Shown here piece by piece: positions 1 through 64,000 of a stretch of 64,000 nt of DNA. The notes under the pieces were generated by a model. The model ran no database searches, was not told where the DNA came from, and worked only from the letters and a program-made list of their open reading frames with translations. Position numbers and translations under genes: made by a program. Location of the stretch: contig BEHV01000006.1 in assembly GCA_002898315.1 (NCBI GenBank), positions 60,984 through 124,983 of the forward strand, written 5' to 3'. Within the stretch, counting starts at the first letter, position 1; the number at the start of each line of letters is the position of its first letter. Origin of the DNA: a bacterium HR19 (lineage in GTDB: Bacteria > Calescibacteriota > Calescibacteriia > Calescibacteriales > Calescibacteriaceae).

Positions 1-1072
1 CTTTTAAGAGAAATATTCTTATGGCGACAGACATAGTGAAATTGTTGCTTTCGTCAAAGTACGCAATAGCTCCGCAATACGGACCTCTTCTTTTTCTTTC
101 AACAAACTCAATTATCTCCATAGCTGACTTTTTCGGAGCTCCCGTTACCGAAGCAGGTGGAAAAGTCGCAAAAAGTATATCCTCCAGACATTCTTTCATC
201 AGCTCTCCTTCAACTTCTGATACAAGATGAACCAAAGTAGAATAGACCTCAACATCAAAAAGCCGTTTTACTTTCACTTTTCCGGGATGGCAGATTTTCC
301 CAAGATCATTCCTGACCATATCAACAATCATAAGATTTTCCGCTCTTTCTTTTTCATCTGCCACAAGTTCTGCTGAAACCCTTTCAACATCAGAAATACT
401 AAATAACCTTCTTGTTCCTTTTATGGGACAGCTTCTTATTGTGTCTCCTTTTTTCTCAAGGAAAAGTTCAGGAGAGCCACTTGCAATAACAAAACCTAAT
501 TCTGAAGAAAAATCAAAAAAAGCAGGATAATTCACTTTCTGAGCAAAAAAATATCTCAAAAACAAAGAAAATATCTCATCTGTGCTGTAGTACGGCAGTT
601 CAAAAGATATTCTGCGAGCTATATTCACCTGATAAACATCTCCATCAAATATCTTTCTCCTCACATATCTTACTCCTTCAATAAAGTCATTTTTTCCTTC
701 TTCAAAAATATCGCCTGTCAGCTTTACTTTCTCGGGTTTTCTATTCTTCTGCTCAAAAAAATTTTCCGATCTGATGAAATCTTCAAAGTTTTCTCTTTCT
801 TCTCTTTTCAGTGCTATAAAAACAGCATCAGGAAGGTTGAGGTCGTCATAACCGACCGGAAAGCTCTCAACAAACCTTGAAAGGTTATACGAAATAAAAC
901 CCGTTTTTTCTCCTTCTTCATTCTTCACAAAACTTTTGATGAGTGAGAAAGGATGACCTTTTTTATATTTTAGTTTTCTGCTGTTTTCTATCACAAATGA
1001 TTCTTCACCTTGAAGGATAAAAATTTTTGAACGGTTTCGTTTTTGCCAGATATAATTTCCAAAAACAAACAT
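1..1072 (-). CDS. pabB: Aminodeoxychorismate synthase component I (PabB-like), 3' end cut by the window
   Basis: Chorismate-binding enzyme that converts chorismate to aminodeoxychorismate for folate; it acts in the cytoplasm. It is missing from the ORF track because it runs off the left edge. I translated it from the minus strand: about 357 codons begin at the ATG near 1072 (MFVFGNYIWQ). Chorismate-enzyme motifs are in order: PIKGTRR, NLMIVDMVRNDLG and FPPASVTGAPKKSAMEII. The lysine in PIKGT is typical of PabB; TrpE has PIAGT. About 20-30 residues of the usual domain are missing, and a fused aminotransferase (PabBC) beyond the edge cannot be excluded. No glutaminase subunit is visible. Confidence 0.88.
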   Translation of the reverse strand, partial: MFVFGNYIWQKRNRSKIFILQGEESFVIENSRKLKYKKGHPFSLIKSFVKNEEGEKTGFISYNLSRFVESFPVGYDDLNLPDAVFIALKREERENFEDFIRSENFFEQKNRKPEKVKLTGDIFEEGKNDFIEGVRYVRRKIFDGDVYQVNIARRISFELPYYSTDEIFSLFLRYFFAQKVNYPAFFDFSSELGFVIASGSPELFLEKKGDTIRSCPIKGTRRLFSISDVERVSAELVADEKERAENLMIVDMVRNDLGKICHPGKVKVKRLFDVEVYSTLVHLVSEVEGELMKECLEDILFATFPPASVTGAPKKSAMEIIEFVERKRRGPYCGAIAYFDESNNFTMSVAIRIFLLK

Positions 1073-1169
1073 AACATCTCAACCAAGAAACCGCAAGATT
1101 TATTAAATTAAAACTCTTGAAATTGCGGATTTTTTGTGTGAAAAAATTTGAGTTCTGTTTTCTCGTTTT

Positions 1170-1574
1170 TCAGAGTTCTTTCTCTTTTTGTGTCACGAGA
1201 CCTATTTTTTCAACTCCCGCCTGTTTTAATATATCCATAACTTTAACAATAATTCCGTAGCTTATAGATTTCTCTGCTTCTATGAGTATTTCTTTTCGTT
1301 TGAGTTCGGAGACATACTTTTTAAGTTCATCGTAGTTTTTCAGAACAAGTCCGTTTATTCTTATTTCGTTGAGTTTATTTATCACAATAAGAGGTATATC
1401 TTCGGTTTGTTCAGTAGCTTGCGAAGTTTGAGCTGATGGAACATCTACATCAAAAGAGTATTTGAGAACAGGTGCAGTTATCATAAATATTATGAGGAGA
1501 ACGAGCATTATATCTATGAGCGGGATCATATTTATTGACGCTTCATAATCTTGACTATCTTTCTTGAACTCCAT
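1170..1574 (-). CDS. exbD: ExbD/TolR-family biopolymer transport protein
   Basis: Small single-pass inner-membrane protein of the ExbBD/TolQR proton-driven energising complex. The N-terminus is cytoplasmic, the transmembrane helix spans about residues 17-37 (MIPLIDIMLVLLIIFMITAP), and the rest is a periplasmic domain of about 95 residues. The aspartate in PLIDIML sits where the family keeps its essential proton-carrying Asp. I chose the ATG at 1574 over the TTG one codon earlier. Length (134 aa) is normal. No exbB/tolQ gene lies next to it: upstream is a SAM hydrolase and downstream is pabB, so its motor partner must be elsewhere. Confidence 0.9.
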   Translation of the reverse strand: MEFKKDSQDYEASINMIPLIDIMLVLLIIFMITAPVLKYSFDVDVPSAQTSQATEQTEDIPLIVINKLNEIRINGLVLKNYDELKKYVSELKRKEILIEAEKSISYGIIVKVMDILKQAGVEKIGLVTQKEKEL

Positions 1575-1624
1575 CAATAGATATTTTTAAAAATTTGCAG
1601 TTCAAAGTGACGAGGGGAAAATTT

Positions 1625-2491
1625 TTACTCGCTTATCTTTTCAAGAACCACTTTCACCCTATCAAACCTCTTTGCTCTGAACCTTTTTTGAGCGTTCCCT
1701 TCTCTCACAGATATTTCAAGGGTATTATAAGAACCGAATATAAAAAGTGTCTGCCCCGCTTTTGCCTGTTCATAAGATGACAAAATCTTTCCGGGAATCT
1801 TCTTACCCCTCAGATATAGAGCTTTGAGACGATAGCCCGAAAAACAATCCTTTGGAATATCTGTTATTATGTTGCCAAATTTATCTATGTGTATCACCGA
1901 CCCCTCAATCTGATGCAAAGAATCGCTATCTTTGAGCTTCAACACAGGAAAACTCAAAATATGTGGATTAACCAATCTATGACTTGCAATTTCGCTAAAA
2001 TCCACACCAGAAGATATAAAGGCAGAAGCGGGACCAAAAATATCTCTTCCGTGAAAAGTTGAAGACAAAGGAAGAAAAACCCCAAGATCCTTCGCTTTAC
2101 CCTTTATCTTTTCATAATCAAGAACGAAAACCTCAAAATCGCCACGAAACAGCGGAGAGAATATCCCATTATCCGGTCCGACAAAATAAACTGTTTTAAC
2201 AAATTGAAGACCATCAAAATCAAAAGATATTCTGGTTCTACCGCAGATCGGCTTTCTCTTCCCCCCAACTCCCGGGTCAACGACACCGAGAACAACCGAG
2301 CTATCTGGTAAAAACTTCAAAATCTTCTCTATTATAAAGGCGCAAGCGTAAATATCAAACGAAGGAACATTATGAGTTATATCAATTATCCTCGCTTTGG
2401 GATTTATAGATAAGATAACCGCTTTCACAGCACCAACATACTCATCTTCAAGTCCATAATCTGTGATAAAAAATATCGGACGGTCAGACAT
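1625..2491 (-). CDS. SAM hydroxide adenosyltransferase (DUF62 family)
   Basis: Probably hydrolyses S-adenosylmethionine to adenosine and methionine, as characterised DUF62 proteins do. The family is related to fluorinase and chlorinase. Family motifs are all present: FITDYGLEDEYVGAVK at the N-terminus, DITHNVPSFDI, VVDPGVGGKRK (Asp and Arg of the proposed Asp-Arg-His triad), FHGRDIFGPA (the His) and IHIDKFGNIITDI in the C-terminal domain. Length (288 aa) is normal. It starts with ATG, 47 bases before the unknown gene's end. It is followed by exbD on the same strand after 50 bases. The halogenase-specific features were not examined. Confidence 0.9.
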   Translation of the reverse strand: MSDRPIFFITDYGLEDEYVGAVKAVILSINPKARIIDITHNVPSFDIYACAFIIEKILKFLPDSSVVLGVVDPGVGGKRKPICGRTRISFDFDGLQFVKTVYFVGPDNGIFSPLFRGDFEVFVLDYEKIKGKAKDLGVFLPLSSTFHGRDIFGPASAFISSGVDFSEIASHRLVNPHILSFPVLKLKDSDSLHQIEGSVIHIDKFGNIITDIPKDCFSGYRLKALYLRGKKIPGKILSSYEQAKAGQTLFIFGSYNTLEISVREGNAQKRFRAKRFDRVKVVLEKISE

Positions 2492-2543
2492 ATAGCTATA
2501 CCAAAAAAATAACCTTAAATTTCCCAGATGGGTTTTTTAATTT

Positions 2544-3230
2544 TTATTTTTTGTTATCTCCGTCTGATAACAACTTTTCAACGACATCTATGAAATTTAC
2601 AAGGAAAAGAAGTTTATTTTTGATGTATTTGAGCGTATCAACATCAAAAGACAATGGAGGGTTTTTGATAAGAATTGATGTCAATTTTTTAATGTAAAAA
2701 ACAGCAGATTGGCTCCCATCTTCTTTTGGGTCATCAAAATCTGCTGAATGTATTATCTGGAAAATTCCTGCGTCAGCAATATCATCTGAATCTTCACTGA
2801 TATTTTGGTTATTATTTTTGCCACGATTCACTTCATTTAGATTTGCGAGTATATCATCAATCACCTCAAAAACCTTACTTTTCTTGTCTGATAGTTTATC
2901 TTTATGAGAAGAGAAAGCTTTTACTATATCTATTTTCTCTTCATTTTTTTCTTCCACCTGACTGCTCCAGACGATCGGATAGTTTTTCTTTATCCATCTT
3001 TCTATCTCATATATTGGGACGGCGATAAAGCTTCTTCCGTTATGAGATACTCTCTTTTTCCATGTTGCTTTTGATATAAATTTATATACTGCTTTTTTGC
3101 TTTTTTTTATTCCGAAGTGTTCAAAAACCTTCTGAACCGCATCTGCTCCCAAAGCATATGGGATATTGTTTATCATCTTTACCCCATCAATATGAGAAAA
3201 TTCCCCTGAACCTGCTAAACTCTCCATCAT
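2544..3230 (-). CDS. Hypothetical protein, possible winged-helix DNA-binding N-terminus
   Basis: I do not recognise a family. The first 100 residues contain a basic alpha-helical stretch (AVQKVFEHFGIKKSKKAVYKF) followed by WKKRVSHNGRSFIAVPIYEIERWI. That layout, a helix pair then a strand-turn-strand and a short helix, resembles a winged helix, but this is inference. The middle is polar and acidic and may be a linker. The C-terminal 70 residues look helical and hydrophobic. The track starts at a TTG (3272); I prefer the ATG at 3230. A later ATG (about 3173, after a GGGG stretch) would start just before NNIPYALGAD. Confidence 0.6.
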   Translation of the reverse strand: MMESLAGSGEFSHIDGVKMINNIPYALGADAVQKVFEHFGIKKSKKAVYKFISKATWKKRVSHNGRSFIAVPIYEIERWIKKNYPIVWSSQVEEKNEEKIDIVKAFSSHKDKLSDKKSKVFEVIDDILANLNEVNRGKNNNQNISEDSDDIADAGIFQIIHSADFDDPKEDGSQSAVFYIKKLTSILIKNPPLSFDVDTLKYIKNKLLFLVNFIDVVEKLLSDGDNKK

Positions 3231-3281
3231 AAGTGAAATTTTAGAAAAAAAGAAAAATTTTTTCAAATTCAAGTGATAAAT

Positions 3282-3629
3282 TTATCCGGGGGGCCATCGC
3301 ATCTGTCTACCCCCGATGATATGAAAATGCAGATGATATACCGTCTGCCCACCTTCGGGATTTGTATTCACAACAAGACGGAAACCCTTTTCGGCAATCC
3401 CTACCTGATGAGCAATATTGTTGCATGTCTTTATCAGCTTGAAAACCAAATCCTTATCTCCTTCTGATATACCAAGTATGTTTTCAATGTGCTTTTTTGG
3501 TATAACGAGTATATGAACAGGGGCTTGCGGATTTATATCGTAAAAAGCCAGAATATCTTCGTCTTCATAAACCTTCCTTGAACTTATTTCTCCCTTCACT
3601 ATCTTGCAGAAAACACAATCCCTGCTCAT
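3282..3629 (-). CDS. HIT family nucleotide-binding protein
   Basis: Histidine-triad hydrolase acting on nucleoside phosphoramidates or related dinucleotides; cytoplasmic. Family signs: the start DCVFCKIVKGEISS with the CxxC-like FCKIV block, VHILVIPKKHI, and the HLHFHIIGG triad near the C-terminus. The track extends to 3731, but the extra 34 residues do not look like HIT sequence. The ATG at 3629 gives the normal family start (MSRDCVFCKIV) and 115 residues. If the longer start is used, the gene begins six bases after the glmM stop. It lies downstream of glmM on the same strand. Confidence 0.9.
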   Translation of the reverse strand: MSRDCVFCKIVKGEISSRKVYEDEDILAFYDINPQAPVHILVIPKKHIENILGISEGDKDLVFKLIKTCNNIAHQVGIAEKGFRLVVNTNPEGGQTVYHLHFHIIGGRQMRWPPG

Positions 3630-3737
3630 GGTTCTGACAACTTTCAATAATGGAGTAATAAGTTTCCAGCTGATTTGACTTTTTCCTAAAAATTTAACAA
3701 ATATCGTTCTGAAAAACCTGTTGTGTATCATCTCGGT

Positions 3738-5066
3738 TCAAATTCCCTCAAAAATTTTTCTCAACTCATAAACCAAGATGTCTTTGTACTTTTCAGCCAC
3801 GCTCTTATCTTCATGCTCAACCATAATGCGAAGCACAGGTTCCGTACCCGAATACCTTATAACAACCCTACCACCATCTCTTTTTACCTCCTCCTCAATC
3901 TTCCTTATAGAACTGAACTCATCTGAATCAAGTGATTTCTTGCGAGATACATGAATCTTCCCCTTCGCCTGATAGAACTTCTTTATAACAAGGTCTCTTA
4001 TATCTTTCCCGGACTTTATGACATATTGAAGGACTTTCAGAGCAGAAATAATACCATCTCCCGTCGGCAAAATATCAGATAAAATTATATGCCCCGACTC
4101 CTCGCCTCCGAGATTTGCTCCCAAATTTTTCATTCTATAAGCTATGTTCCTATCTCCAACATCAACCCTCTCAAAGTTCAACCCGAGATTTCTCACAAAA
4201 ATTTCAAGCGCAGAGTTAGAAAGTATTGTCCCAACAACACCCCACTTCAAAGTTCCTTCCTTACTCATAAAAAGAGCAAGAAGAGATAATATATGATCAC
4301 CGTCAAAAAGGTTTCCTTCCGAATCACCAATAAGAACTCTATCTCCATCTCCGTCAAATATTATTTTGAAATCCCCTTCTTCTGATAGAGCCCGAGATGG
4401 TTCTTCACTTCCTACGCCTACATTTATGTTCTCTCCGTTCGGCTCACAGCCGATTTTCTTAACATTAGCTCCGAGCTCCTCAAATATTTCGGGAGCAACA
4501 AGGTATGTAGAGCCGTTAGAACAATCTAAAACAACTTTCACGCCAGATAAAAATTTCTCTCGGAAAAAACTCAAAACAAAGCTTTTGTAAGTGTTTCTCA
4601 CAAGTTCAGGATTAAAAACTAAATCTGCAAATTTCAAGTTCAAACTTGAATTTTGCGCCAGAAAGCTTCTCTCTATCTTCTCCTCAAGTTCTTTATCTGC
4701 TTTAAAACCATCTTTCTTGAAAAATTTTATTCCGTTAAAGTGCGGGGGATTGTGGGAAGCAGAGACGGAAAAACCCCCATCAAAACCAAGAGACAAAACA
4801 ATTGCAGAAACAGAAGGAGTAGGCAAAACGCCTCCTAAAATTACATCATATCCCAAAGAAGAAAGAACACCGCCAAAAATAGAAGTGATGGACAAAGAAG
4901 ACCTCCTCGTATCCCAAACCAAAACATATCTTCCCTCCCGAAGGACACAGGAGGAAGCAAGAGCAATTTTATATATCAGCTCTGGGCTATATATAATTTC
5001 TTCTTCTCCCTTTGCTTTTTCAGGAACGACAACGAACCTTATACCATCTGTGCCAAAGAGCTTCAT
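3738..5066 (-). CDS. glmM: Phosphoglucosamine mutase GlmM
   Basis: Interconverts glucosamine-6-phosphate and glucosamine-1-phosphate, the route to UDP-GlcNAc for peptidoglycan and lipid A. Order of motifs: KLFGTDGIR at the start, FSVSASHNPP (the phosphorylated serine), FDGDGDRV (metal-binding loop) and RYSGTEPVLRIMVE (phosphate-binding loop, domain 4). About 442 residues, normal for the family. The track begins at a TTG; the ATG at 5066 gives the usual family start. GTDGIR is followed by F where glycine is common. PgmB/ManB-type mutases share these motifs, but length and the GTDGIR start favour GlmM. Confidence 0.9.
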   Translation of the reverse strand: MKLFGTDGIRFVVVPEKAKGEEEIIYSPELIYKIALASSCVLREGRYVLVWDTRRSSLSITSIFGGVLSSLGYDVILGGVLPTPSVSAIVLSLGFDGGFSVSASHNPPHFNGIKFFKKDGFKADKELEEKIERSFLAQNSSLNLKFADLVFNPELVRNTYKSFVLSFFREKFLSGVKVVLDCSNGSTYLVAPEIFEELGANVKKIGCEPNGENINVGVGSEEPSRALSEEGDFKIIFDGDGDRVLIGDSEGNLFDGDHILSLLALFMSKEGTLKWGVVGTILSNSALEIFVRNLGLNFERVDVGDRNIAYRMKNLGANLGGEESGHIILSDILPTGDGIISALKVLQYVIKSGKDIRDLVIKKFYQAKGKIHVSRKKSLDSDEFSSIRKIEEEVKRDGGRVVIRYSGTEPVLRIMVEHEDKSVAEKYKDILVYELRKIFEGI

Positions 5067-5186
5067 ATCAAAACTCAAAGGTGTTTTACGCAGAAAAATA
5101 CGATATTCAAAAATTTTAAGAATTCAGGCAAATAGCAAAACGCATCAATCTCATATTTTTTTAATTCAAGTATGTTCGCAGAATAT

Positions 5187-6326
5187 CTACTCATAAAAAT
5201 CGTAAAAAAAATATATGCTTTCTACAACATATCTCATCTGCTCGAGGGTCATATTATAAAAGATAGGGAGACGCAACAATCTCCTGCTTTCTCTTGTGGT
5301 GAATTTATCTTCTCCTCTGAACTCTCCGAATCTCCTCCCAGCCGGAGAGCTGTGCAAGGGGACATAATGAGTTTCCGCTTGAACCCCTTGCTCCCTGAGA
5401 AAATTAATTAGCTTCTTTCTCTCCCGCTCATCTTTTGTCTTTATGAAAAACATGTGCCCGTTGCTTTCACATTCAGAGGGAACAGTCATAAGCTCTATCT
5501 TATCTTCAAGAGGTGTAAGAGATGATTTGTAGTAATTCCATATAGATAGCCTTTCTTTCGTTATTTGGTCTATGAGCTCAAGCTGTCCCCAAAGGTATGC
5601 TGCATTGACATTGCTCATAGCAAAGTTGCTTCCCTTATCAACCCAGGTATATTCTTCTACAATTCCTTTGAGGAAAAGCGGTTTCGTTGTCCCTCTTTCT
5701 CTGACTATCTCCGCTCTCTCTATGAATTTTTCGTCGTTTATTATGAGAAGCCCTCCCTGACCTGCGCTCGTGCAGTTTTTCGTATAGTGAAAAGAAAAAC
5801 ACCCAAAAGTTCCCATTGTTCCGGTATATTTCCCGTTATACTTTGAATTTATAGCATGTGCAGAATCTTCTATGACATAAACTCCCGTTTTTTCTGATAT
5901 TTCAATTATCTTATCTATCTGACACGGGACTCCTCCGTAATGTATAACACATACCGCTTTTGTTCTCGGAGTTATTGCTTTTTCAACTTCATATGGGTCA
6001 ATATTCATCGTCTTTGGTTCAATATCAACGAAAACTATTCTTGCACCAAAAATCACAAAGGCGTTTGCAACAGAAGCAAAAGCATAAGACGGCATTATTA
6101 TCTCATCTCCCGGTTCTATATCAAGCAAAATAGCAATTATTTCAAGAGCATGAGTGCACGACGAAGTCAAAAGCGCTCTTTTACATCCAAATCTCTTTTC
6201 AAACCATTCCTCGCATTTTTTTATGTATTTATCAGATGGATTACGCAAAGCGTCAAGAACATATCTATCTTCATTCCCGGTGTAGCACGGAATATTAAAT
6301 GGAACTTTTATATCATCAAAATTCAT
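5187..6326 (-). CDS. wecE: dTDP-4-amino-4,6-dideoxygalactose transaminase (WecE/RffA-like)
   Basis: PLP-dependent DegT/DnrJ/EryC1 sugar aminotransferase that would make TDP-Fuc4N from TDP-4-keto-6-deoxyglucose for a surface polysaccharide. It follows E. coli WecE closely by eye: VPFNIPCYTGNE, LLTSSCTHALEI, DEIIMPSYAFASVANAF, CFSFHYTKN (the PLP lysine is in FHYTKN), TWVDKGSNFAMSNVNAAYLWGQ, and ending RESRRLLRLPIFYNM. Length (380 aa) matches. I chose the ATG at 6326 over the upstream TTG. No neighbouring dTDP-sugar genes are present; the upstream gene is a large membrane protein of unknown function, possibly a glycosyltransferase in the same run. Confidence 0.88.
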   Translation of the reverse strand: MNFDDIKVPFNIPCYTGNEDRYVLDALRNPSDKYIKKCEEWFEKRFGCKRALLTSSCTHALEIIAILLDIEPGDEIIMPSYAFASVANAFVIFGARIVFVDIEPKTMNIDPYEVEKAITPRTKAVCVIHYGGVPCQIDKIIEISEKTGVYVIEDSAHAINSKYNGKYTGTMGTFGCFSFHYTKNCTSAGQGGLLIINDEKFIERAEIVRERGTTKPLFLKGIVEEYTWVDKGSNFAMSNVNAAYLWGQLELIDQITKERLSIWNYYKSSLTPLEDKIELMTVPSECESNGHMFFIKTKDERERKKLINFLREQGVQAETHYVPLHSSPAGRRFGEFRGEDKFTTRESRRLLRLPIFYNMTLEQMRYVVESIYFFYDFYE

Positions 6327-6373
6327 CAGAAAAACAAGATACAAAAACGATACAAAAAAAGTTAAAAATCAAA

Positions 6374-8119
6374 TCAATTAAATGAAATTTCATAGACAAA
6401 AAATTTCTGTGTTCTGAAAACCTCTTTCAGATAAAATTCTTTTTCCTCTTTTTGTTTTTCTCTTATAACATGAGATAAGCCGAAAGAAATCGCAGAATTT
6501 TTAAGCTCATCAATATCTTCTAATCTCAAAAATTCACTGCGTAATGAATTCTCATACTCAATTTTTAGAAAATTTTTCTCAAACCTATCTTTCAGCTTGA
6601 CTTTTAAATCATGTGGCAAACCGGAAAGGTCGGTCAGGACACCTCTGATCTCGTATAAATCTGGGAAATCGCTCACCAAATCAAAATATTTTTCAAGTTC
6701 AGAAAGATAAGTTTGAATGTCTAAGCCCTGAAATTTTACGTTCAAAATCCTTCTCCTGAAAATTTCATCCTCATCAATAGGTATAAAAATATAAGTTCGC
6801 ACATCAAGGTAAGTGGAGTAAGGGCAGATGCGAAAAAGAATAGGAGTTATTTCGGAAGGCACAGAAAGAGTTTTTATCTTTCCTCTGTTATCTTTTATCC
6901 ACCCGCATATCTTCTCAAAATCATCTTTCAATTCAATTTGCTTTCTTATATGTGAAAATATACCCATACGCTCTATAAAAAATCTTTCTTTTAAAAGAAA
7001 AACAGAAAAGAAAATCACAGGATACAAAAAAAGACCGAAAGAGAGAGCGCTTATGAATTTTTTCAAAAACATCAGATTCAACCTGTAAATCAAAATTTTC
7101 AAAAAGTAAAAAATAGCTATTACTGAAAACAGGTAAAAAGCGTAGTAAAAATGCCTTTCTTGAACTGTGATTCCAGTGATAAAATTTTGAAAACCGAGAA
7201 CCACAGAAGAAACCCAGAAGAAAAAAAGATTTTTTTCCTTCTCAAACTTTAAAATGTAGAAAACAGAAATAAAAGAAAGAAACAAAATAATGTAATTTTT
7301 TTTCTCCAAGAGGAAATCAATTTTTTTTGCTCTGAAAGGTGTAAGCAATATTCCTCTCTGGAGCATCTCATCTGTGTGCTCATAGTTTGTCTGCAAAAAG
7401 TTATGTATGAGCGCAGGTAGAGCAATAAAAAAAGCCAAAAAAGAAAACTCAAAAACTTCCTTTCTTCTCCTGCTGTCAAATATCAAAAGGAGAACAACAA
7501 AAAGTAGTGCATGAACATAGTAGTAAAACTGTCCCCAGAAGTTTAAACCGAAAGCAATCGCCAGAACAATTTTTTGTGAGAGAGTGAGTTTTTCTTGCGA
7601 ACTTAACCATCGCGAAACCAAAAGAGAAAAAAACAGAAAAACCGCTATGAGAGGATTTGGATTAAATCCACGAGAGATTATGAACCCAAAAAAAGGTGAA
7701 TGATTAAGCTCCAATTTACCAGATGAAAAACGGAGGATTTCACCAACAGTTAGTATAGAAACAGCAAGAGCCAAAAGAGAAATTGAAGTATCTTTTATGA
7801 AGTTTTTTATCGTCCAGAAAAGAAAAAATACAATAGCAAAACATCCGATTATCTTCAAAAATATAACTGTGTGCTTTGGGTCTTCAAGAAATAGCTTGAT
7901 AAGTTTGCATAAAACAGAAAACAAAAACATAGAAAAACATCTTTCTGCTTGAACTTCACAAATCCCGCAAGAATGGAAAAAAACAGCTACCCAGTTATCC
8001 TCATCACCCGTAATAGAAAATGGGAAACCATAATTTATGTTGAGGTAAATATACGGAAAGATAAGAGAAAAAGAGAAAATAAACAAAACGAGATTGATAA
8101 AAAAACTTTCTCTCTTCAT
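6374..8119 (-). CDS. Large multi-pass membrane protein, possible GT-C-type glycosyltransferase
   Basis: 581 residues. The first 370 contain about ten hydrophobic helices (for example NLVLFIFSFSLIFPYIYL, SLLALAVSILTVGEIL, FISALSFGLFLYPVIFF). The last 200 residues are soluble and charged, with a probable extracytoplasmic domain. An acidic pair (GDED) lies in the first loop after helix one, which is where GT-C glycosyltransferases keep catalytic acids. That is the only basis for the guess. It precedes wecE by 47 bases on the same strand, which would fit envelope sugar work. No family recognised with certainty. Confidence 0.65.
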   Translation of the reverse strand: MKRESFFINLVLFIFSFSLIFPYIYLNINYGFPFSITGDEDNWVAVFFHSCGICEVQAERCFSMFLFSVLCKLIKLFLEDPKHTVIFLKIIGCFAIVFFLFWTIKNFIKDTSISLLALAVSILTVGEILRFSSGKLELNHSPFFGFIISRGFNPNPLIAVFLFFSLLVSRWLSSQEKLTLSQKIVLAIAFGLNFWGQFYYYVHALLFVVLLLIFDSRRRKEVFEFSFLAFFIALPALIHNFLQTNYEHTDEMLQRGILLTPFRAKKIDFLLEKKNYIILFLSFISVFYILKFEKEKNLFFFWVSSVVLGFQNFITGITVQERHFYYAFYLFSVIAIFYFLKILIYRLNLMFLKKFISALSFGLFLYPVIFFSVFLLKERFFIERMGIFSHIRKQIELKDDFEKICGWIKDNRGKIKTLSVPSEITPILFRICPYSTYLDVRTYIFIPIDEDEIFRRRILNVKFQGLDIQTYLSELEKYFDLVSDFPDLYEIRGVLTDLSGLPHDLKVKLKDRFEKNFLKIEYENSLRSEFLRLEDIDELKNSAISFGLSHVIREKQKEEKEFYLKEVFRTQKFFVYEISFN

Positions 8120-8134
8120 CGTTTTTTAGCTCAT

Positions 8135-9016
8135 CTATGAAGAAATTATACCGTATTTTTTCAAGAAACTCTCAACAGCGTAATTGACTTTATCTGGAAA
8201 CTCCAAAGGTGTGTAGTGAGAACCTCCCTTTATCTCAACAACTTCTGATTTCGGTATTTTCAGAGCCATATCAATTGCAAACTTTGCGGGAGTGAAGAGG
8301 TCAGATGAACCATAAATTATAAGGGTTGGAACAGATATTTTGTGGAGAATATTTTCAGCATCGTGTCTCCCGAGAGCAGAAAAGTTTTTTACATACTCTT
8401 TCATATCAAGAGAAAGCCAAGATAAAACGAGTTCCTTTGCTATATCTTTGTACTCGCTCATAGTAAAGAGGCCAAGATGTGATGCTAATTTGAGGAGCAA
8501 ACTTTTTCTGGCTAAAACACGAGCGAGCGGGAAAAAACATCTCATCCCGTCCTGCATAAACAGGAAAAATAATTTCCAAACCCAATATGGAAACCTGCCA
8601 TAAAAAGCTTTCTCAAAAGGTTTCCCAGAAACACCATTTATCTGAATGAGAGCTAAAAACTTCTCCGGGTGCATTCCGTAGAATTCAAAATTAAGCTGAA
8701 CTCCCATACTCCAACCGAAAAATATAGCTTTTTCAACGTCAAAATAATTCAAAATAACCTCAAGGTCTTTTGCGTGGTGCTGTATTTCGTAAAAACCGGT
8801 TTTAGGTCTTTCGCTTTTGTAAAGCCCCCTGTAATCCCAAGATATAAATCTTATTTTATCTCTGAAATGTTCAAGAAGTGGGGTCCACGCTGTTATGTCT
8901 CCTCCAAGCCCATTAGATAAAACCGCAACAGCTTCTCCCTCCTGGGTATCATACACCGCTAAGCGAGTTCCGTCCCAGCTTTCAATGAATTCCTCTTTTA
9001 TATCTATTCTGCTCAC
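8135..9016 (-). CDS. Alpha/beta-fold hydrolase
   Basis: Serine hydrolase of the alpha/beta fold; substrate unknown. Visible elements: the oxyanion region LSNGLGGDITAW, ISWDYRGLYKSERP, the nucleophile elbow FFGWSMGVQ (Ser in GWSMG), the acid in IIYGSSDLFTP, and the histidine in KGGSHYTPLEFP. Length 293 aa is typical, with a helical lid between about residues 140 and 210. It starts with GTG, since no ATG is available nearby, and no clear ribosome binding site is seen. It is followed 15 bases on by the large membrane protein and may be co-transcribed. Confidence 0.88.
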   Translation of the reverse strand: MSRIDIKEEFIESWDGTRLAVYDTQEGEAVAVLSNGLGGDITAWTPLLEHFRDKIRFISWDYRGLYKSERPKTGFYEIQHHAKDLEVILNYFDVEKAIFFGWSMGVQLNFEFYGMHPEKFLALIQINGVSGKPFEKAFYGRFPYWVWKLFFLFMQDGMRCFFPLARVLARKSLLLKLASHLGLFTMSEYKDIAKELVLSWLSLDMKEYVKNFSALGRHDAENILHKISVPTLIIYGSSDLFTPAKFAIDMALKIPKSEVVEIKGGSHYTPLEFPDKVNYAVESFLKKYGIISS

Positions 9017-9095
9017 TATAACTCAAATTTTAAAAAATATCTTGATTGATAAATTTTGTGATGATTGAGGTAAATGAGTTTCTCTCGGGACTTTA

Positions 9096-9824
9096 TCAAG
9101 ATATGCGTTTTACATCTTCTGGCGAGTGGAGACCGCATTCGGTCTTGCCGGTTCCAGACCATCTTCCTGCCCTGAAATCTTGACCGGGTCTCACCGGCTG
9201 AGTACACGGAGCACATCCTATTGATGGATAACCCATATCGTGAAGCCGATTATAAGGCACATTGTTTTTCTTTATGTAATCCCACACTTCCCGATAGGTC
9301 CACCTCACGAGCGGATTTATCTTTATCAGACCGAAAACTTTATCTTTCTCAACAACTTTTGCATTCCTCCTCGTTTCAGATTGCTCTCTTCTTATTCCTG
9401 TTATCCATGCGTGATAGTTTGAAAGCGCGTTTTTCATAGGAAGGACTTTTCTCAAAGTACAGCAGAGGTTAGGGTCTTTGAAGAAAAGTTGGGGGCCGAA
9501 TTTTTTCTCCTGCTCTTCGGGAGTGTATTCAGATTTTACAACAACTATATTAGCGTTGTATTTTTGGCGGGCTTTTTCAAGGAGCAAAAGTGTATCAGCA
9601 AGATGGAAATCTGTATCTAAAAATAGGAACGGAATATCTTTTTTTATTTTGACTGCCATATCCATTATCACCATGTCTTCTGCACCAAGAGAGCAACCTA
9701 TCGCTAATTTATCTCCAAATGACTCACAAGCCCACTTTATTATGTTCTCAGCGCTTTCGTTCTCAAGCTTCTCCGCAAAGTAATTTATCTTCTCTTCTTC
9801 CCATATAAAACCATCTGCACCCAT
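9096..9824 (-). CDS. cysH: Adenylyl-sulfate reductase (APS reductase, 4Fe-4S type)
   Basis: Reduces APS to sulfite in assimilatory sulfate reduction using thioredoxin. PAPS/APS reductase fold: LAIGCSLGAEDMV (P-loop-like nucleotide site), PFLFLDTDFHLADT, ITGIRREQSETR and KINPLVRWTYREVWDYI. The 4Fe-4S ligands of the APS-specific type are present: the CC pair in LCCTLRK and CAPC, and the catalytic cysteine is in the C-terminal ECGLH. Length (242 aa) is normal. An excellent Shine-Dalgarno (AAGGAGG) precedes the ATG. ATP sulfurylase (sat), which supplies APS, lies 28 kb away in this window. No sulfite reductase is nearby. Confidence 0.93.
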   Translation of the reverse strand: MGADGFIWEEEKINYFAEKLENESAENIIKWACESFGDKLAIGCSLGAEDMVIMDMAVKIKKDIPFLFLDTDFHLADTLLLLEKARQKYNANIVVVKSEYTPEEQEKKFGPQLFFKDPNLCCTLRKVLPMKNALSNYHAWITGIRREQSETRRNAKVVEKDKVFGLIKINPLVRWTYREVWDYIKKNNVPYNRLHDMGYPSIGCAPCTQPVRPGQDFRAGRWSGTGKTECGLHSPEDVKRIS

Positions 9825-9946
9825 ACTTGTTTTCCTCCTTCTTCAAAAGCAAAGTTTTATCCCTCGCTTTATTAATAAGCAAAATTCATACCATACAAAC
9901 AGAGCAAAATATGTTTCAGAAAATTTCCTTATGTTTCTTTTATGTT

Positions 9947-10585
9947 TCATTTTTTGTTCTTTCTCCAAGGACAAACCTCAAGAGCGGTCTGAATTATTCT
10001 CTCCAAATCTTCTTCTTTTACCTCTCCGAATGATTTCTCTGTGTATGGTATGTGAACTACGGGAGCGAACTCACATCTTCCGAGACAAACCCACTCTCTC
10101 ACCTCAACTTCTTTACCCTCCGCTTTCTCTCTGAGTTTTTTCAAAATCTCCTCTGAACCTTTGAGATGGCAAGGTAAAGAATTGCAGACATAAATTTCTG
10201 CCTTACCGTCAAAACCTTCAAGCATCGTGTAGAATGTGGCAACTCCGAGAATGAAAGCAGGAGAAAATTCAGAAAGCTTTGAAATCTCCTCCATGTATTC
10301 AATATATATCACTCCGAAATTTTCTTTGAGGTCGCTGAGCAAAGGTATAAGGAAAGAGCTTCCCTCTGGGAACTCGTTTTTTCTCCTCTCAAAAAAAAGC
10401 TTTATTTTTGCTTTCTCTTCCTCTGATATATATCCTTTTTTTGGAAATCTTTTACTGACAAAATTTTCGTTAGCCCACTCTTTCAGGTTCTCTTTATATA
10501 CTCCATAAGTTGGACTGATGAACTTAAAAGGAATAAGCTCACTTTCTGGATGGATATGTTCTATCCCTCTCCTTCTTATAGCCAT
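9947..10585 (-). CDS. nuoE: NADH-quinone oxidoreductase subunit E-like 2Fe-2S protein
   Basis: Thioredoxin-fold 2Fe-2S ferredoxin of the NuoE/HoxE family. The four cluster ligands are clear: VCNSLPC (Cx4C) followed by CLGRC (Cx3C), preceded by the typical LGVATFYTML. It has about 70 unusual N-terminal residues before the normal helical start of the family and is 212 aa against about 160. No nuoF or other complex I gene flanks it, so it may serve a hydrogenase, formate dehydrogenase or electron-bifurcating enzyme encoded elsewhere. The start at 10585 has no clear ribosome binding site. Confidence 0.88.
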   Translation of the reverse strand: MAIRRRGIEHIHPESELIPFKFISPTYGVYKENLKEWANENFVSKRFPKKGYISEEEKAKIKLFFERRKNEFPEGSSFLIPLLSDLKENFGVIYIEYMEEISKLSEFSPAFILGVATFYTMLEGFDGKAEIYVCNSLPCHLKGSEEILKKLREKAEGKEVEVREWVCLGRCEFAPVVHIPYTEKSFGEVKEEDLERIIQTALEVCPWRKNKK

Positions 10586-10684
10586 AAAAGTATTTTTTAT
10601 TTTTCTGGAAATCTTTGAGATAAAAACAAAAAAGTAGAAGAAGATTATAAATTTAGGGAAACTGAAATTATGGAGGGGACGAAA

Positions 10685-11110
10685 ATGGAGATATTGATAG
10701 ATGAGAAAGCAAAAGAAAACGGACTTGCCACAATGCTCTATCAGATGATAAAAGAGAACATTGAAAGGAATCCGTGGAAAGAGACCAACGCAAAAAAAAT
10801 AAATTCAGATGTCTTCATATGGGCAAAAGATGCAGATGTCAAAGTAAGTATATCTTTCAGAAAAGATAAAGTACTCGTATTTGATGGAGAGATATTCAAT
10901 CCATCAATAAAAATAAAAGGAGATACATCAGACCTTATTGAGATGACTAAAATAAAAATTCTTCCGGTTCTGAAAATACCAGTTTTAGATAAAGAGACAC
11001 TACCGATTTTGCAGAAGATAATAAAAAGAAGAGTTGAGATAAAATTTGATATAAAAAAAATTCCATCACTCATCAACTTGATTGTTGTTCTCTCAATATA
11101 TCCCGTGTGA
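10685..11110 (+). CDS. Small protein, possible SCP2-like lipid-binding domain
   Basis: 141 residues with alternating strands and helices. VFDGEIFNPSIKIKGDTSDLIEMT resembles the core of SCP2 sterol-carrier domains, in which a short strand pair precedes a helix. This is a weak, by-eye resemblance. The start is set by GGAGGGG six bases before the ATG at 10685; the track's ATG at 10670 overlaps that site and is less likely. It stands alone between the divergent nuoE-like gene and tRNA-Met. The hydrophobic C-terminus (LINLIVVLSIYPV) is odd for a soluble protein. Confidence 0.7.
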   Translation: MEILIDEKAKENGLATMLYQMIKENIERNPWKETNAKKINSDVFIWAKDADVKVSISFRKDKVLVFDGEIFNPSIKIKGDTSDLIEMTKIKILPVLKIPVLDKETLPILQKIIKRRVEIKFDIKKIPSLINLIVVLSIYPV

Positions 11111-11200
11111 AAGATAAGCGAATTGAAAGACAGATAGAATTTGACAAGCTCCAGGGAGGAAAACTTTTTTAGAGAATTCATCAGGTGGAGAAAAAAATAC

Positions 11201-11206
11201 TATAAT
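11201..11206 (+). promoter_or_regulatory. Probable -10 box of the tRNA-Met promoter
   Basis: A perfect TATAAT lies 21 bases before the tRNA. The best -35 with an 18-base gap is TTCATC, a weak match. Transcription would start near 11213, leaving a leader of about 15 bases. Confidence 0.5.
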
Positions 11207-11227
11207 TTTTGCTTGTCGTTATGGAGT

Positions 11228-11299
11228 GGGCCCATAGCTCAATGGTAGAGCAGCCGGCTCATAACCGGCAGGTTGGGGGTTCGAGTCCCTCTGGGCCCA
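11228..11299 (+). tRNA. tRNA-Met (anticodon CAT)
   Basis: A complete 72-base cloverleaf. The acceptor stem GGGCCCA/TGGGCCC is fully paired. The D arm is GCTC/GAGC, and the anticodon stem GCCGG/CCGGC carries the loop CTCATAA, giving CAT. The T arm is GGGGG/CCCTC around TTCGAGT. The CCA end is not encoded (the sequence after the discriminator A is CTC). It could be elongator Met or the lysidine-modified Ile tRNA; it is not the initiator, because its acceptor begins with a paired G-C. A coding sequence begins 10 bases downstream. Confidence 0.96.
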
Positions 11300-11309
11300 C
11301 TCGCAAAAT

Positions 11310-12050
11310 TTGATACCAATACAAAAACTCCTCTCCTCACTTGAAAGGTTTCAAGAAAAAATAATAGAAAATAACTCGCAAATAGACCAAATAGAAAAAA
11401 GAATAAATCAACTCAAAAAACAATTAGAAGAAATAAAAGATAAAGTCCAAAAAAAGAAAGACGAAAAAATGAAAATAGAAGTCCAAATAAAAGAAACAGA
11501 GCTTATGATAAAAGAGGAAGAAGAAAAAATAAGAAAGTGGGAAATACAGCTCAGGGAATCAAGAAAATTCAGGGAACAAAAAACACTCATTGATGAGATA
11601 GCAGAAGCCAAGAGAGAAAAAAGCAAACTTGAAGATGAAGCTCTGAAACTCATAATCAAAAAAGAAGAAATTGAAAAAGAGCTCAAAGACCTTGAAGAAG
11701 AATACGAAGAAAAACAGAAAAGAGCCGAAGAAGAGATACCAAAACTTGAGCTTGAGCTCCAAAGATTGAAAACAGAGTCAGAAGAAAACCATCAGAAGAT
11801 AAAGGAGATAGAGAAAAATATAAAGGAATTTTATCCAGAGGTATCAAAGATATACGAAGAACTTTTGAAAGATTCAAGAAACAGCAATATGAAAATAATA
11901 GCGAGTATAGAAGATGAGTCGTGCTCATCGTGTAATGTTATAGTTTTTGCGGATATAAGAGCAAAGCTTTACGCTGACCCGAACAGCTTTGATACGTGCC
12001 CAAACTGCGGAGCGATACTATATGTAAAGGTTGAAGAAGATTCAGAGTGA
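11310..12050 (+). CDS. Coiled-coil protein with C-terminal C4 zinc ribbon
   Basis: Residues 1-190 form a long, highly charged coiled coil. The C-terminus carries a four-cysteine zinc ribbon, CSSC about 20 residues before CPNC, ending in GAILYVK. This is the zf-RING_7 (DUF164) type of bacterial protein with an N-terminal helical hairpin. Its molecular role is not established; nucleic-acid binding is often proposed. The start is a TTG at 11310, the only plausible codon before residue 54, and it lies 10 bases after the tRNA-Met 3' end. No Shine-Dalgarno fits in that space. Co-transcription with the tRNA is therefore likely. Confidence 0.85.
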   Translation: MIPIQKLLSSLERFQEKIIENNSQIDQIEKRINQLKKQLEEIKDKVQKKKDEKMKIEVQIKETELMIKEEEEKIRKWEIQLRESRKFREQKTLIDEIAEAKREKSKLEDEALKLIIKKEEIEKELKDLEEEYEEKQKRAEEEIPKLELELQRLKTESEENHQKIKEIEKNIKEFYPEVSKIYEELLKDSRNSNMKIIASIEDESCSSCNVIVFADIRAKLYADPNSFDTCPNCGAILYVKVEEDSE

Positions 12051-12065
12051 TGAATTTTTGAGAAA

Positions 12066-12093
12066 CAGACAAAATTTGTGGGAAGGATATAAA
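12066..12093 (+). promoter_or_regulatory. Possible promoter of tRNA-Val
   Basis: CAGACA, 16 bases, then TATAAA; the -10 ends 12 bases before the tRNA. The -35 agrees with TTGACA at four of six positions. Alternatively, the tRNA is read through from the zinc-ribbon gene. Confidence 0.35.
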
Positions 12094-12105
12094 TTTCTGT
12101 TTTGA

Positions 12106-12180
12106 GGGCGCGTAGCTCAGAGGGAGAGCGCCGTCTTGACGAGGCGGAGGTCGGCGGTTCGATCCCGCCCGTGCCCACCA
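12106..12180 (+). tRNA. tRNA-Val (anticodon GAC)
   Basis: A 75-base cloverleaf including an encoded CCA. The acceptor GGGCGCG/CGTGCCC has one G-T pair. The D arm is GCTC/GAGC, the anticodon stem CCGTC/GGCGG has the loop TTGACGA (anticodon GAC), and the T arm GGCGG/CCGCC surrounds TTCGATC. Unlike the tRNA-Met 0.8 kb upstream, this one carries the 3' CCA. It ends two bases from the stop codon of the convergent lolC/E gene, so no terminator fits between them. Confidence 0.96.
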
Positions 12181-12182
12181 CA

Positions 12183-13406
12183 TTATAACTCCCTCCTCAA
12201 AACCTCAAATGGCTCCCTCTTCAAAGCCCTTGAAACCGGGAAAAAAGATGATAAAAAAGATGAAAAAAACGCTACAAACCAACTCAAAAAAACATCCCCC
12301 AAACTCAACTCAGATGGAAGACGTGAAATAAAATACACATCCTCAGGAAGCTGAACTATACCATACTTTGAAATCAAAAAAGATATGATCACACCTCCTA
12401 ATGTCCCCATAATAATCCCTCGCAAACCTATCCATAATCCCACACCCATAAAAATAAACCTTATCTCCCAAGAAGAAAAGCCAAAAACCTTAAGTATCGC
12501 TATGTCTTTCATCTTATCTCTGACAAGAACAGTTATAGTAGAGAGAATGTTGAAAGAAGCTATCACTATTATCAGAGAGAGAATAATTGTCATACCAAGC
12601 TTTTCAAGCTTCATAGCAGAAAATAAGTTCTTCTGAGTTCTTGTCCAAGGTATTGCTAAAAAATCCTCACCCAAGATACCCTCTATATGCGACGACACAA
12701 TTTCAGATTTATCTGGATCATCAAGCATAACCGCTATTGATGAAACCCAGTTTGCTGTATCAAAAAGTTCATCACAAGCAGAAAGGTCCATAAATACAAA
12801 AACAGAGTCCCAGTCAAAAATTCCTACCTCTACAACACCCGATATTTCAACTTCAAGAGAGTTTGGAACAAAACCAAAGAGCGTCACTCCACCGTACGGA
12901 GAAATCAAAAGGACTTTGTCTCCAACGTGTATGTCTAAGTTTTTAGCCAGAACTTTTCCGACATTCACCTTATTTCCCCCAAAAACAGAGCCGTCTTTTA
13001 AAAATCTCTCATAAAGTAGAGCTTTTTTTATGTATTCTGGAGGTATGCATTGAACAACAACAGAGAAAGAAACTTTATCTTTGCGCATTATAGCGTTTCC
13101 GACAATAAGTGGGAAAACACCTCTCACACCATCTAAATTTTCAACCTTCTCAACAAGCTCATGCCAGTTTTCTATAACACCGCCGTGCTTTGTAATAAGA
13201 ATATGAGGGGTAACTCCCAATATCTTATCTCTTATCTCTTTTCTTATTCCTGTCATCACAGATAAGACCACTATCAGAGCGCAGACACCAACGAAAACAC
13301 CAAAAGTAGAGAGAAAATTCATAAGCTTCAAAAAAGGCGACCTTCCCTTAGAATACCTAATTGCCAAAAACAAAATAGTTCTTATTCTATTCGGTAAGAA
13401 TTTCAT
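12183..13406 (-). CDS. lolC: Lipoprotein-releasing ABC transporter permease (LolC/LolE family)
   Basis: Inner-membrane permease of the Lol system that extracts outer-membrane lipoproteins from the inner membrane. Topology fits the family: one helix near residues 28-52 after the start, a large periplasmic domain (about 55-265), then three helices in an FtsX-type domain. The family signature region after helix one is present (MTGIRKEIRDKILGVTPHI). Length 407 aa is normal. It overlaps the map stop by 20 bases, so it is translationally coupled. LolD is not adjacent, and only one permease gene is visible; LolC and LolE cannot be told apart. At least five lipoproteins in this window would be its clients. 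Confidence 0.9.
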   Translation of the reverse strand: MKFLPNRIRTILFLAIRYSKGRSPFLKLMNFLSTFGVFVGVCALIVVLSVMTGIRKEIRDKILGVTPHILITKHGGVIENWHELVEKVENLDGVRGVFPLIVGNAIMRKDKVSFSVVVQCIPPEYIKKALLYERFLKDGSVFGGNKVNVGKVLAKNLDIHVGDKVLLISPYGGVTLFGFVPNSLEVEISGVVEVGIFDWDSVFVFMDLSACDELFDTANWVSSIAVMLDDPDKSEIVSSHIEGILGEDFLAIPWTRTQKNLFSAMKLEKLGMTIILSLIIVIASFNILSTITVLVRDKMKDIAILKVFGFSSWEIRFIFMGVGLWIGLRGIIMGTLGGVIISFLISKYGIVQLPEDVYFISRLPSELSLGDVFLSWFVAFFSSFLSSFFPVSRALKREPFEVLRREL

Positions 13407-14133
13407 TCTCCCAGTCCCCTATCTTTATTGTATGCTCAAAATGTGCTGAAAGAGAACCATCAGAGGTTATAACTGTCCATCTATCTTGAAGGACTCTAAC
13501 ACGCCCGTTTCCCATCGTCACCATGGGTTCTATACATATCGTCATATTTTCCACTAACCTTATGCCTGTCCCTTCCCTGCCATAATTGAGTATTGGTGGC
13601 TCCTCGTGGAGATTTCGTCCTATACCGTGTCCGCAGTAATCTCTTACAACAGAAAAACCATAACTTCTCACAAATGTCTCTATAAAATTTCCGAGGTCTC
13701 CCGTTCTCATTCCGGGCTTCACAAACTTTATAGCTTCATAGAGAGCATTTCGGGTCACATCAACAAGAAGTTTGACTCTTTCTGGCACTCTACCCACTAT
13801 ATATGTTTTTGCAGCATCTGTATGAAAACCGTTGTAAAAAACTCCGTAGTCCACAGAAACAACATCTCCCTCGCGAATTATTTTTTTCTCATCGGGTATT
13901 CCGTGAATCACCTCATTGTTTATTGATACACAGACCGCAGCAGGATACCCCTTGTAGCCATAGAACGAAGGTTTTCCTCCTCTTTTTTCTGCAATTTCCC
14001 AAGCGAGCTTATCTATTTCCTTTGCCGAAACCCCGTCTCTGATTATTTTTTCAACCTCTTCAAAGAACTCCGCCACAATCTTGCCACACCTTCTCATTAT
14101 CTTTATTTCCTCTGGTGTTTTGGGAATTATCAT
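13387..14133 (-). CDS. map: Methionine aminopeptidase, type I
   Basis: Removes the N-terminal methionine from nascent proteins. The five metal ligands are in place: two Asp in VDYGVFYNGFHTDAAKTY, the His in GHGIGRNLHEEP, one Glu in CIEPMVT and one Glu in HFEHTIKI. Length (about 248 aa) is that of short type Ia enzymes. The track starts 20 residues earlier, but MIIPKTPEEIKIMRR is the normal family start (ATG at 14133). It starts 22 bases after the TPP-enzyme stop and overlaps lolC/E at its 3' end. Confidence 0.95.
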   Translation of the reverse strand: MIIPKTPEEIKIMRRCGKIVAEFFEEVEKIIRDGVSAKEIDKLAWEIAEKRGGKPSFYGYKGYPAAVCVSINNEVIHGIPDEKKIIREGDVVSVDYGVFYNGFHTDAAKTYIVGRVPERVKLLVDVTRNALYEAIKFVKPGMRTGDLGNFIETFVRSYGFSVVRDYCGHGIGRNLHEEPPILNYGREGTGIRLVENMTICIEPMVTMGNGRVRVLQDRWTVITSDGSLSAHFEHTIKIGDWENEILTE

Positions 14134-14155
14134 ATTTTTCTTTTTTCTCTTTTCT

Positions 14156-15781
14156 TTACATAGATATTGAACCCTTGCGGAACTCGGTTTCACCTATTCT
14201 AACATTGACACAAGATGGTTTTTTATTTTTCCTTGAAAATTCTAACGCTCTTGAAAGAGCTGGAATAATATCAGATGGATTTTCAACATACTCACCATAT
14301 CCCCCGAGAGCTTCAACGACTTTATCATATCTTGTATATGCAAGGTCTGTTGCTATGGCTCTGCCATACATAGGAACCTGCGCTCTTTTTATCTGAGTCC
14401 ATGCTCCATCAAGCCCGATAACTCCAACAAAAGGTATTTCAAGTCTGACTGCGGTATCATACTCAAAAGCGTTAAACCCAAAGGCACCATCACCGAAAAG
14501 AACAAATACCTCGTGGTCTGGCTTTTCAAGTTTAGCACCTATGGCAAAGGGAGCTCCAACCCCGAGAGTTCCAAGCGGACCCGGGTCAAGCCAGCCACCA
14601 AGGTGAGTTGGTTTGAGAAAATAAGCAGCAGAACCAACTATATCTCCTCCATCACCAACTATTATCACCTTTTCTCCAATAGAGTCAATGAAATCTGCAA
14701 GGTCGCGACACAACCTCAAAGGGTTTATAGGTATTTTGTCTTGCGATGCTTCTTGATAGGAATTCCGCCTTCTTACATCTTCATAAGATTTCAACTCATC
14801 AACCCACTTTTCAAATCTATTTGAGTTATCAAATCTTTCCGCAACTCCAGCGAGAGCAGAAAGAGGGTCGCAGACCTCAGATATATTGCCCTCTCTATTT
14901 CTCCTCAGTTCTTCCGGGTCAAGGTCAAGACGGACAAGAAAAGCTTCGTCTCTTATCTGCCTGCCGTAGTCAAGCCGAAAATCCAGAGGAACTCCTGCCA
15001 AGATAACAAGGTCAGCATTAGCAAGAGCTTGCTTCCTGCAAAACCTGAAAAGCAAAGGATGCTCTTTCCCAAGACAACCTCTTGCAAGCCCGTTCAAAAA
15101 AACAGGAATACCCAGCTTATCTACTATATCTTTGACCTTATCTTTGAAAGATGACCACGCTATCTGACTCCCCATGATAATAACTGGCTTTTGAGACCTC
15201 CTGATTGCTGAAAGAATCTCCTGAACCGTCTTTTCAGAAGCACGAGGTCTTGTGAAAGAGTACTCAAGAGCGGAAATATCCTCCGAAGGACTAAATAGTA
15301 TATCCATAGGTATTTCAATATATACTGGACCGGGGACTCCATCCATAGCAGCTCTGAAAGCTCTTGAAAGATAATCTGGTATTGAAGAGACATCTGGAAC
15401 CTGAACTGCCCATTTTGTTATAGGTTTAAGAACAGAGACATGGTCAAGCTCTTGCAAGGCACCTTTACCTCTCAAAAAAGTAGGCGCTTGACCACCTATG
15501 AGTATAAGAGGTGATTGGGCTCTCCAAGCGTTCGCAACACCTGTCACACCGTTCATCACTCCGGGACCAGCAGTAACCGCAGCAACCCCCGGAATACCGC
15601 TGACCCTACCAGCAGCATCTGCTGCAAAAACAGCAGCTTGCTCATGCCTGTAATCAACAACCCTTACTCCATAATCTGCACACCCTTCATATATCTCCAT
15701 TATATGTCCCCCACATAAAGTATGAAGGTTTTTAACCCCATACTTCGCTAATATCTTACCAACCAATCTGCCTCCTGTCAT
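14156..15781 (-). CDS. TPP-dependent acetolactate synthase-like enzyme, closest by eye to ILVBL/HACL2
   Basis: A three-domain thiamine-diphosphate enzyme of 541 aa. The catalytic Glu is in YRHEQAAVFAADAAGR, and the cofactor motif begins GDGAFGFNAFEYDT. From memory, the sequence follows human ILVBL (2-hydroxyacyl-CoA lyase 2) along its length: AAVTAGPGVMNGVTGVANA, ARGCLGKEHPL, RLDYGRQI, WLDPGPLGTLGVGAPFAIGAK and the terminal IGETEFRKGS. It is less like IlvB. Likely reactions are cleavage or condensation of 2-hydroxyacyl-CoA, or another carboligation. At the end of the TPP motif, where ILVBL reads GNDAGW, this protein has GLDGAW. A GGAGG ribosome site precedes the ATG. Confidence 0.8.
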   Translation of the reverse strand: MTGGRLVGKILAKYGVKNLHTLCGGHIMEIYEGCADYGVRVVDYRHEQAAVFAADAAGRVSGIPGVAAVTAGPGVMNGVTGVANAWRAQSPLILIGGQAPTFLRGKGALQELDHVSVLKPITKWAVQVPDVSSIPDYLSRAFRAAMDGVPGPVYIEIPMDILFSPSEDISALEYSFTRPRASEKTVQEILSAIRRSQKPVIIMGSQIAWSSFKDKVKDIVDKLGIPVFLNGLARGCLGKEHPLLFRFCRKQALANADLVILAGVPLDFRLDYGRQIRDEAFLVRLDLDPEELRRNREGNISEVCDPLSALAGVAERFDNSNRFEKWVDELKSYEDVRRRNSYQEASQDKIPINPLRLCRDLADFIDSIGEKVIIVGDGGDIVGSAAYFLKPTHLGGWLDPGPLGTLGVGAPFAIGAKLEKPDHEVFVLFGDGAFGFNAFEYDTAVRLEIPFVGVIGLDGAWTQIKRAQVPMYGRAIATDLAYTRYDKVVEALGGYGEYVENPSDIIPALSRALEFSRKNKKPSCVNVRIGETEFRKGSISM

Positions 15782-15805
15782 ATCTCTTATCCTCCATCAA
15801 CTAAC

Positions 15806-16618
15806 TTAATCATTCCGATGAAAAATAGATTGAGATACCTGAACATCTTTTTCTTTTTTCTCATCTGAACCAGAATCAACTTTTTTTTCCTCTCTCTTTA
15901 TCATCACGATAGAAAAGTAGTGATTTTCTCTGCTTTTTAACTCGTCGTTGAGTTCTGAAATGAACTCATTTTCTGTTCCGCAAAGCTCACCAAAAAAAAC
16001 CTTGATATTTTCTCTTTCCGATAGAACTTCCGTCAGCTGGTTTATAACCCTTCCAGATTTGAGAATAAAAACAGCAGAAGAAATTTCAAGTATCTTTTCA
16101 AAATCATCTCTGAGCTGAGCCGTTCTACAACCTGATTTCTCTTTCGTTGAAGCAGGCATGATCACAAGGACTTCATCTCCATCAACAACAGGCAATTTCA
16201 CCTTAGATGCCATAACCTGAAAGGAAGATATGCCGGGAACTATCTCTACATCAAATTCTTTTTTTTGATTTATAATTTCAAGAACACTGTTGAATGTAGA
16301 GAAAATAAGAGGGTCTCCTTCAACTATGAAAACGCATTTTTTTCCTGAAATGACCTTTTCTTTTATCTTTTCGTATGCGGAAAACCAGTAAGGTCTTGCT
16401 TTATCTTCTTTCGTAGTCATCGGGAAAATAAGCTTTACTATCTCTTTGCCTTCAAGAGGGATTATTTTTCTGACCGTCTCAAGAGCAAAACTCTCGGAAT
16501 GAACAGATTTTACAGGGCAGAATATAACATCAGAGTTTTCTATAACCTGCTTGCCGTACAGCGTTATCAGTTTTGGGTCCCCCGGTCCAACTCCAACACA
16601 CCACAACTTATTGACCAT
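15806..16618 (-). CDS. cobI: Precorrin-2 C20-methyltransferase (CobI/CbiL)
   Basis: SAM-dependent tetrapyrrole methylase of cobalamin synthesis. Family signs: LWCVGVGPGDPKLITLYGKQVI at the N-terminus, DVIFCPV, VFIVEGDPLIFSTF (glycine/acid SAM loop) and EIVPGISSFQVMASKV. The length and the CPVKS segment fit CobI/CbiL rather than CobJ or CobM. I chose the ATG at 16618, which gives the usual start; the track uses a TTG seven residues earlier. The C-terminal 25 residues are charged and probably disordered. No other cobalamin gene is within the window. It lies 24 bases from the TPP enzyme on the same strand. Confidence 0.85.
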   Translation of the reverse strand: MVNKLWCVGVGPGDPKLITLYGKQVIENSDVIFCPVKSVHSESFALETVRKIIPLEGKEIVKLIFPMTTKEDKARPYWFSAYEKIKEKVISGKKCVFIVEGDPLIFSTFNSVLEIINQKKEFDVEIVPGISSFQVMASKVKLPVVDGDEVLVIMPASTKEKSGCRTAQLRDDFEKILEISSAVFILKSGRVINQLTEVLSERENIKVFFGELCGTENEFISELNDELKSRENHYFSIVMIKREEKKVDSGSDEKKEKDVQVSQSIFHRND

Positions 16619-16664
16619 ATAAAAATTTTTCTGATTCAAACAAAAATAGAAACAAATTTCAAAT

Positions 16665-17237
16665 TTAACTTATCTCTTCAAGAAGTTTTTTTATCTCGCT
16701 CTCTATAAGTTTTTTTATTTCTTTTTTCACCTCTTTCTTTGATTTTCTTCCCCCGTATTCCCTTTCAATCCGCCTACATATAAAATCAAAGTATTTTTTG
16801 GGAATGAGAACTTGATCAAACTTAAAAGAGCTTCTATAACTCCTCATAGAAAAATTAATCACCCTGAAATCTGCTGGAAATCTTCTTTGGAGAAGGTCAA
16901 TAACAAGTTTTCTGAAACTGATATTTTTCTCTTCCAAAATTTTTGCGATTTTATCTCCGGGAAGGTTCAACCTCAAATTGACATATTCAGGTCTTGATTT
17001 GAAAGCATATTTATGAGAGAACACATATTTTATAAAATCCTCTAATATTTCCTTTTCTGTCTTGTTAAGTTCCATATTTTGTATGGTTTCTATCATTTCA
17101 TCTCGGCTGAACCGTGATATGATTTTTTGAGCCCACTTTACTTCCCCGCGTTTCAGGTAAAATAGTTCAAGCTTCCCCGAAATCTCTCCGAGCCTCAGTA
17201 TTTTATCTCTCAACTCCTCTATACTCTCTTTTCTCAT
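16665..17237 (-). CDS. Hypothetical helical, basic protein
   Basis: 190 residues, strongly charged and predicted helical throughout, ending in a run of lysine and glutamate (KEIKKLIESEIKKLLEE). No family recognised. The centre (FPADFRVINFSMRSYRSSFKFDQVLIPKKYFDFICRRI) is the most distinctive segment. It precedes the precorrin methyltransferase by 46 bases on the same strand. Reading frame, ATG start and residue composition suggest a real gene. Confidence 0.65.
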   Translation of the reverse strand: MRKESIEELRDKILRLGEISGKLELFYLKRGEVKWAQKIISRFSRDEMIETIQNMELNKTEKEILEDFIKYVFSHKYAFKSRPEYVNLRLNLPGDKIAKILEEKNISFRKLVIDLLQRRFPADFRVINFSMRSYRSSFKFDQVLIPKKYFDFICRRIEREYGGRKSKKEVKKEIKKLIESEIKKLLEEIS

Positions 17238-17318
17238 ACAAAAAATTTAAGCGGTAAAAAACAAAAAGCAATTTGTAAAGAACAAAAAAACAAAAGCGAA
17301 AAAATAAAATTGTTCTCT

Positions 17319-17804
17319 ATGAAAATCCCTGAGGAGGGGAAAGAAGGAGACTTTGTAATACATGCTCACAAAGCTACAAGATTTCATTGGGATCTGCGAC
17401 TGGAAGTGCCAGCAACAGATGATGACTTTGAAAATATGGACCTCAGCTCATACTCAAAACTCGGAATAGATATCAAAAAAAGAGAGAGCGTGATGTGGAG
17501 CTTTGCGATCCCAAAAGCCAAATTCCCAGAAGCAGGAGAAAAACTCCTTGCAATTGAGACAGAACCTCATCCCGTAGAATACAACTCATTTGAAGGCACA
17601 ATACCAAAAGGAATGTATGGAGCAGGAGAAGTAAAAATATACGACAGCGGAAAAGTTAGATGGTTAAAAGTGAGCAAAAACAAAATCGTCTTTGAACTTG
17701 AAGGGAAAAAAATAAAAGGAAAATTTGCTCTCATTCCTTTTAAAGGGAAAGATAAGGGGGGAGAAAAAAAATGGTTGTGGTCACAGGTGGAGCAGGATTC
17801 ATAG
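17319..17804 (+). CDS. Stand-alone LigD-type 3'-phosphoesterase (PE) domain protein
   Basis: DNA-end-processing 3'-phosphoesterase as found fused in bacterial LigD, here as a separate 161-aa protein of the type found in archaea and some bacteria. Catalytic motifs: FVIHAHKATRFHWDLRLE (the His, Asp and Arg cluster) and PHPVEYNSFEGTIPKGMYGAG. The end KKWLWSQ is typical. It would trim 3'-phosphate or ribonucleotide ends in end joining. I chose the ATG at 17319 over the TTG at 17310. No Ku, ligase or polymerase domain is nearby. Its last 34 bases overlap the start of hldD in another frame. Confidence 0.92.
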   Translation: MKIPEEGKEGDFVIHAHKATRFHWDLRLEVPATDDDFENMDLSSYSKLGIDIKKRESVMWSFAIPKAKFPEAGEKLLAIETEPHPVEYNSFEGTIPKGMYGAGEVKIYDSGKVRWLKVSKNKIVFELEGKKIKGKFALIPFKGKDKGGEKKWLWSQVEQDS

Positions 17805-18757
17805 GAAGCGTTCTCGTATGGAAACTCAACCGGGAAGGCGAAGATAAAATTCTGATTGTAGATTCATTCAAAAACTCCGGAAGCCAATCAAAATGGAAAA
17901 ATCTCATAGGACTTAAATTCTACGATTTAATAGATAAAGAAGATGTGTTCCAGTATCTTCGGTCTGCAAAAGGTGTAGAGGTTATATTTCATTTTGGAGC
18001 AAAGACATCAACAACAGAAAAGGACTTTGGGCTTGTTCTGAAAGAAAATTACGAGTTCTCAAAAAAACTTTTTGAACTCGCGTTCTCAAAAAAAATAATG
18101 TTTGTTTACGCTTCTTCTGCAGCAACCTACGGCTCAGGTGAAAACGGATTTGACGATGACGAACAAAACCTTGAAAAACTCAAACCACTCAATCCATACG
18201 CTATGTCAAAACACCTTTTTGACCTCTGGCTCAAAAAAAATGGATTCTTAAAATACGCACTCGGACTCAAATTCTTCAACGTCTTCGGTCCAAATGAATA
18301 TCACAAAGGAGACATGAGAAGCTTCGCAGTAAAAGCTTATGAACAAATAATAAAATATGGAAAAGTAAGATTGTTCAAATCATATATTCCAGAAATACCA
18401 GACGGAGAACAAAAAAGGGACTTCATATATGTTCTTGATGCAGTTGATATAACACTTTTTTTATATAAAAAATCACAAACAGGAATATTCAACGTAGGAA
18501 CGGGAAAAGCTCACTCTTTCAACGAACTTGTGAAATTCTCATTCAAAACACTCGGAAAAGAAATCAAAATAGAATACTTTGATATGCCTGAAGAGATAAA
18601 AGATCAGTATCAGTACTTTACCGAGGCGAAAGTTCAAAAACTCATCAAAGCCGGCTATGACATCAAAAAAACCCAAAACCTTCAAGAAAAAATATCAGAT
18701 TACATAAACAGGTTTTTGAAAAAAGGATTCAAATCAATAGGAGAAGTGGAAAACTGA
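17771..18757 (+). CDS. hldD: ADP-L-glycero-D-manno-heptose 6-epimerase
   Basis: NADP-dependent short-chain epimerase supplying ADP-L,D-heptose for the lipopolysaccharide inner core. Motifs: VVVTGGAGFIGS (Rossmann), HFGAKTSTTE, YASSAATYGSG, YAMSK (catalytic Tyr-Lys) and FFNVFGPNEYHKGDMRS, which separates HldD from UDP-galactose epimerases. Length 328 aa is near the family norm. AAGGGGGGAG six bases before the ATG is a strong ribosome site, placed inside the upstream PE gene. It supports an LPS-bearing outer membrane; the other heptose genes are not in view. Confidence 0.93.
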   Translation: MVVVTGGAGFIGSVLVWKLNREGEDKILIVDSFKNSGSQSKWKNLIGLKFYDLIDKEDVFQYLRSAKGVEVIFHFGAKTSTTEKDFGLVLKENYEFSKKLFELAFSKKIMFVYASSAATYGSGENGFDDDEQNLEKLKPLNPYAMSKHLFDLWLKKNGFLKYALGLKFFNVFGPNEYHKGDMRSFAVKAYEQIIKYGKVRLFKSYIPEIPDGEQKRDFIYVLDAVDITLFLYKKSQTGIFNVGTGKAHSFNELVKFSFKTLGKEIKIEYFDMPEEIKDQYQYFTEAKVQKLIKAGYDIKKTQNLQEKISDYINRFLKKGFKSIGEVEN

Positions 18758-18823
18758 AACAAACAAAACAAAAAGTTTGAAAAAGATAAAAACATAAAAA
18801 ACCGCAAAATAAAATATTTGATA

Positions 18824-20362
18824 ATGAAAAACGGAAAAATCCTCGTCTGTGATGAGTTAGACAGAGCAGGAATAGAAAAGCTAAAAGAACATTTTGAAGT
18901 TGAAGAAAGGAAAAAATTAGAAGAAAGAGAACTTGCGGAACTTCTTTCATCTGGAGAGTTCTCAGCACTAATAGTCAGGTCAGCAACAAAAGTGACAAAA
19001 AAAGCAATAGAAAATTCTAAAAACCTCAGAGTAATAGGGAGAGCTGGAATAGGAGTAGATAACATAGATGTCAAGACAGCAACAGAAAAAGGTATAGTGG
19101 TTATGAACACTCTCGGAGCAGCAATGACAACAGCAGAACATACATTGGCAATGCTCTTTGCAATAGCAAGAAAAATACCACAAGCCCACCTATCTATAAA
19201 ATCAGGAAAATGGGAAAAAAGCAAATTCATAGGAAAAGAACTTCACGGAAAAACAATAGGTATAATAGGATTAGGAAACATCGGCAGAAAAGTTGCTGAA
19301 CTATCAAAAGCAATCGGAATGAATGTGATATTTTATGACCCCTTCGTAGAAGATGAAAGGTTTGAAAAAGTATCATTTCAAGAACTTCTGAAAAGAGCAG
19401 ATATAATAACAATCCACGTCCCCCTAACAGATAAAACAAAAAACATGATAGGAGAGAAAGAGTTTGAAGAGATGAAAGATGGAGTCATAATAATAAACTG
19501 CGCAAGAGGAGGAATAATAGATGAAACCGCACTTGCAAAATACATAGAGAAAAAGAAAGTATGGGGAGCTGCAATAGATGTTTTTGAGAAAGAACCAATC
19601 ACACCAGATAACCCTCTGCTAAAACTTGAAGATGTTGTTCTGACGCCCCATCTTGGAGCATCAACAGTTGAAGGACAAAAGAACACAGCAATAGAAATAG
19701 CCGAAAAAATCATAAAGTTTTTGAAATTCGGAATAATTCAAGATGCTGTAAACTTCTTCCCGATACCAGAAGGAAAGAAACAATTTTTTGATTTAGGAGA
19801 AAAACTCGGCTCGTTCATGTCTCAGGCGTATAACTTCCCCGTAAAAGAGATAAAGATAATAACAGGAATTCCAGAGTCATACATAGTAAAATCGGGAGTG
19901 CTTTATGGTTTTGGCAAAAACATCTTCGGAGAAATTATAACTCCCCTCAACGCAGAAAACCTCATAAAATCAAAAGGAATATCTATCGGAGAAAAAAACG
20001 AAAAAGAGTTTCAAAATTATGTTAAGGTTGAAATAGAAACATCGGAAGGAAGGTTCTCAATAGGTGGAACCGTAATAAACGGCTCTTGCAGAATAACCGA
20101 AATAAACTCAATGCGACTTGAAGCGAACGCAGAGGGAAACATAATCTTCCTTGAGAACGAAGATAAACCCGGAGTCGTAGGAAAAATAGGCACATTCCTC
20201 GGGGATAACATGATAAATATAGCTTCTATTCATCTTGGGAGAGAAAGACCCGGTGGAAAAGCGGTAGCTCTCATAAATGTTGATTCTGTACCAAAACCAG
20301 AAATCCTTGAGGGACTTAAAAAAATAAAGAACGTCCTCAGGGCAACATTCATAAAGCTCTGA
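18824..20362 (+). CDS. serA: D-3-phosphoglycerate dehydrogenase
   Basis: First step of serine synthesis. Long three-domain form of about 512 aa: the catalytic domain, the NAD domain (GIIGLGNIGRKVA; NCARGG with the substrate Arg; LTPHLGAST with the catalytic His), an intervening ASB domain, and a C-terminal ACT domain (IIFLENEDKPGVVGKIGTFLG) that usually gives serine feedback. The ATG at 18824 is preferred to the TTG two codons before it. It starts 66 bases after hldD and may have its own promoter, as AT-rich sequence with TAAAAT lies just before the start. Confidence 0.95.
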   Translation: MKNGKILVCDELDRAGIEKLKEHFEVEERKKLEERELAELLSSGEFSALIVRSATKVTKKAIENSKNLRVIGRAGIGVDNIDVKTATEKGIVVMNTLGAAMTTAEHTLAMLFAIARKIPQAHLSIKSGKWEKSKFIGKELHGKTIGIIGLGNIGRKVAELSKAIGMNVIFYDPFVEDERFEKVSFQELLKRADIITIHVPLTDKTKNMIGEKEFEEMKDGVIIINCARGGIIDETALAKYIEKKKVWGAAIDVFEKEPITPDNPLLKLEDVVLTPHLGASTVEGQKNTAIEIAEKIIKFLKFGIIQDAVNFFPIPEGKKQFFDLGEKLGSFMSQAYNFPVKEIKIITGIPESYIVKSGVLYGFGKNIFGEIITPLNAENLIKSKGISIGEKNEKEFQNYVKVEIETSEGRFSIGGTVINGSCRITEINSMRLEANAEGNIIFLENEDKPGVVGKIGTFLGDNMINIASIHLGRERPGGKAVALINVDSVPKPEILEGLKKIKNVLRATFIKL

Positions 20363-20491
20363 AGACAAAATTAATCTGAAATAAAACCAAAATTTTTAAA
20401 ATTGAAATAAGATTGAATTTTGAAGAAATCAGTCAGAACTGAATTGAGAGGATAAAAATTTGAACTATTTTAAAAAATAAAAAAGAGAGAT

Positions 20492-20518
20492 TTAAGAAAA
20501 ATTTAGCATTTCCGATTT
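20492..20518 (+). promoter_or_regulatory. Possible flagellar sigma-28 promoter
   Basis: TTAAGAAA, 11 bases, then TCCGATTT. The flagellar sigma consensus is TAAAGTTT-N11-GCCGATAA: the spacing is exact, the -10 matches five of eight and the -35 about four of eight. It lies 28 bases before the FlgM-like gene, the place expected for a class 3 flgM promoter. The rest of the 183-base gap after serA shows nothing else I recognise. Confidence 0.4.
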
Positions 20519-20545
20519 ATAAAAATATGGCGGGGGTGAAGGCAA

Positions 20546-20839
20546 ATGGCAGATGAAATAAAAGTGAAAATCACAAAAGATATAACAAGAATAGAAAATA
20601 TTCAGAACCAGAAAAATCAACAGGGGAAAATAGTAAGCTCAGGGGGAAAAATAAAAGAGAAAACCGAAATATCAGAAGAAGCAAAAATGCTCACAGAATT
20701 TGTGCCAAAAATAATAAAAAGCGTTCAGGAAAGTGAAAATGTAGAAAGAGAAGCAAAACCTGCTTCAAACTCACAAATAGCAACATCACTCGTAGAAGAA
20801 CTCATTAAATCTGTCCTCACAAAAAAACTTCAAGATTGA
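20546..20839 (+). CDS. Small protein, possible FlgM-like anti-sigma-28 factor
   Basis: 97 residues, disordered and charged at the N-terminus, with EISEEAKMLTEF in the middle and a helical C-terminus (IATSLVEELIKSVLTKKL). FlgM proteins share this layout: a disordered N-terminus, an E(I/L)S-x-x-A segment, then two helices that bind sigma-28. The usual VR-x-(E/D)KV segment before the last helices is not clear, so the call is tentative. GGGGGTGAAGG precedes the ATG. The possible sigma-28 promoter upstream and flagellar genes elsewhere in the window support it. The kinase-like gene starts five bases after its stop. Confidence 0.5.
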   Translation: MADEIKVKITKDITRIENIQNQKNQQGKIVSSGGKIKEKTEISEEAKMLTEFVPKIIKSVQESENVEREAKPASNSQIATSLVEELIKSVLTKKLQD

Positions 20840-20843
20840 AAAC

Positions 20844-21485
20844 TTGAAGGAAATAAATGAAAAAGGACAGGACTTTATAAAAAAAGTTGAAGACATAAAA
20901 TTCCTCAAAAAAGGATGGAGAGGAATTATTTTTGTAGACAAGTTTGAAAACCAAAAGGTAGCCATAAAAATAGCAAAAAACGAAACCCTCATAAAAAACA
21001 TAAAAAAAGAAGCCGAAATTCTCAAAGTAGTCAACAGAGAAGGAATAGGTCCAGACCTTATAGCAGTAGGATATGATTTTATAATAACACGGTTCATAGA
21101 AGGAGAAGGATTCGGAAAGGTTCTGGAGCAAAAAAATTTGAGTTCGGTAAAAAATCTTTTCTTTGATATACTCTATCAGGCAAGGAAACTTGATGAAATC
21201 AAAATATCAAAAAACGAAATGCACAGACCATACAGCAATATAATAGTTAGCGGTCAAAAAGCATTTCTGATTGACTTTGAATCATCACAAATATCTGAAA
21301 ACCCCAAAAACATAACGCAGTTTTTCTCATTCATATTATCTTTCCTGAAACACAAAGGAGCAATATTTCCAAAAGAAGAAAAAGAAGCAATTTTGCTCGC
21401 ACAGGAATACAAAAAAACCTACTCTCAAAAAAGCTTTGAAAAAATCTTGAAATTCATTTCTGATGTCTTCACAAAACTAAATTAA
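20844..21485 (+). CDS. Predicted RIO/AarF-like small protein kinase (COG2112 type)
   Basis: 213-aa minimal kinase-like protein. An N-lobe segment WRGIIFVDKFENQKVAIKIAK contains the ATP-binding lysine, and KEAEIL follows. The catalytic region reads MHRPYSNIIV and then LIDFESS. This matches COG2112 kinases, best known in archaea, in which HRP replaces HRD and DFE replaces DFG. The substrate is unknown. The start is a TTG five bases after the previous stop, with no in-frame ATG nearby, so translation is probably coupled to the FlgM-like gene. The peroxiredoxin-like gene begins six bases downstream. Confidence 0.75.
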   Translation: MKEINEKGQDFIKKVEDIKFLKKGWRGIIFVDKFENQKVAIKIAKNETLIKNIKKEAEILKVVNREGIGPDLIAVGYDFIITRFIEGEGFGKVLEQKNLSSVKNLFFDILYQARKLDEIKISKNEMHRPYSNIIVSGQKAFLIDFESSQISENPKNITQFFSFILSFLKHKGAIFPKEEKEAILLAQEYKKTYSQKSFEKILKFISDVFTKLN

Positions 21486-21491
21486 GATGAA

Positions 21492-22025
21492 ATGATCACA
21501 GCAGGAATAGGTTCGGTAGCCCCAAACTTTACAGCAGAAGATGTAAAAGGACAAAAAATAACTCTTCAAGCAGACAAAAAATACATTTTAGCTTTCCATA
21601 GGTATATGGGATGTATATGGTGCCAAACAGACATAATGAGATTGATAAAACTAAAAGATGAACTGAAATCAAAAGGAATTGAGACAATAATATTTGTAAA
21701 CAGCCCAAAGCATTCGGTAGAAGATTACTTGAAGCATTATCCTGATTTTCCCTTCAAAATCGTTCCAGACCCAGATAAAAAAATCTACAAACTATATGGA
21801 GTTGAAAGCGGGAACTTTCTTGACATGATACCCGCAACTATAAACACAATAAAAAATATCACCGTATTCAAAGATTACAAATTCGTAAAAGATGGAATTA
21901 AAGGAGATAGATATCTGAGACCAGCATTTTTTGGAATAGACAACATGAAAATCATATACGAGTTCAGAGCAAAAAACCCAGCAGATTATCCGGATTTGCA
22001 AAAAATGATAGAAAACTTCAAATGA
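21492..22025 (+). CDS. Peroxiredoxin-like (AhpC/TSA) family protein
   Basis: Thioredoxin-fold protein of 177 aa. The start is typical (GSVAPNFTAEDVKGQKITL). The active-site strand reads FHRYMGCIWCQTD, a CxxC where true peroxiredoxins have PxxxTxxC. This fits the PRX-like subfamily found in bacteria and fungi with uncertain activity: it may reduce peroxides or act as an oxidoreductase. It is the last gene of the FlgM-like/kinase cluster, and it converges on thiL with a three-base gap. Confidence 0.8.
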   Translation: MITAGIGSVAPNFTAEDVKGQKITLQADKKYILAFHRYMGCIWCQTDIMRLIKLKDELKSKGIETIIFVNSPKHSVEDYLKHYPDFPFKIVPDPDKKIYKLYGVESGNFLDMIPATINTIKNITVFKDYKFVKDGIKGDRYLRPAFFGIDNMKIIYEFRAKNPADYPDLQKMIENFK

Positions 22026-22028
22026 GTT

Positions 22029-23054
22029 TCAGAAATGCTCAAAAGTGAACTCGCTCACCTTCCTTAAAGTGAAAAAAACAAAAACATCTTTTCCTGAAAA
22101 ACTTTTTATCTTTTTGAAAGGATAGCTTTTTCTCTTCGCATTTTTGACATCAGAAGGAGAAAGAATTATTCCTATAACCTCGCCAAATTTTCTCATACTA
22201 AGAAAATCATTTTCTTTCACTCCGAAAACTATCTCGTAATCATCTCCCCATGTAGCAGAAACACTTTGAGGGTCCTGAAAAAAAAGCGGAGCATATCTCA
22301 AAAACTCATCTGAAAAAGGCATTCTCTCCGGAAAAAACTCCGCAGAAACACCATTTACAGCGCATATCCATTCAACTGTTCTCAGCGGACCATCAGAAGA
22401 ATCAGCAGAGAACTTCACTTTTTTTCTTATTCTCAATATTGATGTCCGCAACGGAGGTTTTAAAAACTTTTCAAGGGCATAAGGGATATGTTTTTCTGCA
22501 TATTTTCTTCCTTTTTGTTTGAGGACTGCAAGAGCCAGGGCGGAGTCGCCGACTGTTCCCGTAATATGTATATGATAGCCGGGTTTCGCACCGAAGCGGG
22601 AAAGCGGTTTGAAAGAGCTAAACCCACCAACAAAAAAAGATAAAGAATATACATCAGATTTAGATATATCTCCGCCTATAAGTTTTACTCCTATTTTATC
22701 TGCACAGTTGATAACGCCATCTCCGATTCTTTCTACGACTTTGCTATCTCTTCCAGAAATATTAAAAAGAGCGAAGACAGGATAAGTAGCAGTAGCTATT
22801 ATGTCGCTTATCGCACATCTCAAAGCTCTCTCACCCACCTCTTCGGGAGTCATAAATTCAAAGTCAAAATGGACTTTTTCAACCGCCTGGTCAGAAGATA
22901 AAACCAAATGCTTTCCGTTCAGCTTGAAAGAAAAAGAATCGCTTCCCCAAGGAGTAGAGATACTGAAACCCAAAATGCGAGATAACTTCTTTCTTACCCA
23001 TCCCAATTTTTTCCCGAGCTTTATAATTCTCTCTATCTCTGTTTCTTTCATCAT
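22029..23054 (-). CDS. thiL: Thiamine-monophosphate kinase
   Basis: Phosphorylates thiamine monophosphate to thiamine diphosphate. AIR-synthase-like fold with ThiL hallmarks: LVLSSDQAVEKVHFDFEFMTPEEVGERAL, AISDIIATATYPVFAL, KLIGGDISKS, ITGTVGDSALAL, FSADSSDGPLRTVEWIC and TWGDDYEIVF. The usual substrate-loop D-x-x-V-E-x-x-H-F is present. Length 341 aa is normal. The C-terminus is divergent. Two ATGs in tandem; the first is used. It fits with thi4 elsewhere in the window. Confidence 0.93.
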   Translation of the reverse strand: MMKETEIERIIKLGKKLGWVRKKLSRILGFSISTPWGSDSFSFKLNGKHLVLSSDQAVEKVHFDFEFMTPEEVGERALRCAISDIIATATYPVFALFNISGRDSKVVERIGDGVINCADKIGVKLIGGDISKSDVYSLSFFVGGFSSFKPLSRFGAKPGYHIHITGTVGDSALALAVLKQKGRKYAEKHIPYALEKFLKPPLRTSILRIRKKVKFSADSSDGPLRTVEWICAVNGVSAEFFPERMPFSDEFLRYAPLFFQDPQSVSATWGDDYEIVFGVKENDFLSMRKFGEVIGIILSPSDVKNAKRKSYPFKKIKSFSGKDVFVFFTLRKVSEFTFEHF

Positions 23055-23093
23055 TGAATCTGGCTGGACCTTCGGAGATGCTTTGAAATTTTC

Positions 23094-23684
23094 TCACATC
23101 TTATCTATTTCATAAGGTTCTTTCCACTTCCAGTTTTCTATTATTTCTTCTGGGGAATTCTTTTTTCTTGAAGGGGAAACTTTCATCTGGAGTTCTGACC
23201 TGCGGGCATTTTGAAGTATCTTTTCTGCCACAGCTCTTCCAACTATAATTTTTCTTTCTTTCGGATTGAGCTCTTCACCACCGATTGCTTCTGCGAGAAT
23301 CTTCCCCTCACCATCAAAAATGACATACTTTATAAATACGACAAGGTAAAGGTTAGTTTTGTTTTCTACCTCAACAGCCCATTCCCATATATAAGCTTCT
23401 TTTGGCATTGTTCTTTCAACTACGCGCCAGCCATGTCTGAAAACCTCAACAGGTCTTTCCTGCAACGTGCTTTCACCTTCCTCTAATTTCTGCTCCTCCT
23501 CTTTTAGTTTTTGAACTTCATCCGTTATAACTTCCTCACCACCCCTCATAAATTCCCTGTTTTGGAAAAAGAGAAATAGCAAAATCGCAATAGCAATCAG
23601 TGATAAAGATAAGGTGACAATGAAAAATCTTCTCCTTTTTTCCATAATATTGAGGGAAAAATCTTTTTTCCTTGATAAATACAT
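23094..23684 (-). CDS. Membrane-anchored protein with FxLYD-like domain
   Basis: 196 residues: a short basic N-terminus, one transmembrane helix (IVTLSLSLIAIAILLFLFF), an acidic coiled stretch (about 50-75), then a beta domain with WAVEVENKTNLYLVVFIKYVIFDGEGKIL, the pattern of FxLYD domains found on bacterial surface proteins. It is likely periplasmic and membrane-tethered. The ATG at 23684 has GGATGAG eight bases upstream; the second ATG (23645) is closer to the helix and remains possible. It precedes thiL by 40 bases. It diverges from the iron permease, and the 113 bases between them must hold both promoters. Confidence 0.7.
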   Translation of the reverse strand: MYLSRKKDFSLNIMEKRRRFFIVTLSLSLIAIAILLFLFFQNREFMRGGEEVITDEVQKLKEEEQKLEEGESTLQERPVEVFRHGWRVVERTMPKEAYIWEWAVEVENKTNLYLVVFIKYVIFDGEGKILAEAIGGEELNPKERKIIVGRAVAEKILQNARRSELQMKVSPSRKKNSPEEIIENWKWKEPYEIDKM

Positions 23685-23797
23685 TTAGTAATCTCATCCG
23701 GTATAACTTTCTGATTTACGGGAATTTAAAGGTATCGGAGGAAAAAAACCGAAAAAAGGAAAATTCGTCTGCAACGGAGATAATATTTTTATAGATA

Positions 23798-25633
23798 ATG
23801 AAAATCATTTTCAAAAACTTTCCAAAATATATCATCGCCATATCTATAATGCTTATGGTAAAACCAATACTATCATCAGCGGAAAATCAGAACCTGATAA
23901 AAATTTTCATGTTATCTTCATACATAGGTTCAGATTACGAAAAAGCAGTTGAGAACAGAAAGGTTATATCAGAATTTGAATATGAAGAAATGAAAAATAT
24001 GTGCAAAGAAATTCAGGATTCAGCAAAAAACTACGAAGAAATAAAACAAATAGCAGATGAGCTATGCAAAGCAATTGAAAATAAAGAGGATAAAACTGTA
24101 ATACAAGAGCTTTCAAAGAAGATAAGCGAGCTCGTAATAAAAAAGGGAGCGGTCCAACCCACATCTGTTCCAAGCTTCAAAAAAGGAGAGAGTTTATACA
24201 AAAAACTCTGCTCATCATGCCACGGGGAAAAAGGAGAAGGATACAAAATCACATTTGAAAACTCTCCGCCACCATCTCCTCTTACCTCACAGCATATCTC
24301 TCCCGCAAAGGTCTTCGCTATAACAAAATTTGGAATAGAAGGAACTAAAATGCCACAATTTGAACTTACAGATAAAGAAAGATGGTCTTTATCTTTCTAT
24401 GTATCTGCAATGAGATACATCTTTCTGGAAGAAGAGAACAAAAATTTTCATCAGTCAGATGAAAGCGTAAGAGAAATTGTGAAAAATATAGACCCCTTCT
24501 CTGCTCTCTTTGATTTTTCAAATAAAGAAAACGGAGAGATAGAAAAATCTTACGGATTTGACACCGCAAAAAAAATCCGTCTCGATGTGTTCAGAATAAA
24601 TAACAAAGATGCCTTTCTTGAAGGATTAGAAAAAGGTGTCAGGAGCTTAAAAAAGGGAGAAGTGAAATCAGCAGAATACCTCCTCACATCAGGATATATG
24701 ATATTTGAAGAGATTGAGCCAATTCTTTCGGCAAAAGACAAAAGCAAAGTAAAAAAAATTGAAATGCTCTACTCATCGGCGATACAGGATATAAAGTCAG
24801 GCAAAAAAGAGAGTGCGGAGGAGAAAATCAAAAAAATCTCAAAAATGCTATATGAAATATCTGATAGCAAAACAAACAACAAACTCTCCGCTTTCATAAT
24901 AGTTTTAAGAGAGGGTTTTGAGGCAATACTCATCATATCTGCAATTTTCGGGATAATATCTGCGAGCGGGCTCTCTCCTGTTCCTGTATATTCAGGAGCG
25001 TTATCGGGATTTATTTCGGGAGTAGCTTTGTGGGGTGTTCTTGAAAAAATAATGAGCATAAACAGAGAACTGATGGAAGGTATCTTTACACTTATTGCGG
25101 TGATTTTAATACTATGGGTAAGTTTGTGGGTTTTGCAAAAAACACGAGAGGAGAACATCAGAGCATTTTTAGAAAAGATAAAGAGAGAAGCTCAGGCAAG
25201 AAACTATGTGTTTTTGTTTCTCGCATCTTTCTTTGCGGTCAGCAGAGAAGCAGGAGAAACAGTTATCTTCCTCAACGCCCTTGGTCCGAACATAAAAGAG
25301 GGAATAATACTTGGAATCTTAGCACTTTTTATAATCACCATAATCATATACATTCTGAAAGTAAAGTTAAAACCGAAGACATTTTTCACCATAACTAATT
25401 TCATCTTAAACATAACAGCAATCTCTCTCGTAGGTAAGGCGATTCTTGAATTTCAATCTGCTGGAATAATACCTGTTGATATAATCAATTTTTTACCATC
25501 AATAGATATTCTGGGAATATATCCTACGGTTCAGACGATTTTAGCTCAATTTATTTTACTTACTTTTCTCATCTCAATCACTGCCTACTACTTACTCAAA
25601 AGCCAGCAGAGAGAAGAAAAGACAAAAATATAA
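23798..25633 (+). CDS. Cytochrome c-FTR1 iron permease fusion
   Basis: 611 residues. A signal peptide (MLMVKPILSSAEN) is followed by a helical region and one cytochrome c domain (heme motif CSSCHG, with a possible Met ligand in GTKMPQFE). After a helical linker with FDTAKKIRLDVFRIN comes an FTR1-type permease with about seven helices. The two FTR1 acid motifs are present as variants: LREGFEA (usual REGLE) and SREAGETVIF. Such fusions link ferrous iron oxidation to Fe3+ import or export across the inner membrane. The last helices are hydrophobic and end in a charged tail. Confidence 0.9.
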   Translation: MKIIFKNFPKYIIAISIMLMVKPILSSAENQNLIKIFMLSSYIGSDYEKAVENRKVISEFEYEEMKNMCKEIQDSAKNYEEIKQIADELCKAIENKEDKTVIQELSKKISELVIKKGAVQPTSVPSFKKGESLYKKLCSSCHGEKGEGYKITFENSPPPSPLTSQHISPAKVFAITKFGIEGTKMPQFELTDKERWSLSFYVSAMRYIFLEEENKNFHQSDESVREIVKNIDPFSALFDFSNKENGEIEKSYGFDTAKKIRLDVFRINNKDAFLEGLEKGVRSLKKGEVKSAEYLLTSGYMIFEEIEPILSAKDKSKVKKIEMLYSSAIQDIKSGKKESAEEKIKKISKMLYEISDSKTNNKLSAFIIVLREGFEAILIISAIFGIISASGLSPVPVYSGALSGFISGVALWGVLEKIMSINRELMEGIFTLIAVILILWVSLWVLQKTREENIRAFLEKIKREAQARNYVFLFLASFFAVSREAGETVIFLNALGPNIKEGIILGILALFIITIIIYILKVKLKPKTFFTITNFILNITAISLVGKAILEFQSAGIIPVDIINFLPSIDILGIYPTVQTILAQFILLTFLISITAYYLLKSQQREEKTKI

Positions 25634-25670
25634 TTCTTCGCAAAATAATTGTTCATAAAAGAAATTCTTG

Positions 25671-25699
25671 TTGACCAATAATAAATTTTGATTTATAAG
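25671..25699 (+). promoter_or_regulatory. Strong promoter of trpS ending two bases before the ATG
   Basis: TTGACC, 17 bases, then TATAAG. The -35 matches five of six and the -10 five of six consensus bases. The expected start point falls around the ATG at 25702, implying a leaderless mRNA. No Shine-Dalgarno is present in the same space. Confidence 0.65.
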
Positions 25700-25701
25700 C
25701 G

Positions 25702-26736
25702 ATGAGTGGTAGCAGATACAGAGTTCTCTCTGGGATGCGTCCTACTGGGAAACTTCATGTTGGACATCTCAAAAGCGTTCTTGAAATATGGAAAAAACTC
25801 CAAGATGAGGGGAACATATGTTTCTTCCTCGTTGCAGACCTCCACGCGCTGACAACAGAATGGAACGATTCAAAAAAAATATATGAAAACTCCGTAGAAA
25901 TGGTGTCAGAATGGATATCAGCTGGAATATCTCCCGAAAAGTCAGCTATATTTATGCAATCAGAAGTACCAGAGCATACAGAACTCTTTACAATACTTGG
26001 AATGATAACTCCTCTTGGTCTTCTTGAAAGGAACCCAACTTACAAAGAGTTCGTTCAGGAAATTGGTTCAGAAGAAAAAGTAGCAAACCTCGGATTTTTC
26101 AGCTATCCTGTCTTACAGAGCGCAGATATACTTTTGTATAAAGCAAACAAAGTCCCCGTCGGGAAAGATCAGATTCCTCACATAGAGATAGCAAGAGATT
26201 TAGCGGAAAAGTTCAACAGAATATTTGGAGAGGTCTTTCCTCTGCCTGAACCACTCCTTGCAGAAACACCGAAAATTCTTGGGTTAGATGGACGCAAGAT
26301 GTCAAAATCTTACAACAACGCAATATATCTTTCTGATAACATAAAACTGATAGAAGAAAAAGTAAAGATATATATGACAGATACTGCGAGAAAAACCAGA
26401 AAAGACCCGGGAGAACCAGAAAGATGTCCTCTTTTTACCCTTCACAAGGTCTTCACACCAGAAGAAGAGAAAAAGTATATTGAACTGATGTGCAGAACCG
26501 CGGGGTTCGGATGTCTTGACTGCAAAAAAATTCTTCTCAAAAACATGATTCCAGAAATAGAAAAAATTCAAGATAACCTCAAAAAAACAGATAGAGAGAT
26601 GGTAGAAGATATTCTTGAAGAAGGGAGAAAAAAAGCAAAAGAATTCGCCTCAAAGACAATTGAAGAAGTGAAAACTTCGGTCTTCGGAAGGAAGAATAAA
26701 AGCCCTCAAAAAGATAAGAGACAAAAAACATTTTGA
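25702..26736 (+). CDS. trpS: Tryptophanyl-tRNA synthetase
   Basis: Class Ic aminoacyl-tRNA synthetase that charges tRNA-Trp. The HIGH motif is GKLHVGHLK in MRPTGKLHVGH, and the KMSKS loop is GRKMSKSYNN. Also VADLHALTTEW, GLLERNPTYKEFVQ, LGFFSYPVLQSADILLYKA and VPVGKDQIPHIEIARDLA. Length 344 aa is normal. A consensus-like promoter ends two bases before its ATG. tatC follows, with a TTGA overlap if its earlier start is used. Confidence 0.96.
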   Translation: MSGSRYRVLSGMRPTGKLHVGHLKSVLEIWKKLQDEGNICFFLVADLHALTTEWNDSKKIYENSVEMVSEWISAGISPEKSAIFMQSEVPEHTELFTILGMITPLGLLERNPTYKEFVQEIGSEEKVANLGFFSYPVLQSADILLYKANKVPVGKDQIPHIEIARDLAEKFNRIFGEVFPLPEPLLAETPKILGLDGRKMSKSYNNAIYLSDNIKLIEEKVKIYMTDTARKTRKDPGEPERCPLFTLHKVFTPEEEKKYIELMCRTAGFGCLDCKKILLKNMIPEIEKIQDNLKKTDREMVEDILEEGRKKAKEFASKTIEEVKTSVFGRKNKSPQKDKRQKTF

Positions 26737-26774
26737 ATAAGAATTTTCTAAAACATACAAGAAGAAAAGAGAGG

Positions 26775-27536
26775 ATGGGAGAAAACCTCAAAGTTGCCGA
26801 GAAAGAAAAGAATAAAAATGGAACAGAAGAAGATACAATAACTAAGGATTTGATAATTGAGCAACTTGAAGAACTCAGGAGAAGGATAATAATTCCCATA
26901 GTTGCATTTATTGTTTGCTTCATAGGGTCTCTGCCATTCTCAAAAAAGATGCTTGATGTATTTCTTTCTCAATTCAAAAGTGTTGTACAATTCTTCATAT
27001 TCACAAGCCCACTTGAATCATTCTGGGTTCATGTAAAGGTTTCAGCATATTTTTCACTCTTTATATCGCTTCCGATATTTATATGGCAGATGTGGCTATT
27101 TGTATCTCCCGCTCTTTACCCCAACGAGAGAAAACTCGTCAGTAGAATAATTCTCGGAGTGATATTTCTTTTTCTTCTTGGGACTCTCTTTTGTTTTTTC
27201 ATAGTACTTCCAAAATCGCTGAACTTTCTTATCAAAACATTTTCATCAGAAAAAATTCAAGCTATGATAAGCATCTCTGATTTCTTTTCATTTGTTTTGA
27301 AATTCTCTCTATCTTTCGGTCTGGCTTTTCAGACACCGATTATTGCTGTGATTCTTATAAAGAGCGGGCTGGTTGAGAGAGAGAGTTTGAAAAAAATGAG
27401 AGCATACATTATTGTTCTCGCATTTGTTGTATCAGCAATCATAACTCCAACTCCCGATGCTTTGACTCAGACAGTTCTTGCTGTACCTCTCATATTATTG
27501 TGGGAACTTGGGATTTTACTTTCGCGTTTTATTTGA
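26775..27536 (+). CDS. tatC: Sec-independent translocase subunit TatC
   Basis: Six-helix core of the twin-arginine translocase. The conserved first cytoplasmic segment is here as IIEQLEELRRRIIIP, with an acidic residue before the first helix. FVSPALYPNERKLV after helix three is the family's most conserved part, and later VVSAIITPTPDALTQTVLAVPL is typical. A polar extension of about 30 residues precedes the helix bundle. The track begins at a TTG (26733) overlapping the trpS stop; I used the ATG at 26775, preceded by AAGAGAGG. tatA is not adjacent. Confidence 0.93.
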   Translation: MGENLKVAEKEKNKNGTEEDTITKDLIIEQLEELRRRIIIPIVAFIVCFIGSLPFSKKMLDVFLSQFKSVVQFFIFTSPLESFWVHVKVSAYFSLFISLPIFIWQMWLFVSPALYPNERKLVSRIILGVIFLFLLGTLFCFFIVLPKSLNFLIKTFSSEKIQAMISISDFFSFVLKFSLSFGLAFQTPIIAVILIKSGLVERESLKKMRAYIIVLAFVVSAIITPTPDALTQTVLAVPLILLWELGILLSRFI

Positions 27537-27550
27537 GGCAAATTTCGGCT

Positions 27551-28393
27551 TTATTTTCTTTTCTTTTTGATGTCTGCCCTCTTTTTTGGCTTTGATCTCC
27601 TGGCTTCTTTTTCTTTTTTCCGCCTTTCTGCAGGAATTTTTCTTTTCTTTTCGGCTTTCTCTTCCTTTTCAGCAACTTCTTTCTTTCTTCTTCCTCTTCT
27701 TTTAATTTCTCCCTCCTCCTCTTCTTCCTCCTGATAGTACTCTTCTTCCTCTTTATTACCCTCTATCTGAGTTAATTCCTCTTCAACTTCCTGCTCTATC
27801 TTCTTCCGAAGACTTTCGCTCACCTCTTCTTCTTCCTCTATCTCAACTGACTGAATCTCTTCTTCTTCTACTTCTCCCTCCTCCTCTTCTACCTCTTCGC
27901 CTTCCTCCTCTTCTTCTGATTCTTCTGTGACACCTTTGCCTATTCTTGCTTCAACTTCTGTCTCACGTTCATCTTCTCCTTCTATATCTTGGGAAACCTC
28001 ATCAAAAGCGTGAGATACAGAAGATAATGTCATTTCTTCTTTCTCCAACTTAGCTACTTTCTCTTCAAGCTCAATCTTTTCCTGACAATCAACACAATAC
28101 CTAACATAAGGGACTTCCTCTAATCTTTCCTTGTCTATTTTGACACCACAGTTTTCACAATATCCGTATGTTCCTGCTTCTATCTTCTCAAGGGCTTTTT
28201 CTATGAGTTTGAGAATATCAACATCAATTGAAGATATTATGCTTTCTACATCTCTGATTTTCTCAACAGATGTGAGGTCTATTATATCTGCCTTTTCTTC
28301 TTCGGGGACATATGTTGCTTTCTGCATTTTTGACAGTATATTTGCCTTCAACTGCTCAAGTTTCTTTTTCATCATCTTCTCAAAGCTCGTCAT
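27551..28393 (-). CDS. DksA/TraR-type zinc-finger protein with long acidic-then-basic tail
   Basis: Residues 1-120 are a DksA-like protein: a coiled coil with IDLTSVEKIRD, then the four-cysteine finger CENCG...YCVDC and helix. Such proteins bind RNA polymerase through the secondary channel. The remaining 160 residues are low-complexity: about 100 rich in Glu (runs of EEEE) followed by about 50 rich in Lys and Arg (KRRGRRKKE to KKRADIKKKRK). Typical DksA is about 150 aa, so this is nearly double. Convergent with tatC 14 bases away. The tail could contact DNA or basic proteins. Confidence 0.9.
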   Translation of the reverse strand: MTSFEKMMKKKLEQLKANILSKMQKATYVPEEEKADIIDLTSVEKIRDVESIISSIDVDILKLIEKALEKIEAGTYGYCENCGVKIDKERLEEVPYVRYCVDCQEKIELEEKVAKLEKEEMTLSSVSHAFDEVSQDIEGEDERETEVEARIGKGVTEESEEEEEGEEVEEEEGEVEEEEIQSVEIEEEEEVSESLRKKIEQEVEEELTQIEGNKEEEEYYQEEEEEEGEIKRRGRRKKEVAEKEEKAEKKRKIPAERRKKEKEARRSKPKKRADIKKKRK

Positions 28394-28471
28394 AAAACCG
28401 AAAGAGAAATAAAAAATAAAAATTTAAATCTTTGAAAAGCAAAAAACTGAAAGTTTTCAGAACGATTTCGT

Positions 28472-29293
28472 TTATTTTCCGACCAAACCGCTGGTTTCTG
28501 AAACGATTTTAGATATATTAAAGAATATCGCTGGATGGACATCAACTCCACTAACTTTTACTCCAAAATGAAGATGGGGGGCGGTACTTCTTCCGGTAGA
28601 GCCGACAAGACCAACGAGCTCGCCCTTCTTTACCCTATCGCCTTCTCTCACAAAAAATTTCCACAAATGAGCGTATATTGAAAACACACCATTTCCATGG
28701 TCTATGACTACAAGATTTCCTTCAAGTGTAAATCTTCTCGCCAGAACCACAACTCCCGAGTTTGAAGCGAAAACCTCGGTTCCTTTGCGGGCAGATATAT
28801 CTATACCTTTATGATAACCCGAAAGATAGCCGTTTATCTTTCTTCTCATCCCGAAATTCCATCTTATAGATTTATAATCTTTGACCGGCAGAATAAAGTC
28901 ACCTTCCCACATCTTATCGGAAAAGCGGGAGAATATCTCTTTTAGAAGTTGTTTTTCTGCTTTTATCTTGTCATACACATCAGGGGATTCAAACCTTTTT
29001 CTTAATCTTTTTCTGAAATTTATCTCTTCAACAGGAAAACTTGGCTCACAAACTTTCACTCCGTTTATATATCCAGATGCAGTTATAGGCACTGGTAAGA
29101 AAAAAAATTGTTCTCCGTCAACAGAAAAGTAGAAATCTGAAATCTTCTCATATGATATTATTATTCCCCCGGGCATCACGCATTCAGAATCTACTTTTTT
29201 ATTGTCTTCAAAGAAGGTGAATCTTCTCACATCTTCAAAATCCACTCTCTCTGAAAAAAGCACAGCAGAAAAAAGTAAAATTTCTATCATCAC
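28472..29293 (-). CDS. M23 family zinc metallopeptidase (LytM/EnvC-like)
   Basis: Peptidoglycan endopeptidase or amidase activator, exported: an N-terminal hydrophobic stretch MIEILLFSAVLFS acts as a signal. The N-terminal region is a beta-rich domain. The catalytic LytM domain (about residues 150-265) contains GYHKGIDIS (first His and Asp), VVIDHGNGVFSIYAHL and STAPHLHFGV (HLH), the full set of zinc ligands. It diverges from the TPR/barrel gene and is 78 bases upstream of the DksA-like gene on the same strand. It is likely periplasmic or surface-attached. Confidence 0.92.
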   Translation of the reverse strand: MMIEILLFSAVLFSERVDFEDVRRFTFFEDNKKVDSECVMPGGIIISYEKISDFYFSVDGEQFFFLPVPITASGYINGVKVCEPSFPVEEINFRKRLRKRFESPDVYDKIKAEKQLLKEIFSRFSDKMWEGDFILPVKDYKSIRWNFGMRRKINGYLSGYHKGIDISARKGTEVFASNSGVVVLARRFTLEGNLVVIDHGNGVFSIYAHLWKFFVREGDRVKKGELVGLVGSTGRSTAPHLHFGVKVSGVDVHPAIFFNISKIVSETSGLVGK

Positions 29294-29332
29294 AACAAAA
29301 TATTTTAAGAATTGTCATAAAATTTATCAATA

Positions 29333-30730
29333 ATGCAATGGAAAAAAAGAGCCGAGAGTAAGCAATCGCACACACAAAAAAAGAACCAAAAAATAAACTT
29401 TTCTCAAATTTCTCTGCTCTTGATAATATTTTTCATCAAATTTGCTATCATTCCCAACGAAACCAGAGGTGATAAACTGAACTCACTCACAAAATCACTT
29501 CTTTACTTTGAAAATGGAGAAAAAGACAAAGCATTTCAAATAATAAAAAGCTATGAAAACGAAATAACAGATAGTTTAATAGCGAACATAATAATATCTC
29601 AAAAAGAAAAAGATGAAAAAAAACTTGAAAGAGAATTTGAAATAATAAAGGATTTAGAAGAAAGGTTCAAGGAGAGGATAAAATTTGAAAAAGCAAAGAT
29701 TCTTTTACAAAAGGAAGAAATTGAAAAAGCCGAAAAAATTCTTGTTGATCAAGGAGATGGTAATTTAAGTCCCGCAGATAGCTTTGTTCTATCAAATATA
29801 GAACTTCTCAAAGGCGATGGGCAAAAAGCGGAATCATACGCTGAAAAAGCAGAAGAAAATGAAATGCTAGATAGAGTGAAAATTAAAAAACTGAAAAAAG
29901 AAATAAAAGATACCTCGTCAGCATTTGATTTTAATGGAAAATTCTTCATCTCTCCTTCTTTCTCAACAAAATCATTTCCCGTCCTATTTGAAGATGAGGA
30001 GGTCCAGAAAAGATGGGATATAGTAAATGAAATATCGTGGTATGCGAGAGCTGATTTCATAAAAGGAAAGATTCTCGCTCCGTTTTTAGAGTATAACGGT
30101 GGCGGAGAATTTTACACAGATGTTCCGAATATATCTTTGCATACCATATCGGTCGGAGCGGAGGCGAGCGAAAAAATAGTCATCGGCTCAAAGTATTCTC
30201 TGAATTTCTCTACCCTTGAAAGCGGAATCTTCTCTCTATCACATCTCATATCAATCTATACCTTTCCCACAAGATTTATTTTCACCTCTTTGGGAGGTGG
30301 AATTGAAACAAAAAACGAAATAGAAGGCAGAAAAGGACCTTTAACTTTTCTTCAGGTCGGAAGCTTCTTCAATAAAAAAGAAGGGAACATGAGATTTCTC
30401 ATCTTGGGAAAGATAGGAGTTGGCAAAAGGTTTGCACAAGATAAAAGGTTTGCAGAAACTTTCATAACCCCAAACCTTGATATATCATTTGAACCAACAG
30501 AAAAATTCGGCTTGAACATATACTCAATAATTGATTTTATGAGCTTCCCTGAGAATTTTGAAGGTAGAAGCACAAACCTTATATGGTTAGCATCTTCATC
30601 AATATATATCAATCAAGACCTTATTGAGTGGCACATAATAAGATTCATCTTTGAAGGAAATGAATCAGACAACAAATATTTCTCTTGGTCAAGAATAAGA
30701 ATAGGAACATTCTTTAAAGTTGAACTTTGA
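29333..30730 (+). CDS. Exported TPR-like protein with a C-terminal beta-barrel-like domain
   Basis: 465 residues. A hydrophobic segment (ISLLLIIFFIKFAIIPN) after a basic start acts as signal or anchor. Residues 45-200 are helical repeats (for example LYFENGEKDKAFQIIKSYE and AEKAEENEML), TPR-like. The C-terminal 260 residues alternate hydrophobic and polar residues, with many aromatic strand ends (FFKVEL at the end), which suggests a membrane beta-barrel. No named family recognised. It is divergent from the M23 peptidase and convergent with the lipoprotein island. Confidence 0.75.
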   Translation: MQWKKRAESKQSHTQKKNQKINFSQISLLLIIFFIKFAIIPNETRGDKLNSLTKSLLYFENGEKDKAFQIIKSYENEITDSLIANIIISQKEKDEKKLEREFEIIKDLEERFKERIKFEKAKILLQKEEIEKAEKILVDQGDGNLSPADSFVLSNIELLKGDGQKAESYAEKAEENEMLDRVKIKKLKKEIKDTSSAFDFNGKFFISPSFSTKSFPVLFEDEEVQKRWDIVNEISWYARADFIKGKILAPFLEYNGGGEFYTDVPNISLHTISVGAEASEKIVIGSKYSLNFSTLESGIFSLSHLISIYTFPTRFIFTSLGGGIETKNEIEGRKGPLTFLQVGSFFNKKEGNMRFLILGKIGVGKRFAQDKRFAETFITPNLDISFEPTEKFGLNIYSIIDFMSFPENFEGRSTNLIWLASSSIYINQDLIEWHIIRFIFEGNESDNKYFSWSRIRIGTFFKVEL

Positions 30731-30762
30731 AAATCTTAGGTAAGAGGGGACTTCATTTTCGC

Positions 30763-33357
30763 TCACTTTGGAATAGCTACGAAAAATCCTCTGAAAATAT
30801 CGGTTCCGAAACTACCATATACTGATGTAAAAATAGTGTTCGGCAAGCAAGATGGTTCAGCCGAAATGCTTATAGCTCTGCTCCCCTCTCCCAAATTTGC
30901 AAGCAAAGTGATTTTGAGATTTTCAGTATTTATGACACCAAGAAAGTTAGCAATAGAGAGGTCAGAGATGAAAAATATGTGTCCATAACTGAATTCAGAA
31001 TCAATAATTTTCCCTGCTGGAAGATAAAAGGTTCTTTCTCTTTTTTTGCCAAACCTGTTATCTTGATATACATATTCAACAACCTGAGTTGAGCCAAGAA
31101 GATACATCTTCATATCAGGAGAAAAAGAGACATCTTGAAAACTGATAGGGTCAACGGGGAAACCTTCAAGAACAAAGCTCAAAGAACTTTCTTCAAGCAC
31201 ATCTATATCGTTTCCGGAGAATATAAAGAACAATCCGTTGATGTACTTTATTTTTTTCGCCTGTTTGTTTTTGAGGATATAGAAATTCGGCATTCCCTTT
31301 TTTGAGTAGAAAACGGCGTTTGAACTCCCTATCAATATAACATCTTTTCCAACTGAAAACGATTTTACATCTGAACCGAAAAAGCTTATGGGAGAGAAAT
31401 AACCTGTAATATCTGCTACGAAAACACTATCTCCATCTTTAAACACCTCAAATAAACTCTTATAAAAATCAAATGACATCTTCAAAGTATCAAAAGGATA
31501 GAATTTTGATAAAGAAGGCGAGGAAGAAGGTGAAAGGAAGACAGGTAAAATATCAAGCTCTGCAAGAGCACCACCATCAGGAAAATAAACTTTCGCTTTT
31601 GATTGAGAACAATCTATATCTGAAAGTGCATTCGCTCCATCTACAAATCCTGAGATAGATTTTATTTTTTTTGTTTCACAAGCTGAAAAGTCAAGTATGG
31701 TCAAATTATTAGATGAATCAAAAACAGCAACCGTCACATCACTCAAAAAGATGATAGAGATTGGTCTTGATGGAACCTCTAATCCCTCAACTCCGCATAT
31801 ACTCTCCTCCCTGACCCAGTTATAAAGCTTGACCTTATACTTCCCCGAATCTTTGAGAAGGTATCCTATTGCCACATCAGATAAGTTAAAAGGTGAAACT
31901 TTAAGAGAAAAAACATCTTTATCTTTAGTGGGAAAAACATCAAAACTTTTGAGTGGCCTGAAAATTCTACCCAAAGTATCAAATGAAAAAATTCCAACAT
32001 TACCCTTCATAGGTTGTTCAAAAGATGTCCATACAATAGTGATTTCTGAGCCGAAAGATTGGAGGTCTGTTATATCGTTGAAAGCAGAGAAATTATACTG
32101 AACCGGGTCTGATATACTGCATACTTCTCCAGAAAAACTCAGAGGGAAAGCCAAAATCTTATCTGAGTAAATCACAAAGAGATTATCTTTTTCAAACCTT
32201 ATTTCTCTACCGCCTGAATCTAAATTTTTCTGACATATCGGAGTAGAAGCTTGAAGTCCAGTTATGTCATAAATGAGTATGTCTGCCGGAGCTCCGCCAC
32301 CAAAACTTCTCAAAAAAGCAACATATCTTTTTCCTGACCTTTCAAAAACATCAAAAGATACTGAACCATATAAATTTTGGTCCTTTATAACCTCTTTAAT
32401 TTTTCCAGACGAGAGAGAGATGAAATAAAGGGAGGAATCACTTCCAACAATGTTGAAAGTAAAAAAACCATCAGAAGATACATCTGTGTATCTTAAATCT
32501 CCGCCGGGTAAGTTTATTCTATTTATTATTGAGCCATCTTTTGTCAAAATAGTCATAAAAGGAGATGTTTGAGCGAACATAGAGAGTCCATTTGAAAAAG
32601 CTCGTATTATTCTTCCTACACCATATGAGACCGCAAGAGTTTGCGGATAGTTTATGACTATGGGAGAGCATATTGTTTCTCCTTGATTTCCGCAGTAGGA
32701 TTTACCATAGAGGCAGAACAGCCAGTCGCCCCACGATGGAGCAGGAAGAGTGATAGTACATCTACCTTGAAGGAGATTATGAGGCGGGCATTGAACTTTC
32801 TCTAATGACTCATATCCAGCGTAGAACTCAACCTGCTCAAGAGGGAGGTTAATTACTTTAATAACAACCTCAGCACTGTTCCCTTTTGAACCAAAAGATT
32901 CAATTTGATAAGATGGTCTTGGGCAAAATCCTGAGACCTTTATGCTTGCAGAAAATGACTTTTCGCAGACCTTTCCATTCTCACTCCACCAGAAAATGAA
33001 TTTATCTGAAAAATTTCCCAGAGAAGAGTATGTTGAAACGAAGTAGAAAGAAGTTGGTCCCTGATATGTCACGAGGTCAACAAAGCCATCGGCACCGAAA
33101 TCTACGGCAACAGCGGTCAGCCCCGTGCTTCCTTCTGGATAGAAAGAAGCATAGAATGAGACAGTAAGAGGAGATTCTCCTGAAACACTTTGCGGGAAAA
33201 AATCAATTCTGCTTTTACAATCTTTGTTTTCAGGAGGTGGGGTCGTTCCGTTCCCGCTATTTTTCTTTGAACACGAAGATAAGACACCGGAAAACAAAAA
33301 AACAGCGAGAAAAAAAATAAAAGTATGAGGAATCTTTGCTCTACTTGAAGAGGTCAT
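30763..33357 (-). CDS. Large lipoprotein with PKD-like domain and beta-propeller
   Basis: 864 residues from the ATG at 33357. A lipobox LSSC follows a hydrophobic signal (FIFFLAVFLFSGVLSSC). The next 90 residues resemble a PKD fold (SPLTVSF then VAVDFGADG). The rest is all-beta with repeated short strands and looks like one or two propellers (residues 230-860). Several cysteine pairs near residues 160-240 suggest disulfides. It is the last gene of a three-gene lipoprotein run. The track's earlier starts (33405, 33399) would give an over-long signal. Function unknown. Confidence 0.8.
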   Translation of the reverse strand: MTSSSRAKIPHTFIFFLAVFLFSGVLSSCSKKNSGNGTTPPPENKDCKSRIDFFPQSVSGESPLTVSFYASFYPEGSTGLTAVAVDFGADGFVDLVTYQGPTSFYFVSTYSSLGNFSDKFIFWWSENGKVCEKSFSASIKVSGFCPRPSYQIESFGSKGNSAEVVIKVINLPLEQVEFYAGYESLEKVQCPPHNLLQGRCTITLPAPSWGDWLFCLYGKSYCGNQGETICSPIVINYPQTLAVSYGVGRIIRAFSNGLSMFAQTSPFMTILTKDGSIINRINLPGGDLRYTDVSSDGFFTFNIVGSDSSLYFISLSSGKIKEVIKDQNLYGSVSFDVFERSGKRYVAFLRSFGGGAPADILIYDITGLQASTPICQKNLDSGGREIRFEKDNLFVIYSDKILAFPLSFSGEVCSISDPVQYNFSAFNDITDLQSFGSEITIVWTSFEQPMKGNVGIFSFDTLGRIFRPLKSFDVFPTKDKDVFSLKVSPFNLSDVAIGYLLKDSGKYKVKLYNWVREESICGVEGLEVPSRPISIIFLSDVTVAVFDSSNNLTILDFSACETKKIKSISGFVDGANALSDIDCSQSKAKVYFPDGGALAELDILPVFLSPSSSPSLSKFYPFDTLKMSFDFYKSLFEVFKDGDSVFVADITGYFSPISFFGSDVKSFSVGKDVILIGSSNAVFYSKKGMPNFYILKNKQAKKIKYINGLFFIFSGNDIDVLEESSLSFVLEGFPVDPISFQDVSFSPDMKMYLLGSTQVVEYVYQDNRFGKKRERTFYLPAGKIIDSEFSYGHIFFISDLSIANFLGVINTENLKITLLANLGEGSRAISISAEPSCLPNTIFTSVYGSFGTDIFRGFFVAIPK

Positions 33358-33409
33358 TTTATTCTTTAATAATAGCATCTGAAAAATTATTTTTCGCATA
33401 AGCAAAGAA

Positions 33410-34939
33410 CTATTTTAGCGTCAGCTGTTCTTTTATTTCTTTCGGAATTTCAAAAAGAGAGAAATATAAAACATAGTCCCCATTTATATTTTTCATATAA
33501 GATAGCCCGGCATTAGAATAGTTTGGCATAAAGTCAGCAAAAAGGTAAATCCCCGCAATTCCTTTTGCTATCAGAGTATTCACAATCCATCTCCTCTCTG
33601 GTTTATCAAGTAAAAAAGCGGACTTTATATTCCACCTTATAGAGTCCGAATAGAATATAACTGGGACCCATACATCTTGTGAGATTTTATAGTTGATGAA
33701 TTGTATCTGGGAGCCGACGGGCACTTTATCTACAACCTCTTTGACCCAGGAGCCGGCTTGAAAATAAGCAAATTCAACTTGGAGTTTTGTTGAATTAAAG
33801 TAAGCTATATAATGGTCAAAGTTTTTATTATATCCTGCTGAACAGAATATACCTTCGTCATCGGGAGAAGTATCGGTTCTGACATAGCTTATATAAAATT
33901 TCATCGTGTTAAGGTCAAATTCTTTACCTGGACCAACAGCACTTGCGTCAAGAAGAACATATTTTTGAGATTTAAATCTCCAGAAATCTTTTGGGACTTC
34001 TTTTCTTCCTCCGGGACCTATTGCGAAGAGAGATGAATCAAATCGTGATTCATTAGAAGGGAATTTGAGCTCTGCCTGATACTGAGTTGGGTTAAGTGAT
34101 ATGAACTGTATTTCTTCATTGAAGACCCTATCCCATCCGACAACAGATATAACCCAGTTCTGTTCATCTTTCTTCCTGTATGCGTATTTCACATTTCCGT
34201 TTTCGGAATCATAGTAAGCTAATCTGAGTGTTCCTGCTTCATCTATTTTCATATCAATGCATCCCGATATAGCTCCGCCGGAGGGGACTCGTGCCACTTC
34301 TCCGACCGCGGGGTCAACTTGCTCACACCTCATAGTTTTACCATCAACACCCAGAGAAATGTAATACACTCTTTTATCCATTCCTATGTAAGCTATGTGT
34401 ATTATATCTTCTGGGTCTATGACAGCGGAAAGGAGTTCTGCTTTGCTTTCGTAAGGACACGGGTTTTGGACTTTCTCTATTTTCCATTTATTATCTCCAA
34501 GTCGCTGGGCGTGGTAGATAGAAAAGCTATCCTCTCCGTTCTCTTTATGTCTTATATAAATCACATGTGGGATATTCTGGGAATCTATGACGACTTTTGG
34601 AGATAGTCCGAAATTATCGTTCTGCCCAGCTTCATCTATCATTTCTATATTTCTGAAACCCGTCTGTTGAAGATCGGGAGCATAAGCCCAGAACACGGTT
34701 CGGTAAAGCATATTGTAATACACTACATGAACCCCGCCATTTTTATCCTGTGCAAAGTGGTTGAAAAGTCCGCTATCACCAGCAGATATGAGATACTCGG
34801 CAGGAGAAAGAGAGAAGGGTGTTTTAGTTTCGTAATCTCCCGAAAAACGCCCACAAGAAAGCAGAAAAATCAAAAACAGAAAAACATATCCGAAGTAAAA
34901 ATATCTCTTCGTAAAATGCTTTCTTCTACCACAAACCAT
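33410..34939 (-). CDS. Lipoprotein with probable beta-propeller
   Basis: 509 residues. A lipobox LLSC ends a signal (FLFLIFLLSCGRFSGDYE). Repeated strands ending in H-V-x-Y-Y/I (VHVVYYN, PHVIYIR, IHIAYIG) at intervals of about 50 residues are typical of propellers in myxobacterial-type surface proteins. Cysteines are few. The ATG at 34939 is supported by GGGAGGT about ten bases upstream; the track start is earlier. Second gene of the lipoprotein run, beginning 42 bases after the stop of the first. It looks like a paralogue of that gene. Function unknown. Confidence 0.8.
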   Translation of the reverse strand: MVCGRRKHFTKRYFYFGYVFLFLIFLLSCGRFSGDYETKTPFSLSPAEYLISAGDSGLFNHFAQDKNGGVHVVYYNMLYRTVFWAYAPDLQQTGFRNIEMIDEAGQNDNFGLSPKVVIDSQNIPHVIYIRHKENGEDSFSIYHAQRLGDNKWKIEKVQNPCPYESKAELLSAVIDPEDIIHIAYIGMDKRVYYISLGVDGKTMRCEQVDPAVGEVARVPSGGAISGCIDMKIDEAGTLRLAYYDSENGNVKYAYRKKDEQNWVISVVGWDRVFNEEIQFISLNPTQYQAELKFPSNESRFDSSLFAIGPGGRKEVPKDFWRFKSQKYVLLDASAVGPGKEFDLNTMKFYISYVRTDTSPDDEGIFCSAGYNKNFDHYIAYFNSTKLQVEFAYFQAGSWVKEVVDKVPVGSQIQFINYKISQDVWVPVIFYSDSIRWNIKSAFLLDKPERRWIVNTLIAKGIAGIYLFADFMPNYSNAGLSYMKNINGDYVLYFSLFEIPKEIKEQLTLK

Positions 34940-34981
34940 CTCAAAAAAACCTCCCTCAAATGAAAATTCAATCATATTGAT

Positions 34982-36655
34982 TCAAGGAGCAATGGCAACA
35001 TAGATAAGGGAAATTTTGAAGGAATCAGCAGACCTTGTGGGAACAAGTATAGCAACAGATGATTCATTACTTAGCATAAGTGATTTAGGAGCAAAACCAG
35101 AGGCATCTTTCATTTTTTTAGAGACAGAATACCATGTATTTGCAAATTTCACCGCAACTTTCAGGTCTGATGTAAATGGATAAAAATAAGCGATAACAGG
35201 GTATCCTTCGGGAGTGACCGATATAGATGTTCCGCCTGTTCCTACCGTATATATTCCCCCACCACCTCCGTCTACAACTAATATAGAAGGGGGACTATCT
35301 GGGGAGGGTAAAAACCCATATTCGACCGCAAAAAGCGGAGGAGTGCTGTTGAAATTTGAAAAATGAATCTCTCCCCTCTCATCAGAAGCAGCAGATATGA
35401 GCTTACGAAAACCGCCAAGAGAAACCATACGAAAATCCATCATAGGTTTGAACTTAACGACAACAGAACTCACAGCATCGGGAGAATTTATCTTCCCGGG
35501 ATATATACCTGAAAGGTTCAAAAATATTCTCTGCGGAGAATCTACAATATAATTTCCTTTTTCTAATTTTATCTCACCGTTTTGGGTAAGCAGAGAAATT
35601 GAATCTATATCTGCTGCGGGATGTGTGAGATTTATAAAGTATCCCGGAGAAGAATTAGGAAGGCACTGAGTTCCAGATTCGTTCAACTTCAAATACTCAA
35701 TATAGCTCAAAGATGGATTGCTTATAACCTGTGATGATAGTTCTTCTGAGAACTGAAACTGGTCCTGTCTAAACTCAACCCAGTAAGCTTGATTTAAAAC
35801 ATACTCGTAGAATACAAATCCGGTCATATCAACAAGATTTCTTTTGAAGTTCAGCAGTTGGAGAGAAAAGCCCGGGGAGATATTGCTTATATTGTTGCAA
35901 CGGCTATCTAACTTGAATTTTATTCTCAAAATTCCCGACGCAAAGAAATAAATGGGTGCAAGAGAGATATCTGAGTTTTCTCTCTCTCTTTCTTCAAGGT
36001 CTGGGAAGTTGCACACCTTTGTGTTATTTTCATTTCCCGGAGAAAATTTGCCTATGAAAAGAGCCGGCTCTCCCTTATCAAGCAGAGCTAATATAACTTT
36101 TTTGAGAGATGGTGAATATCTTGCGTCTATGAAATCTATATCAGTAGTCCAGCGTTTTATAGTTCTGCATCTCCATATACCAAATGTATCTTTGAATGCC
36201 TCTTTTATCAGGTAGGTTCTCGGTATTTTATCTTTGTAAGATGAGGAAAGATATACGATGTGTGGTATGCCATCTACGAGGAATATTCTCGGACTCTTTC
36301 CGGCTACATAACTTGAAACGAGGTAGCTTTTTTCCTCCTCTGGCGGATCAACTTTTTCAGGTACCCATTTTCCTTGAAAATCAAGAGAAAAGTAATACAG
36401 AGCTCCCTGATAGAAATCGAAAATTGCAATATGCGGTAGGTCGTTTTTATCAAGGGTAAAATCCCAGTGTATACCCTCCGGAATACTTGCGCCTTGCGAA
36501 GCCGGGATTGAAACAATTTCAGATTCTCTTGGAATAACTACTCCGCCTTCCTCTGGAACAAAAAGTCCCTTCCAAGCTCTTCCACAGGAAAAAGAAACAG
36601 AAATCAGGAATAAAAGTGTAATGAGAAATTTTGTTCTGCAAAACATAAAAATCAT
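34982..36655 (-). CDS. Lipoprotein with probable beta-propeller
   Basis: 557 residues with signal and lipobox (FLITLLFLISVSFSCGRAWKG, Cys at about residue 24). The N-terminal half resembles the next gene: the start VIPRESEIVSIPAS, then PHIAIFDFYQGALYYFSL and PHIVYLSSSY. The C-terminal half has AAVEYGFLPS-type segments and GGGGGIYTVGTGG. It is the first gene of three in a row on the minus strand. Its upstream 85-base gap faces a divergent lipoprotein gene and must hold the promoter. No enzyme motif is seen; the role may be adhesion or sensing at the surface. Confidence 0.8.
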   Translation of the reverse strand: MIFMFCRTKFLITLLFLISVSFSCGRAWKGLFVPEEGGVVIPRESEIVSIPASQGASIPEGIHWDFTLDKNDLPHIAIFDFYQGALYYFSLDFQGKWVPEKVDPPEEEKSYLVSSYVAGKSPRIFLVDGIPHIVYLSSSYKDKIPRTYLIKEAFKDTFGIWRCRTIKRWTTDIDFIDARYSPSLKKVILALLDKGEPALFIGKFSPGNENNTKVCNFPDLEERERENSDISLAPIYFFASGILRIKFKLDSRCNNISNISPGFSLQLLNFKRNLVDMTGFVFYEYVLNQAYWVEFRQDQFQFSEELSSQVISNPSLSYIEYLKLNESGTQCLPNSSPGYFINLTHPAADIDSISLLTQNGEIKLEKGNYIVDSPQRIFLNLSGIYPGKINSPDAVSSVVVKFKPMMDFRMVSLGGFRKLISAASDERGEIHFSNFNSTPPLFAVEYGFLPSPDSPPSILVVDGGGGGIYTVGTGGTSISVTPEGYPVIAYFYPFTSDLKVAVKFANTWYSVSKKMKDASGFAPKSLMLSNESSVAILVPTRSADSFKISLIYVAIAP

Positions 36656-36740
36656 ATACTCATAAAAAATTTAATATTTTTCCTCTGTATTGTGTTTAAA
36701 GATAAAATAGATTTGGACTAAGTAGTAAAATATAGGTGAG

Positions 36741-37592
36741 ATGATAGCGAGCAGGCGAGAAATCGGGAAAACAAGAAGAATTTGGCGAAAAATTTTTACA
36801 CCGCTACTTGCAACTTTTCTCATCTTCTCAGGAACAATTCAATGTAAAAAAGATAAGGGAAAAAAATCAGTAGAGAAAAATGAAATAACAAAACTTGTCT
36901 ATTCAATATCTTCACTTCTATACTTCGCAAAACAGGTACAAAATTTCTTTGAAGAAATCCTCTCGTGGAACTACGAATGCATAAGAAAAGAATCCGAGAA
37001 CAGGTCTACGTTTTACTGCGATAACACTACTCCTCCTGTTAGCGGATTTATTGAAAAAACCGGGCAGAACTCTTATGAATTTCAATTAAAAGTCACATCT
37101 CCAAACTCAGCAATTTCAGCAGAAATAGCGGGAAAAATATCTGTTGAAACAGGAATAAACCTAAAAGATGTAAATTTGTTCATACAAAAAAAAGAAAATG
37201 GGACAGCGTATCAAGGATATATATATTTTTCAGAATTAACATCTTACAAATTCAGAGGAGGGTTCAAAGTTGATTCAAATGGAGGTGGTATAAAAGTAGA
37301 ATGGATTGATAAACTAAACATGGAACTCAGAGATTTTGAAGCAAGATTTTTTCAAAACTCCGGAACTCAGTTTGTAGCAGAAATAAAAGGAGTAGTAAAA
37401 TCAAACGGGGGATGTATAAGTGAAGGAGAGTTCAACACAAATATAAAAGTACAATCACTCCTGATAAGTGGTGGAGAAGAAGCAATAGTAATCCCTATTT
37501 GTCCGACAAAAATAGAAGGAGATATAAATTCAGAAAGAATAAATTTTGAACTCCCCTGTGAAAGCAGCAGAACAAGTTGCATATTCCCTTGA
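36741..37592 (+). CDS. Small lipoprotein of unknown function
   Basis: 283 residues. Basic N-terminus, hydrophobic core and a lipobox-like GTIQC (FLIFSGTIQCKKDKGKK). The mature part is a helical stretch (about 45-75) followed by a beta-rich domain with NSYEFQLKV and GYIYFSEL. Four or five cysteines sit near the ends. AGGTGAG precedes the ATG closely. No family recognised. It diverges from the three-gene lipoprotein run and is convergent with sat. Confidence 0.75.
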   Translation: MIASRREIGKTRRIWRKIFTPLLATFLIFSGTIQCKKDKGKKSVEKNEITKLVYSISSLLYFAKQVQNFFEEILSWNYECIRKESENRSTFYCDNTTPPVSGFIEKTGQNSYEFQLKVTSPNSAISAEIAGKISVETGINLKDVNLFIQKKENGTAYQGYIYFSELTSYKFRGGFKVDSNGGGIKVEWIDKLNMELRDFEARFFQNSGTQFVAEIKGVVKSNGGCISEGEFNTNIKVQSLLISGGEEAIVIPICPTKIEGDINSERINFELPCESSRTSCIFP

Positions 37593-37607
37593 AGTTTGAA
37601 AATCTCT

Positions 37608-38834
37608 CTACACCGAGCTGGGCAAACTTTTATAGAAGTTGATAAGTATTTTTGATACCTCGGGACGCATAAACTCGTATGGAGGTTCTTCTCCACGCGA
37701 AAGCATTTCTCTTGCTTTTGTTCCCGAAATTGATATATGAAATTCTTCTGGGTGAGGGCATATTTTCTCTGAAACCATACCGCCACACTCCTTACACCAG
37801 AAGGAGTTTCCGAAGAACAAAGGAATTATTCCAAGCTCTTTTTCTGGTATGCTTTCTAAAAGCTTGTGGGCATCGTATGGTCCATAAAAATTTTTAAATC
37901 CAGCGTGGTCTCTTCCTACTATAAAATGTGTGCAACCGTAATTTTTTCTTATTATCGCATGGTGAACTGCTTCGCGCGGACCACCATATCTCATCGCGGA
38001 AGGCAATATACCCAGAAAAACTCTTTCAACCCTATAATACCTGCCTATGATGGCTCTATAAGATTGAATTATAAGCTCCGAAGGAACATCGTCTTTTTTG
38101 GTCTCTCCAACAAGAGGGTTTATAAATAGTCCATCTACAAGTTCAAGAGTGGTTTTCTGTATGTATTCGTGTCCTCTGTGTGGTGCGTTTCTTGTCTGAA
38201 AGCCCGCTATTTTTCTCCAACCTCTCTTTTTAAATTCCTCACGGGTTTGCGAAGGAGTAAAGAACTCCCCGGGAAATCCGAAGTCAGAAATCTCACACAC
38301 TTTCACTTCTCCACCAACATATATATCTCCTGTTGATTTCAGATATGCAACCGATGGATGTTCAGGAGAATCGGTTTTGTACACATAAACCGCCTCTTTT
38401 TCTTTATCTGGACGATACATCTCTTCTATTTCAATCATTCCCCAAATTTTTCCCTCGTATTCAAGATATGCTATATCTTTTTTTTTCAGAATCTTATAAG
38501 TATCATCATTTACAGATAGGGTTATGGGTATTGACCAGAGTGTGCCATCGGTAAGGTGCATATCTTTAACACAGGAATTATAATCTTTCTTTTTCATAAA
38601 ACCTTTGAGTGGGGAAAGAGCTCCTGTGGCTATGAGCTGGAGGTCGCACCACTCTCGTCTTGTAATTTTTACAACAGGATAGCCATCTTTTATTTTCAGG
38701 TCAGGATAATATCTTGTGATAAGCTTTCCTCCGTGAGGTGGGATAATTTCATTTTTCCTATGTTTATAATCACCAAGCTCTTGCAAACTTTTTTTCCCCG
38801 ACAGTTTTGACAAGCGTGAATATGAAGATGGCAT
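37608..38834 (-). CDS. sat: Sulfate adenylyltransferase (ATP sulfurylase)
   Basis: Makes APS from sulfate and ATP, feeding APS reductase. Family motifs: RREWCDLQLIATGALSPLKGFM, FQTRNAPHRGHEY (HxGH), GRDHAGFKNFYGP and the C-terminal FHISISGTKAREML. Homo-oligomeric type with no APS kinase domain, 408 aa. A CKECGG...ICPH cluster near residue 350 matches the zinc site of some bacterial and archaeal Sat proteins. Together with CysH of this window it gives an APS-based assimilation route. It lies upstream of nothing obvious on the same strand; trmD is 57 bases away. Confidence 0.95.
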   Translation of the reverse strand: MPSSYSRLSKLSGKKSLQELGDYKHRKNEIIPPHGGKLITRYYPDLKIKDGYPVVKITRREWCDLQLIATGALSPLKGFMKKKDYNSCVKDMHLTDGTLWSIPITLSVNDDTYKILKKKDIAYLEYEGKIWGMIEIEEMYRPDKEKEAVYVYKTDSPEHPSVAYLKSTGDIYVGGEVKVCEISDFGFPGEFFTPSQTREEFKKRGWRKIAGFQTRNAPHRGHEYIQKTTLELVDGLFINPLVGETKKDDVPSELIIQSYRAIIGRYYRVERVFLGILPSAMRYGGPREAVHHAIIRKNYGCTHFIVGRDHAGFKNFYGPYDAHKLLESIPEKELGIIPLFFGNSFWCKECGGMVSEKICPHPEEFHISISGTKAREMLSRGEEPPYEFMRPEVSKILINFYKSLPSSV

Positions 38835-38890
38835 AATAAGATAACATAAAAAGAGAGAAAAACAGTTTGAAAATTTTTCAGATTTTTGTT

Positions 38891-39757
38891 TCAGAAAGGA
38901 GAAAAAGGATCATTTTCCAGTGGCATATCAGAAAAGAAGTGAAAAACAGCAGAGAAAATTTTCTCATCAAAATCGGACCGTCTTTGAATCTCCTTACCTT
39001 TACGGTAAGAGAGCGTCAGAAGATAACTTATAATTTTCTCCAATTCATCTTTGAGAAAATCTTTCAGTTCATCGTTTTGTAAGATGAGTTTTAAAATAAG
39101 GTCTGGTCTTTTCTCAATAGTTTTCCTGACCGACTGCTCAATCCTCCAAAACCTGATTTTCTTGTGGTCTCCCGAAAGAAGAACAGGTGGAACCTCAGAG
39201 TTTTCAAAAAATCTCGGTCTTGTATATTGAGGGAAATCAAGCAGAGAAAAATATATCTCTTCTTCCGGAGAAGACGACATAAATCCTTCTTTCAACCTGA
39301 CAACTCCTTCTATGAGGACCAAAGATGCGGTGTCTCCCGAGTGAATAACATAATCACCTATTGAGATTTCCTCATCAACATACTTTTTCACTCTTTCATC
39401 AACGCCTTCATATCTTGGGCATACTATAACTATATCTGAAAGAGATGATAGCTCTTTCAGTTTTTGTTGGGTCAGCAGTTCTCCTGATGGGGTCATAAGG
39501 ATCACTCTTTTTCGGTCTGGGTTTTTTATTTTAGCTGATTGAATAGCGGAGCAAACTGGTTCAGGTCTCAAAATCATTCCCGAACCACCGCCGTATGGTC
39601 TATCATCAATAAGTTTGTGCTTTCCGACTCCGAACTTTTTCAGGTCTATAATCTCAAAATCAACAATGTTTTTCTCTCTTGCTTTTCTTATAAGTCCAAC
39701 ATCAAGGGGAGATGAAAAGAACTCAGGGAAGATAGTTATTATGTGAAAAGTTACCAT
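38891..39757 (-). CDS. trmD: tRNA (guanine-37-N1)-methyltransferase
   Basis: Knot-fold SAM enzyme that methylates G37 of tRNAs, preventing frameshifts. Family blocks: FHIITIFPEFF, DDRPYGGGSGMILRPEP, VCPRYEGVDERV, SIGDYVIHSGD, LDFPQYTRP and VPPVLLSGDHKKIRFWR. Length 288 aa against about 240: the additional 50 C-terminal residues are charged and unlike the family. SIGDYVIHSGD differs from the usual SIGDYVLSGGE. It follows rplB, 86 bases downstream on the same strand, where rpsS normally sits. Confidence 0.93.
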   Translation of the reverse strand: MVTFHIITIFPEFFSSPLDVGLIRKAREKNIVDFEIIDLKKFGVGKHKLIDDRPYGGGSGMILRPEPVCSAIQSAKIKNPDRKRVILMTPSGELLTQQKLKELSSLSDIVIVCPRYEGVDERVKKYVDEEISIGDYVIHSGDTASLVLIEGVVRLKEGFMSSSPEEEIYFSLLDFPQYTRPRFFENSEVPPVLLSGDHKKIRFWRIEQSVRKTIEKRPDLILKLILQNDELKDFLKDELEKIISYLLTLSYRKGKEIQRRSDFDEKIFSAVFHFFSDMPLENDPFSPF

Positions 39758-39843
39758 GATTCCTTAAATTAAATCATAAGCTTTTTGATATTTGGAAGAC
39801 GAAATCGGAAAGAAAAATAAAAAGTGAATTTTTGAAGAAGGTA

Positions 39844-40722
39844 TCAGGTTTTGGTTTGCGAGGGTTGAAGTTCAATTCTTTGAAGAACTTTACCTCTTCT
39901 ATCTTTTATAATGAACTTATCAGAAGGTCTTTTTCCTCTTCTTGTCTTATAACCTTTTGTAAGCCATCCCCAAGGGGAGACGGGATGAGGATTACCTTGC
40001 GGTGACCTACCTTCACCTCCGCCGTGCGGATGGTCAACAGGGTTCATAGCAACTCCTCTCACATGCGGTCTTCTTCCGAGCCAGCGAGACCTACCCGCTT
40101 TGCCAAGAGATATAAGTTCGTGTTCTTCAAGACCGACCTGCCCAACTGTTGCAAGGCAATCTCCGTGAACTAACCTCTCTTCTTTTGATGGTAATCTTAT
40201 AAGGACATATTTCCCTATTTTTGCGAGGACCTGTGCATATGTTCCAGCAGAACGGCAGAGCTGACCACCTTTTCCCGGAACAAGCTCTATGTTATGAACA
40301 ATCGTTCCGTCTGGGATGTATTTCAACGGCATAGCCCAACCGACTCGTGGTTCAATTTTATTACGTGAAGAAAGAACTATATCACCAACATTCAATCCCT
40401 TTGGCCAGATTATATATCTTTTCACTCCATCTTGATAAGAAATAAGAGCTATGCGAGCGGTTCTACAAGGGTCATATTCTATCGCCTCAACTCTTCCGGG
40501 TACATCAAACTTATCTCTTTTAAAATCAACTATTCTGTATCTCTTTTTATGTCCCCCTCCTCTGTGGCGAGCGGTTATTCTCCCGAGGTTATTCCTTCCA
40601 GCTTTTTGCTTCCATCTATCAAGAAGAGATTTTTCCGGTTCTTCCTTTGTTATTTCAGAAAAATCGTATTTCGTCATGTGTCTTTGACCTGGGGTAATGG
40701 GTCTCATTTTAACTATTCCCAT
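39844..40722 (-). CDS. rplB: 50S ribosomal protein L2
   Basis: Core 23S-binding protein at the peptidyl-transferase region. Unmistakable blocks: [49 protein letters not shown] and the universal [21 protein letters not shown], ending [15 protein letters not shown]. Length 292 aa is slightly above the norm. GGGAGGTG lies before the ATG. It is the last ribosomal gene of the cluster: the usual next gene, rpsS, is absent. Confidence 0.98.
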
Positions 40723-40780
40723 ATTTTTTTCACCTCCCTATTTTTCAACGACCAAAAATCGGCTTAAAGTTTTTATTTTA

Positions 40781-41101
40781 TCACTTTGATGGTTGGGAGA
40801 TAAATTTTTCTGTTAGTTTTGTTATATCTATCTGATGCCCGGGTTTGAGCGTAACTATGGCTTTTTTGAAACTCGGTCTGTGTCCGACGAAAACACCTCT
40901 TCTTTTGATTTTTCCTCTGTATATCATAGTATTCACTTTCTCAACTTTCACACCGAAAAGCTTTTCAACAGCCCTTTTTATCTGAGGTTTGGTAGCGCTC
41001 AATTTGCATATGAAAACATACTTTTTCTTTTTCCCCTCTGAAAGTTTTGTAGCTTTCTCCGTAATTACGGGTCTTATAATAACATCTGCGAGGAAATTCA
41101 T
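40781..41101 (-). CDS. rplW: 50S ribosomal protein L23
   Basis: Binds 23S rRNA at the peptide exit tunnel and is a docking site for trigger factor and SRP. DVIIRPVITEKATKLSEG at the start, then FICKLSATKPQIKRAVEKLFGVKVEKVNTMIYRGK. Length 106 aa is normal. It overlaps the rplD stop by four bases (ATGA), and GGAGGTGG lies upstream within rplD. Confidence 0.97.
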   Translation of the reverse strand: MNFLADVIIRPVITEKATKLSEGKKKKYVFICKLSATKPQIKRAVEKLFGVKVEKVNTMIYRGKIKRRGVFVGHRPSFKKAIVTLKPGHQIDITKLTEKFISQPSK

Positions 41102-41787
41102 TTTTCTACCACCTCCACTCCATATCTTTGCAAGATTTTCAAAATAGCTTGCTTTTCAAATACAACAAAGTCGCGCAGGAGTATCTGGTATGGATTAACT
41201 TCATCTACGGGTATGACATCGGTAAGAGGGATATTCCTGAAAGATAGCCAGACATTCTTTTTTGATGAGCTTGTGATGAGAGTGAGGGGATAGGCATCAA
41301 TATTTCTTATAATTTCAAGGGCTTTTTTTGTTTTGGGTTCTTCAAGAATAATTTCGCTTACGATTTTGAGTTTCTTTTCGTGAAACTTTTCTGATATAGC
41401 GCTTCTCATGGCTTCTTTTTTTTCTTTTTTGTTCATCTTATATGAGTAATCTCTCGGGTGAGGTCCGTGTGCAACCGCTCCACCTACCCAGTGAGGATTT
41501 CTTATTGACCCCTGGCGGGCTCTACCTGTGTGTTTTTGTGGCCAGGGTTTTCTTCCTCCCCCACGAACATCAGACCTTGTTTTGGTATCGTGAGTTCCAG
41601 TTCTCTGAGATGCTAAATACCACCTAACATAATACCACAGAACATGCTTATTGGGTTTATCAAAAAAGCTCTCACTAACATGTATTTCTCCTTCTTTCTC
41701 ACCAGAAATAGGATTGAGAACATCAAGGACCACAAAACTGATATCTTTCTTTTCTTTTTCTGCAACCTCTGAGCTTAGCTGACCCAT
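41098..41787 (-). CDS. rplD: 50S ribosomal protein L4
   Basis: Early-assembly 23S-binding protein. WYLASQRTGTHDTKTRSDVRGGGRKPWPQKHTGRARQGSIRNPHW is the tunnel-lining loop. NIDAYPLTLI and RNIPLTDVIPVDEVNPYQILLRD follow the family C-terminus. Its ATG overlaps the rplC stop by one base and has a strong GGGAGGT site. In E. coli L4 represses this operon; nothing in the sequence tests that here. Confidence 0.97.
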   Translation of the reverse strand: MGQLSSEVAEKEKKDISFVVLDVLNPISGEKEGEIHVSESFFDKPNKHVLWYYVRWYLASQRTGTHDTKTRSDVRGGGRKPWPQKHTGRARQGSIRNPHWVGGAVAHGPHPRDYSYKMNKKEKKEAMRSAISEKFHEKKLKIVSEIILEEPKTKKALEIIRNIDAYPLTLITSSSKKNVWLSFRNIPLTDVIPVDEVNPYQILLRDFVVFEKQAILKILQRYGVEVVEK

Positions 41788-42425
41788 TATGATTTACCTC
41801 CCGATTTCTTCTTTTTAACTATTATTCTTCCTCCGATCCAACCCGGTACAGAGCCCTTGACAGCTATAACTTCGTTCTCTTTATCAACATAAACAACTTG
41901 GAGGTTTTTGATTGTTACAGTTTGCATTCCCATATGACCTGCCATTTTTTTGCCTTTCCAGACCCTTCCGGGTTCGGTTTTTTGTCCAATTGAACCGGGG
42001 CGCCGGTGAGACATGGAACCGTGGCTTGCAGGACCACCACCAAAACCCCATCTCTTGACAACTCCTTGAAAACCTCTTCCCTTAGATGTTCCCGTCACAT
42101 CTACAAGCTCGCCAACAGAGAATATATCTACGCTCATCTTTGTTCCGAGCGGGGGAAGTTCGCTTTCATTCAAAAGAGCAAACTCCTTCAAAGTCCTGAA
42201 CCCTTTGTCTAACCCTGCTTTTTTTATGACACCGATTACGGGTTTTGGAATATTTTTGAGTTTGCACTCATCAAATGCGAGAATAACTCTTTTTTCTCCT
42301 TTGACCTCCTTATAGCCGACCACTACTCCGCCGGAGAGTTTCAGCAGAGTCACAGGAATAACTTCGCCATCTTGACCAAATATTCTTGTCATTCCAACCT
42401 TGTGCATTATAAGTCCCGAAACCAT
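41787..42425 (-). CDS. rplC: 50S ribosomal protein L3
   Basis: Early 23S-binding protein near the peptidyl-transferase centre. MHKVGMTRIFGQDGEVIPVTLL, VDVTGTSKGRGFQGVVKRWGFGGGPASHGSMSHRRPGSIGQ and GRVWKGKKMAGHMG are family blocks. The ATG at 42425 is supported by GAGGTGA nine bases upstream; the track start at 42437 (GTG) would sit on that site. The gene begins after rpsJ and ends in rplD's first base. Confidence 0.97.
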   Translation of the reverse strand: MVSGLIMHKVGMTRIFGQDGEVIPVTLLKLSGGVVVGYKEVKGEKRVILAFDECKLKNIPKPVIGVIKKAGLDKGFRTLKEFALLNESELPPLGTKMSVDIFSVGELVDVTGTSKGRGFQGVVKRWGFGGGPASHGSMSHRRPGSIGQKTEPGRVWKGKKMAGHMGMQTVTIKNLQVVYVDKENEVIAVKGSVPGWIGGRIIVKKKKSGGKS

Positions 42426-42472
42426 GTCCAAAATCACCTCGGTCTCTCAATTTTCAAATTTTTCTTTCATAG

Positions 42473-42787
42473 CTATTCAATTTTCATCTCAATATGTATG
42501 CCGGGTGGGACATCTATCTTTCTGAGTTCTTCTATGGTAGCAGGTTGTGGGTCAAGTATATGAATAAGTCGCTTATGAACTCTGAGCTCAAACGTTTCCA
42601 TGGATTTTTTATCGGTATGTGGAGATCTGAGAACGGTCCATCTTCTTATTTCTGTCGGAAGCGGTATTGGGCCTTTCACTCTTGCGTTTGTTCTTTCAGC
42701 AGCTCCGACAATTTCTCTTACCGTTGATTCAAGAAGTCTGTGGTCATAACTTTTCAGTTTTATAATTATCTTTCCAAACTGAAGCAT
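42473..42787 (-). CDS. rpsJ: 30S ribosomal protein S10 (NusE)
   Basis: Head protein of the small subunit, also the NusE partner of NusB and Nus[43 protein letters not shown] and the terminal [10 protein letters not shown] are typical. 104 aa. AAGGAGA precedes the ATG. It follows fusA directly; the elongation factor gene tuf, usually between them, is missing. Confidence 0.98.
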
Positions 42788-42813
42788 AGCTCAAAAACCA
42801 TCTCCTTTTTCAA

Positions 42814-44919
42814 TTAATTTTTAGATTTTGAAACTCTCCTTTGTTCAACTATTTGATTTGCCATATTTTGCGGTACCTCTTCGTATCCGTAAAATTCCAT
42901 AATGTAGTATCCTCTACCTTGGGTAAGGGACCTCAAAGTTGTAGCGTATCCGAACATTTCGGCAAGCGGAACATAACCCTGAATAGCTCTGAAAGAACCT
43001 TTCACAGAAATCTCTATAATTTTTGCTCTGCGAGAATTCAGGTCTCCTATGACAGCGCCTAAAAATTCTTCGGGTGTATAAACCTCTATTCTCATTATTG
43101 GTTCAAGCAGTATCAGACCTGCTTTCTTCGCTGCTTCTTTGAAAGCTATTGATGCAGCTATGCGGAAAGCTATATCAGATGAATCAACCTCGTGAAAAGA
43201 ACCATCATAAAGAATGACTCTTATATCTTGAACGGGATAGCCCGCAAGGACTCCTTCTTCCATAGCATCTCTTATTCCCTTTTCAACAGAAGGTATAAAT
43301 TCCGCTGGAATTATTCCACCTTTTATCTGGTTTACAAATTCAAATCCTTTTCCTCTCTCCAGAGGTTCAACTCGTATTATGACGTGCCCATACTGACCTC
43401 TTCCTCCTGATTGCCTTATATATTTTCCTTCGGCATCTGCAACTCCGACTATTGTTTCCTTATATGCCACCTGAGGTTTGCCCATTCTGGTTTTGACATT
43501 ATACTCCCTTTCAAGTCTATCCTTTATTATTTCAAGATGTAGCTCACCCATACCCCATATTATTGTCTCCTGAGTTTCATTATTATATCTCACTTTAAAA
43601 GATGGGTCTTCTATTTCAAGCTTGTGGAGAGAGATAAAGAGTTTCTCCTGGTCTTGCTTGGTAAGTGGTTCAATTGAAGCGTATATAACCGGCTCGGGAA
43701 TATCAATACCTTCAAGAAGAACAGGAAACTCTTTGAGGCAAATTGTATCACCCGTTAGAGAATCTCTCAAGCCCGTTGTAGCTATGACATCTCCTGCACC
43801 AGCCTCTTCTATATCATCTCTTCTATTTGCAAAGACCCTCATAACTCTTCCCACTCTTTCTGTCCTCCTGAGGCGCGGATTATATACTGTAAGCCCGGGC
43901 TTTATTTTTCCTGAATATATTCTCACATAGGAAAGCTGACCTGCGTATGGGTCGTTCATTATTTTGAACACAAGTCCAACAAAAGGAGCGTTCTCATCAG
44001 GTGAGACGATGACTTCTTCTCCTGTGTCTGGATTAGTTCCTTTTATACTGCCTCTATCAAGTGGAGATGGGAGGTAAAGCACTATTCCGTCTATCATCGG
44101 TTGGACTCCTTTATTTTTCAGCGATGAGCCACAAAAAACAGGAACACCCTTAAAAGATATTGTTATTCTTCTCAGGGCTTTGTAAATATCATCTTCGGTT
44201 ATTTTATCGGGTTCTTCAACATATTTTGCCATGAACTCATCGTCAAGTTCTGCTATGAGTTCAAGCATTCTTTCTCTCCACTCAGCAGATTGTTTTTTAA
44301 GTTCATCTGGAATCTCTTCGTAAAAATATGTCTTTCCTTCGTCTTCTTCTGAAAAATAAACCGCTTTCATCTTTATAAGGTCTATCGGTCCCTTGAAATT
44401 CTCTTCAATTCCGTTTGGTATTTGGACGGGTATAGGTGTTATATCTAATTTTTTCTTTATATCTTCACATGTTGCAAAGAAATCTGCTCCCACTCTATCC
44501 ATTTTATTGACATAGCATATTCTTGGAACAGAGTATTTATTAGCCTGCCTCCACACAGTTTCTGATTGGGGTTCTACTCCATTTACAGCATCAAAAATTA
44601 TCACGCATCCATCAAGGACCCTCAAAGACCTTTCTACTTCAACTGTGAAATCAACGTGCCCTGGTGTATCTATTATGTTTATTTTGTGTTGTTTCCAGTA
44701 GCAAGAGACAGCAGCAGAAGTTATTGTTATACCTCTTTCTTTTTCCTGAGGCATCCAATCTGTCACAGTAGTTCCCTCATCAACATCTCCAACCTTATAA
44801 GTTGTTCCGGTGTAAAAAAGGACTCTTTCTGTTGTAGTGGTTTTTCCGGCATCTATGTGAGCAACAAAACCTATGTTTCTCACTCTCTCTAATGGAACTT
44901 TTTCTTCTTTTACTGGCAT
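42814..44919 (-). CDS. fusA: Translation elongation factor G
   Basis: GTPase that drives ribosomal translocation. G-domain motifs: [18 protein letters not shown] (P-loop), [28 protein letters not shown] and YVNKMDR. All five domains are present, ending near [25 protein letters not shown]. Length 701 aa is normal. No Shine-Dalgarno before the ATG. Upstream is the DUF6775 gene, not rpsG/rpsL as in the usual str operon. One copy only in the window. Confidence 0.98.
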
Positions 44920-44930
44920 AAGGAAAATTA

Positions 44931-44957
44931 TTCATAAAGTAATGAAAACGAGGTCAA
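44931..44957 (-). promoter_or_regulatory. Possible promoter of fusA
   Basis: On the minus strand TTGACC, 15 bases, then TATGAA. The -35 equals that of trpS, but the spacer is short. The start point would leave a leader of only a few bases before the fusA ATG. Confidence 0.3.
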
Positions 44958-44969
44958 AATAGAAAAATT

Positions 44970-45773
44970 TCAAAAAAGTTTTTTTCTCTTATAAGAGGGG
45001 AGTATTGCTCTGGAGTGAAAGTCGCAAAGCTTGATTTTGCCAGATTTTGATGTAAAAAGCTCTTCTATTGTGTGAGAATCTGAAAAAAAGCAAATCGGAT
45101 TTTCACAAAATCCCACTCCTTCCTTCAGCCAGAGGTAAGCTAAAATCACATAAGGTCTTCCGAGGGAGTAAAATTTTCTCTCAACTCTTTCTTTTATAGA
45201 ATATCCTTTCACAAGAGCAACATCTTCGCTTATGAATTTTGCGATGTGGTACTCTTTTGGTTTAGCCGGAGCTGAGAATAATCCTGATTTTGATACTATT
45301 GATGGTAAGCCAAGAACTGCCACTCTGAGATGAAATCTACCATCATCACCAAAAGTTGCGATCTGCCTATCTGTAATTACAACGGGGAAATCTCTTTTTT
45401 CATCAATCCTTCCCGATATAGCGGAGAGGAAAATTCCTTGCAGTAAAAATCCCTCATAAACTATTCCAAAAGATTTTATCTTCTCTTCCGCTTTTCTTCT
45501 TTCAAACTGTATTTCTACGGGGGAAACAAAATTTTGTATTTCAAACTCATTCCATTTGAACACTCTTATTCTTGCTAACCTTTCAAAAATTTCATCTTTG
45601 AGGTTTTCGCTCCAGAGTTTTTCAGCATCTTCAATCTGAACAGGGATGTTCAGGTTCTGAACTGTAATTCTTGTGTGATTGACAAGAAGTTTTACATCTT
45701 TTTCTTCAACTCCCTCGTAGAATATCTTTATTCTTTCGGATTTTTTTTCGTTATGTTTTTTTGATTTTGGCAA
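44970..45773 (-). CDS. DUF6775-like protein with C-terminal Cys/His cluster
   Basis: 267 residues, largely beta/alpha, with segments that I recall from archaeal DUF6775 proteins (putative metallopeptidases): VPVQIE near the start, IVYEGFLLQGIF, FSAPAKPKEYHI and the terminal CENPICFFSDSHTIEE...KLCDFHSRA cluster. The Cys and His residues could bind zinc (CxxxxC and CxxH). The HExxH motif of true metzincins is not seen. It starts with TTG three bases after the thi4 stop, so the two are coupled. Function not established. Confidence 0.65.
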   Translation of the reverse strand: MPKSKKHNEKKSERIKIFYEGVEEKDVKLLVNHTRITVQNLNIPVQIEDAEKLWSENLKDEIFERLARIRVFKWNEFEIQNFVSPVEIQFERRKAEEKIKSFGIVYEGFLLQGIFLSAISGRIDEKRDFPVVITDRQIATFGDDGRFHLRVAVLGLPSIVSKSGLFSAPAKPKEYHIAKFISEDVALVKGYSIKERVERKFYSLGRPYVILAYLWLKEGVGFCENPICFFSDSHTIEELFTSKSGKIKLCDFHSRAILPSYKRKKLF

Positions 45774-45776
45774 GTT

Positions 45777-46604
45777 TCAGATTGTTTTTTTCTTATTTAT
45801 GCTTTGCCTTTTTGAAATCTCGTTGAGTATGAGTTCAGCAGCTCTTTTTCCCGACATAAGAACACCTCCGAAAGTCGGTCCCATTCTTGGCAGTCCATAA
45901 GTTTCAGATACAGACATTCCCGCAACATATAGTCCCGGAAAAACTTCGCCGGTGTGTTCTACGATAAGGTCTTCGGACATTTCAACCCACATTGCTCCCA
46001 TACCTTTTGTTTTGACAAGTCCGCGGGCTTCTAAACTCTTCACAGCATAGGCGTCGTGTCCCGTTGCATCTATAAGGAAAGAACATTCAAGAGCAACCGG
46101 GTCAACACAAGTTATCTCTCTTGGGAGTGCGGAAACGGGGGTCCAGTTCACAACAACTCCTGCAACTCTTCCATCTCTCAAAACAAGGTCATCAAACGAT
46201 GTCATCTGCAAAAATTTCACTCCTGCATCACAGGCAGAAGCTATAAGTTTTGAAACCGCCTCTGGTCCGTGAGTTATGAAAAGCCCGGGCTTTACCTCTT
46301 GAAGCTTCACTCCTATTTCTTCAAGGATTTTGTTTCCGGGAGCTCTTACTGTTATTGTGTTCATAAGGTATCCACCTATCCAGAAGCCACCACCGAGGTA
46401 GTTATTTCTCTCTATGACGAGTGTTTTGACTCCGTTTTTAGCGAGTTCTTTTGCAGCAACAAGACCAGCTGGACCTGCTCCCAAAACTATAACATCAGAA
46501 TAAGCGTAATCTTCAAGCATTTTTGTAAAGCCAGATACTATTGCGTGTGTGATGTCTTTTTCCTCTATTTCAGAGAACAACTTCTTTTTTTTGTTGTTTT
46601 TCAT
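45777..46604 (-). CDS. thi4: Thiamine thiazole synthase (Thi4 type)
   Basis: Makes the thiazole adenylate precursor of thiamine from NAD and glycine. Motifs: VIVLGAGPAGLVAAKEL (dinucleotide fold), GGGFWIGGYLMNTITVR and GMSVSETYGLPRMGPTFGGVLMSGKRAAELI. At the position equivalent to the sulfur-donating Cys of eukaryotic Thi4 (in CMDP) the sequence reads TCVDPVA, so this copy has the cysteine. Prokaryotic Thi4s that use free sulfide have His there. 275 aa. Excellent AGGAGGT ribosome site. DUF6775 follows. It is divergent from rpsT. Confidence 0.92.
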   Translation of the reverse strand: MKNNKKKKLFSEIEEKDITHAIVSGFTKMLEDYAYSDVIVLGAGPAGLVAAKELAKNGVKTLVIERNNYLGGGFWIGGYLMNTITVRAPGNKILEEIGVKLQEVKPGLFITHGPEAVSKLIASACDAGVKFLQMTSFDDLVLRDGRVAGVVVNWTPVSALPREITCVDPVALECSFLIDATGHDAYAVKSLEARGLVKTKGMGAMWVEMSEDLIVEHTGEVFPGLYVAGMSVSETYGLPRMGPTFGGVLMSGKRAAELILNEISKRQSINKKKTI

Positions 46605-46613
46605 AGCGTCCTT

Positions 46614-46620
46614 ACCTCCT
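46614..46620 (-). promoter_or_regulatory. Shine-Dalgarno of thi4
   Basis: AGGAGGT on the minus strand, nine bases before the ATG at 46604. No TPP riboswitch elements (such as CTGATGAG or ACCTGA) were found in the 123-base gap to rpsT. Confidence 0.75.
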
Positions 46621-46727
46621 GATGAGACAGCTAATTCATTTTATTTTAACGAAGAAGACAATTTTATTCTTTTCCTCAAAAATATTGAAATTTTTCACAT
46701 ACTGATTTTTGCTTTTAAATTGAAGTT

Positions 46728-47042
46728 ATGCCTGTCACAAAAAGTGCAAAGAGGAAGCTGAAAAAATCGCTCAAAAGGAGAGAAAGGAACCTCTTTCACC
46801 TCACAAAAATGAAAAACGCGATCCGTCTTTTCAAGAAGAAATTAGACGAGCAGAACGAGATAACAGAACAAGTAAAGAATCAACTTGAAGAAGAACTGAA
46901 AAAAGTTATATCTATTATATCTCATGTAGCATCAAAGGGAGTGATACATAGAAATGAAGCGAGCCGAAGAATTTCACGAATTACCAAATTTTTCAACAAA
47001 GTTCTGTCCCAAAAACTTCAAAAACAAGAGTCGCGAGCATAA
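46728..47042 (+). CDS. rpsT: 30S ribosomal protein S20
   Basis: Small basic 16S-binding protein, three helices. SAKRKLKKSLKRRERNLFHLTKMKNAIRLFKK and ASKGVIHRNEASRRISRITKFFNK follow the family (the C-terminal helix usually reads KGVIHKNKAARKKSRL). 104 aa against about 88: the tail is longer. It lacks a Shine-Dalgarno, and AT-rich sequence (TAAATT) lies seven bases before the ATG, so a leaderless message is possible. flgC follows after 83 bases. Confidence 0.95.
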   Translation: MPVTKSAKRKLKKSLKRRERNLFHLTKMKNAIRLFKKKLDEQNEITEQVKNQLEEELKKVISIISHVASKGVIHRNEASRRISRITKFFNKVLSQKLQKQESRA

Positions 47043-47075
47043 AACAACCTTCAAAAGAGATAAACCTTCGCGACG

Positions 47076-47094
47076 GTAGGAAAAATTTTCCTAC
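47076..47094. repeat. Perfect inverted repeat between rpsT and flgC
   Basis: GTAGGAAAA-A-TTTTCCTAC: nine-base arms with one central base, 32 bases before flgC. It is too AT-rich at the centre for a good terminator and lacks a following T-run. It may be an operator or a processing signal. Confidence 0.5.
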
Positions 47095-47125
47095 GGAACA
47101 AACTTTGCTTATGTAATATGAAAAA

Positions 47126-47659
47126 ATGAGAGCTTGGATTTCAGCTCTGAGAATATCTTCATCAGCTCTACGAGCCGAAAGGATAAGATTGAACACTATT
47201 GCATCAAACCTTGCAAATATACATACAACAAGAACCCCAGAAGGAGGTCCTTACATGAGAAAGGAAGTCATATTCAAAGCAAAACCCGTAGATGAAAAAT
47301 TTTGGACTGAAAAAAATATATATCTCAGACCTCTTGTATTCCACCTCTCATATCTTCCTGACTTCATAAGAGAGAGGATTACAGAGAAGATTTCTGAAAC
47401 CAAAATACCGGTGGATTCAGTGCTTTCTGAGGTTGAGGTTGAGGGAATAGTTGAAGACCCAAGACCCCCGGTTCTCAAATACGAACCATATCACCCAGAT
47501 GCTGACGAGAACGGTTATGTTGCATATCCGAACATAAATCCGATAGAGGAGATGGTGAACCTTATATCAGCCCAAAGAGCTTTTGAGGCAAATGTTGCAG
47601 CAGTTAATGCGACAAGAGAAATAGCAAATACCGCATTGACAATAGGACAAAGGACATAA
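47126..47659 (+). CDS. flgC: Flagellar basal-body rod protein FlgC
   Basis: Proximal rod protein. The rod-family start is present (IRLNTIASNLANIHTTRTPEGGPYMRKEVIF) and the conserved end EMVNLISAQRAFEANVAAVNATREIANTAL. A region of about 60 residues in the centre (FWTEKN to DFIRERITEKI) is unusual, making it 177 aa against about 135-150. FlgB, which normally precedes it, is absent: rpsT is upstream. It is the first of four flagellar genes on this strand. Confidence 0.94.
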   Translation: MRAWISALRISSSALRAERIRLNTIASNLANIHTTRTPEGGPYMRKEVIFKAKPVDEKFWTEKNIYLRPLVFHLSYLPDFIRERITEKISETKIPVDSVLSEVEVEGIVEDPRPPVLKYEPYHPDADENGYVAYPNINPIEEMVNLISAQRAFEANVAAVNATREIANTALTIGQRT

Positions 47660-47687
47660 AAATTAAAAAAGTATTAATTTTTTAAAG

Positions 47688-47948
47688 ATGGAGACAAAAA
47701 AAATAGACGCTGTAAAAGAGATTTTAAGCTCTGTCTCGCAGAAAATACAGAGTGTTCCTCCCGAAGAAAACAACTTTTCTGTTGAACTTCAAAAAGAGAT
47801 AGAGAAATTAAGAAGAAGCGAAAGGAAAGAGAACACAGTTCAAAAAACAGGAGAAAAAGAAAAAGTGATAACAGAAGATATAGTGCAGTTCATAAACGGT
47901 TTGTCTTTGAGAAGCAATATCATTTTGGAAAATGAAGAGAACGAGTAA
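47688..47948 (+). CDS. Small unknown protein between flgC and fliE
   Basis: 86 residues, acidic and basic mix, predicted helical, with an unstructured middle (KLRRSERKENTVQKTGEKEK) and a C-terminal IVQFINGLSLRSNIILENEENE. No family recognised. It has spacing of 28 and 27 bases to its neighbours, same strand, and a plausible start, so it probably belongs to the flagellar operon. It could be a small flagellar chaperone or a lineage-specific rod accessory. Confidence 0.6.
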   Translation: METKKIDAVKEILSSVSQKIQSVPPEENNFSVELQKEIEKLRRSERKENTVQKTGEKEKVITEDIVQFINGLSLRSNIILENEENE

Positions 47949-47975
47949 AAGCATAAAATTGTAAAATTTAATTTT

Positions 47976-48317
47976 ATGAAGATAGATATAAACAACATAG
48001 ACCCGCGCATAACAGAGAAGATTTTCAGCAGTGAGTTTGAAAGAATAATGAGAAGCGTAAAACCGCAAGAAGAAATAAAACAAGGCGACGAAAAAGAAGA
48101 TGGATTCCTCTCCTCTCTAAAATCAGCTTTTGAAACGGTCAGAAAGGCAGAAAATGAAGCACGAGAAAAGTCAGTGAATTTGATTCTCGGAAAAACCGAA
48201 GACATACACGATGTTATGATAGCGAGAGAAAAAGCCGATACACTCTTTCAGCTTTTTTTAGAAATAAGAAACAGAGCAGTTCAAGCTTTTGAAAACATAA
48301 TGCGAATGCAATTTTAG
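47976..48317 (+). CDS. fliE: Flagellar hook-basal body complex protein FliE
   Basis: Joins the MS ring to the rod. The conserved C-terminal half is present: EDIHDVMIAREKADTLFQLFLEIRNRAVQAFENIMRMQF. The N-terminal half is variable, as usual. 113 aa, normal. It starts 27 bases after the small unknown and ends 11 bases before fliF. Confidence 0.95.
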   Translation: MKIDINNIDPRITEKIFSSEFERIMRSVKPQEEIKQGDEKEDGFLSSLKSAFETVRKAENEAREKSVNLILGKTEDIHDVMIAREKADTLFQLFLEIRNRAVQAFENIMRMQF

Positions 48318-48328
48318 AAATTAAAAAA

Positions 48329-50305
48329 ATGAGAGCACAAGACATTTTGAAACAGATAGGAGAGTCAGTAAGAAGAATCCCTCTGCCAGTCCTCATAGGA
48401 ATAGCAGCAATATTCCTCATAAGTGGAATAGGGATTTTCATCTATCAGATTACAGCATCAAAAAAACAGGAAATAAAATGGGATGTCCTTTACACAGACC
48501 TGAAATCTCAAGATGTATCAAGAATAATAGATGAACTTGAAAGAATGAAAATACCCTACAAACTTTCAGATACAGCAGATACAATTTTTGTACCAAAAGA
48601 GCTTGTTCCAGATATAAGGAACACATTAGCGACAAAAGGTCTCCCACAGGAAAGAGCGGGACTTGAAATATTTGAGAAACCCAAGTTTGGACTCACCGAG
48701 TTCATGCAAAGAGTAAATTATCAGAGGGCAATCCAGAATGAACTTGAAAGAACGATAATGAAAATAAATTGTGTTGAGAATGCGAGAGTGCACATAGTAA
48801 TTCCAGAAAAAAAACTTTTCACAGAGGAGCAAAAAGAACCCACCGCATCTGTTATGTTGTGGCTAACACCCGGATGCTCAATTTCCCCAGCATCAGTAAA
48901 AGGGATAATTCATCTTGTATCATTTGCAGTTGAAGGTCTGAAACCGGAAAATGTGTCCGTTGTTGATCAGAGAGGCAGAATACTGAACCCGAAGAAAGAA
49001 GATGAAGGATTGACAGCAGTTGAGGCAACCCAAGGGCAACTTGAACTTGAAAGGCAGTTTGAAAGAAATTTAGAAGATAAACTCACCGAACTACTTGAAA
49101 AAAGTGTAGGAGCAGGAAAAGTAGCAGTAAAGGTTGATGCTGACCTTGATTTCACAAAAGTAAAAAGAGTATCTGAAAGGTATGACCCAGCTGAAACCGC
49201 AGTAAGAAGCGAACAGACCATAGAAGAAAGATTTAAGGGAGTCGGAGCTGTACCGGTTGGTCCCCCCGGCACAAGGCAAAATGTCCCACCAGAAATTGGA
49301 ATTGAACCATTACCCGGAAAATCTGAATACGAAAGAAATGAAAGGATAAGAAATTATGAAATATCAAAGATAGTTGAGCATGTTGAAGAAGAGGTAGGAG
49401 ACCTGAAAAGGATTTCAGTCGCAGTGATGGTAGATGGGCAGTATGAGGTTGAATGGAGAGATGGGAAGCCATTCATAAGATTTATTCCACTTCCAGACGA
49501 CGAACTTGAAAAAATAAGGAGTTTTGTAGAGTCAGCAGTAGGGATAGTGCCGGCAAGGGGGGACCAGATATCTGTTGTTTCTGTACCGTTTGAAGGTTCT
49601 TTAAGATACGCTGAAAGATTAGCCATGTTACAACTTTCAGAGGTTTCTAAGGAGAGGGCGAGCATGTACAAATGGCTTGCGATAGCGGCAATAGGATTTT
49701 TCATCTCACTCTATTTGATATTCAAAAAGCTTTTTGAGAGGAGATTACCTCAGGAGGTAGAGGTTGTAATTCCGAAGTTTGAGAAAGCACCTCCGGAGAA
49801 AGTTGAAGTTCCCGTTATTGTTGAGGTTCAGCCCCCACCACCCCCGCCAGAAATAGCAATCACTCCACCAGAAGTGAAGGTTGAGGAGATAGTTCCTCCG
49901 CCTGCATTTATTGAAGTAACGCCTCCTCCTGTTCCGCAGATAGTAATAACTCCGCCCCCACCGCCACCGCCAGAAGAAGTAGCACCACCACCCCCACCAC
50001 CTCGGATAGAAGAAGTAGCTCCACCACCGCCTCCCCCACCAGAAGAGGTTGTAGTTGAGGAGATAGTTCCTCCGCCAGAGGAATTTGCCCCACCCCCTCC
50101 CCCTCCACCAAAAGAGGAGATAGAACTTCCCAAAATAGAGATAGCACCTCCGCCTCTCATTCAGATACCTGAAATAGAAGTCGCTCCACCCCCAGCAATA
50201 CCCGAAGAGGAAATTGAAAGAGCTGTTGAAATCGCAAAAGATGTGATAAGAACAAATAAGGACCTCGTTCTTAACCTCATCAGAAGATGGCTATCTGAAA
50301 GATAA
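48329..50305 (+). CDS. fliF: Flagellar MS-ring protein FliF with long polyproline linker
   Basis: Inner-membrane ring on which the flagellum is built. Helix 1 at about residues 20-42, then two ring-building domains (SRIIDELERMKIPYKL; RVHIVIPEKKLFTEEQKEPTASVMLWL; VDADLDFTKVKRVSERYDP) and helix 2 near 448-468 (WLAIAAIGFFISLYLIF). The cytoplasmic part is about 125 residues of Pro-rich repeats, then a helix (AKDVIRTNKDLVLNLIRRWLSE) matching the FliG-binding end. Length 658 aa is greater than the usual 550 because of the linker. No fliG, fliH or fliI follows: asd is next on the other strand. Confidence 0.95.
   Translation: MRAQDILKQIGESVRRIPLPVLIGIAAIFLISGIGIFIYQITASKKQEIKWDVLYTDLKSQDVSRIIDELERMKIPYKLSDTADTIFVPKELVPDIRNTLATKGLPQERAGLEIFEKPKFGLTEFMQRVNYQRAIQNELERTIMKINCVENARVHIVIPEKKLFTEEQKEPTASVMLWLTPGCSISPASVKGIIHLVSFAVEGLKPENVSVVDQRGRILNPKKEDEGLTAVEATQGQLELERQFERNLEDKLTELLEKSVGAGKVAVKVDADLDFTKVKRVSERYDPAETAVRSEQTIEERFKGVGAVPVGPPGTRQNVPPEIGIEPLPGKSEYERNERIRNYEISKIVEHVEEEVGDLKRISVAVMVDGQYEVEWRDGKPFIRFIPLPDDELEKIRSFVESAVGIVPARGDQISVVSVPFEGSLRYAERLAMLQLSEVSKERASMYKWLAIAAIGFFISLYLIFKKLFERRLPQEVEVVIPKFEKAPPEKVEVPVIVEVQPPPPPPEIAITPPEVKVEEIVPPPAFIEVTPPPVPQIVITPPPPPPPEEVAPPPPPPRIEEVAPPPPPPPEEVVVEEIVPPPEEFAPPPPPPPKEEIELPKIEIAPPPLIQIPEIEVAPPPAIPEEEIERAVEIAKDVIRTNKDLVLNLIRRWLSER
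49831..50203 (+). repeat. Polyproline repeat region of fliF
   Basis: Eleven or so blocks of three to seven prolines separated by short Glu/Ile/Val segments. A unit like (I/V)(A/T)PPPPPPPEE recurs five or six times. It encodes the cytoplasmic linker between helix 2 and the FliG-binding helix. The track's glycine-rich minus-strand ORF here is a shadow. Confidence 0.9.
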
Positions 50306-50355
50306 AGTTGAAGAATCTTTTTTCAAAGCGGTCGGTATTTTGAAGGTCGGACTTT

Positions 50356-51360
50356 TCAGATTATATTTTTTTGATAGAGAAGTTCTGCTATTTGTACAGC
50401 GTTGAGAGCAGCTCCTTTTCGCAGGTTATCTGCAACAATCCACATAGCGAGCTCGCCTGTTTCTGTTTTTCTTATCCTTCCGACAAAAACATCGTCTGTT
50501 CCGCTCAACTCGTCAGGAGTTGGATAAATATCTTCCCTGGTGTTATTCATAAGAGTTATTCCTTTTGCAGAACTCAAAACTCTTTCTACATCAGGAAGAG
50601 CGAAATCCTTTTGAAGTTCAGCGTATACGACCTCTGAATGACAGACATAAACGGGCACCCTCACACATGTGACGCTAACCTTTATATCTGCTTCCATTAT
50701 CTTTTTCGTTTCATTCACCATCTTCATCTCTTCTTCTGTAAAGCCATTATCTAACACTTTTCCTATTCTTGGAATGAGGTTGAACGCTATTTTTTTTGGG
50801 AAGACGCCGGGGACCATATCTTTTCCTTCAAGATGAGAAACGGTACTTTCAGTGAGTTCGTCAACAGCTTTTTTTCCGGCACCAGAAACAGATTGGTAGG
50901 TAGCGACAGAAACTTTTTTCACATAAAAGGCATCATGAATAGGTTTTAGAGCAACGACGAGCTGTATTGTTGAGCAGTTCGGATTAGCGATTATTCCTTT
51001 TTTGATGTCGTTTATTCTGTGAGGATTAACTTCTGGAACTATGAGAGGGACATCGGGGTCCATTCTCCATCTTGAAGAGTTATCTATAACTATTGCTCCG
51101 CTTTTTGCGAAAAGTGGGGCAAATATTCCGCTAACGGTTGAGCCAGCAGAAAAAAGAGCTATATCTATTCCTTTGAAATCCCCATTTTCTTTGAGGGCTT
51201 TGACTTTTATCTTTTCTCCCTTGAACTCTAATTCTTCACCTTCTGATCTTTCTGAGGCGAAAAGTTTCAGTTCTTTTACGGGAAAATTTCTCTGCTCCAG
51301 GGTTTTTATCATTTCTCTTCCGACAAGTCCTGTCGCTCCTACCACTGCTACCGAATACAT
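50356..51360 (-). CDS. asd: Aspartate-semialdehyde dehydrogenase
   Basis: Second step of the aspartate pathway to lysine, diaminopimelate, methionine and threonine. VAVVGATGLVGREMIKTLEQRNFP, the catalytic NPNCSTIQLVVAL, SVSGAGKKAVDEL and FNLIPRIG are typical, and GAALNAVQIAELL ends it. 334 aa. The ATG at 51360 gives the expected start (MYSVAVVGATG). It is convergent with fliF. 106 bases separate it from the Toprim gene upstream. Confidence 0.95.
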   Translation of the reverse strand: MYSVAVVGATGLVGREMIKTLEQRNFPVKELKLFASERSEGEELEFKGEKIKVKALKENGDFKGIDIALFSAGSTVSGIFAPLFAKSGAIVIDNSSRWRMDPDVPLIVPEVNPHRINDIKKGIIANPNCSTIQLVVALKPIHDAFYVKKVSVATYQSVSGAGKKAVDELTESTVSHLEGKDMVPGVFPKKIAFNLIPRIGKVLDNGFTEEEMKMVNETKKIMEADIKVSVTCVRVPVYVCHSEVVYAELQKDFALPDVERVLSSAKGITLMNNTREDIYPTPDELSGTDDVFVGRIRKTETGELAMWIVADNLRKGAALNAVQIAELLYQKNII

Positions 51361-51466
51361 ATACAAAATTCTAATCTTGTATCGTAGATAATGTTAATAT
51401 TCCATAAAAATTATTATTGTCATTTCTCATAACTGAAATTTTTCTCGCATGTTCTGCTTTGATGAT

Positions 51467-52006
51467 TTAATATTTACAACTGTGAGAATCTTTAAGATTT
51501 TTTGATCTGGGTAAGTATCTGAATGACCCATTTTTCTGCTTGGCTGTTTTGATGGAAAAATTTCTCAGAACTTCCAACATAAAGTCAATTCGGGAAAACT
51601 TTTTCGGGATTAAATTGTCAAATTGCTCTTTTGTGATATTATCTGTGTTGCTAAAAATAGGTATGCCAAGTTTTTCAGCTTCCGCATCTTCTAATCCAGC
51701 AAGATACCAGCTTTCTATTTCTTTTATTACCACAATTATTCTTTCTTCGTCAATACTTTTCAGTTTATTTTTTACCTCCTGTTTTTTGGCGGTTATACAT
51801 GGTGAATTGTTAATATCTACCACAAAAATATACTCTGCACCCATAGAATTAATGCTTTTGATGTACCCTTTGATCTTTTCTTTCTTTTCATTTGCGTGTT
51901 TTATTATTTTCACATAATCATATTTTCCTTCCAACTTTGGTTTGATTATATTTTTAAAGAATAGTTCGTCATTATTACCTTCAACAAATATAAAAATTCC
52001 TCTCAT
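51467..52006 (-). CDS. Toprim-like nuclease candidate paired with the AAA ATPase
   Basis: 179 residues. The start IFVEGNNDELFF resembles the Toprim glutamate strand, IFVVDINNSP the next acidic strand (Asp but not DxD), and KEIESWYLAGLED the late Glu block of DUF4276/RloB-like proteins. The C-terminus is basic. It lies five bases after the ATPase stop, without its own clear ribosome site, so it is coupled to that gene. Pairs of an ABC-type ATPase and a Toprim protein occur in several phage defence systems (AbiL, PARIS, RloAB). Function here is inference. Confidence 0.6.
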   Translation of the reverse strand: MRGIFIFVEGNNDELFFKNIIKPKLEGKYDYVKIIKHANEKKEKIKGYIKSINSMGAEYIFVVDINNSPCITAKKQEVKNKLKSIDEERIIVVIKEIESWYLAGLEDAEAEKLGIPIFSNTDNITKEQFDNLIPKKFSRIDFMLEVLRNFSIKTAKQKNGSFRYLPRSKNLKDSHSCKY

Positions 52007-52011
52007 GAACG

Positions 52012-53232
52012 CTAAAGCAGATTTTGGACATAGAGTTCTTCAATTCCTATTTCATTTTGCAAGAATATCTTTACCTCATCTTTACCTGATGGTCTTGAAA
52101 TCAGAGAGAAGCCATCTTTATCACGAGAAACAAGCAAGATATTCTCCAATCCCGCATATTTTACTATTTCAGGGTTATGGGTTGTGATGATAATTTGTTT
52201 ATTTTGTGAGGCATCCTTCATCATATCTACTACCTTGGAGATAAGGTAAGGATGTATATTTCGCTCAGGTTCCTCAATTATAATCAGAGGTTTTTCCTCA
52301 AAATATAAAGCGACGAGCAAAGCAATTATGTTTATTGTTCCATCGGAAATCAAAGACGCTGGAATGTAATCCTTAAAATATGTTTCCTGCAATTTGAAAA
52401 ACAGAGATTTATCTGCAAATTTTTCCACTCCAATATCACTTACAAATGGCAAAAGATATTTCAAAAGATTAAATAGTTTTCTCTTCTTCTCCGCGTTTTT
52501 AATGATATTTTTAAGAACAATAGATAAATTACTCCCATCTTCTTCTAACTCGGCTTTTCCGGTAATTGGAGTAGCTTTTTTAGGCAACTTAGGGTCAAAA
52601 TTATATATTGAAATACTGCTGAAAATTGGAGGCTTAAAGAACGGTTCTGCAAGAAGAATGGTATTAGGGGGTAATTCTTTCCCCTTCAAAAATGGCGGAT
52701 ATATATCATCTTCTTTTATCGGTACTTCTTCTGGTTTTATTTCAGCTTTTACTTTTCCATTAACATTAGATACAATAATTTCTCCTTCAGTTTCTTCTCT
52801 CTCTTCTATTTTTTTCTTTTGCATCTCAAGCCTAGGAAACTTACATTTAAAAGATAAAATATCTCTAGAAACTTCAAATCCTAATCCTTCTTCTCTAAAC
52901 TTCAATACAAACTCATAAGTTATCTCATGCACTTTTATCATTATTAAACCTTCCTTCTTTGCTATCAAAGATGTAAATCCTTCGTCAGAAACGACTTTTA
53001 GGAAAAAGACCTCATCTGCGCCAATCTTTATATTTTTCAGATACTCAACACCTCCTTGCATAGATATTGCGTTTTCTAATCCTTCTCTTTCTATATCTCT
53101 CAGAAACTGAAAAATTTGAACAAAATTAGATTTCCCAGAAGCGTTCGCCCCAATCAATACATTAAACTTTCCCAGCTCAATTTCTAGCTCTTTAAAACTC
53201 TTGAAGTTCTTTACCTCTATCTTTTTTATCAT
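52012..53232 (-). CDS. OLD/RecF-like AAA ATPase (AAA_15/21 type)
   Basis: 406 residues with the ABC-type ATPase core: IKKIEVKNFKSFKELEIELGKFNVLIGANASGKSN (Walker A), then an insert of about 200 residues, then LISDGTINIIALLVALYFEEKPLIIIEEPERNIHPYLI (signature-like, Walker B with EEP) and ITTHNPEIV (switch His). This resembles RloA, OLD and other SMC-like defence ATPases rather than transporters. GGAG precedes the ATG. The Toprim-like gene follows with a five-base gap. A small ORF (53255-53509) may be the first gene. Confidence 0.8.
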   Translation of the reverse strand: MIKKIEVKNFKSFKELEIELGKFNVLIGANASGKSNFVQIFQFLRDIEREGLENAISMQGGVEYLKNIKIGADEVFFLKVVSDEGFTSLIAKKEGLIMIKVHEITYEFVLKFREEGLGFEVSRDILSFKCKFPRLEMQKKKIEEREETEGEIIVSNVNGKVKAEIKPEEVPIKEDDIYPPFLKGKELPPNTILLAEPFFKPPIFSSISIYNFDPKLPKKATPITGKAELEEDGSNLSIVLKNIIKNAEKKRKLFNLLKYLLPFVSDIGVEKFADKSLFFKLQETYFKDYIPASLISDGTINIIALLVALYFEEKPLIIIEEPERNIHPYLISKVVDMMKDASQNKQIIITTHNPEIVKYAGLENILLVSRDKDGFSLISRPSGKDEVKIFLQNEIGIEELYVQNLL

Positions 53233-53254
53233 CTTTTAATCTCCATTCAACTAT

Positions 53255-53509
53255 TTATAATATTAATTTTTTACTGACAAAGAGAATTTTCTCTATTTCA
53301 ATATTTGCTTTCCAACGCTTTTTCAAGCCAGCAGAGCTTCCGGTAAATCTTAAAAGAAATGCATTATTAGAGAGTAGATATTTCCCTTCTGTATCTGATT
53401 TTTTAAAATTCTTTCTGATGTATAAAGCGTTTGCAGGTTGTGTTAGGTGTTTCAAATGCAGAGCGCTATCAAAAATTGCTGTAAATTTAATTTTAGCTTC
53501 TATTTTCAT
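53255..53509 (-). CDS. Small unknown ORF upstream of the ATPase, overlapping fliP antisense
   Basis: 84 residues (MKIEAKIKFTAIFDSALH...), no family recognised. It has AAGGTAAG about six bases before its ATG, and its stop is 22 bases before the ATPase start, so it could be the first gene of that cassette. It overlaps the first 92 bases of the fliP ORF on the other strand, so one of the two ends is probably wrong. Confidence 0.4.
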   Translation of the reverse strand: MKIEAKIKFTAIFDSALHLKHLTQPANALYIRKNFKKSDTEGKYLLSNNAFLLRFTGSSAGLKKRWKANIEIEKILFVSKKLIL

Positions 53510-54314
53510 CGTATTCTTACCTTACAAAGCTTGGTATAATTCCGAACGCTCTGGTTTTTATCATCTGGCTTTTGCAGAGGAGACAAAGCAAAAAGAACTT
53601 TCCCCTCCGCGTGCTCCTTCTAAACCAACCCCCCCTACTCCACCAATCCCCCCTATAACAATTCAGATAGGAGAAGGCAGAGAAGGATTCATAAACTCAA
53701 TAAGGATAGTTCTTCTTCTCACAATACTGACACTCGCTCCATCACTACTTATACTTATGACCTCCTTTACAAGAATAGTTATAGTCCTTTTCCTTTTGAG
53801 GCAGGCAATAGGTATAGTTCAGGTTCCACCAAACCAAGTCCTTATAGGATTGGCTTTATTTCTCTCTATTTTTATAATGAAACCCGCACTTCAAGAAAGC
53901 TATTCAAATGCTTTCAAACCTTACTCAGAGGGTAAGATTGAAGAGATAGAGTTCATTTCAAAAGCTTTTGAGCCATTCAAAAAGTTCATGCTGAAGCAGG
54001 TGGGAGAGAAAGAGCTTGATGTTTTTCTGAAAATCGCAGGTAAAGGGAGACCATCTTCTCCATCAGAAATCTCGGCAGATGTCCTGATTCCGGCATTTAT
54101 CATATCTGAAATAAAGAGGGGATTTGAGATAGGTTTTTTGATATATATTCCTTTCATAATTATTGATATTGTTATCGCATCAATACTTATGGCTATGGGA
54201 ATGATAATGGTTCCACCTATAATACTTTCTGTTCCCTTCAAACTCATAGCTTTTGTCGTAGCAGACGGGTGGACGCTTCTGACAAGCTCACTTGTAGGAA
54301 GCTTTATAAAATAA
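53418..54314 (+). CDS. fliP: Flagellar export-gate protein FliP
   Basis: Core of the flagellar type III export gate. After an N-terminal hydrophobic segment (IAVNLILASIFIVFLP) and an AFA cleavage-like site comes a proline-rich stretch (APSKPTPPTPPIPPI). The four-helix protein follows: SIRIVLLLTILTLAPSLLILMTSFTRIVIVLFLLRQAIG, then LIPAFIISEIKRGFEIGFLIYIPFIIIDIVIAS and MIMVPPIILSVPFKLIAFVVADGW. 298 aa. The start at 53418 is uncertain: it overlaps the antisense ORF, and an extended -10 lies inside the first 120 bases. fliQ and fliR do not follow. Confidence 0.9.
   Translation: MYKAFAGCVRCFKCRALSKIAVNLILASIFIVFLPYKAWYNSERSGFYHLAFAEETKQKELSPPRAPSKPTPPTPPIPPITIQIGEGREGFINSIRIVLLLTILTLAPSLLILMTSFTRIVIVLFLLRQAIGIVQVPPNQVLIGLALFLSIFIMKPALQESYSNAFKPYSEGKIEEIEFISKAFEPFKKFMLKQVGEKELDVFLKIAGKGRPSSPSEISADVLIPAFIISEIKRGFEIGFLIYIPFIIIDIVIASILMAMGMIMVPPIILSVPFKLIAFVVADGWTLLTSSLVGSFIK
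53532..53540 (+). promoter_or_regulatory. Possible extended -10 promoter inside the fliP 5' region
   Basis: TGGTATAAT matches an extended -10. It falls 115 bases inside the annotated fliP frame. If used, translation would have to start downstream, but no good start codon follows, so this may be chance or drive another transcript. Confidence 0.25.
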
Positions 54315-54333
54315 AAAACAGAGATTCAACATA

Positions 54334-54729
54334 TCAGAGGAGGAAAAAATCCAAAATCTCTTTATCTCCGTATAGTTCTTTTTCAGAGCATAGAAGAGAA
54401 AAGATTCTGCGAGGCGCCCTCATCAAAATAAGAGAGTTAGGAAAAATGCAGAGCTCATTCCCGCGCGCAAAATTCAATCTTCTTGTCTCATCTACATGAA
54501 CATAAAGAGATATTCCACAAAAATTCTCCTTCAGGTCAGTTTTGAATCCAACATTTTTCAAAATACTCTTTACCTTCTCCGGAACTCTTCCACGAATCAA
54601 AAAAGAAATTTTCTCATCTTTCGTGAGAAATAGAGAAAATATCGCTTCATACCTTTTGAGAGGAACATCTTTGAAAATTCCATCCTCATCATAAACGAAA
54701 ACTTTTTTAACCTTAACGATTTTGTTCAT
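54334..54729 (-). CDS. Hypothetical protein
   Basis: 131 residues, mixed alpha/beta: a beta-rich first half (KVFVYDEDGIFKDVPLKRY), then FRTDLKENFCGISLYVHVDETRRLNFARGNELCIF. Two cysteines in the second half. No family recognised. It converges with fliP 19 bases away and is on the strand of the barrel gene, 35 bases upstream of which it ends. Plausible ATG. Confidence 0.55.
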   Translation of the reverse strand: MNKIVKVKKVFVYDEDGIFKDVPLKRYEAIFSLFLTKDEKISFLIRGRVPEKVKSILKNVGFKTDLKENFCGISLYVHVDETRRLNFARGNELCIFPNSLILMRAPRRIFSLLCSEKELYGDKEILDFFLL

Positions 54730-54764
54730 CTATGAGAGAAAGTTTGTTATTCTATTTGAAAAAA

Positions 54765-56381
54765 TCAGAAAAGATAGGTAAACCTAAGCTGGGTTTTGAA
54801 TGTGTTCTTGCTTTGCGGTAGTGCAGATTTCAGAGCATCACCAACAATCAAATATCCGAGCTGAGTTCCAAACTCAAAATTCTCTATACCAATTTTCAAA
54901 GCCCAATCTATCTCAACTCCGAGGAGACCTTTTTTAGCGGTTTTCCCAAAAGCCGGCTGTCCAGAAACCGGGTCAATAAGTGTATTCTCATTAGAAAAAG
55001 CAGACATAATAGATAAATAAGTCCCAATAGCTTCAAACGGGAAAATGCCGACCGTAGGCATGACAAACCATGCACCTTTCACACCTCCTCTGGTTGCAAA
55101 ATACTCTCCACCTCTTCCGAAAAGTTTATCAACATTTTCTCCGAACTTCGCAGTATACCTTGCCATAACATCTTCAAAGAGAATAAAACCAGCGTTGTAA
55201 TCGGGATGCATAGCGATTGATTTGATTTTATCATCTCTTGGGTTATCGTCTCCGCTCGCATAACCGCCGTCTAAAATCAGTTTTATAAGTCCTGTCTCCC
55301 ACTTTATTCGTCCTGCAAGGTTCCATGCTGAAACCGAGTATCTTGAAAAGTTCCCAAAAACAGGAATAAGATTTGTTTTTCCTGTAAGGAGGTTACCTTC
55401 AAGCGCAAGTTCAAGCTCACTCAAAATTCTGAAATTGATATACGGCAAAATGAAGTATAACTCTGTGCTTTTTGAGGTTGAGTATATAGCACCACTATAA
55501 AGAGAGAACTCCACTCTGTCTCCTTTTATCGTAGGTATTATAAACGGGTCAACGAGGTTCTCTTTTGTCTCCCCCATTTCAGACCTCAGAAAATCAAAAC
55601 CTAAGTCAAATTTGAACTTTTCTGTTGGTTTTATTCCGAGCGAAATTCTATCTCTTGTGCTTCCAAAGTGAGCATCATCCCATAAGTTTCTGAAACCATT
55701 TCCATCGTTGAAAAATATTCCAAGTCCATAATGAACTGGCTGACGACCAACAGATAAACTTATAGGCAAAGTCAAAATACTTCCTATCTCTCCCCAAAAT
55801 CTCTTCAAAGCAAACATCCTTGAAATTCCCGAACAGCTTGCGAAATTTCTTCCTTCATTGTATCTGTCGCACAGAATTTCTCCCTGTGTGAAACCATTTA
55901 TACCCTCTCCCCACACAACATCGTCAAGAATATCAACCTGACCGTAAAGAGATAGAGTTGGAGATATTTTCAGCGATGGGTCTAACCTCACCCTTGACTG
56001 AACATAATTCGGGTTGAAATATCTGTTTTCAGGAAGGCGCGGTAGATTAGAAAAGAAGAAGAATCTTGTTCTGAAATAACCGTTTATCTTAAACATTTCG
56101 GGAATTTCTTGCTCTTCGGCAAAGTTGTATGGGGTAGCAAACTCCTCCTCTTCTTCTTGATTTTGCTGCTGTTCAAGAATTTTTTCTATGCTTTCTTCAT
56201 CTTCGTTTTCTCCTTCGGTTTTACCTTCACCTTCATTATCTTGTTTGTTTTCATCCTCATCACTTTGCACCAATTGAATAAGATTCTGTGTGTTTTGAAG
56301 AGTTTGAAGAGAATAATTTTTGAGTTTGCCGTGGTATATATTTTGCGTTGAAAGGTTCAAAAGAAGAAGTTCAAAAAGCAT
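54765..56381 (-). CDS. Outer-membrane beta-barrel protein, porin-like
   Basis: 538 residues. The N-terminus has a hydrophobic start, then an acidic low-complexity stretch (DENKQDNEGEGKTEGENEDEESIEK) and a TPYNFAEEQE linker. Residues 120-538 are amphipathic strands of 9-14 residues with aromatic girdles, ending in LRFTYLF: a C-terminal Phe is the outer-membrane assembly signal. The segment GYFRTRFFFFSN starts the barrel. It resembles the myxobacterial-type outer-membrane proteins (OMP_myx_plus), but that is a family guess. A paired Cys (CDRYNEGRNFASC) may form a loop disulfide. The N-terminal signal is weak. Confidence 0.8.
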   Translation of the reverse strand: MLFELLLLNLSTQNIYHGKLKNYSLQTLQNTQNLIQLVQSDEDENKQDNEGEGKTEGENEDEESIEKILEQQQNQEEEEEFATPYNFAEEQEIPEMFKINGYFRTRFFFFSNLPRLPENRYFNPNYVQSRVRLDPSLKISPTLSLYGQVDILDDVVWGEGINGFTQGEILCDRYNEGRNFASCSGISRMFALKRFWGEIGSILTLPISLSVGRQPVHYGLGIFFNDGNGFRNLWDDAHFGSTRDRISLGIKPTEKFKFDLGFDFLRSEMGETKENLVDPFIIPTIKGDRVEFSLYSGAIYSTSKSTELYFILPYINFRILSELELALEGNLLTGKTNLIPVFGNFSRYSVSAWNLAGRIKWETGLIKLILDGGYASGDDNPRDDKIKSIAMHPDYNAGFILFEDVMARYTAKFGENVDKLFGRGGEYFATRGGVKGAWFVMPTVGIFPFEAIGTYLSIMSAFSNENTLIDPVSGQPAFGKTAKKGLLGVEIDWALKIGIENFEFGTQLGYLIVGDALKSALPQSKNTFKTQLRFTYLF

Positions 56382-56508
56382 TCCAAAACACCTCCTCTCA
56401 ACTCTTTACAGATATGCTATTTTTATTTTACTTTTTTTATTTTATTTTACTAAAAACAAATGAAATTTGTTGAATTTGTTCAACTCCGATTTCCAAAAGA
56501 TAAACATT

Positions 56509-59289
56509 TTAGACATTCTCGGTAAGGGATTTTCTCATAATCTCCAAAAGGTCGTCAATTCCGTTGAGAAGAGGAATTCTCATTTTCCCTTTCTCTGATT
56601 CTACATCAACATAGCTCATATCTTTTGAGAAGATAGCAGAATAAACTTTGAGTTTTCTCATAAGAACTTTGAGTTTTGAAATTTTGACAAAGTTTTCAAG
56701 TTCTTCGTAAATTTCCTTTTCATCTCGGGAAAATCTTTCAACGATAATTTTTTTGATTTCTTCTACATCATCTTCGGTTTCTGCCATAGCAAAAGCTTTG
56801 TAAAAAGATAATCTCACAATCGGGTCATCTACAAGAGATTTCGGAATAAACGCTGGAACATCAATCTCCACGTATGGTTCAAAATCAAATTTTTTGAGTT
56901 CAAGCTTTTCCTTCATGCTCTCTATGACTTCCTGCAAGATTTCAATATACAAATCAAAACCGACAGAATATATGTGTCCCGTTTGCTCTTTGCCGAAGAT
57001 ATTTCCAGCTCCTCTCATCTCCAAGTCCTTCAAAGATAGCTTGAAACCTATGTTATTGTCTGAGAAATTTACAGAATCAATGAAAAATTCAATTCTCATT
57101 TTTGATTTTTGAGATATGTTATCGGGAAGAGCTAAATAGCAGAAGGCATCTTTATCTCCTCTTCCAACCCTTCCTCTCAGCTGGTAAAGTTCTGAAAGTC
57201 CGAAAAGGTCAGCTCTTTCAATAATCATGGTGTTTGCGTTAGGTATGTCAAGTCCGAGCGCAACAATTTTTGTTGCAACAAGAATATCTACTTTACCATA
57301 CATGAAAGCCAAAATTATATCTTCTATGTCTTTCGGTCTCATTCTACCGTGGATTGAGCTTATTTTAGCATTAGGGAAAATTTTCGCCAGCTTCAACATA
57401 ATGCTTTCAAGTCCAGATATAAAAGGGAAGACATAGATGACCTGCCCTCCTCTTGCAAGCTCATAATCAATAACATCTTTTAAATTTTTTTCTTGAATAA
57501 GGGTTGTGAAAACATTTCCTCTGTTCAAAGGTTTTGTTCTTATAATAGATATGTCTTTGAGTCCCGAAAGAGCCATTTTCAGAGTTCTTGGTATAGGAGT
57601 TGCAGTAAGTGATATAACATCGCATATCGCCCTTATACGATTTATCTTTTCTTTATGTGATACTCCGAACCTCTGTTCTTCGTCTATTATCAGAAGTCCG
57701 AGGTTTCTAAAATACGGAAGAACATTCAAAACCTTATGGGTTCCGATAACTATATCAATCTTTCCTTCTGTGATTTTATGTATTATTTCTTTTTCTTCTT
57801 TTTCTGGGGTGAGGCGGGAGAGCATAGCTATTTCAAATGGGAGGTCGTAAAGTCGCTGTTTAAAAGTCATGTAGTGCTGAAGTGCAAGCGGGGTTGTGGG
57901 AGCAATAAATGCAACCTGCTTTCCCGAATATGCGCAAATAGCAGAAGCACGCAAAGCAATTTCTGTCTTCCCAACCCCCGAATCCCCTATGATAATCCTA
58001 TCTGCTGGATAATCCTTCTCGCAAAAATCTTCTACTATCTCCTCTATGGCTTTTTTCTGGTCAGGTGTCTCCTCAAACAAAAATGTTTGAGAAAGATGCG
58101 TTAAAATATCATCTGCTCTGACATACCGAGGTCTTTTTATAGCTCTCCTCAAAGCTATGGCACGCATAAAATGAGAAAGCTGTTTTTCTATAAATTGCTT
58201 GACTCTCTTTTTCCTCAGAGCAAATGTTTTTCCCCCAAGCTCATCAAGAGGAGGATTATCTATACCTATGTATTTATGAAGCAGAGAAATGTCTTCTGCT
58301 CTTATGTAGAGCATCGCAGAATCTTTGTATTCTATCTTCAAAAATTCCCTTCCGTATTCTATCGTTGTTCCCCTGAAAATTCCTATTCCGTGAACTTTAT
58401 GGACAACATACGTTCCCTCCTGTAGCTCTTCAAGGTTTATCGGGGGGAGTTTTGGTTTTATCTCCTTTTTCTTTTTGGAAGAAAAAAGTTCAAAAGATAT
58501 AACTGCGAACTTCTTTTCAGGAATAATAAACGGATATGGCGGTTCTGATGCTCTTTTTATTTTCGTGGAAAGACCTTTTGCGAATTCCTCTTCGTAAGAA
58601 TCTCTGACAACAAATATTATATCATACTGCTTTGCGATAAGGTCCTCAATATCTTCTTTCCGTTTCAGAAAATCTTTCGCATCCAAAATCTTCAGAGATA
58701 AAATTTCTTGAAGCAATTTCAGGTTTTGCGTTTTCTTTGAGTGTTCATCACATAGCTCACCCTTGCAGAAGCAAAAAATGTTTTCAAAATAATCTGAAAC
58801 CTTTACAGATTTTACATCTGTTCTTGAATCAATGCGAAAACTCTTTAATCTCTCAACTCTGTATCCATCTTGATGAATAAGGTATATTTTCTCAATGGTA
58901 TCAAAAAAAATCTCAATCCTGAACTTTTTGCCTTTCTTTGCTACTATCTCAAAAACATCTCCGACAAGAGAAAAATCTCCTTCTTCATAAGGGTCAAAAT
59001 TTACTCTTGAATATCCGTTTTCCACAAGAAATGTCAAGATATTTTCTGGTTTTACTTTCATCTGTTCTTCAAGATGTAGGGATTTTTGAGGGAGCTGAAA
59101 GAAGTCAGACAACTTTGAAGGGTGGTCAAGAATCAGAATACCATCGCCGGGAAAATAAGAGAACTTTTTGCCTTTGATTATGAGAGAAGCAGAAAAAAAC
59201 TTAGCCGCATCTTTACTCTGAAAAACAAAAACAGAACTATCTGGGATTCCAAAGATAAACGGTATTGCAGATATTTGAGCTAAACTCAT
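56509..59289 (-). CDS. mfd: Transcription-repair coupling factor Mfd
   Basis: DNA translocase that removes stalled RNA polymerase and recruits UvrA. RNA polymerase-interacting domain: GTYVVHKVHGIGIFRG. Helicase motifs: RIIIGDSGVGKTEIALRA (Walker A), IIDEEQRFGV (DEEQ), SLTATPIPRTLKMALSGL, SSIHGRM, TMIIERADLFGLSELYQLRGRVGRGDKDAFCYL (motif VI) and the translocation part (RIEFFIDSVNFSDNNIGFKLSLKDLEMRGAGNIFG). 926 aa against about 1150: the N-terminal UvrB-like part is reduced. Walker A has GDSG where GDVG is usual. A 127-base gap separates it from the barrel gene. Confidence 0.96.
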   Translation of the reverse strand: MSLAQISAIPFIFGIPDSSVFVFQSKDAAKFFSASLIIKGKKFSYFPGDGILILDHPSKLSDFFQLPQKSLHLEEQMKVKPENILTFLVENGYSRVNFDPYEEGDFSLVGDVFEIVAKKGKKFRIEIFFDTIEKIYLIHQDGYRVERLKSFRIDSRTDVKSVKVSDYFENIFCFCKGELCDEHSKKTQNLKLLQEILSLKILDAKDFLKRKEDIEDLIAKQYDIIFVVRDSYEEEFAKGLSTKIKRASEPPYPFIIPEKKFAVISFELFSSKKKKEIKPKLPPINLEELQEGTYVVHKVHGIGIFRGTTIEYGREFLKIEYKDSAMLYIRAEDISLLHKYIGIDNPPLDELGGKTFALRKKRVKQFIEKQLSHFMRAIALRRAIKRPRYVRADDILTHLSQTFLFEETPDQKKAIEEIVEDFCEKDYPADRIIIGDSGVGKTEIALRASAICAYSGKQVAFIAPTTPLALQHYMTFKQRLYDLPFEIAMLSRLTPEKEEKEIIHKITEGKIDIVIGTHKVLNVLPYFRNLGLLIIDEEQRFGVSHKEKINRIRAICDVISLTATPIPRTLKMALSGLKDISIIRTKPLNRGNVFTTLIQEKNLKDVIDYELARGGQVIYVFPFISGLESIMLKLAKIFPNAKISSIHGRMRPKDIEDIILAFMYGKVDILVATKIVALGLDIPNANTMIIERADLFGLSELYQLRGRVGRGDKDAFCYLALPDNISQKSKMRIEFFIDSVNFSDNNIGFKLSLKDLEMRGAGNIFGKEQTGHIYSVGFDLYIEILQEVIESMKEKLELKKFDFEPYVEIDVPAFIPKSLVDDPIVRLSFYKAFAMAETEDDVEEIKKIIVERFSRDEKEIYEELENFVKISKLKVLMRKLKVYSAIFSKDMSYVDVESEKGKMRIPLLNGIDDLLEIMRKSLTENV

Positions 59290-59376
59290 ATTGTAGAAAC
59301 AAAAAACTTAAAACCATCAAAAAGCCCAAAGAAAATCTAAATTTCTATTTACTTATAACTTAAATGTAGGTTGAAG

Positions 59377-60039
59377 ATGAGTTCAAATGTAAATTGGAGA
59401 GATTTTTTCTCAAAACTCTATCAATCTTATAAGCCCGATTATGTGAGAAGTGGATACGGATCAGAATTTGCCCTTTTTCTCAGAAAGCTCGTTGTAAAAA
59501 GAGCAGAAGAGAAGTTTTACAAAAACGGTCTTGTTCTTGATATAGGTTGTGGAATAGGGAACTTTTCACAATACTTTCCAAAAGAAAAGTATGTGGGGAT
59601 AGATATAGTAAAAAAGGCAGTCCAGGAAGCAAGAGAGAAACACAATCTGAATTTACTGCTTTCCGACGCTCAAAAACTACCGTTCAAAAAAGAATCGTTT
59701 TCCTTCGTAACAGCAGTAGAGGTTCTTCAATACATTGAAGACAAAAATTTATTTTTTGAAGAAGTTCTGAAAGTTATGAAAGATGACGCAAAATGTATCC
59801 TCATAACACAGAACCCTGATTCAATAATTTGGAGATTGAGGATGAGAAAGAGAGGTAGGTCTCCTCTTCTTTTCGCAAGCATTGAAGAAGTAGAGAGGAT
59901 ACTCGGAAAGGAAAGGATAATGATTTTGGGAGGGATATATACTCCGTTTGACCTTCTGCTTTTTTTCTCTCTCCCGAATTTTCCAAAAGGGTTCGTAAAA
60001 CGATTTGCGAAGTCATTTTATATTGTTTTCAGAAAATAG
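59377..60039 (+). CDS. SAM-dependent class I methyltransferase
   Basis: 220 residues. SAM-binding motif GLVLDIGCGIGNFSQYFP, then YVGIDIVKKAVQEAR (acidic end of strand 2), LLSDAQKLPFKKESFSFVTAVEVLQYIEDKNLFFEEVLKVMK. Substrate not determinable; UbiE/menG-like methylases have this core. The C-terminus (FFSLPNFPKGFVKRFAKSFYIVFRK) is hydrophobic and basic, perhaps membrane-associated. I chose the ATG at 59377 over the TTG six bases before. It is followed by yraN. Confidence 0.85.
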   Translation: MSSNVNWRDFFSKLYQSYKPDYVRSGYGSEFALFLRKLVVKRAEEKFYKNGLVLDIGCGIGNFSQYFPKEKYVGIDIVKKAVQEAREKHNLNLLLSDAQKLPFKKESFSFVTAVEVLQYIEDKNLFFEEVLKVMKDDAKCILITQNPDSIIWRLRMRKRGRSPLLFASIEEVERILGKERIMILGGIYTPFDLLLFFSLPNFPKGFVKRFAKSFYIVFRK

Positions 60040-60060
60040 CTAAAAATTAAGAGTGAAGCG

Positions 60061-60459
60061 ATGAGCAAGTTTTCAAAAAGGTCAAGGTCAGTCAAAAAAT
60101 ACAACAGCGGAAAAACAAAAGGAAAAATTGCAGAAGACATAGCATGCCAATACCTTGAAAGCAAAGGATATAAAATCATAAAGAGAAATTTCAGAACGAG
60201 ATATGGAGAAATAGATATAATAGTTTTATCACCTTCAAATGTTTTATGTTTTGTTGAGGTGAAAAGCGCTGAGAAAAATCTCTCACTACCAGAAGAATCA
60301 ATAAACCAGAGAAAAATAAGCAAAATCTTGAAAAACGCTGAAATATTTATTTCGCAGAATAAAGAATTTTCTCAACTTGAAATGAGGTTTGATGTGATAA
60401 CAATAAAAGATGGTAAGATAAGCCATATAGAAAACGCATTCTCAGAAAGTGATTTGTAG
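60061..60459 (+). CDS. yraN: YraN/UPF0102 family nuclease-fold protein
   Basis: 132 residues. GKIAEDIACQYLESKGYKIIKRNFRTRYGEIDIIVLSPSNVLCFVEVK is the family core: a restriction-endonuclease-like fold with E...GEID...EVK as the usual Asp-Glu-x-Lys layout. The basic N-terminus is unusual (SKFSKRSRSVKKYNSGKTK). The role is not settled; Holliday-junction or DNA repair work is proposed. It starts 21 bases after the methyltransferase with GAGTG nearby. Confidence 0.92.
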   Translation: MSKFSKRSRSVKKYNSGKTKGKIAEDIACQYLESKGYKIIKRNFRTRYGEIDIIVLSPSNVLCFVEVKSAEKNLSLPEESINQRKISKILKNAEIFISQNKEFSQLEMRFDVITIKDGKISHIENAFSESDL

Positions 60460-60509
60460 CAGAGAAAAAGTTATGCGAAATTATAATAAATGTAATTAAT
60501 TAAGAAACC

Positions 60510-60999
60510 ATGATTACCATAAGAAAAGCCACATTAGATGATTATAAAGATTTCTGCGAACTTATATTGGTCTCTGCTCCCTATTTCCCGATTCTTTTTG
60601 GGAATAAAACAAAAACGGTACTGCAAAATTTATTCCGTTATCACTCAAATCTTTTTAGCTTTGAACACGTTTATTTTGCAGAGGTTGATGGAAAGAAAGC
60701 CGGAATGATTTTAGGATATGATTGGCAAAATAAAAAACGGGAGAACTTAAGAACTGGCTTTCTATTATTTAAAGAGATAGGTTTCGGTATTTTAGTTAAA
60801 TTTTTATCATTGATAAAGTTTAAAGAGACAGTTGGAAAAGTGCGTGATGGCGAATATTATATTAGCAATATAGCTATATATCCACTAATATAGAGGACAA
60901 GGAGTGGGAAAAGGATTAATGTTTCAAGCTGAACAAGAAGCAAAAATGATTGGTGTTGATTTGAAGGACAAAAAATTGAAACAAAGTAACCCAAATTAG
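60510..60999 (+). pseudogene. GNAT-family acetyltransferase, frameshifted remnant
   Basis: Frame one gives 127 aa: an N-acetyltransferase start (MITIRKATLDDYKDF), FEHVYFAEVDGKKAGMILG and GEYYISNIAIYP, then TAG. The acetyl-CoA motif continues in another frame: after PL one extra base restores YRGQGVGKGLMFQAEQEAKMIG. The downstream part also ends early, without the C-terminal NxxAxxLYxxxGF segment. So the gene has a frameshift and a lost end. It overlaps the transporter stop by four bases. It is probably not functional as a whole enzyme. Confidence 0.8.
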
Positions 61000-62321
61000 G
61001 CAAAGCCAAATTTCACATACCCAACAACCGTTATGCAAAAAAAGATTTTCATAAAAATATAGTAGAGCACCGAGTTCAAGAGAGTGATCGGAAAACCAAA
61101 CTTTACAAATTCAAAAAACCCTATTCCTGCTCCCTTTCTCTTCTCTGACGCCTGAATTATTATAACATTGCTCGCAGCACCCAAAATCGTGAGGTTGCCA
61201 GCAATAGTACTTGATACAGCTAAAACCAAGAGAGAAAAAACATCATCCATGCTAAGCAAAGGCAAAATAAGCATAGTGAGAGGGACATTAGATACAAGCT
61301 GGCTCAAAAGAATTCCAGCACCAAAAAGATAAAGATGCGAAGTAAGGTCAAATTGAAAAATGAGCTTCTGGAATAATCTTGTCCCCCACACCGATTTCAT
61401 AAGGATGAACATTGATGCAAAGAAAACAAGAGTTTTCCAATCAACATTTTTCAGGACTCTCAAAGTTCTACCACCAAAGAGCAAAACCGGCAGAGCAGAA
61501 ACAAAAGTTATATAATGTATCGGGAATTTTATATCCAATCCAAGAAAAATCGCAAATGTTCTGAAAACTACGAGCACAATAAGTAAAGTCATTGAGAGTT
61601 TGGAGACGACTTCAAGTCGCTTTTTAGATTTTTCAAAAGCATGCTCTGTTTTTGAACCTTCTTTGCCCCACGCAAAATCTTCCGGCTCCGAAAAACTTAT
61701 CTTGAAATCTTTTATTCTGTAAAGAGCTTTTAGGAAGAAAGGAGTAATCACGAGATTCACAACAGTTGGAGCAAAAAGATAGATGAAAAATACCAGAAAT
61801 TCATTGCCAAAATTCCCATAATGAGATATAAGGAAGTTCTGTGGATTTCCTATCGGACTCATCACGCTACCTATCGTAACCGAGAAGGCAAGAAGAAAAA
61901 GAAAGAACTTCTCATCAACCCCACAAATTCGCGAGATATAAATAGCAATAGGAGTTGCTATTACAGCCACGGTATCATTCATCAAAATTGCAGATGAGAA
62001 TCCCATGAGCAAACTGAAAAAGAGAATAAGAGAACTAAAACTTTTCACCCTGCTCAAAATACCATAAGACAGCTTTTGAAGGTATCCGCTTTCTTCAAGA
62101 GCAGAACCTATAACAAACATACTGAAAAGAAACAAAATGACATCAAAATCAATCGCCCTCAAAGCTTCTTGAAGAGAAATACTGCGAGATAAGATAACAA
62201 TTAGGGAGCCAATAAACATAGCTTGCCATATCTCAAACTTGATGCCTCTCAAACTTCTCAAAGAGATGAGAATGATAACAAGAGCAAGAGATAATACAGG
62301 GACAAACTCCCGAAGAAACAT
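60996..62321 (-). CDS. ArsB/NhaD-type ion transporter (citrate transporter-like)
   Basis: 441 residues with about eleven helices, in two pseudo-symmetric halves. The ion-transporter-superfamily marks are present: SAILMNDTVAVIATPIAI with the following hairpin GSVMSPIGNPQNFLIS, and the second half ASSTIAGNLTILGAASNVIII. Members include ArsB, NhaD and the CitM/SLC13 families. The substrate is not determinable. The long polar loop about residues 210-235 separates the halves. The gene starts divergent from the small helical gene. Confidence 0.8.
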   Translation of the reverse strand: MFLREFVPVLSLALVIILISLRSLRGIKFEIWQAMFIGSLIVILSRSISLQEALRAIDFDVILFLFSMFVIGSALEESGYLQKLSYGILSRVKSFSSLILFFSLLMGFSSAILMNDTVAVIATPIAIYISRICGVDEKFFLFLLAFSVTIGSVMSPIGNPQNFLISHYGNFGNEFLVFFIYLFAPTVVNLVITPFFLKALYRIKDFKISFSEPEDFAWGKEGSKTEHAFEKSKKRLEVVSKLSMTLLIVLVVFRTFAIFLGLDIKFPIHYITFVSALPVLLFGGRTLRVLKNVDWKTLVFFASMFILMKSVWGTRLFQKLIFQFDLTSHLYLFGAGILLSQLVSNVPLTMLILPLLSMDDVFSLLVLAVSSTIAGNLTILGAASNVIIIQASEKRKGAGIGFFEFVKFGFPITLLNSVLYYIFMKIFFCITVVGYVKFGFA

Positions 62322-62430
62322 CTTAAAATTTCAAAACATAAAACAAAAGAAACAAAAAATGAGAAAAGCAGAATTTTAGCCATCAAAATATCTAAGTGGC
62401 AGGTTTGACATAATTGAGAACTTCTTCAAA

Positions 62431-62817
62431 ATGCAGGCGATAGAAGAGATAAAAAAAATTTTTGAAGAGATTATCTTATCACTTTCCAGAATATACCAAA
62501 TAATTCTTGCATCAGAAGAAGGAATCTTTTCAAAAGAAATAGAGGAGAATTTAGATAAGTTGAAAGGGCTATTTCAGAAATTACAAGAGAAGCTTTCTGA
62601 CCTTTTAAACAAGAAAGATATCCAGCCAGTAGATATTTCAGAAATCATAAACCTCTGCGCAAAGGCAGGAGATATATCAGAAAAAATTGAGAGCAAACTT
62701 AAAGATATAGCAGAAAAAGACGCAAAGAAAATAGAATCTCTAATGAGATTACAGGAACAGATAAAATCTGCTCTATCATTCATATCAAAGGGGAAAAAAT
62801 TAGAGTTCAAAACATAA
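62431..62817 (+). CDS. Small helical protein, possible FlgN-like chaperone
   Basis: 128 residues, nearly all helical with a coiled-coil pattern (IEEIKKIFEEIILSLSRIYQIILASEEGIFS; LQEQIKSALSFIS). FlgN-type flagellar chaperones have this size and shape, but no sequence match is clear. TTGACA sits 26 bases before the ATG, but a good -10 is not visible. It converges with the RCC1 lipoprotein. Confidence 0.5.
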   Translation: MQAIEEIKKIFEEIILSLSRIYQIILASEEGIFSKEIEENLDKLKGLFQKLQEKLSDLLNKKDIQPVDISEIINLCAKAGDISEKIESKLKDIAEKDAKKIESLMRLQEQIKSALSFISKGKKLEFKT

Positions 62818-62837
62818 AACAAGAGAAACAGAACATC

Positions 62838-63956
62838 TCACCTTATTCCTAACTGACCATAAAAATTACTCCCTTGACAGAAAACTTTTCCATTTTTCCT
62901 GACATAGCAAAAGTGATATAATCCCAAAGATAGAGATACCACATCGTCATCTATCTTGATAGGGGAAGGATAGTAAATTGAATTCCAGCACCAAAGAGAA
63001 CCATCTTGCTTTATAGCACAACCAGAAGTATCACCTATATCTGCAAAAATAACATCGTCTAAAATTTTTCTCGGGGGATAAATCATCTCATCACTACCAA
63101 ATTCTCTTCCGAAGCACCAAAGGGAATTATCTTTTTTCAGAAAGCATGTCTGATACCCATCACCAGCATAAACATTTAAGATATTGCTCGCAAACGATTC
63201 ACGACCTTCATAGTTTATGAAAGAAGTTGCTGTCTGGTTATACTTATCCCAACCACAGCAGGTCAAATTTCCGTCTTTTTTGAGATAGCATGTATGACCA
63301 CCTCCATAAGGAAAGGAAATAATACCTCCGATAGCACCGTAGTATCCCCCACAGGCAAAAGATACGACTTCACTGGTTATAAATGAAGGAGAGGTTTTTG
63401 GTATATTTGTTCCATCACACAGCTCACCAAATTTATTATTTCCCCAGCACCAAAGAGAATTATCGTTCTTCAAAATACATCCGTGAGATTGAGCGAGAGA
63501 TAAAGATTTCACTTCATCTGCTATATTTGTTGGATTAAGATTACAGTTCTTATTTTCTTTGTTGTACTCATCACACGAATGAGTTCCCATTCCTCCATCT
63601 CCAAGTACTCCCCCGTTCAAACCCCAGCACCAGAGAGAACTATCTTTTTTGATTGCGCAAGTTCTTTGAAACGAAGCAGAAACATAGATAACATCATCCA
63701 TAACCTTCGTAGGGAGGAACTTTTCATTCAAAGGTAGATTTCCACTTATAGCTCCCCCGTAATTAGTTCCCCAGCACCAAAGGGAACTATCTTTTTTTAT
63801 GGCGCATGTGTGATATTCACCAGAAGAAACAGAAATAACTTCATCTAATCCTTTAACCTCAACAGGAGAGGAGTAGTAATCATTGGTATGGTCTTTCTTC
63901 TCGCACGAGTACGCTAAAAATAAAAAAAAGATAGAAAAGATTTTCCAATTCTTCAT
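62838..63956 (-). CDS. RCC1-repeat lipoprotein
   Basis: 372 residues. A signal with lipobox (FFLFLAYSCEKKD) anchors it in a membrane. The rest is seven tandem repeats, each about 45 residues, carrying H/G-x-C-x9-C-W-G (such as CAIKKDSSLWCWG, CILKNDNSLWCWG, CFLKKDNSLWCFG and CYVRKNGKVFCQG). Seven such blades make a RCC1-like propeller. Every repeat has its own C-x9-C, suggesting one disulfide per blade. Such proteins are common in myxobacteria; the ligand is unknown. It is the last gene; 44 bases follow to the window end. Confidence 0.88.
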   Translation of the reverse strand: MKNWKIFSIFFLFLAYSCEKKDHTNDYYSSPVEVKGLDEVISVSSGEYHTCAIKKDSSLWCWGTNYGGAISGNLPLNEKFLPTKVMDDVIYVSASFQRTCAIKKDSSLWCWGLNGGVLGDGGMGTHSCDEYNKENKNCNLNPTNIADEVKSLSLAQSHGCILKNDNSLWCWGNNKFGELCDGTNIPKTSPSFITSEVVSFACGGYYGAIGGIISFPYGGGHTCYLKKDGNLTCCGWDKYNQTATSFINYEGRESFASNILNVYAGDGYQTCFLKKDNSLWCFGREFGSDEMIYPPRKILDDVIFADIGDTSGCAIKQDGSLWCWNSIYYPSPIKIDDDVVSLSLGLYHFCYVRKNGKVFCQGSNFYGQLGIR

Positions 63957-64000
63957 AAAACTGTTTATTCTTCGCTAATAGTAAATTTAATAAAAGTTTT

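Follow-up and report, generated by a model that had tools for sequence, protein, structure and literature searches.

A long proline-rich connector in the flagellar MS-ring protein FliF of Calescibacterota

The 64,000-nucleotide stretch of DNA analysed here (the window) comes from a genome of the hot-spring phylum Calescibacterota, 1.88 Mb in size and 82% complete, to which Ca. Calescibacterium nevadense and several MAGs are closely related. Flagellar motility has been inferred previously for the group (PMC4791363). The window carries a gene for the MS-ring protein FliF, with the following features.

47126..47659, + strand: flgC-like rod gene, matching PF06429 and PF00460; the name flgC is taken from length and gene order
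47976..48317, + strand: fliE, directly upstream of fliF; PF02049, E=3.7e-23
48329..50305, + strand: fliF, MS-ring protein, 658 aa; PF01514, E=2.9e-63; PF08345, E=1.3e-42; PDB FliF chains, E down to 6.7e-64
48383..48457, + strand: FliF transmembrane (TM) helix 1, aa 19-43; hydrophobic helix in the sequence and in a low-confidence model
49673..49732, + strand: FliF TM helix 2, aa 449-468; from hydropathy, with a helix at 441-469 in the low-confidence model
49733..49786, + strand: juxtamembrane segment FERRLPQEVEVVIPKFEK, aa 469-486; nearly invariant within the phylum in an alignment of five FliF
49739..50203, + strand: proline-rich cytoplasmic linker, aa 471-625; 155 aa, 59 Pro, ten blocks of at least three Pro; coil in the low-confidence model
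50204..50302, + strand: C-terminal FliG-binding tail, aa 626-658; tail profile match and two predicted helices

A Pfam scan of the fliF frame gives 213 bits for PF01514 and 146 bits for PF08345, each above the cut-off, and the two TM helices (~aa 19-43 and 449-468) flank the periplasmic part of the protein. In the low-confidence AlphaFold model, the tail is predicted to form helices at 626-642 and 644-657. When scored against a profile built from 123 other FliF tails, the FliG-binding tails of all five Calescibacterota FliF reach 17-21 bits, above every one of 1000 shuffled decoys, which score 9.8 bits at most. The 34-residue tail alone yielded no match in the PDB with phmmer, and a fold search with the AlphaFold model, which does not probe the linker, returned FliF and injectisome homologues only. 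By every defining feature tested, the predicted protein is FliF; the Pfam domains and the tail profile match thus bear out a preliminary description of this DNA, which had placed a proline-rich segment between the second TM helix and the FliG-binding tail of a FliF. Genes for FliG, FliM and FliN are found in all five genomes of the phylum; all three proteins are canonical, FliG in its core as judged by sequence. Loss of the FliG contact was considered and rejected, because the FliF tail matches the profile and the FliG partner genes are present.

The gene fliE adjoins fliF in each of the five genomes. Between flgC and fliE lies an 86-aa open reading frame (window 47688-47948, + strand) with no Pfam match, which is conserved in genome G003 and weakly in G004 and possibly encodes a small flagellar protein. 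Downstream of fliF is a convergent gene (50356-51366, - strand) that is not fliG and that reads from its sequence as aspartate-semialdehyde dehydrogenase, asd; fliG of the source genome sits on another contig (C5). The FliP encoded at window 53418-53720 (+ strand) has a proline-rich N-terminal stretch, PTPPTPPIPP, before its FliP domain.

The FliF tail after TM helix 2 spans 190 aa, most of which is linker. The segment originally singled out, 49831-50203, does correspond to 125 residues (aa 501-625) and holds 54 Pro, and the full segment is larger, extending over aa 471-625 with 155 residues, 38% of them Pro. The alternation of proline blocks with E/V/I-rich separators was described correctly, except that we count ten blocks of at least three Pro (lengths 6, 3, 3, 7, 6, 7, 3, 7, 3 and 3) rather than about eleven. 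The separators are rich in E, V, I and A, and neither Gly nor Cys occurs anywhere in aa 471-625. Among 155-aa windows taken from long open frames of the 64 kb (n=11,093), the median number of Pro is 7 and no window outside FliF has more than 18, compared with 59 in the linker, so the proline density of the linker is not due to chance. Five consecutive CCN codons are matched 32 times in the genome; 13 of these matches are in FliF, and every other locus has at most four overlapping matches. Polyproline as a genome-wide habit was rejected, since the other such sites are mostly single short tracts, several of them in unlikely frames. A Gly-rich frame at 49828-50160 on the - strand is merely the complement of the CCN codons of the linker.

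The linker occurs in all five genomes of our phylum sample, which represents three genera of one family and in which no genome is rated over 90% complete. Its lengths are 155, 159, 171, 159 and 182 aa, with 32-39% Pro, 7-10 blocks of 3-9 Pro each, and 24-43 PP steps per linker, within FliF tails that measure 190-217 aa after TM helix 2 and contain 26-32% Pro. An assembly error in the repeat tract, which the preliminary description had allowed for, was rejected because the same kind of segment recurs in the separately assembled records JAUQOU010000017, AWOA01000013 and CALHPK010000009, as well as across the five genomes.

For comparison with other bacteria, we used a sample spread over bacterial families, in which FliF was found in 162 of 386 genomes, ~125 proteins were fetched and 123 were measured. 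In this set, which favours FliF with good PF08345 scores, the tail after TM helix 2 has a median of 75 aa (5-95%, 62-104; maximum, 176) and a median of 5.8% Pro (maximum, 13.6%), with no Pro run above three. The assertion that usual FliF linkers are shorter and less proline-rich is thus correct, and a linker like the present one is absent from all 123. Its presence in most FliF, which the preliminary description had named as a refutation, is therefore not borne out in this set. Outside the measured set, one FliF (L116) has a Pro run of four, and another from outside the family sample (L196) carries five consecutive Pro in a short tail. Two FliF, L140 (from G122) and L197 (from G994), have long, proline-poor and probably helical connectors, with tails of 176 and 129 aa; these imply that connector length itself is tolerated for other reasons. 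Further FliF searches revealed no other long Pro-rich tail among the fetched length outliers, among the matches listed. Hence, among FliF sampled, a connector that is both long and proline-rich is found in this phylum only. A search of the open-access literature found no description of such a connector.

The manner in which the linker has evolved bears on whether it has a function. FliF cores within the phylum are 74-98% identical. In the five-FliF alignment the 18 residues past TM helix 2 hardly vary and the middle of the linker is indel-rich, with 42-60 gap columns between genera. The linker is thus flanked by conserved anchors, the juxtamembrane segment on one side and the FliG-binding tail on the other. 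Between lineages, 75-86% of aligned linker Pro are kept, against 50-59% identity at the remaining linker residues; this comparison leans upward and relies on aligning repetitive sequence. An alignment-free comparison of the five linkers agrees with this retention: each is 32-39% Pro, lacks Gly, and consists to 87-91% of P, E, V, I, K and A. All four Pro codons are mixed in the linker, and a comparison of the two closest species shows synonymous differences at 27 of 57 aligned Pro codons, which argues that the linker is conserved as protein and not as a DNA repeat; a DNA-level repeat was rejected on the same grounds.

These data can be set against a non-adaptive history, in which a tolerated disordered segment was expanded by slippage in the phylum ancestor and has had little function since. 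The indel-rich middle of the linker is as expected from such a history, as are the long connectors of other make-up in L140 and L197 and a dN/dS that, in the closest pair (G000/G003), is 0.074 for the linker and 0.021 for the core. However, Pro is retained at saturated synonymous distance with neither a stop nor a Gly, and a simulation without selection, run to the synonymous distance between G000 and G002, ends with ~5% Pro and ~10 stops, whereas 32% Pro is observed for this distance and 32-39% in every species. Mixed Pro codons are also unlike fresh slippage, and polyproline is costly to translate. We consider growth without function unlikely. Because Pro content and the glycine-free P/E/V/I/K/A make-up persist despite the turnover of blocks and codons, the composition is selected: as judged from these comparisons, selection acts on the amino-acid make-up of the linker and far less on the order and length of its blocks.

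An alternative role of the linker would be the recruitment of a proline-binding partner. PPPxEEV and PPPPP motifs would then act as a docking platform for an export, chemotaxis or placement factor, and the linker would loop out and leave the distance between the rings unchanged. Short motifs such as PPPEEV and VEEI(K/V)PPP are indeed repeated in the linkers of the phylum, and ~34 copies per ring would provide high avidity, but no motif is strictly conserved and the number and length of blocks vary, so we regard this role as doubtful.

A protein of this kind would be expected to depend on EF-P for its translation; EF-P-dependent pauses have been observed in B. subtilis fliF and fliY (PMC6613710). 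Each genome of the phylum encodes one EF-P (L001 1297-1851 in G000; L181, L182, L184 and L185 in the others), with domains PF08207, PF01132 and PF09285 all above cut-off. The preliminary description had anticipated a need for EF-P, which agrees with its presence in all five genomes, but the expectation needs revision on one point. In all five proteins the tip loop reads K[IV]AQRQPH, with Gln34 at the tip and no upstream proline. The corresponding E. coli loop in the alignment is KPGKGQAF, and the modified types have Lys or Arg at the position of this Gln. With Gln34 in the tip, neither of the known modification routes, on lysine (EpmA) or on arginine (EarP), would be expected to act on this EF-P. 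A rare class of EF-P with Gln at the tip position and without the upstream proline has been described (PMC6544042), and an EF-P with this rare tip would face, in the linker, a polyproline load that is both heavy and conserved. In G000, a fliN-like gene (L001 803-1216, - strand) lies divergently beside the EF-P gene, and the same is true in G003. We do not press this adjacency as a functional link, because it is found in G000 and G003 only, and the remaining three genomes have the two genes on separate contigs.

The same pauses raise the possibility that the polyproline serves translation timing, such that ribosomes pausing past TM helix 2 would allow this helix to insert, and FliF rings to form, before the FliG-binding tail is synthesized. 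The first PPP is 32-33 residues past TM helix 2 in G000, G003 and G004, which is about one exit-tunnel length, and the B. subtilis pauses provide a precedent (PMC6613710). However, this distance is 72 residues in G002 and 45 in G001, and 24-43 PP steps are excessive where one or two motifs would be enough. We therefore consider it very improbable that timing explains the linker.

Proline at the density found in the linker is incompatible with an alpha-helix. Gly is absent and beta-branched residues are many, so a fairly stiff, extended chain is expected, and the composition fits that expected of a proline-rich, extended polyproline-II spacer. The AlphaFold model (mean pLDDT 47, four sequences) is coil over aa 470-625 and is uninformative on polyproline-II. 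The rigid or elastic spacer proposed in the preliminary description is consistent with a linker that has no Gly and has kept its Pro content. Arithmetic with the textbook rise of 0.31 nm per residue gives a fully extended contour length of 39-48 nm for 125-155 residues. This reach is far above any plausible gap, and distance setting alone is thus insufficient to explain the length of the linker.

The connector of other FliF proteins is predicted to be mostly alpha-helical, with helices of about 6 nm (PMC6079021, PMC7355467). For Salmonella, the first FliG domain receives the FliF tail, and a helix is modelled for the stretch between TM helix 2 and this tail (PMC11087270, PMC6079021). The attachment between MS and C rings is considered to be flexible (PMC11087270). 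The usual short, mostly alpha-helical connector is absent from the protein described here, with its 155 aa of 38% Pro. The reading that we prefer, and to which we give about an even chance, is that the helical connection between MS and C rings was replaced by an acidic, glycine-free tether of polyproline-II type, and that a bundle of ~34 copies would act as a stiff, compliant spacer. In such a motor, a usual connector of a few tens of residues would have become a proline-rich tether of 155-182 residues, in which polyproline-II rods may alternate with short, extended, E/V/I-rich segments. Docking to FliG would be unchanged, through the canonical C-terminal helices of FliF. About 34 tethers would span the space between MS ring and C ring, packed together around the export gate; if the Salmonella number of ~34 copies applies, each tether would be only a few nanometres from the next, and the tethers must crowd. 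The tethers might let the C ring sit further from the MS ring or shift more freely against it, while their stiffness and crowding would centre the C ring and transmit torque. A loose tether of 155 residues would seem poor at torque transfer, and stiffness is assumed here from composition; similarly, we infer the polyproline-II form, copy number, spacing and mechanics of the tether. Looser ring-to-ring coupling with FliG docking intact would be the most likely role of the bundle. The linker suggests that the rings are coupled differently in Calescibacterota than in other bacteria.

FliG of the phylum is also extended. Its N-terminal extension is 45-58 aa in all five species (L042, L043, L044, L045 and L041), mostly K/E/Q-rich and charged, whereas 109 FliG whose genes adjoin fliF elsewhere have a median of 12 and at most 40; because starts were set at the first in-frame ATG, the lengths are upper bounds in both sets. 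With both linker and FliG extension long, both sides of the joint between MS and C rings are elongated in the phylum. The net charge of FliF from the linker start to the C-terminus is -18 to -22, and that of the FliG extensions is about +1 to +6. A more elaborate possibility is that ~34 acidic polyproline tethers and the matching FliG extensions form a ring-shaped brush, which would serve as a soft torsional coupling and as a selective sleeve at the export gate. We know of no such mechanical element in any flagellar motor, and offer this arrangement as a speculative extension that is probably not correct.

How torque and switching are passed between C ring and MS ring is an open structural question. 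According to a 2020 review, the in-situ form and dynamics of the linkage are still to be determined, and a fusion motor regained its CW/CCW bias when a flexible linker of nine residues was inserted where FliF joins FliG (PMC7355467). A connector exchanged throughout a phylum amounts to a natural experiment on the stiffness and shortness that the joint between the rings requires.

The FlhB of beta- and gamma-proteobacteria reportedly has a proline-rich element as well, likewise in a flagellar base protein, but a different one. Canonical FliF, such as Salmonella FliF in the MS-ring structures, shares with the Calescibacterota proteins the ring-building domains, two TM helices and the C-terminal FliG-binding tail, whereas its connector is short and mostly alpha-helical (PMC7355467) rather than 155-182 aa long with 32-39% Pro. 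B. subtilis FliY and FliF are similar in being flagellar base proteins whose translation needs relief of proline pauses, although the FliY pause site is a single SPP motif (PMC6613710) and the Calescibacterota linkers have 24-43 PP steps. A further likeness is to TonB and to the proline-rich domain II of TolA, where a long, Pro-rich, charged and extended spacer sits between the membrane anchor and the C-terminal binding module and transmits force; helical and proline-rich forms of TolA domain II exchange between lineages (PMC12204202). The TonB/TolA C-terminal domain is absent from FliF, in which the Pfam scan matched FliF families only. TonB and TolA are periplasmic, whereas the FliF linker is cytoplasmic, would form a ring of ~34 copies, has longer Pro runs and shares no homology with them. 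Though unrelated to these proteins, the linker would presumably have its closest functional counterpart in the proline-rich domain II found in TonB and in many TolA proteins.

Follow-up and report, generated by a model that had tools for sequence, protein, structure and literature searches.

Two small genes, encoding an ABC-type ATPase and a Toprim-like protein, lie between asd and fliP in bacterium HR19 and raise the question of whether they make up an anti-phage defence cassette, of what kind and with how many genes. We addressed this question in the window, a 64,000-nucleotide stretch of contig BEHV01000006.1, and by comparison with related genomes and known defence systems. The pair probably belongs, as a split OLD-type system, to the HEC-01 kind of candidate anti-phage modules and is a compact two-gene unit acquired horizontally, whose defence activity, trigger and target we infer from better characterized systems. 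The original prediction had been an OLD-like ATPase and Toprim defence cassette with a third gene and of a variant type; the cassette is upheld by profile matches, the predicted fold, active-site residues and the empty site of a relative, while the third gene and the variant type do not stand.

The asd–fliP locus and its empty site

The ATPase ORF (52012–53232) and the Toprim ORF (51467–52006) are intact, adjacent and separated by 5 bases on the minus strand. They are flanked by asd (50356–51366, minus strand) and fliP (53418–54314, plus strand; Pfam FliP E 6e-77). A relative of the same genus (G002) carries asd and fliP on a single contig in the same divergent arrangement and lacks the pair. 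In blastn comparison, the window and G002 are 90% identical through asd up to position 51361 and 88% identical from 53399 onward, which delimits an insert at approximately 51362–53398 (with no strand assigned) that is missing from the relative. The asd–fliP junction of G002 is thus an empty site, confirming the proposal that the pair was inserted here. In G001, G003 and G004 the two flanking genes were located on separate contigs, and a search of these three genomes for the Toprim gene found none.

Gain of the pair at the asd–fliP site is the most likely history; loss from G002 is the less likely alternative because the pair is rare. The GC content of the pair (32%, versus 37% for the window) falls in the lowest 2% of window segments of equal size. 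The insert borders were searched for terminal repeats and target duplication, none of which was clear, and we therefore reject transposon insertion or target duplication for want of convincing border repeats. The gap between asd and fliP in G002 is itself occupied by ~330 bp of unrelated DNA, and the insert may have taken the place of older intergenic sequence. This gap DNA (L040:2165-2490) has no good match elsewhere among five related genomes; short matches (~20-45 bases), most of them towards the side next to fliP, recur elsewhere in these genomes.

An 84-aa ORF just upstream of the ATPase gene had been taken for a third gene. The ORF exists (53255–53509, minus strand), but several lines of evidence speak against its being a gene. 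A three-gene variant defence type, with the 84-aa protein as regulator or further component, would fit the 22 nt that separate the end of the ORF from the ATPase start and the 59% identity of its first 39 codons to G002. We nevertheless consider such a type extremely unlikely. The first 92 nt of the ORF are antisense to the fliP ORF, in its leader, and its homology breaks off near codon 39, at the edge of the insert: only the first 38-39 codons have a match in G002, where the frame then meets a TAA after codon 38 in a genome without the pair, and the later codons fall in DNA that G002 lacks. Within the overlap with fliP, substitutions between the window's genome (G000) and G002 are spread evenly over codon positions 1/2/3 of the 84-aa frame (7/8/9), and this absence of bias gives no sign of protein-level selection; the fliP leader is equally unbiased (8/7/10), so in this stretch the test speaks for neither frame. 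ORFs as long as this one arise often by chance at the local base composition, with 0.59 per 3.4 kb in simulated DNA, or 0.26 if only ATG starts are counted. Conservation of the 84-aa ORF with the pair had been suggested as a check; no homologue of it was found beside any homologous ATPase–Toprim pair, nor is any small ORF shared upstream of the homologues' ATPase genes. Judging from these sequence comparisons, the ORF is most plausibly a product of chance that straddles the insertion boundary, and the G002 comparison together with its absence from homologous pairs leads us to reject it as a third component.

The neighbourhood of fliP showed two further features. No purifying selection was seen across fliP codons 1-56 (window:53418-53585), where G000 and G002 differ by codon position 8/7/10 and 7/8/7; from codon 57 on, the changes (2/3/50) indicate strong constraint. 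The real start, or leader, of fliP is uncertain as judged from the sequence. Two minus-strand ORFs of 131 and 538 aa beside fliP (window:54334-56381) have no Pfam match.

The ATPase and Toprim proteins

The 406-aa protein was originally described as an ABC-type ATPase with Walker A, EEP Walker B and TTHNPE motifs, and this description holds. Walker A (GANASGKS) is located at residue 28, the signature (SDGT) at 296, Walker B (EEPE) at 320 and the switch (TTHNPE) at 350, and profile searches identify an OLD-like protein. The best PADLOC profile is HEC-01A (E 3.5e-54, 183 bits, residues 2-380), followed by PDC-M07A, AriA, AbiLi (E 5e-30) and mad3, and the protein matches Pfam AAA_21 (E 1.3e-32). 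An alignment of nine homologues contains 66 invariant residues, with the Walker and switch motifs among them. The predicted structure is of low confidence (pLDDT 65); its best fold matches are Thermus scotoductus OLD, GajA and PtuA, in agreement with the sequence, and with a model of this quality the fold search supports only what the sequence already shows. We presume that this HEC-01A-like, OLD-type ABC ATPase is the sensor or regulator of the pair.

The 179-aa protein, presumably a nuclease effector, carries VEGNNDE at residue 8 and DIN at residue 64. Its best PADLOC profile is HEC-01B (E 3e-10), which covers only residues 38-105 of 179, followed by mad4 (E 6e-6) and, weakly, AriB (E 1e-3). 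HEC-01B was matched by all seven aligned Toprim proteins, six of which also have weak Pfam matches to DUF3226, OLD-like_TOPRIM and DUF4276. AlphaFold2 predicts a confident Toprim fold (pLDDT 87), for which the best five PDB structures are all OLD or Gabija Toprims, at probabilities of 0.97-1.00 but E-values of only 3e-3 to 1e-2. Comparison of the sequence itself with solved structures gave no meaningful direct match, and a search of BFVD with the model gave no confident match, a weak viral RloB-like model appearing at rank 5.

The residues of the putative active site provide a more specific comparison. In Burkholderia pseudomallei OLD (BpOLD), metal A is bound directly by E400 and D455 and through waters by D457, while E508 binds metal B with the help of E404 and T506, and K562 assists; D457 makes water-mediated contacts only, and the single D457A mutation has no discernible effect (PMC6755086). 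E9, D13, D64, E96 and E98 of the Toprim protein are invariant in nine homologues and, matched by motif and spacing rather than by superposition, correspond to this two-metal site: E9/D13 to E400/E404 (both +4), D64 to D455, and E96/E98 to T506/E508. The catalytic glutamate and the first aspartate are thus present, and the residues align as a Toprim reading demands. By a spacing argument, K156 or K158 could take the role of K562, though neither lysine is invariant.

Position 66, the second residue of the DxD motif, is asparagine in 5/9 homologues (the window's protein and 4/8 others) and aspartate in 4/9. Fold and active-site alignment bear out the Toprim-like identity of the protein; its departure from DxD had been read correctly as a motif but had also been taken as the mark of a variant type, which we reject since D and N alternate among close homologues. 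Because of this alternation and the harmlessness of D457A in BpOLD, the DxN is a tolerated substitution within a family that is Toprim/OLD-like by fold and by its other residues.

Comparison with known systems and a proposed mechanism

Associations between an ATPase and a Toprim protein are an established kind of system that includes class 4 OLD/PARIS, AbiL, MADS and others (PMC12409363, PMC10568477, PMC12839542). The search against PADLOC models that had been suggested for the pair places it closest to HEC-01: the two best profiles are HEC-01A and HEC-01B, HEC-01A covers nearly the full ATPase, and the genes are two and adjacent, although the similarity to HEC-01B is partial and the loci observed for this clade are solitary rather than inside a defence island. 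This assignment is made at the level of individual profile matches rather than of a PADLOC system call with its coverage and E-value rules. HEC stands for "Hma-embedded candidate"; a paper on archaeal immunity reports several of these candidates to be active and names HEC-06 but not HEC-01 (PMC12988326). Among the papers searched, none was dedicated to HEC-01.

The remaining systems are more distant. PARIS (AriA/AriB, class 4 OLD) shares the split between an ABC ATPase and a Toprim nuclease encoded by neighbouring genes, but the AriB profile match is weaker here than that of HEC-01B and the best AriA match coincides in length and boundaries with the generic AAA_21 model, which places the pair outside PARIS; triggering by Ocr and tRNA cleavage are features known from PARIS rather than from this pair. 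OLD classes 1 and 2 and the Gabija protein GajA share the Toprim fold, the OLD-like ATPase and the site pattern of a glutamate, an acid at +4, DxD/N and a helical-domain glutamate, whereas here the ATPase and Toprim are separate proteins. Gabija, moreover, pairs its fused GajA with the helicase GajB, which is not adjacent to this pair. With MADS the likeness lies in the ATPase match to MAD3 (NCBIfam, E 2.5e-42) and the Toprim match to mad4; the MAD3 score of 146 bits, however, falls short of the cut-off (420), and the neighbours are asd and fliP rather than other MADS genes, so the pair falls outside MADS as well. AbiL and RloA-RloB likewise combine an ATPase with a small Toprim protein, and both the AbiLi match and the weak viral RloB-like fold match point in their direction, but the scores are far below that of HEC-01A and a sequence match to RloB or AbiLii is absent. 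The pair adds one more case to a candidate kind that is already in the catalogues, with HEC-01 as the closest entry. We see only a slight chance that the clade instead forms a class of its own among split OLD systems, one that has spread between bacteria, archaea and phages, tolerates D or N at its Toprim site, and differs in target or trigger from PARIS, Gabija and other HEC-01 systems.

A mechanism can be proposed by analogy. In PARIS, the Toprim protein AriB is kept sequestered by a hexamer of the ATPase and cleaves tRNA once a phage protein has set it free (PMC12409363), and in Gabija and OLD the Toprim cleaves DNA (PMC10568477). In the present pair the ATPase probably does the sensing and restraining, with the Toprim protein as effector; the order of the two genes, their tight coupling and the conservation of the ATPase motifs and of the active site all fit this model. 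An ATPase oligomer would hold the small Toprim protein inactive while monitoring for a phage product or a phage-altered DNA or nucleotide state. Once triggered, it would release or activate the Toprim protein, which would use two metal ions to cut nucleic acid, either tRNA (as AriB does) or DNA (as OLD and GajA do), so that growth would be stopped or the invading DNA destroyed. We infer complex formation, phage triggering, cleavage and an abortive outcome from PARIS, Gabija and OLD. With only two small genes, the target of the nuclease (tRNA or DNA), its trigger and the tolerance of asparagine in DxD are directly testable.

Distribution and probable mobility of the pair

In a scan of species genomes, the ATPase turned up at 43-72% identity in bacteria of WOR-3, Ignavibacteria, Bacteroidales and Atribacteria and in two archaea, of Altarchaeum and Methanophagales (ANME-1), each time followed by a Toprim gene. 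The pairing is strict: in 8/8 intact pairs the ATPase gene comes first, with a gap of -1 to 16 nt to the Toprim gene. The Toprim gene is frame-shifted on the Altarchaeum contig and the ATPase gene on the ANME-1 contig, either of which could be an assembly error. The pair is patchily distributed. None of the four nearest relatives has it, and among 386 genomes spread outward from the window's own, a match was found in five, including the window's own; G119 and G347 hold intact pairs, and G054 and G090 hold decayed copies or fragments. As the Bacteroidales partner is 72% identical while the nearest relatives lack the pair, this distribution is best explained, on sequence grounds, by horizontal transfer.

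The pair is also carried by a phage. The 40-kb viral contig IMGVR_UViG_3300011829_000020 encodes it (L046:3980-5772; 39% identical, extending the range over all carriers to 39-72%) within a replication region, where ssb and a radical SAM gene flank it and genes for a helicase loader and for a Holliday-junction resolvase lie nearby; here the ATPase and Toprim ORFs overlap by 1 base. A tblastn search of plasmid and sequenced-phage records with the Toprim protein gave no match. The HR19 locus is a well-bounded example, with a same-genus empty site, of a little-studied, domain-crossing and phage-carried ATPase–Toprim candidate.

The flanks of the homologues differ everywhere and include gltX with a nucleotidyltransferase-HEPN pair, aro genes, polA, ndk and a sigma factor; apart from the nucleotidyltransferase-HEPN pair, these names were assigned by eye from the sequences. 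Most homologous pairs adjoin such housekeeping genes rather than defence islands. This placement, and the precedent of Cran1, an OLD protein that acts in the archaeal cell cycle and shows that some OLD proteins are not defensive (PMC12796447), would suit a housekeeping DNA repair or cell-cycle role for an OLD-like ATPase-nickase. Such a role seems improbable for a pair that is missing from the four nearest relatives and from 381/386 genomes searched, that has a clear empty site in G002, and whose decayed copies are tolerated.

These decayed copies, together with the compact, solitary and patchy nature of the pair, would agree with a mobile, selfish module resembling a toxin–antitoxin system, in which the Toprim is the toxin, the ATPase its restrainer, and the pair is maintained by addiction rather than for phage defence. 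The nucleotidyltransferase-HEPN pair lies directly upstream of the WOR-3 ATPase–Toprim pair (L025:4930-5657), and PDB entries describe AriA as an antitoxin. The same anatomy is, however, common to PARIS, which is defensive, and carriage by a phage also argues against addiction; the two roles overlap in any case. We regard a purely selfish module as unlikely, if less so than a housekeeping role, and favour the candidate anti-phage module. The decayed pair of G054 (L044:1-5406), which is interrupted by stops and frameshifts, adjoins an AAA-ATPase_like/PDDEXK_9 protein.
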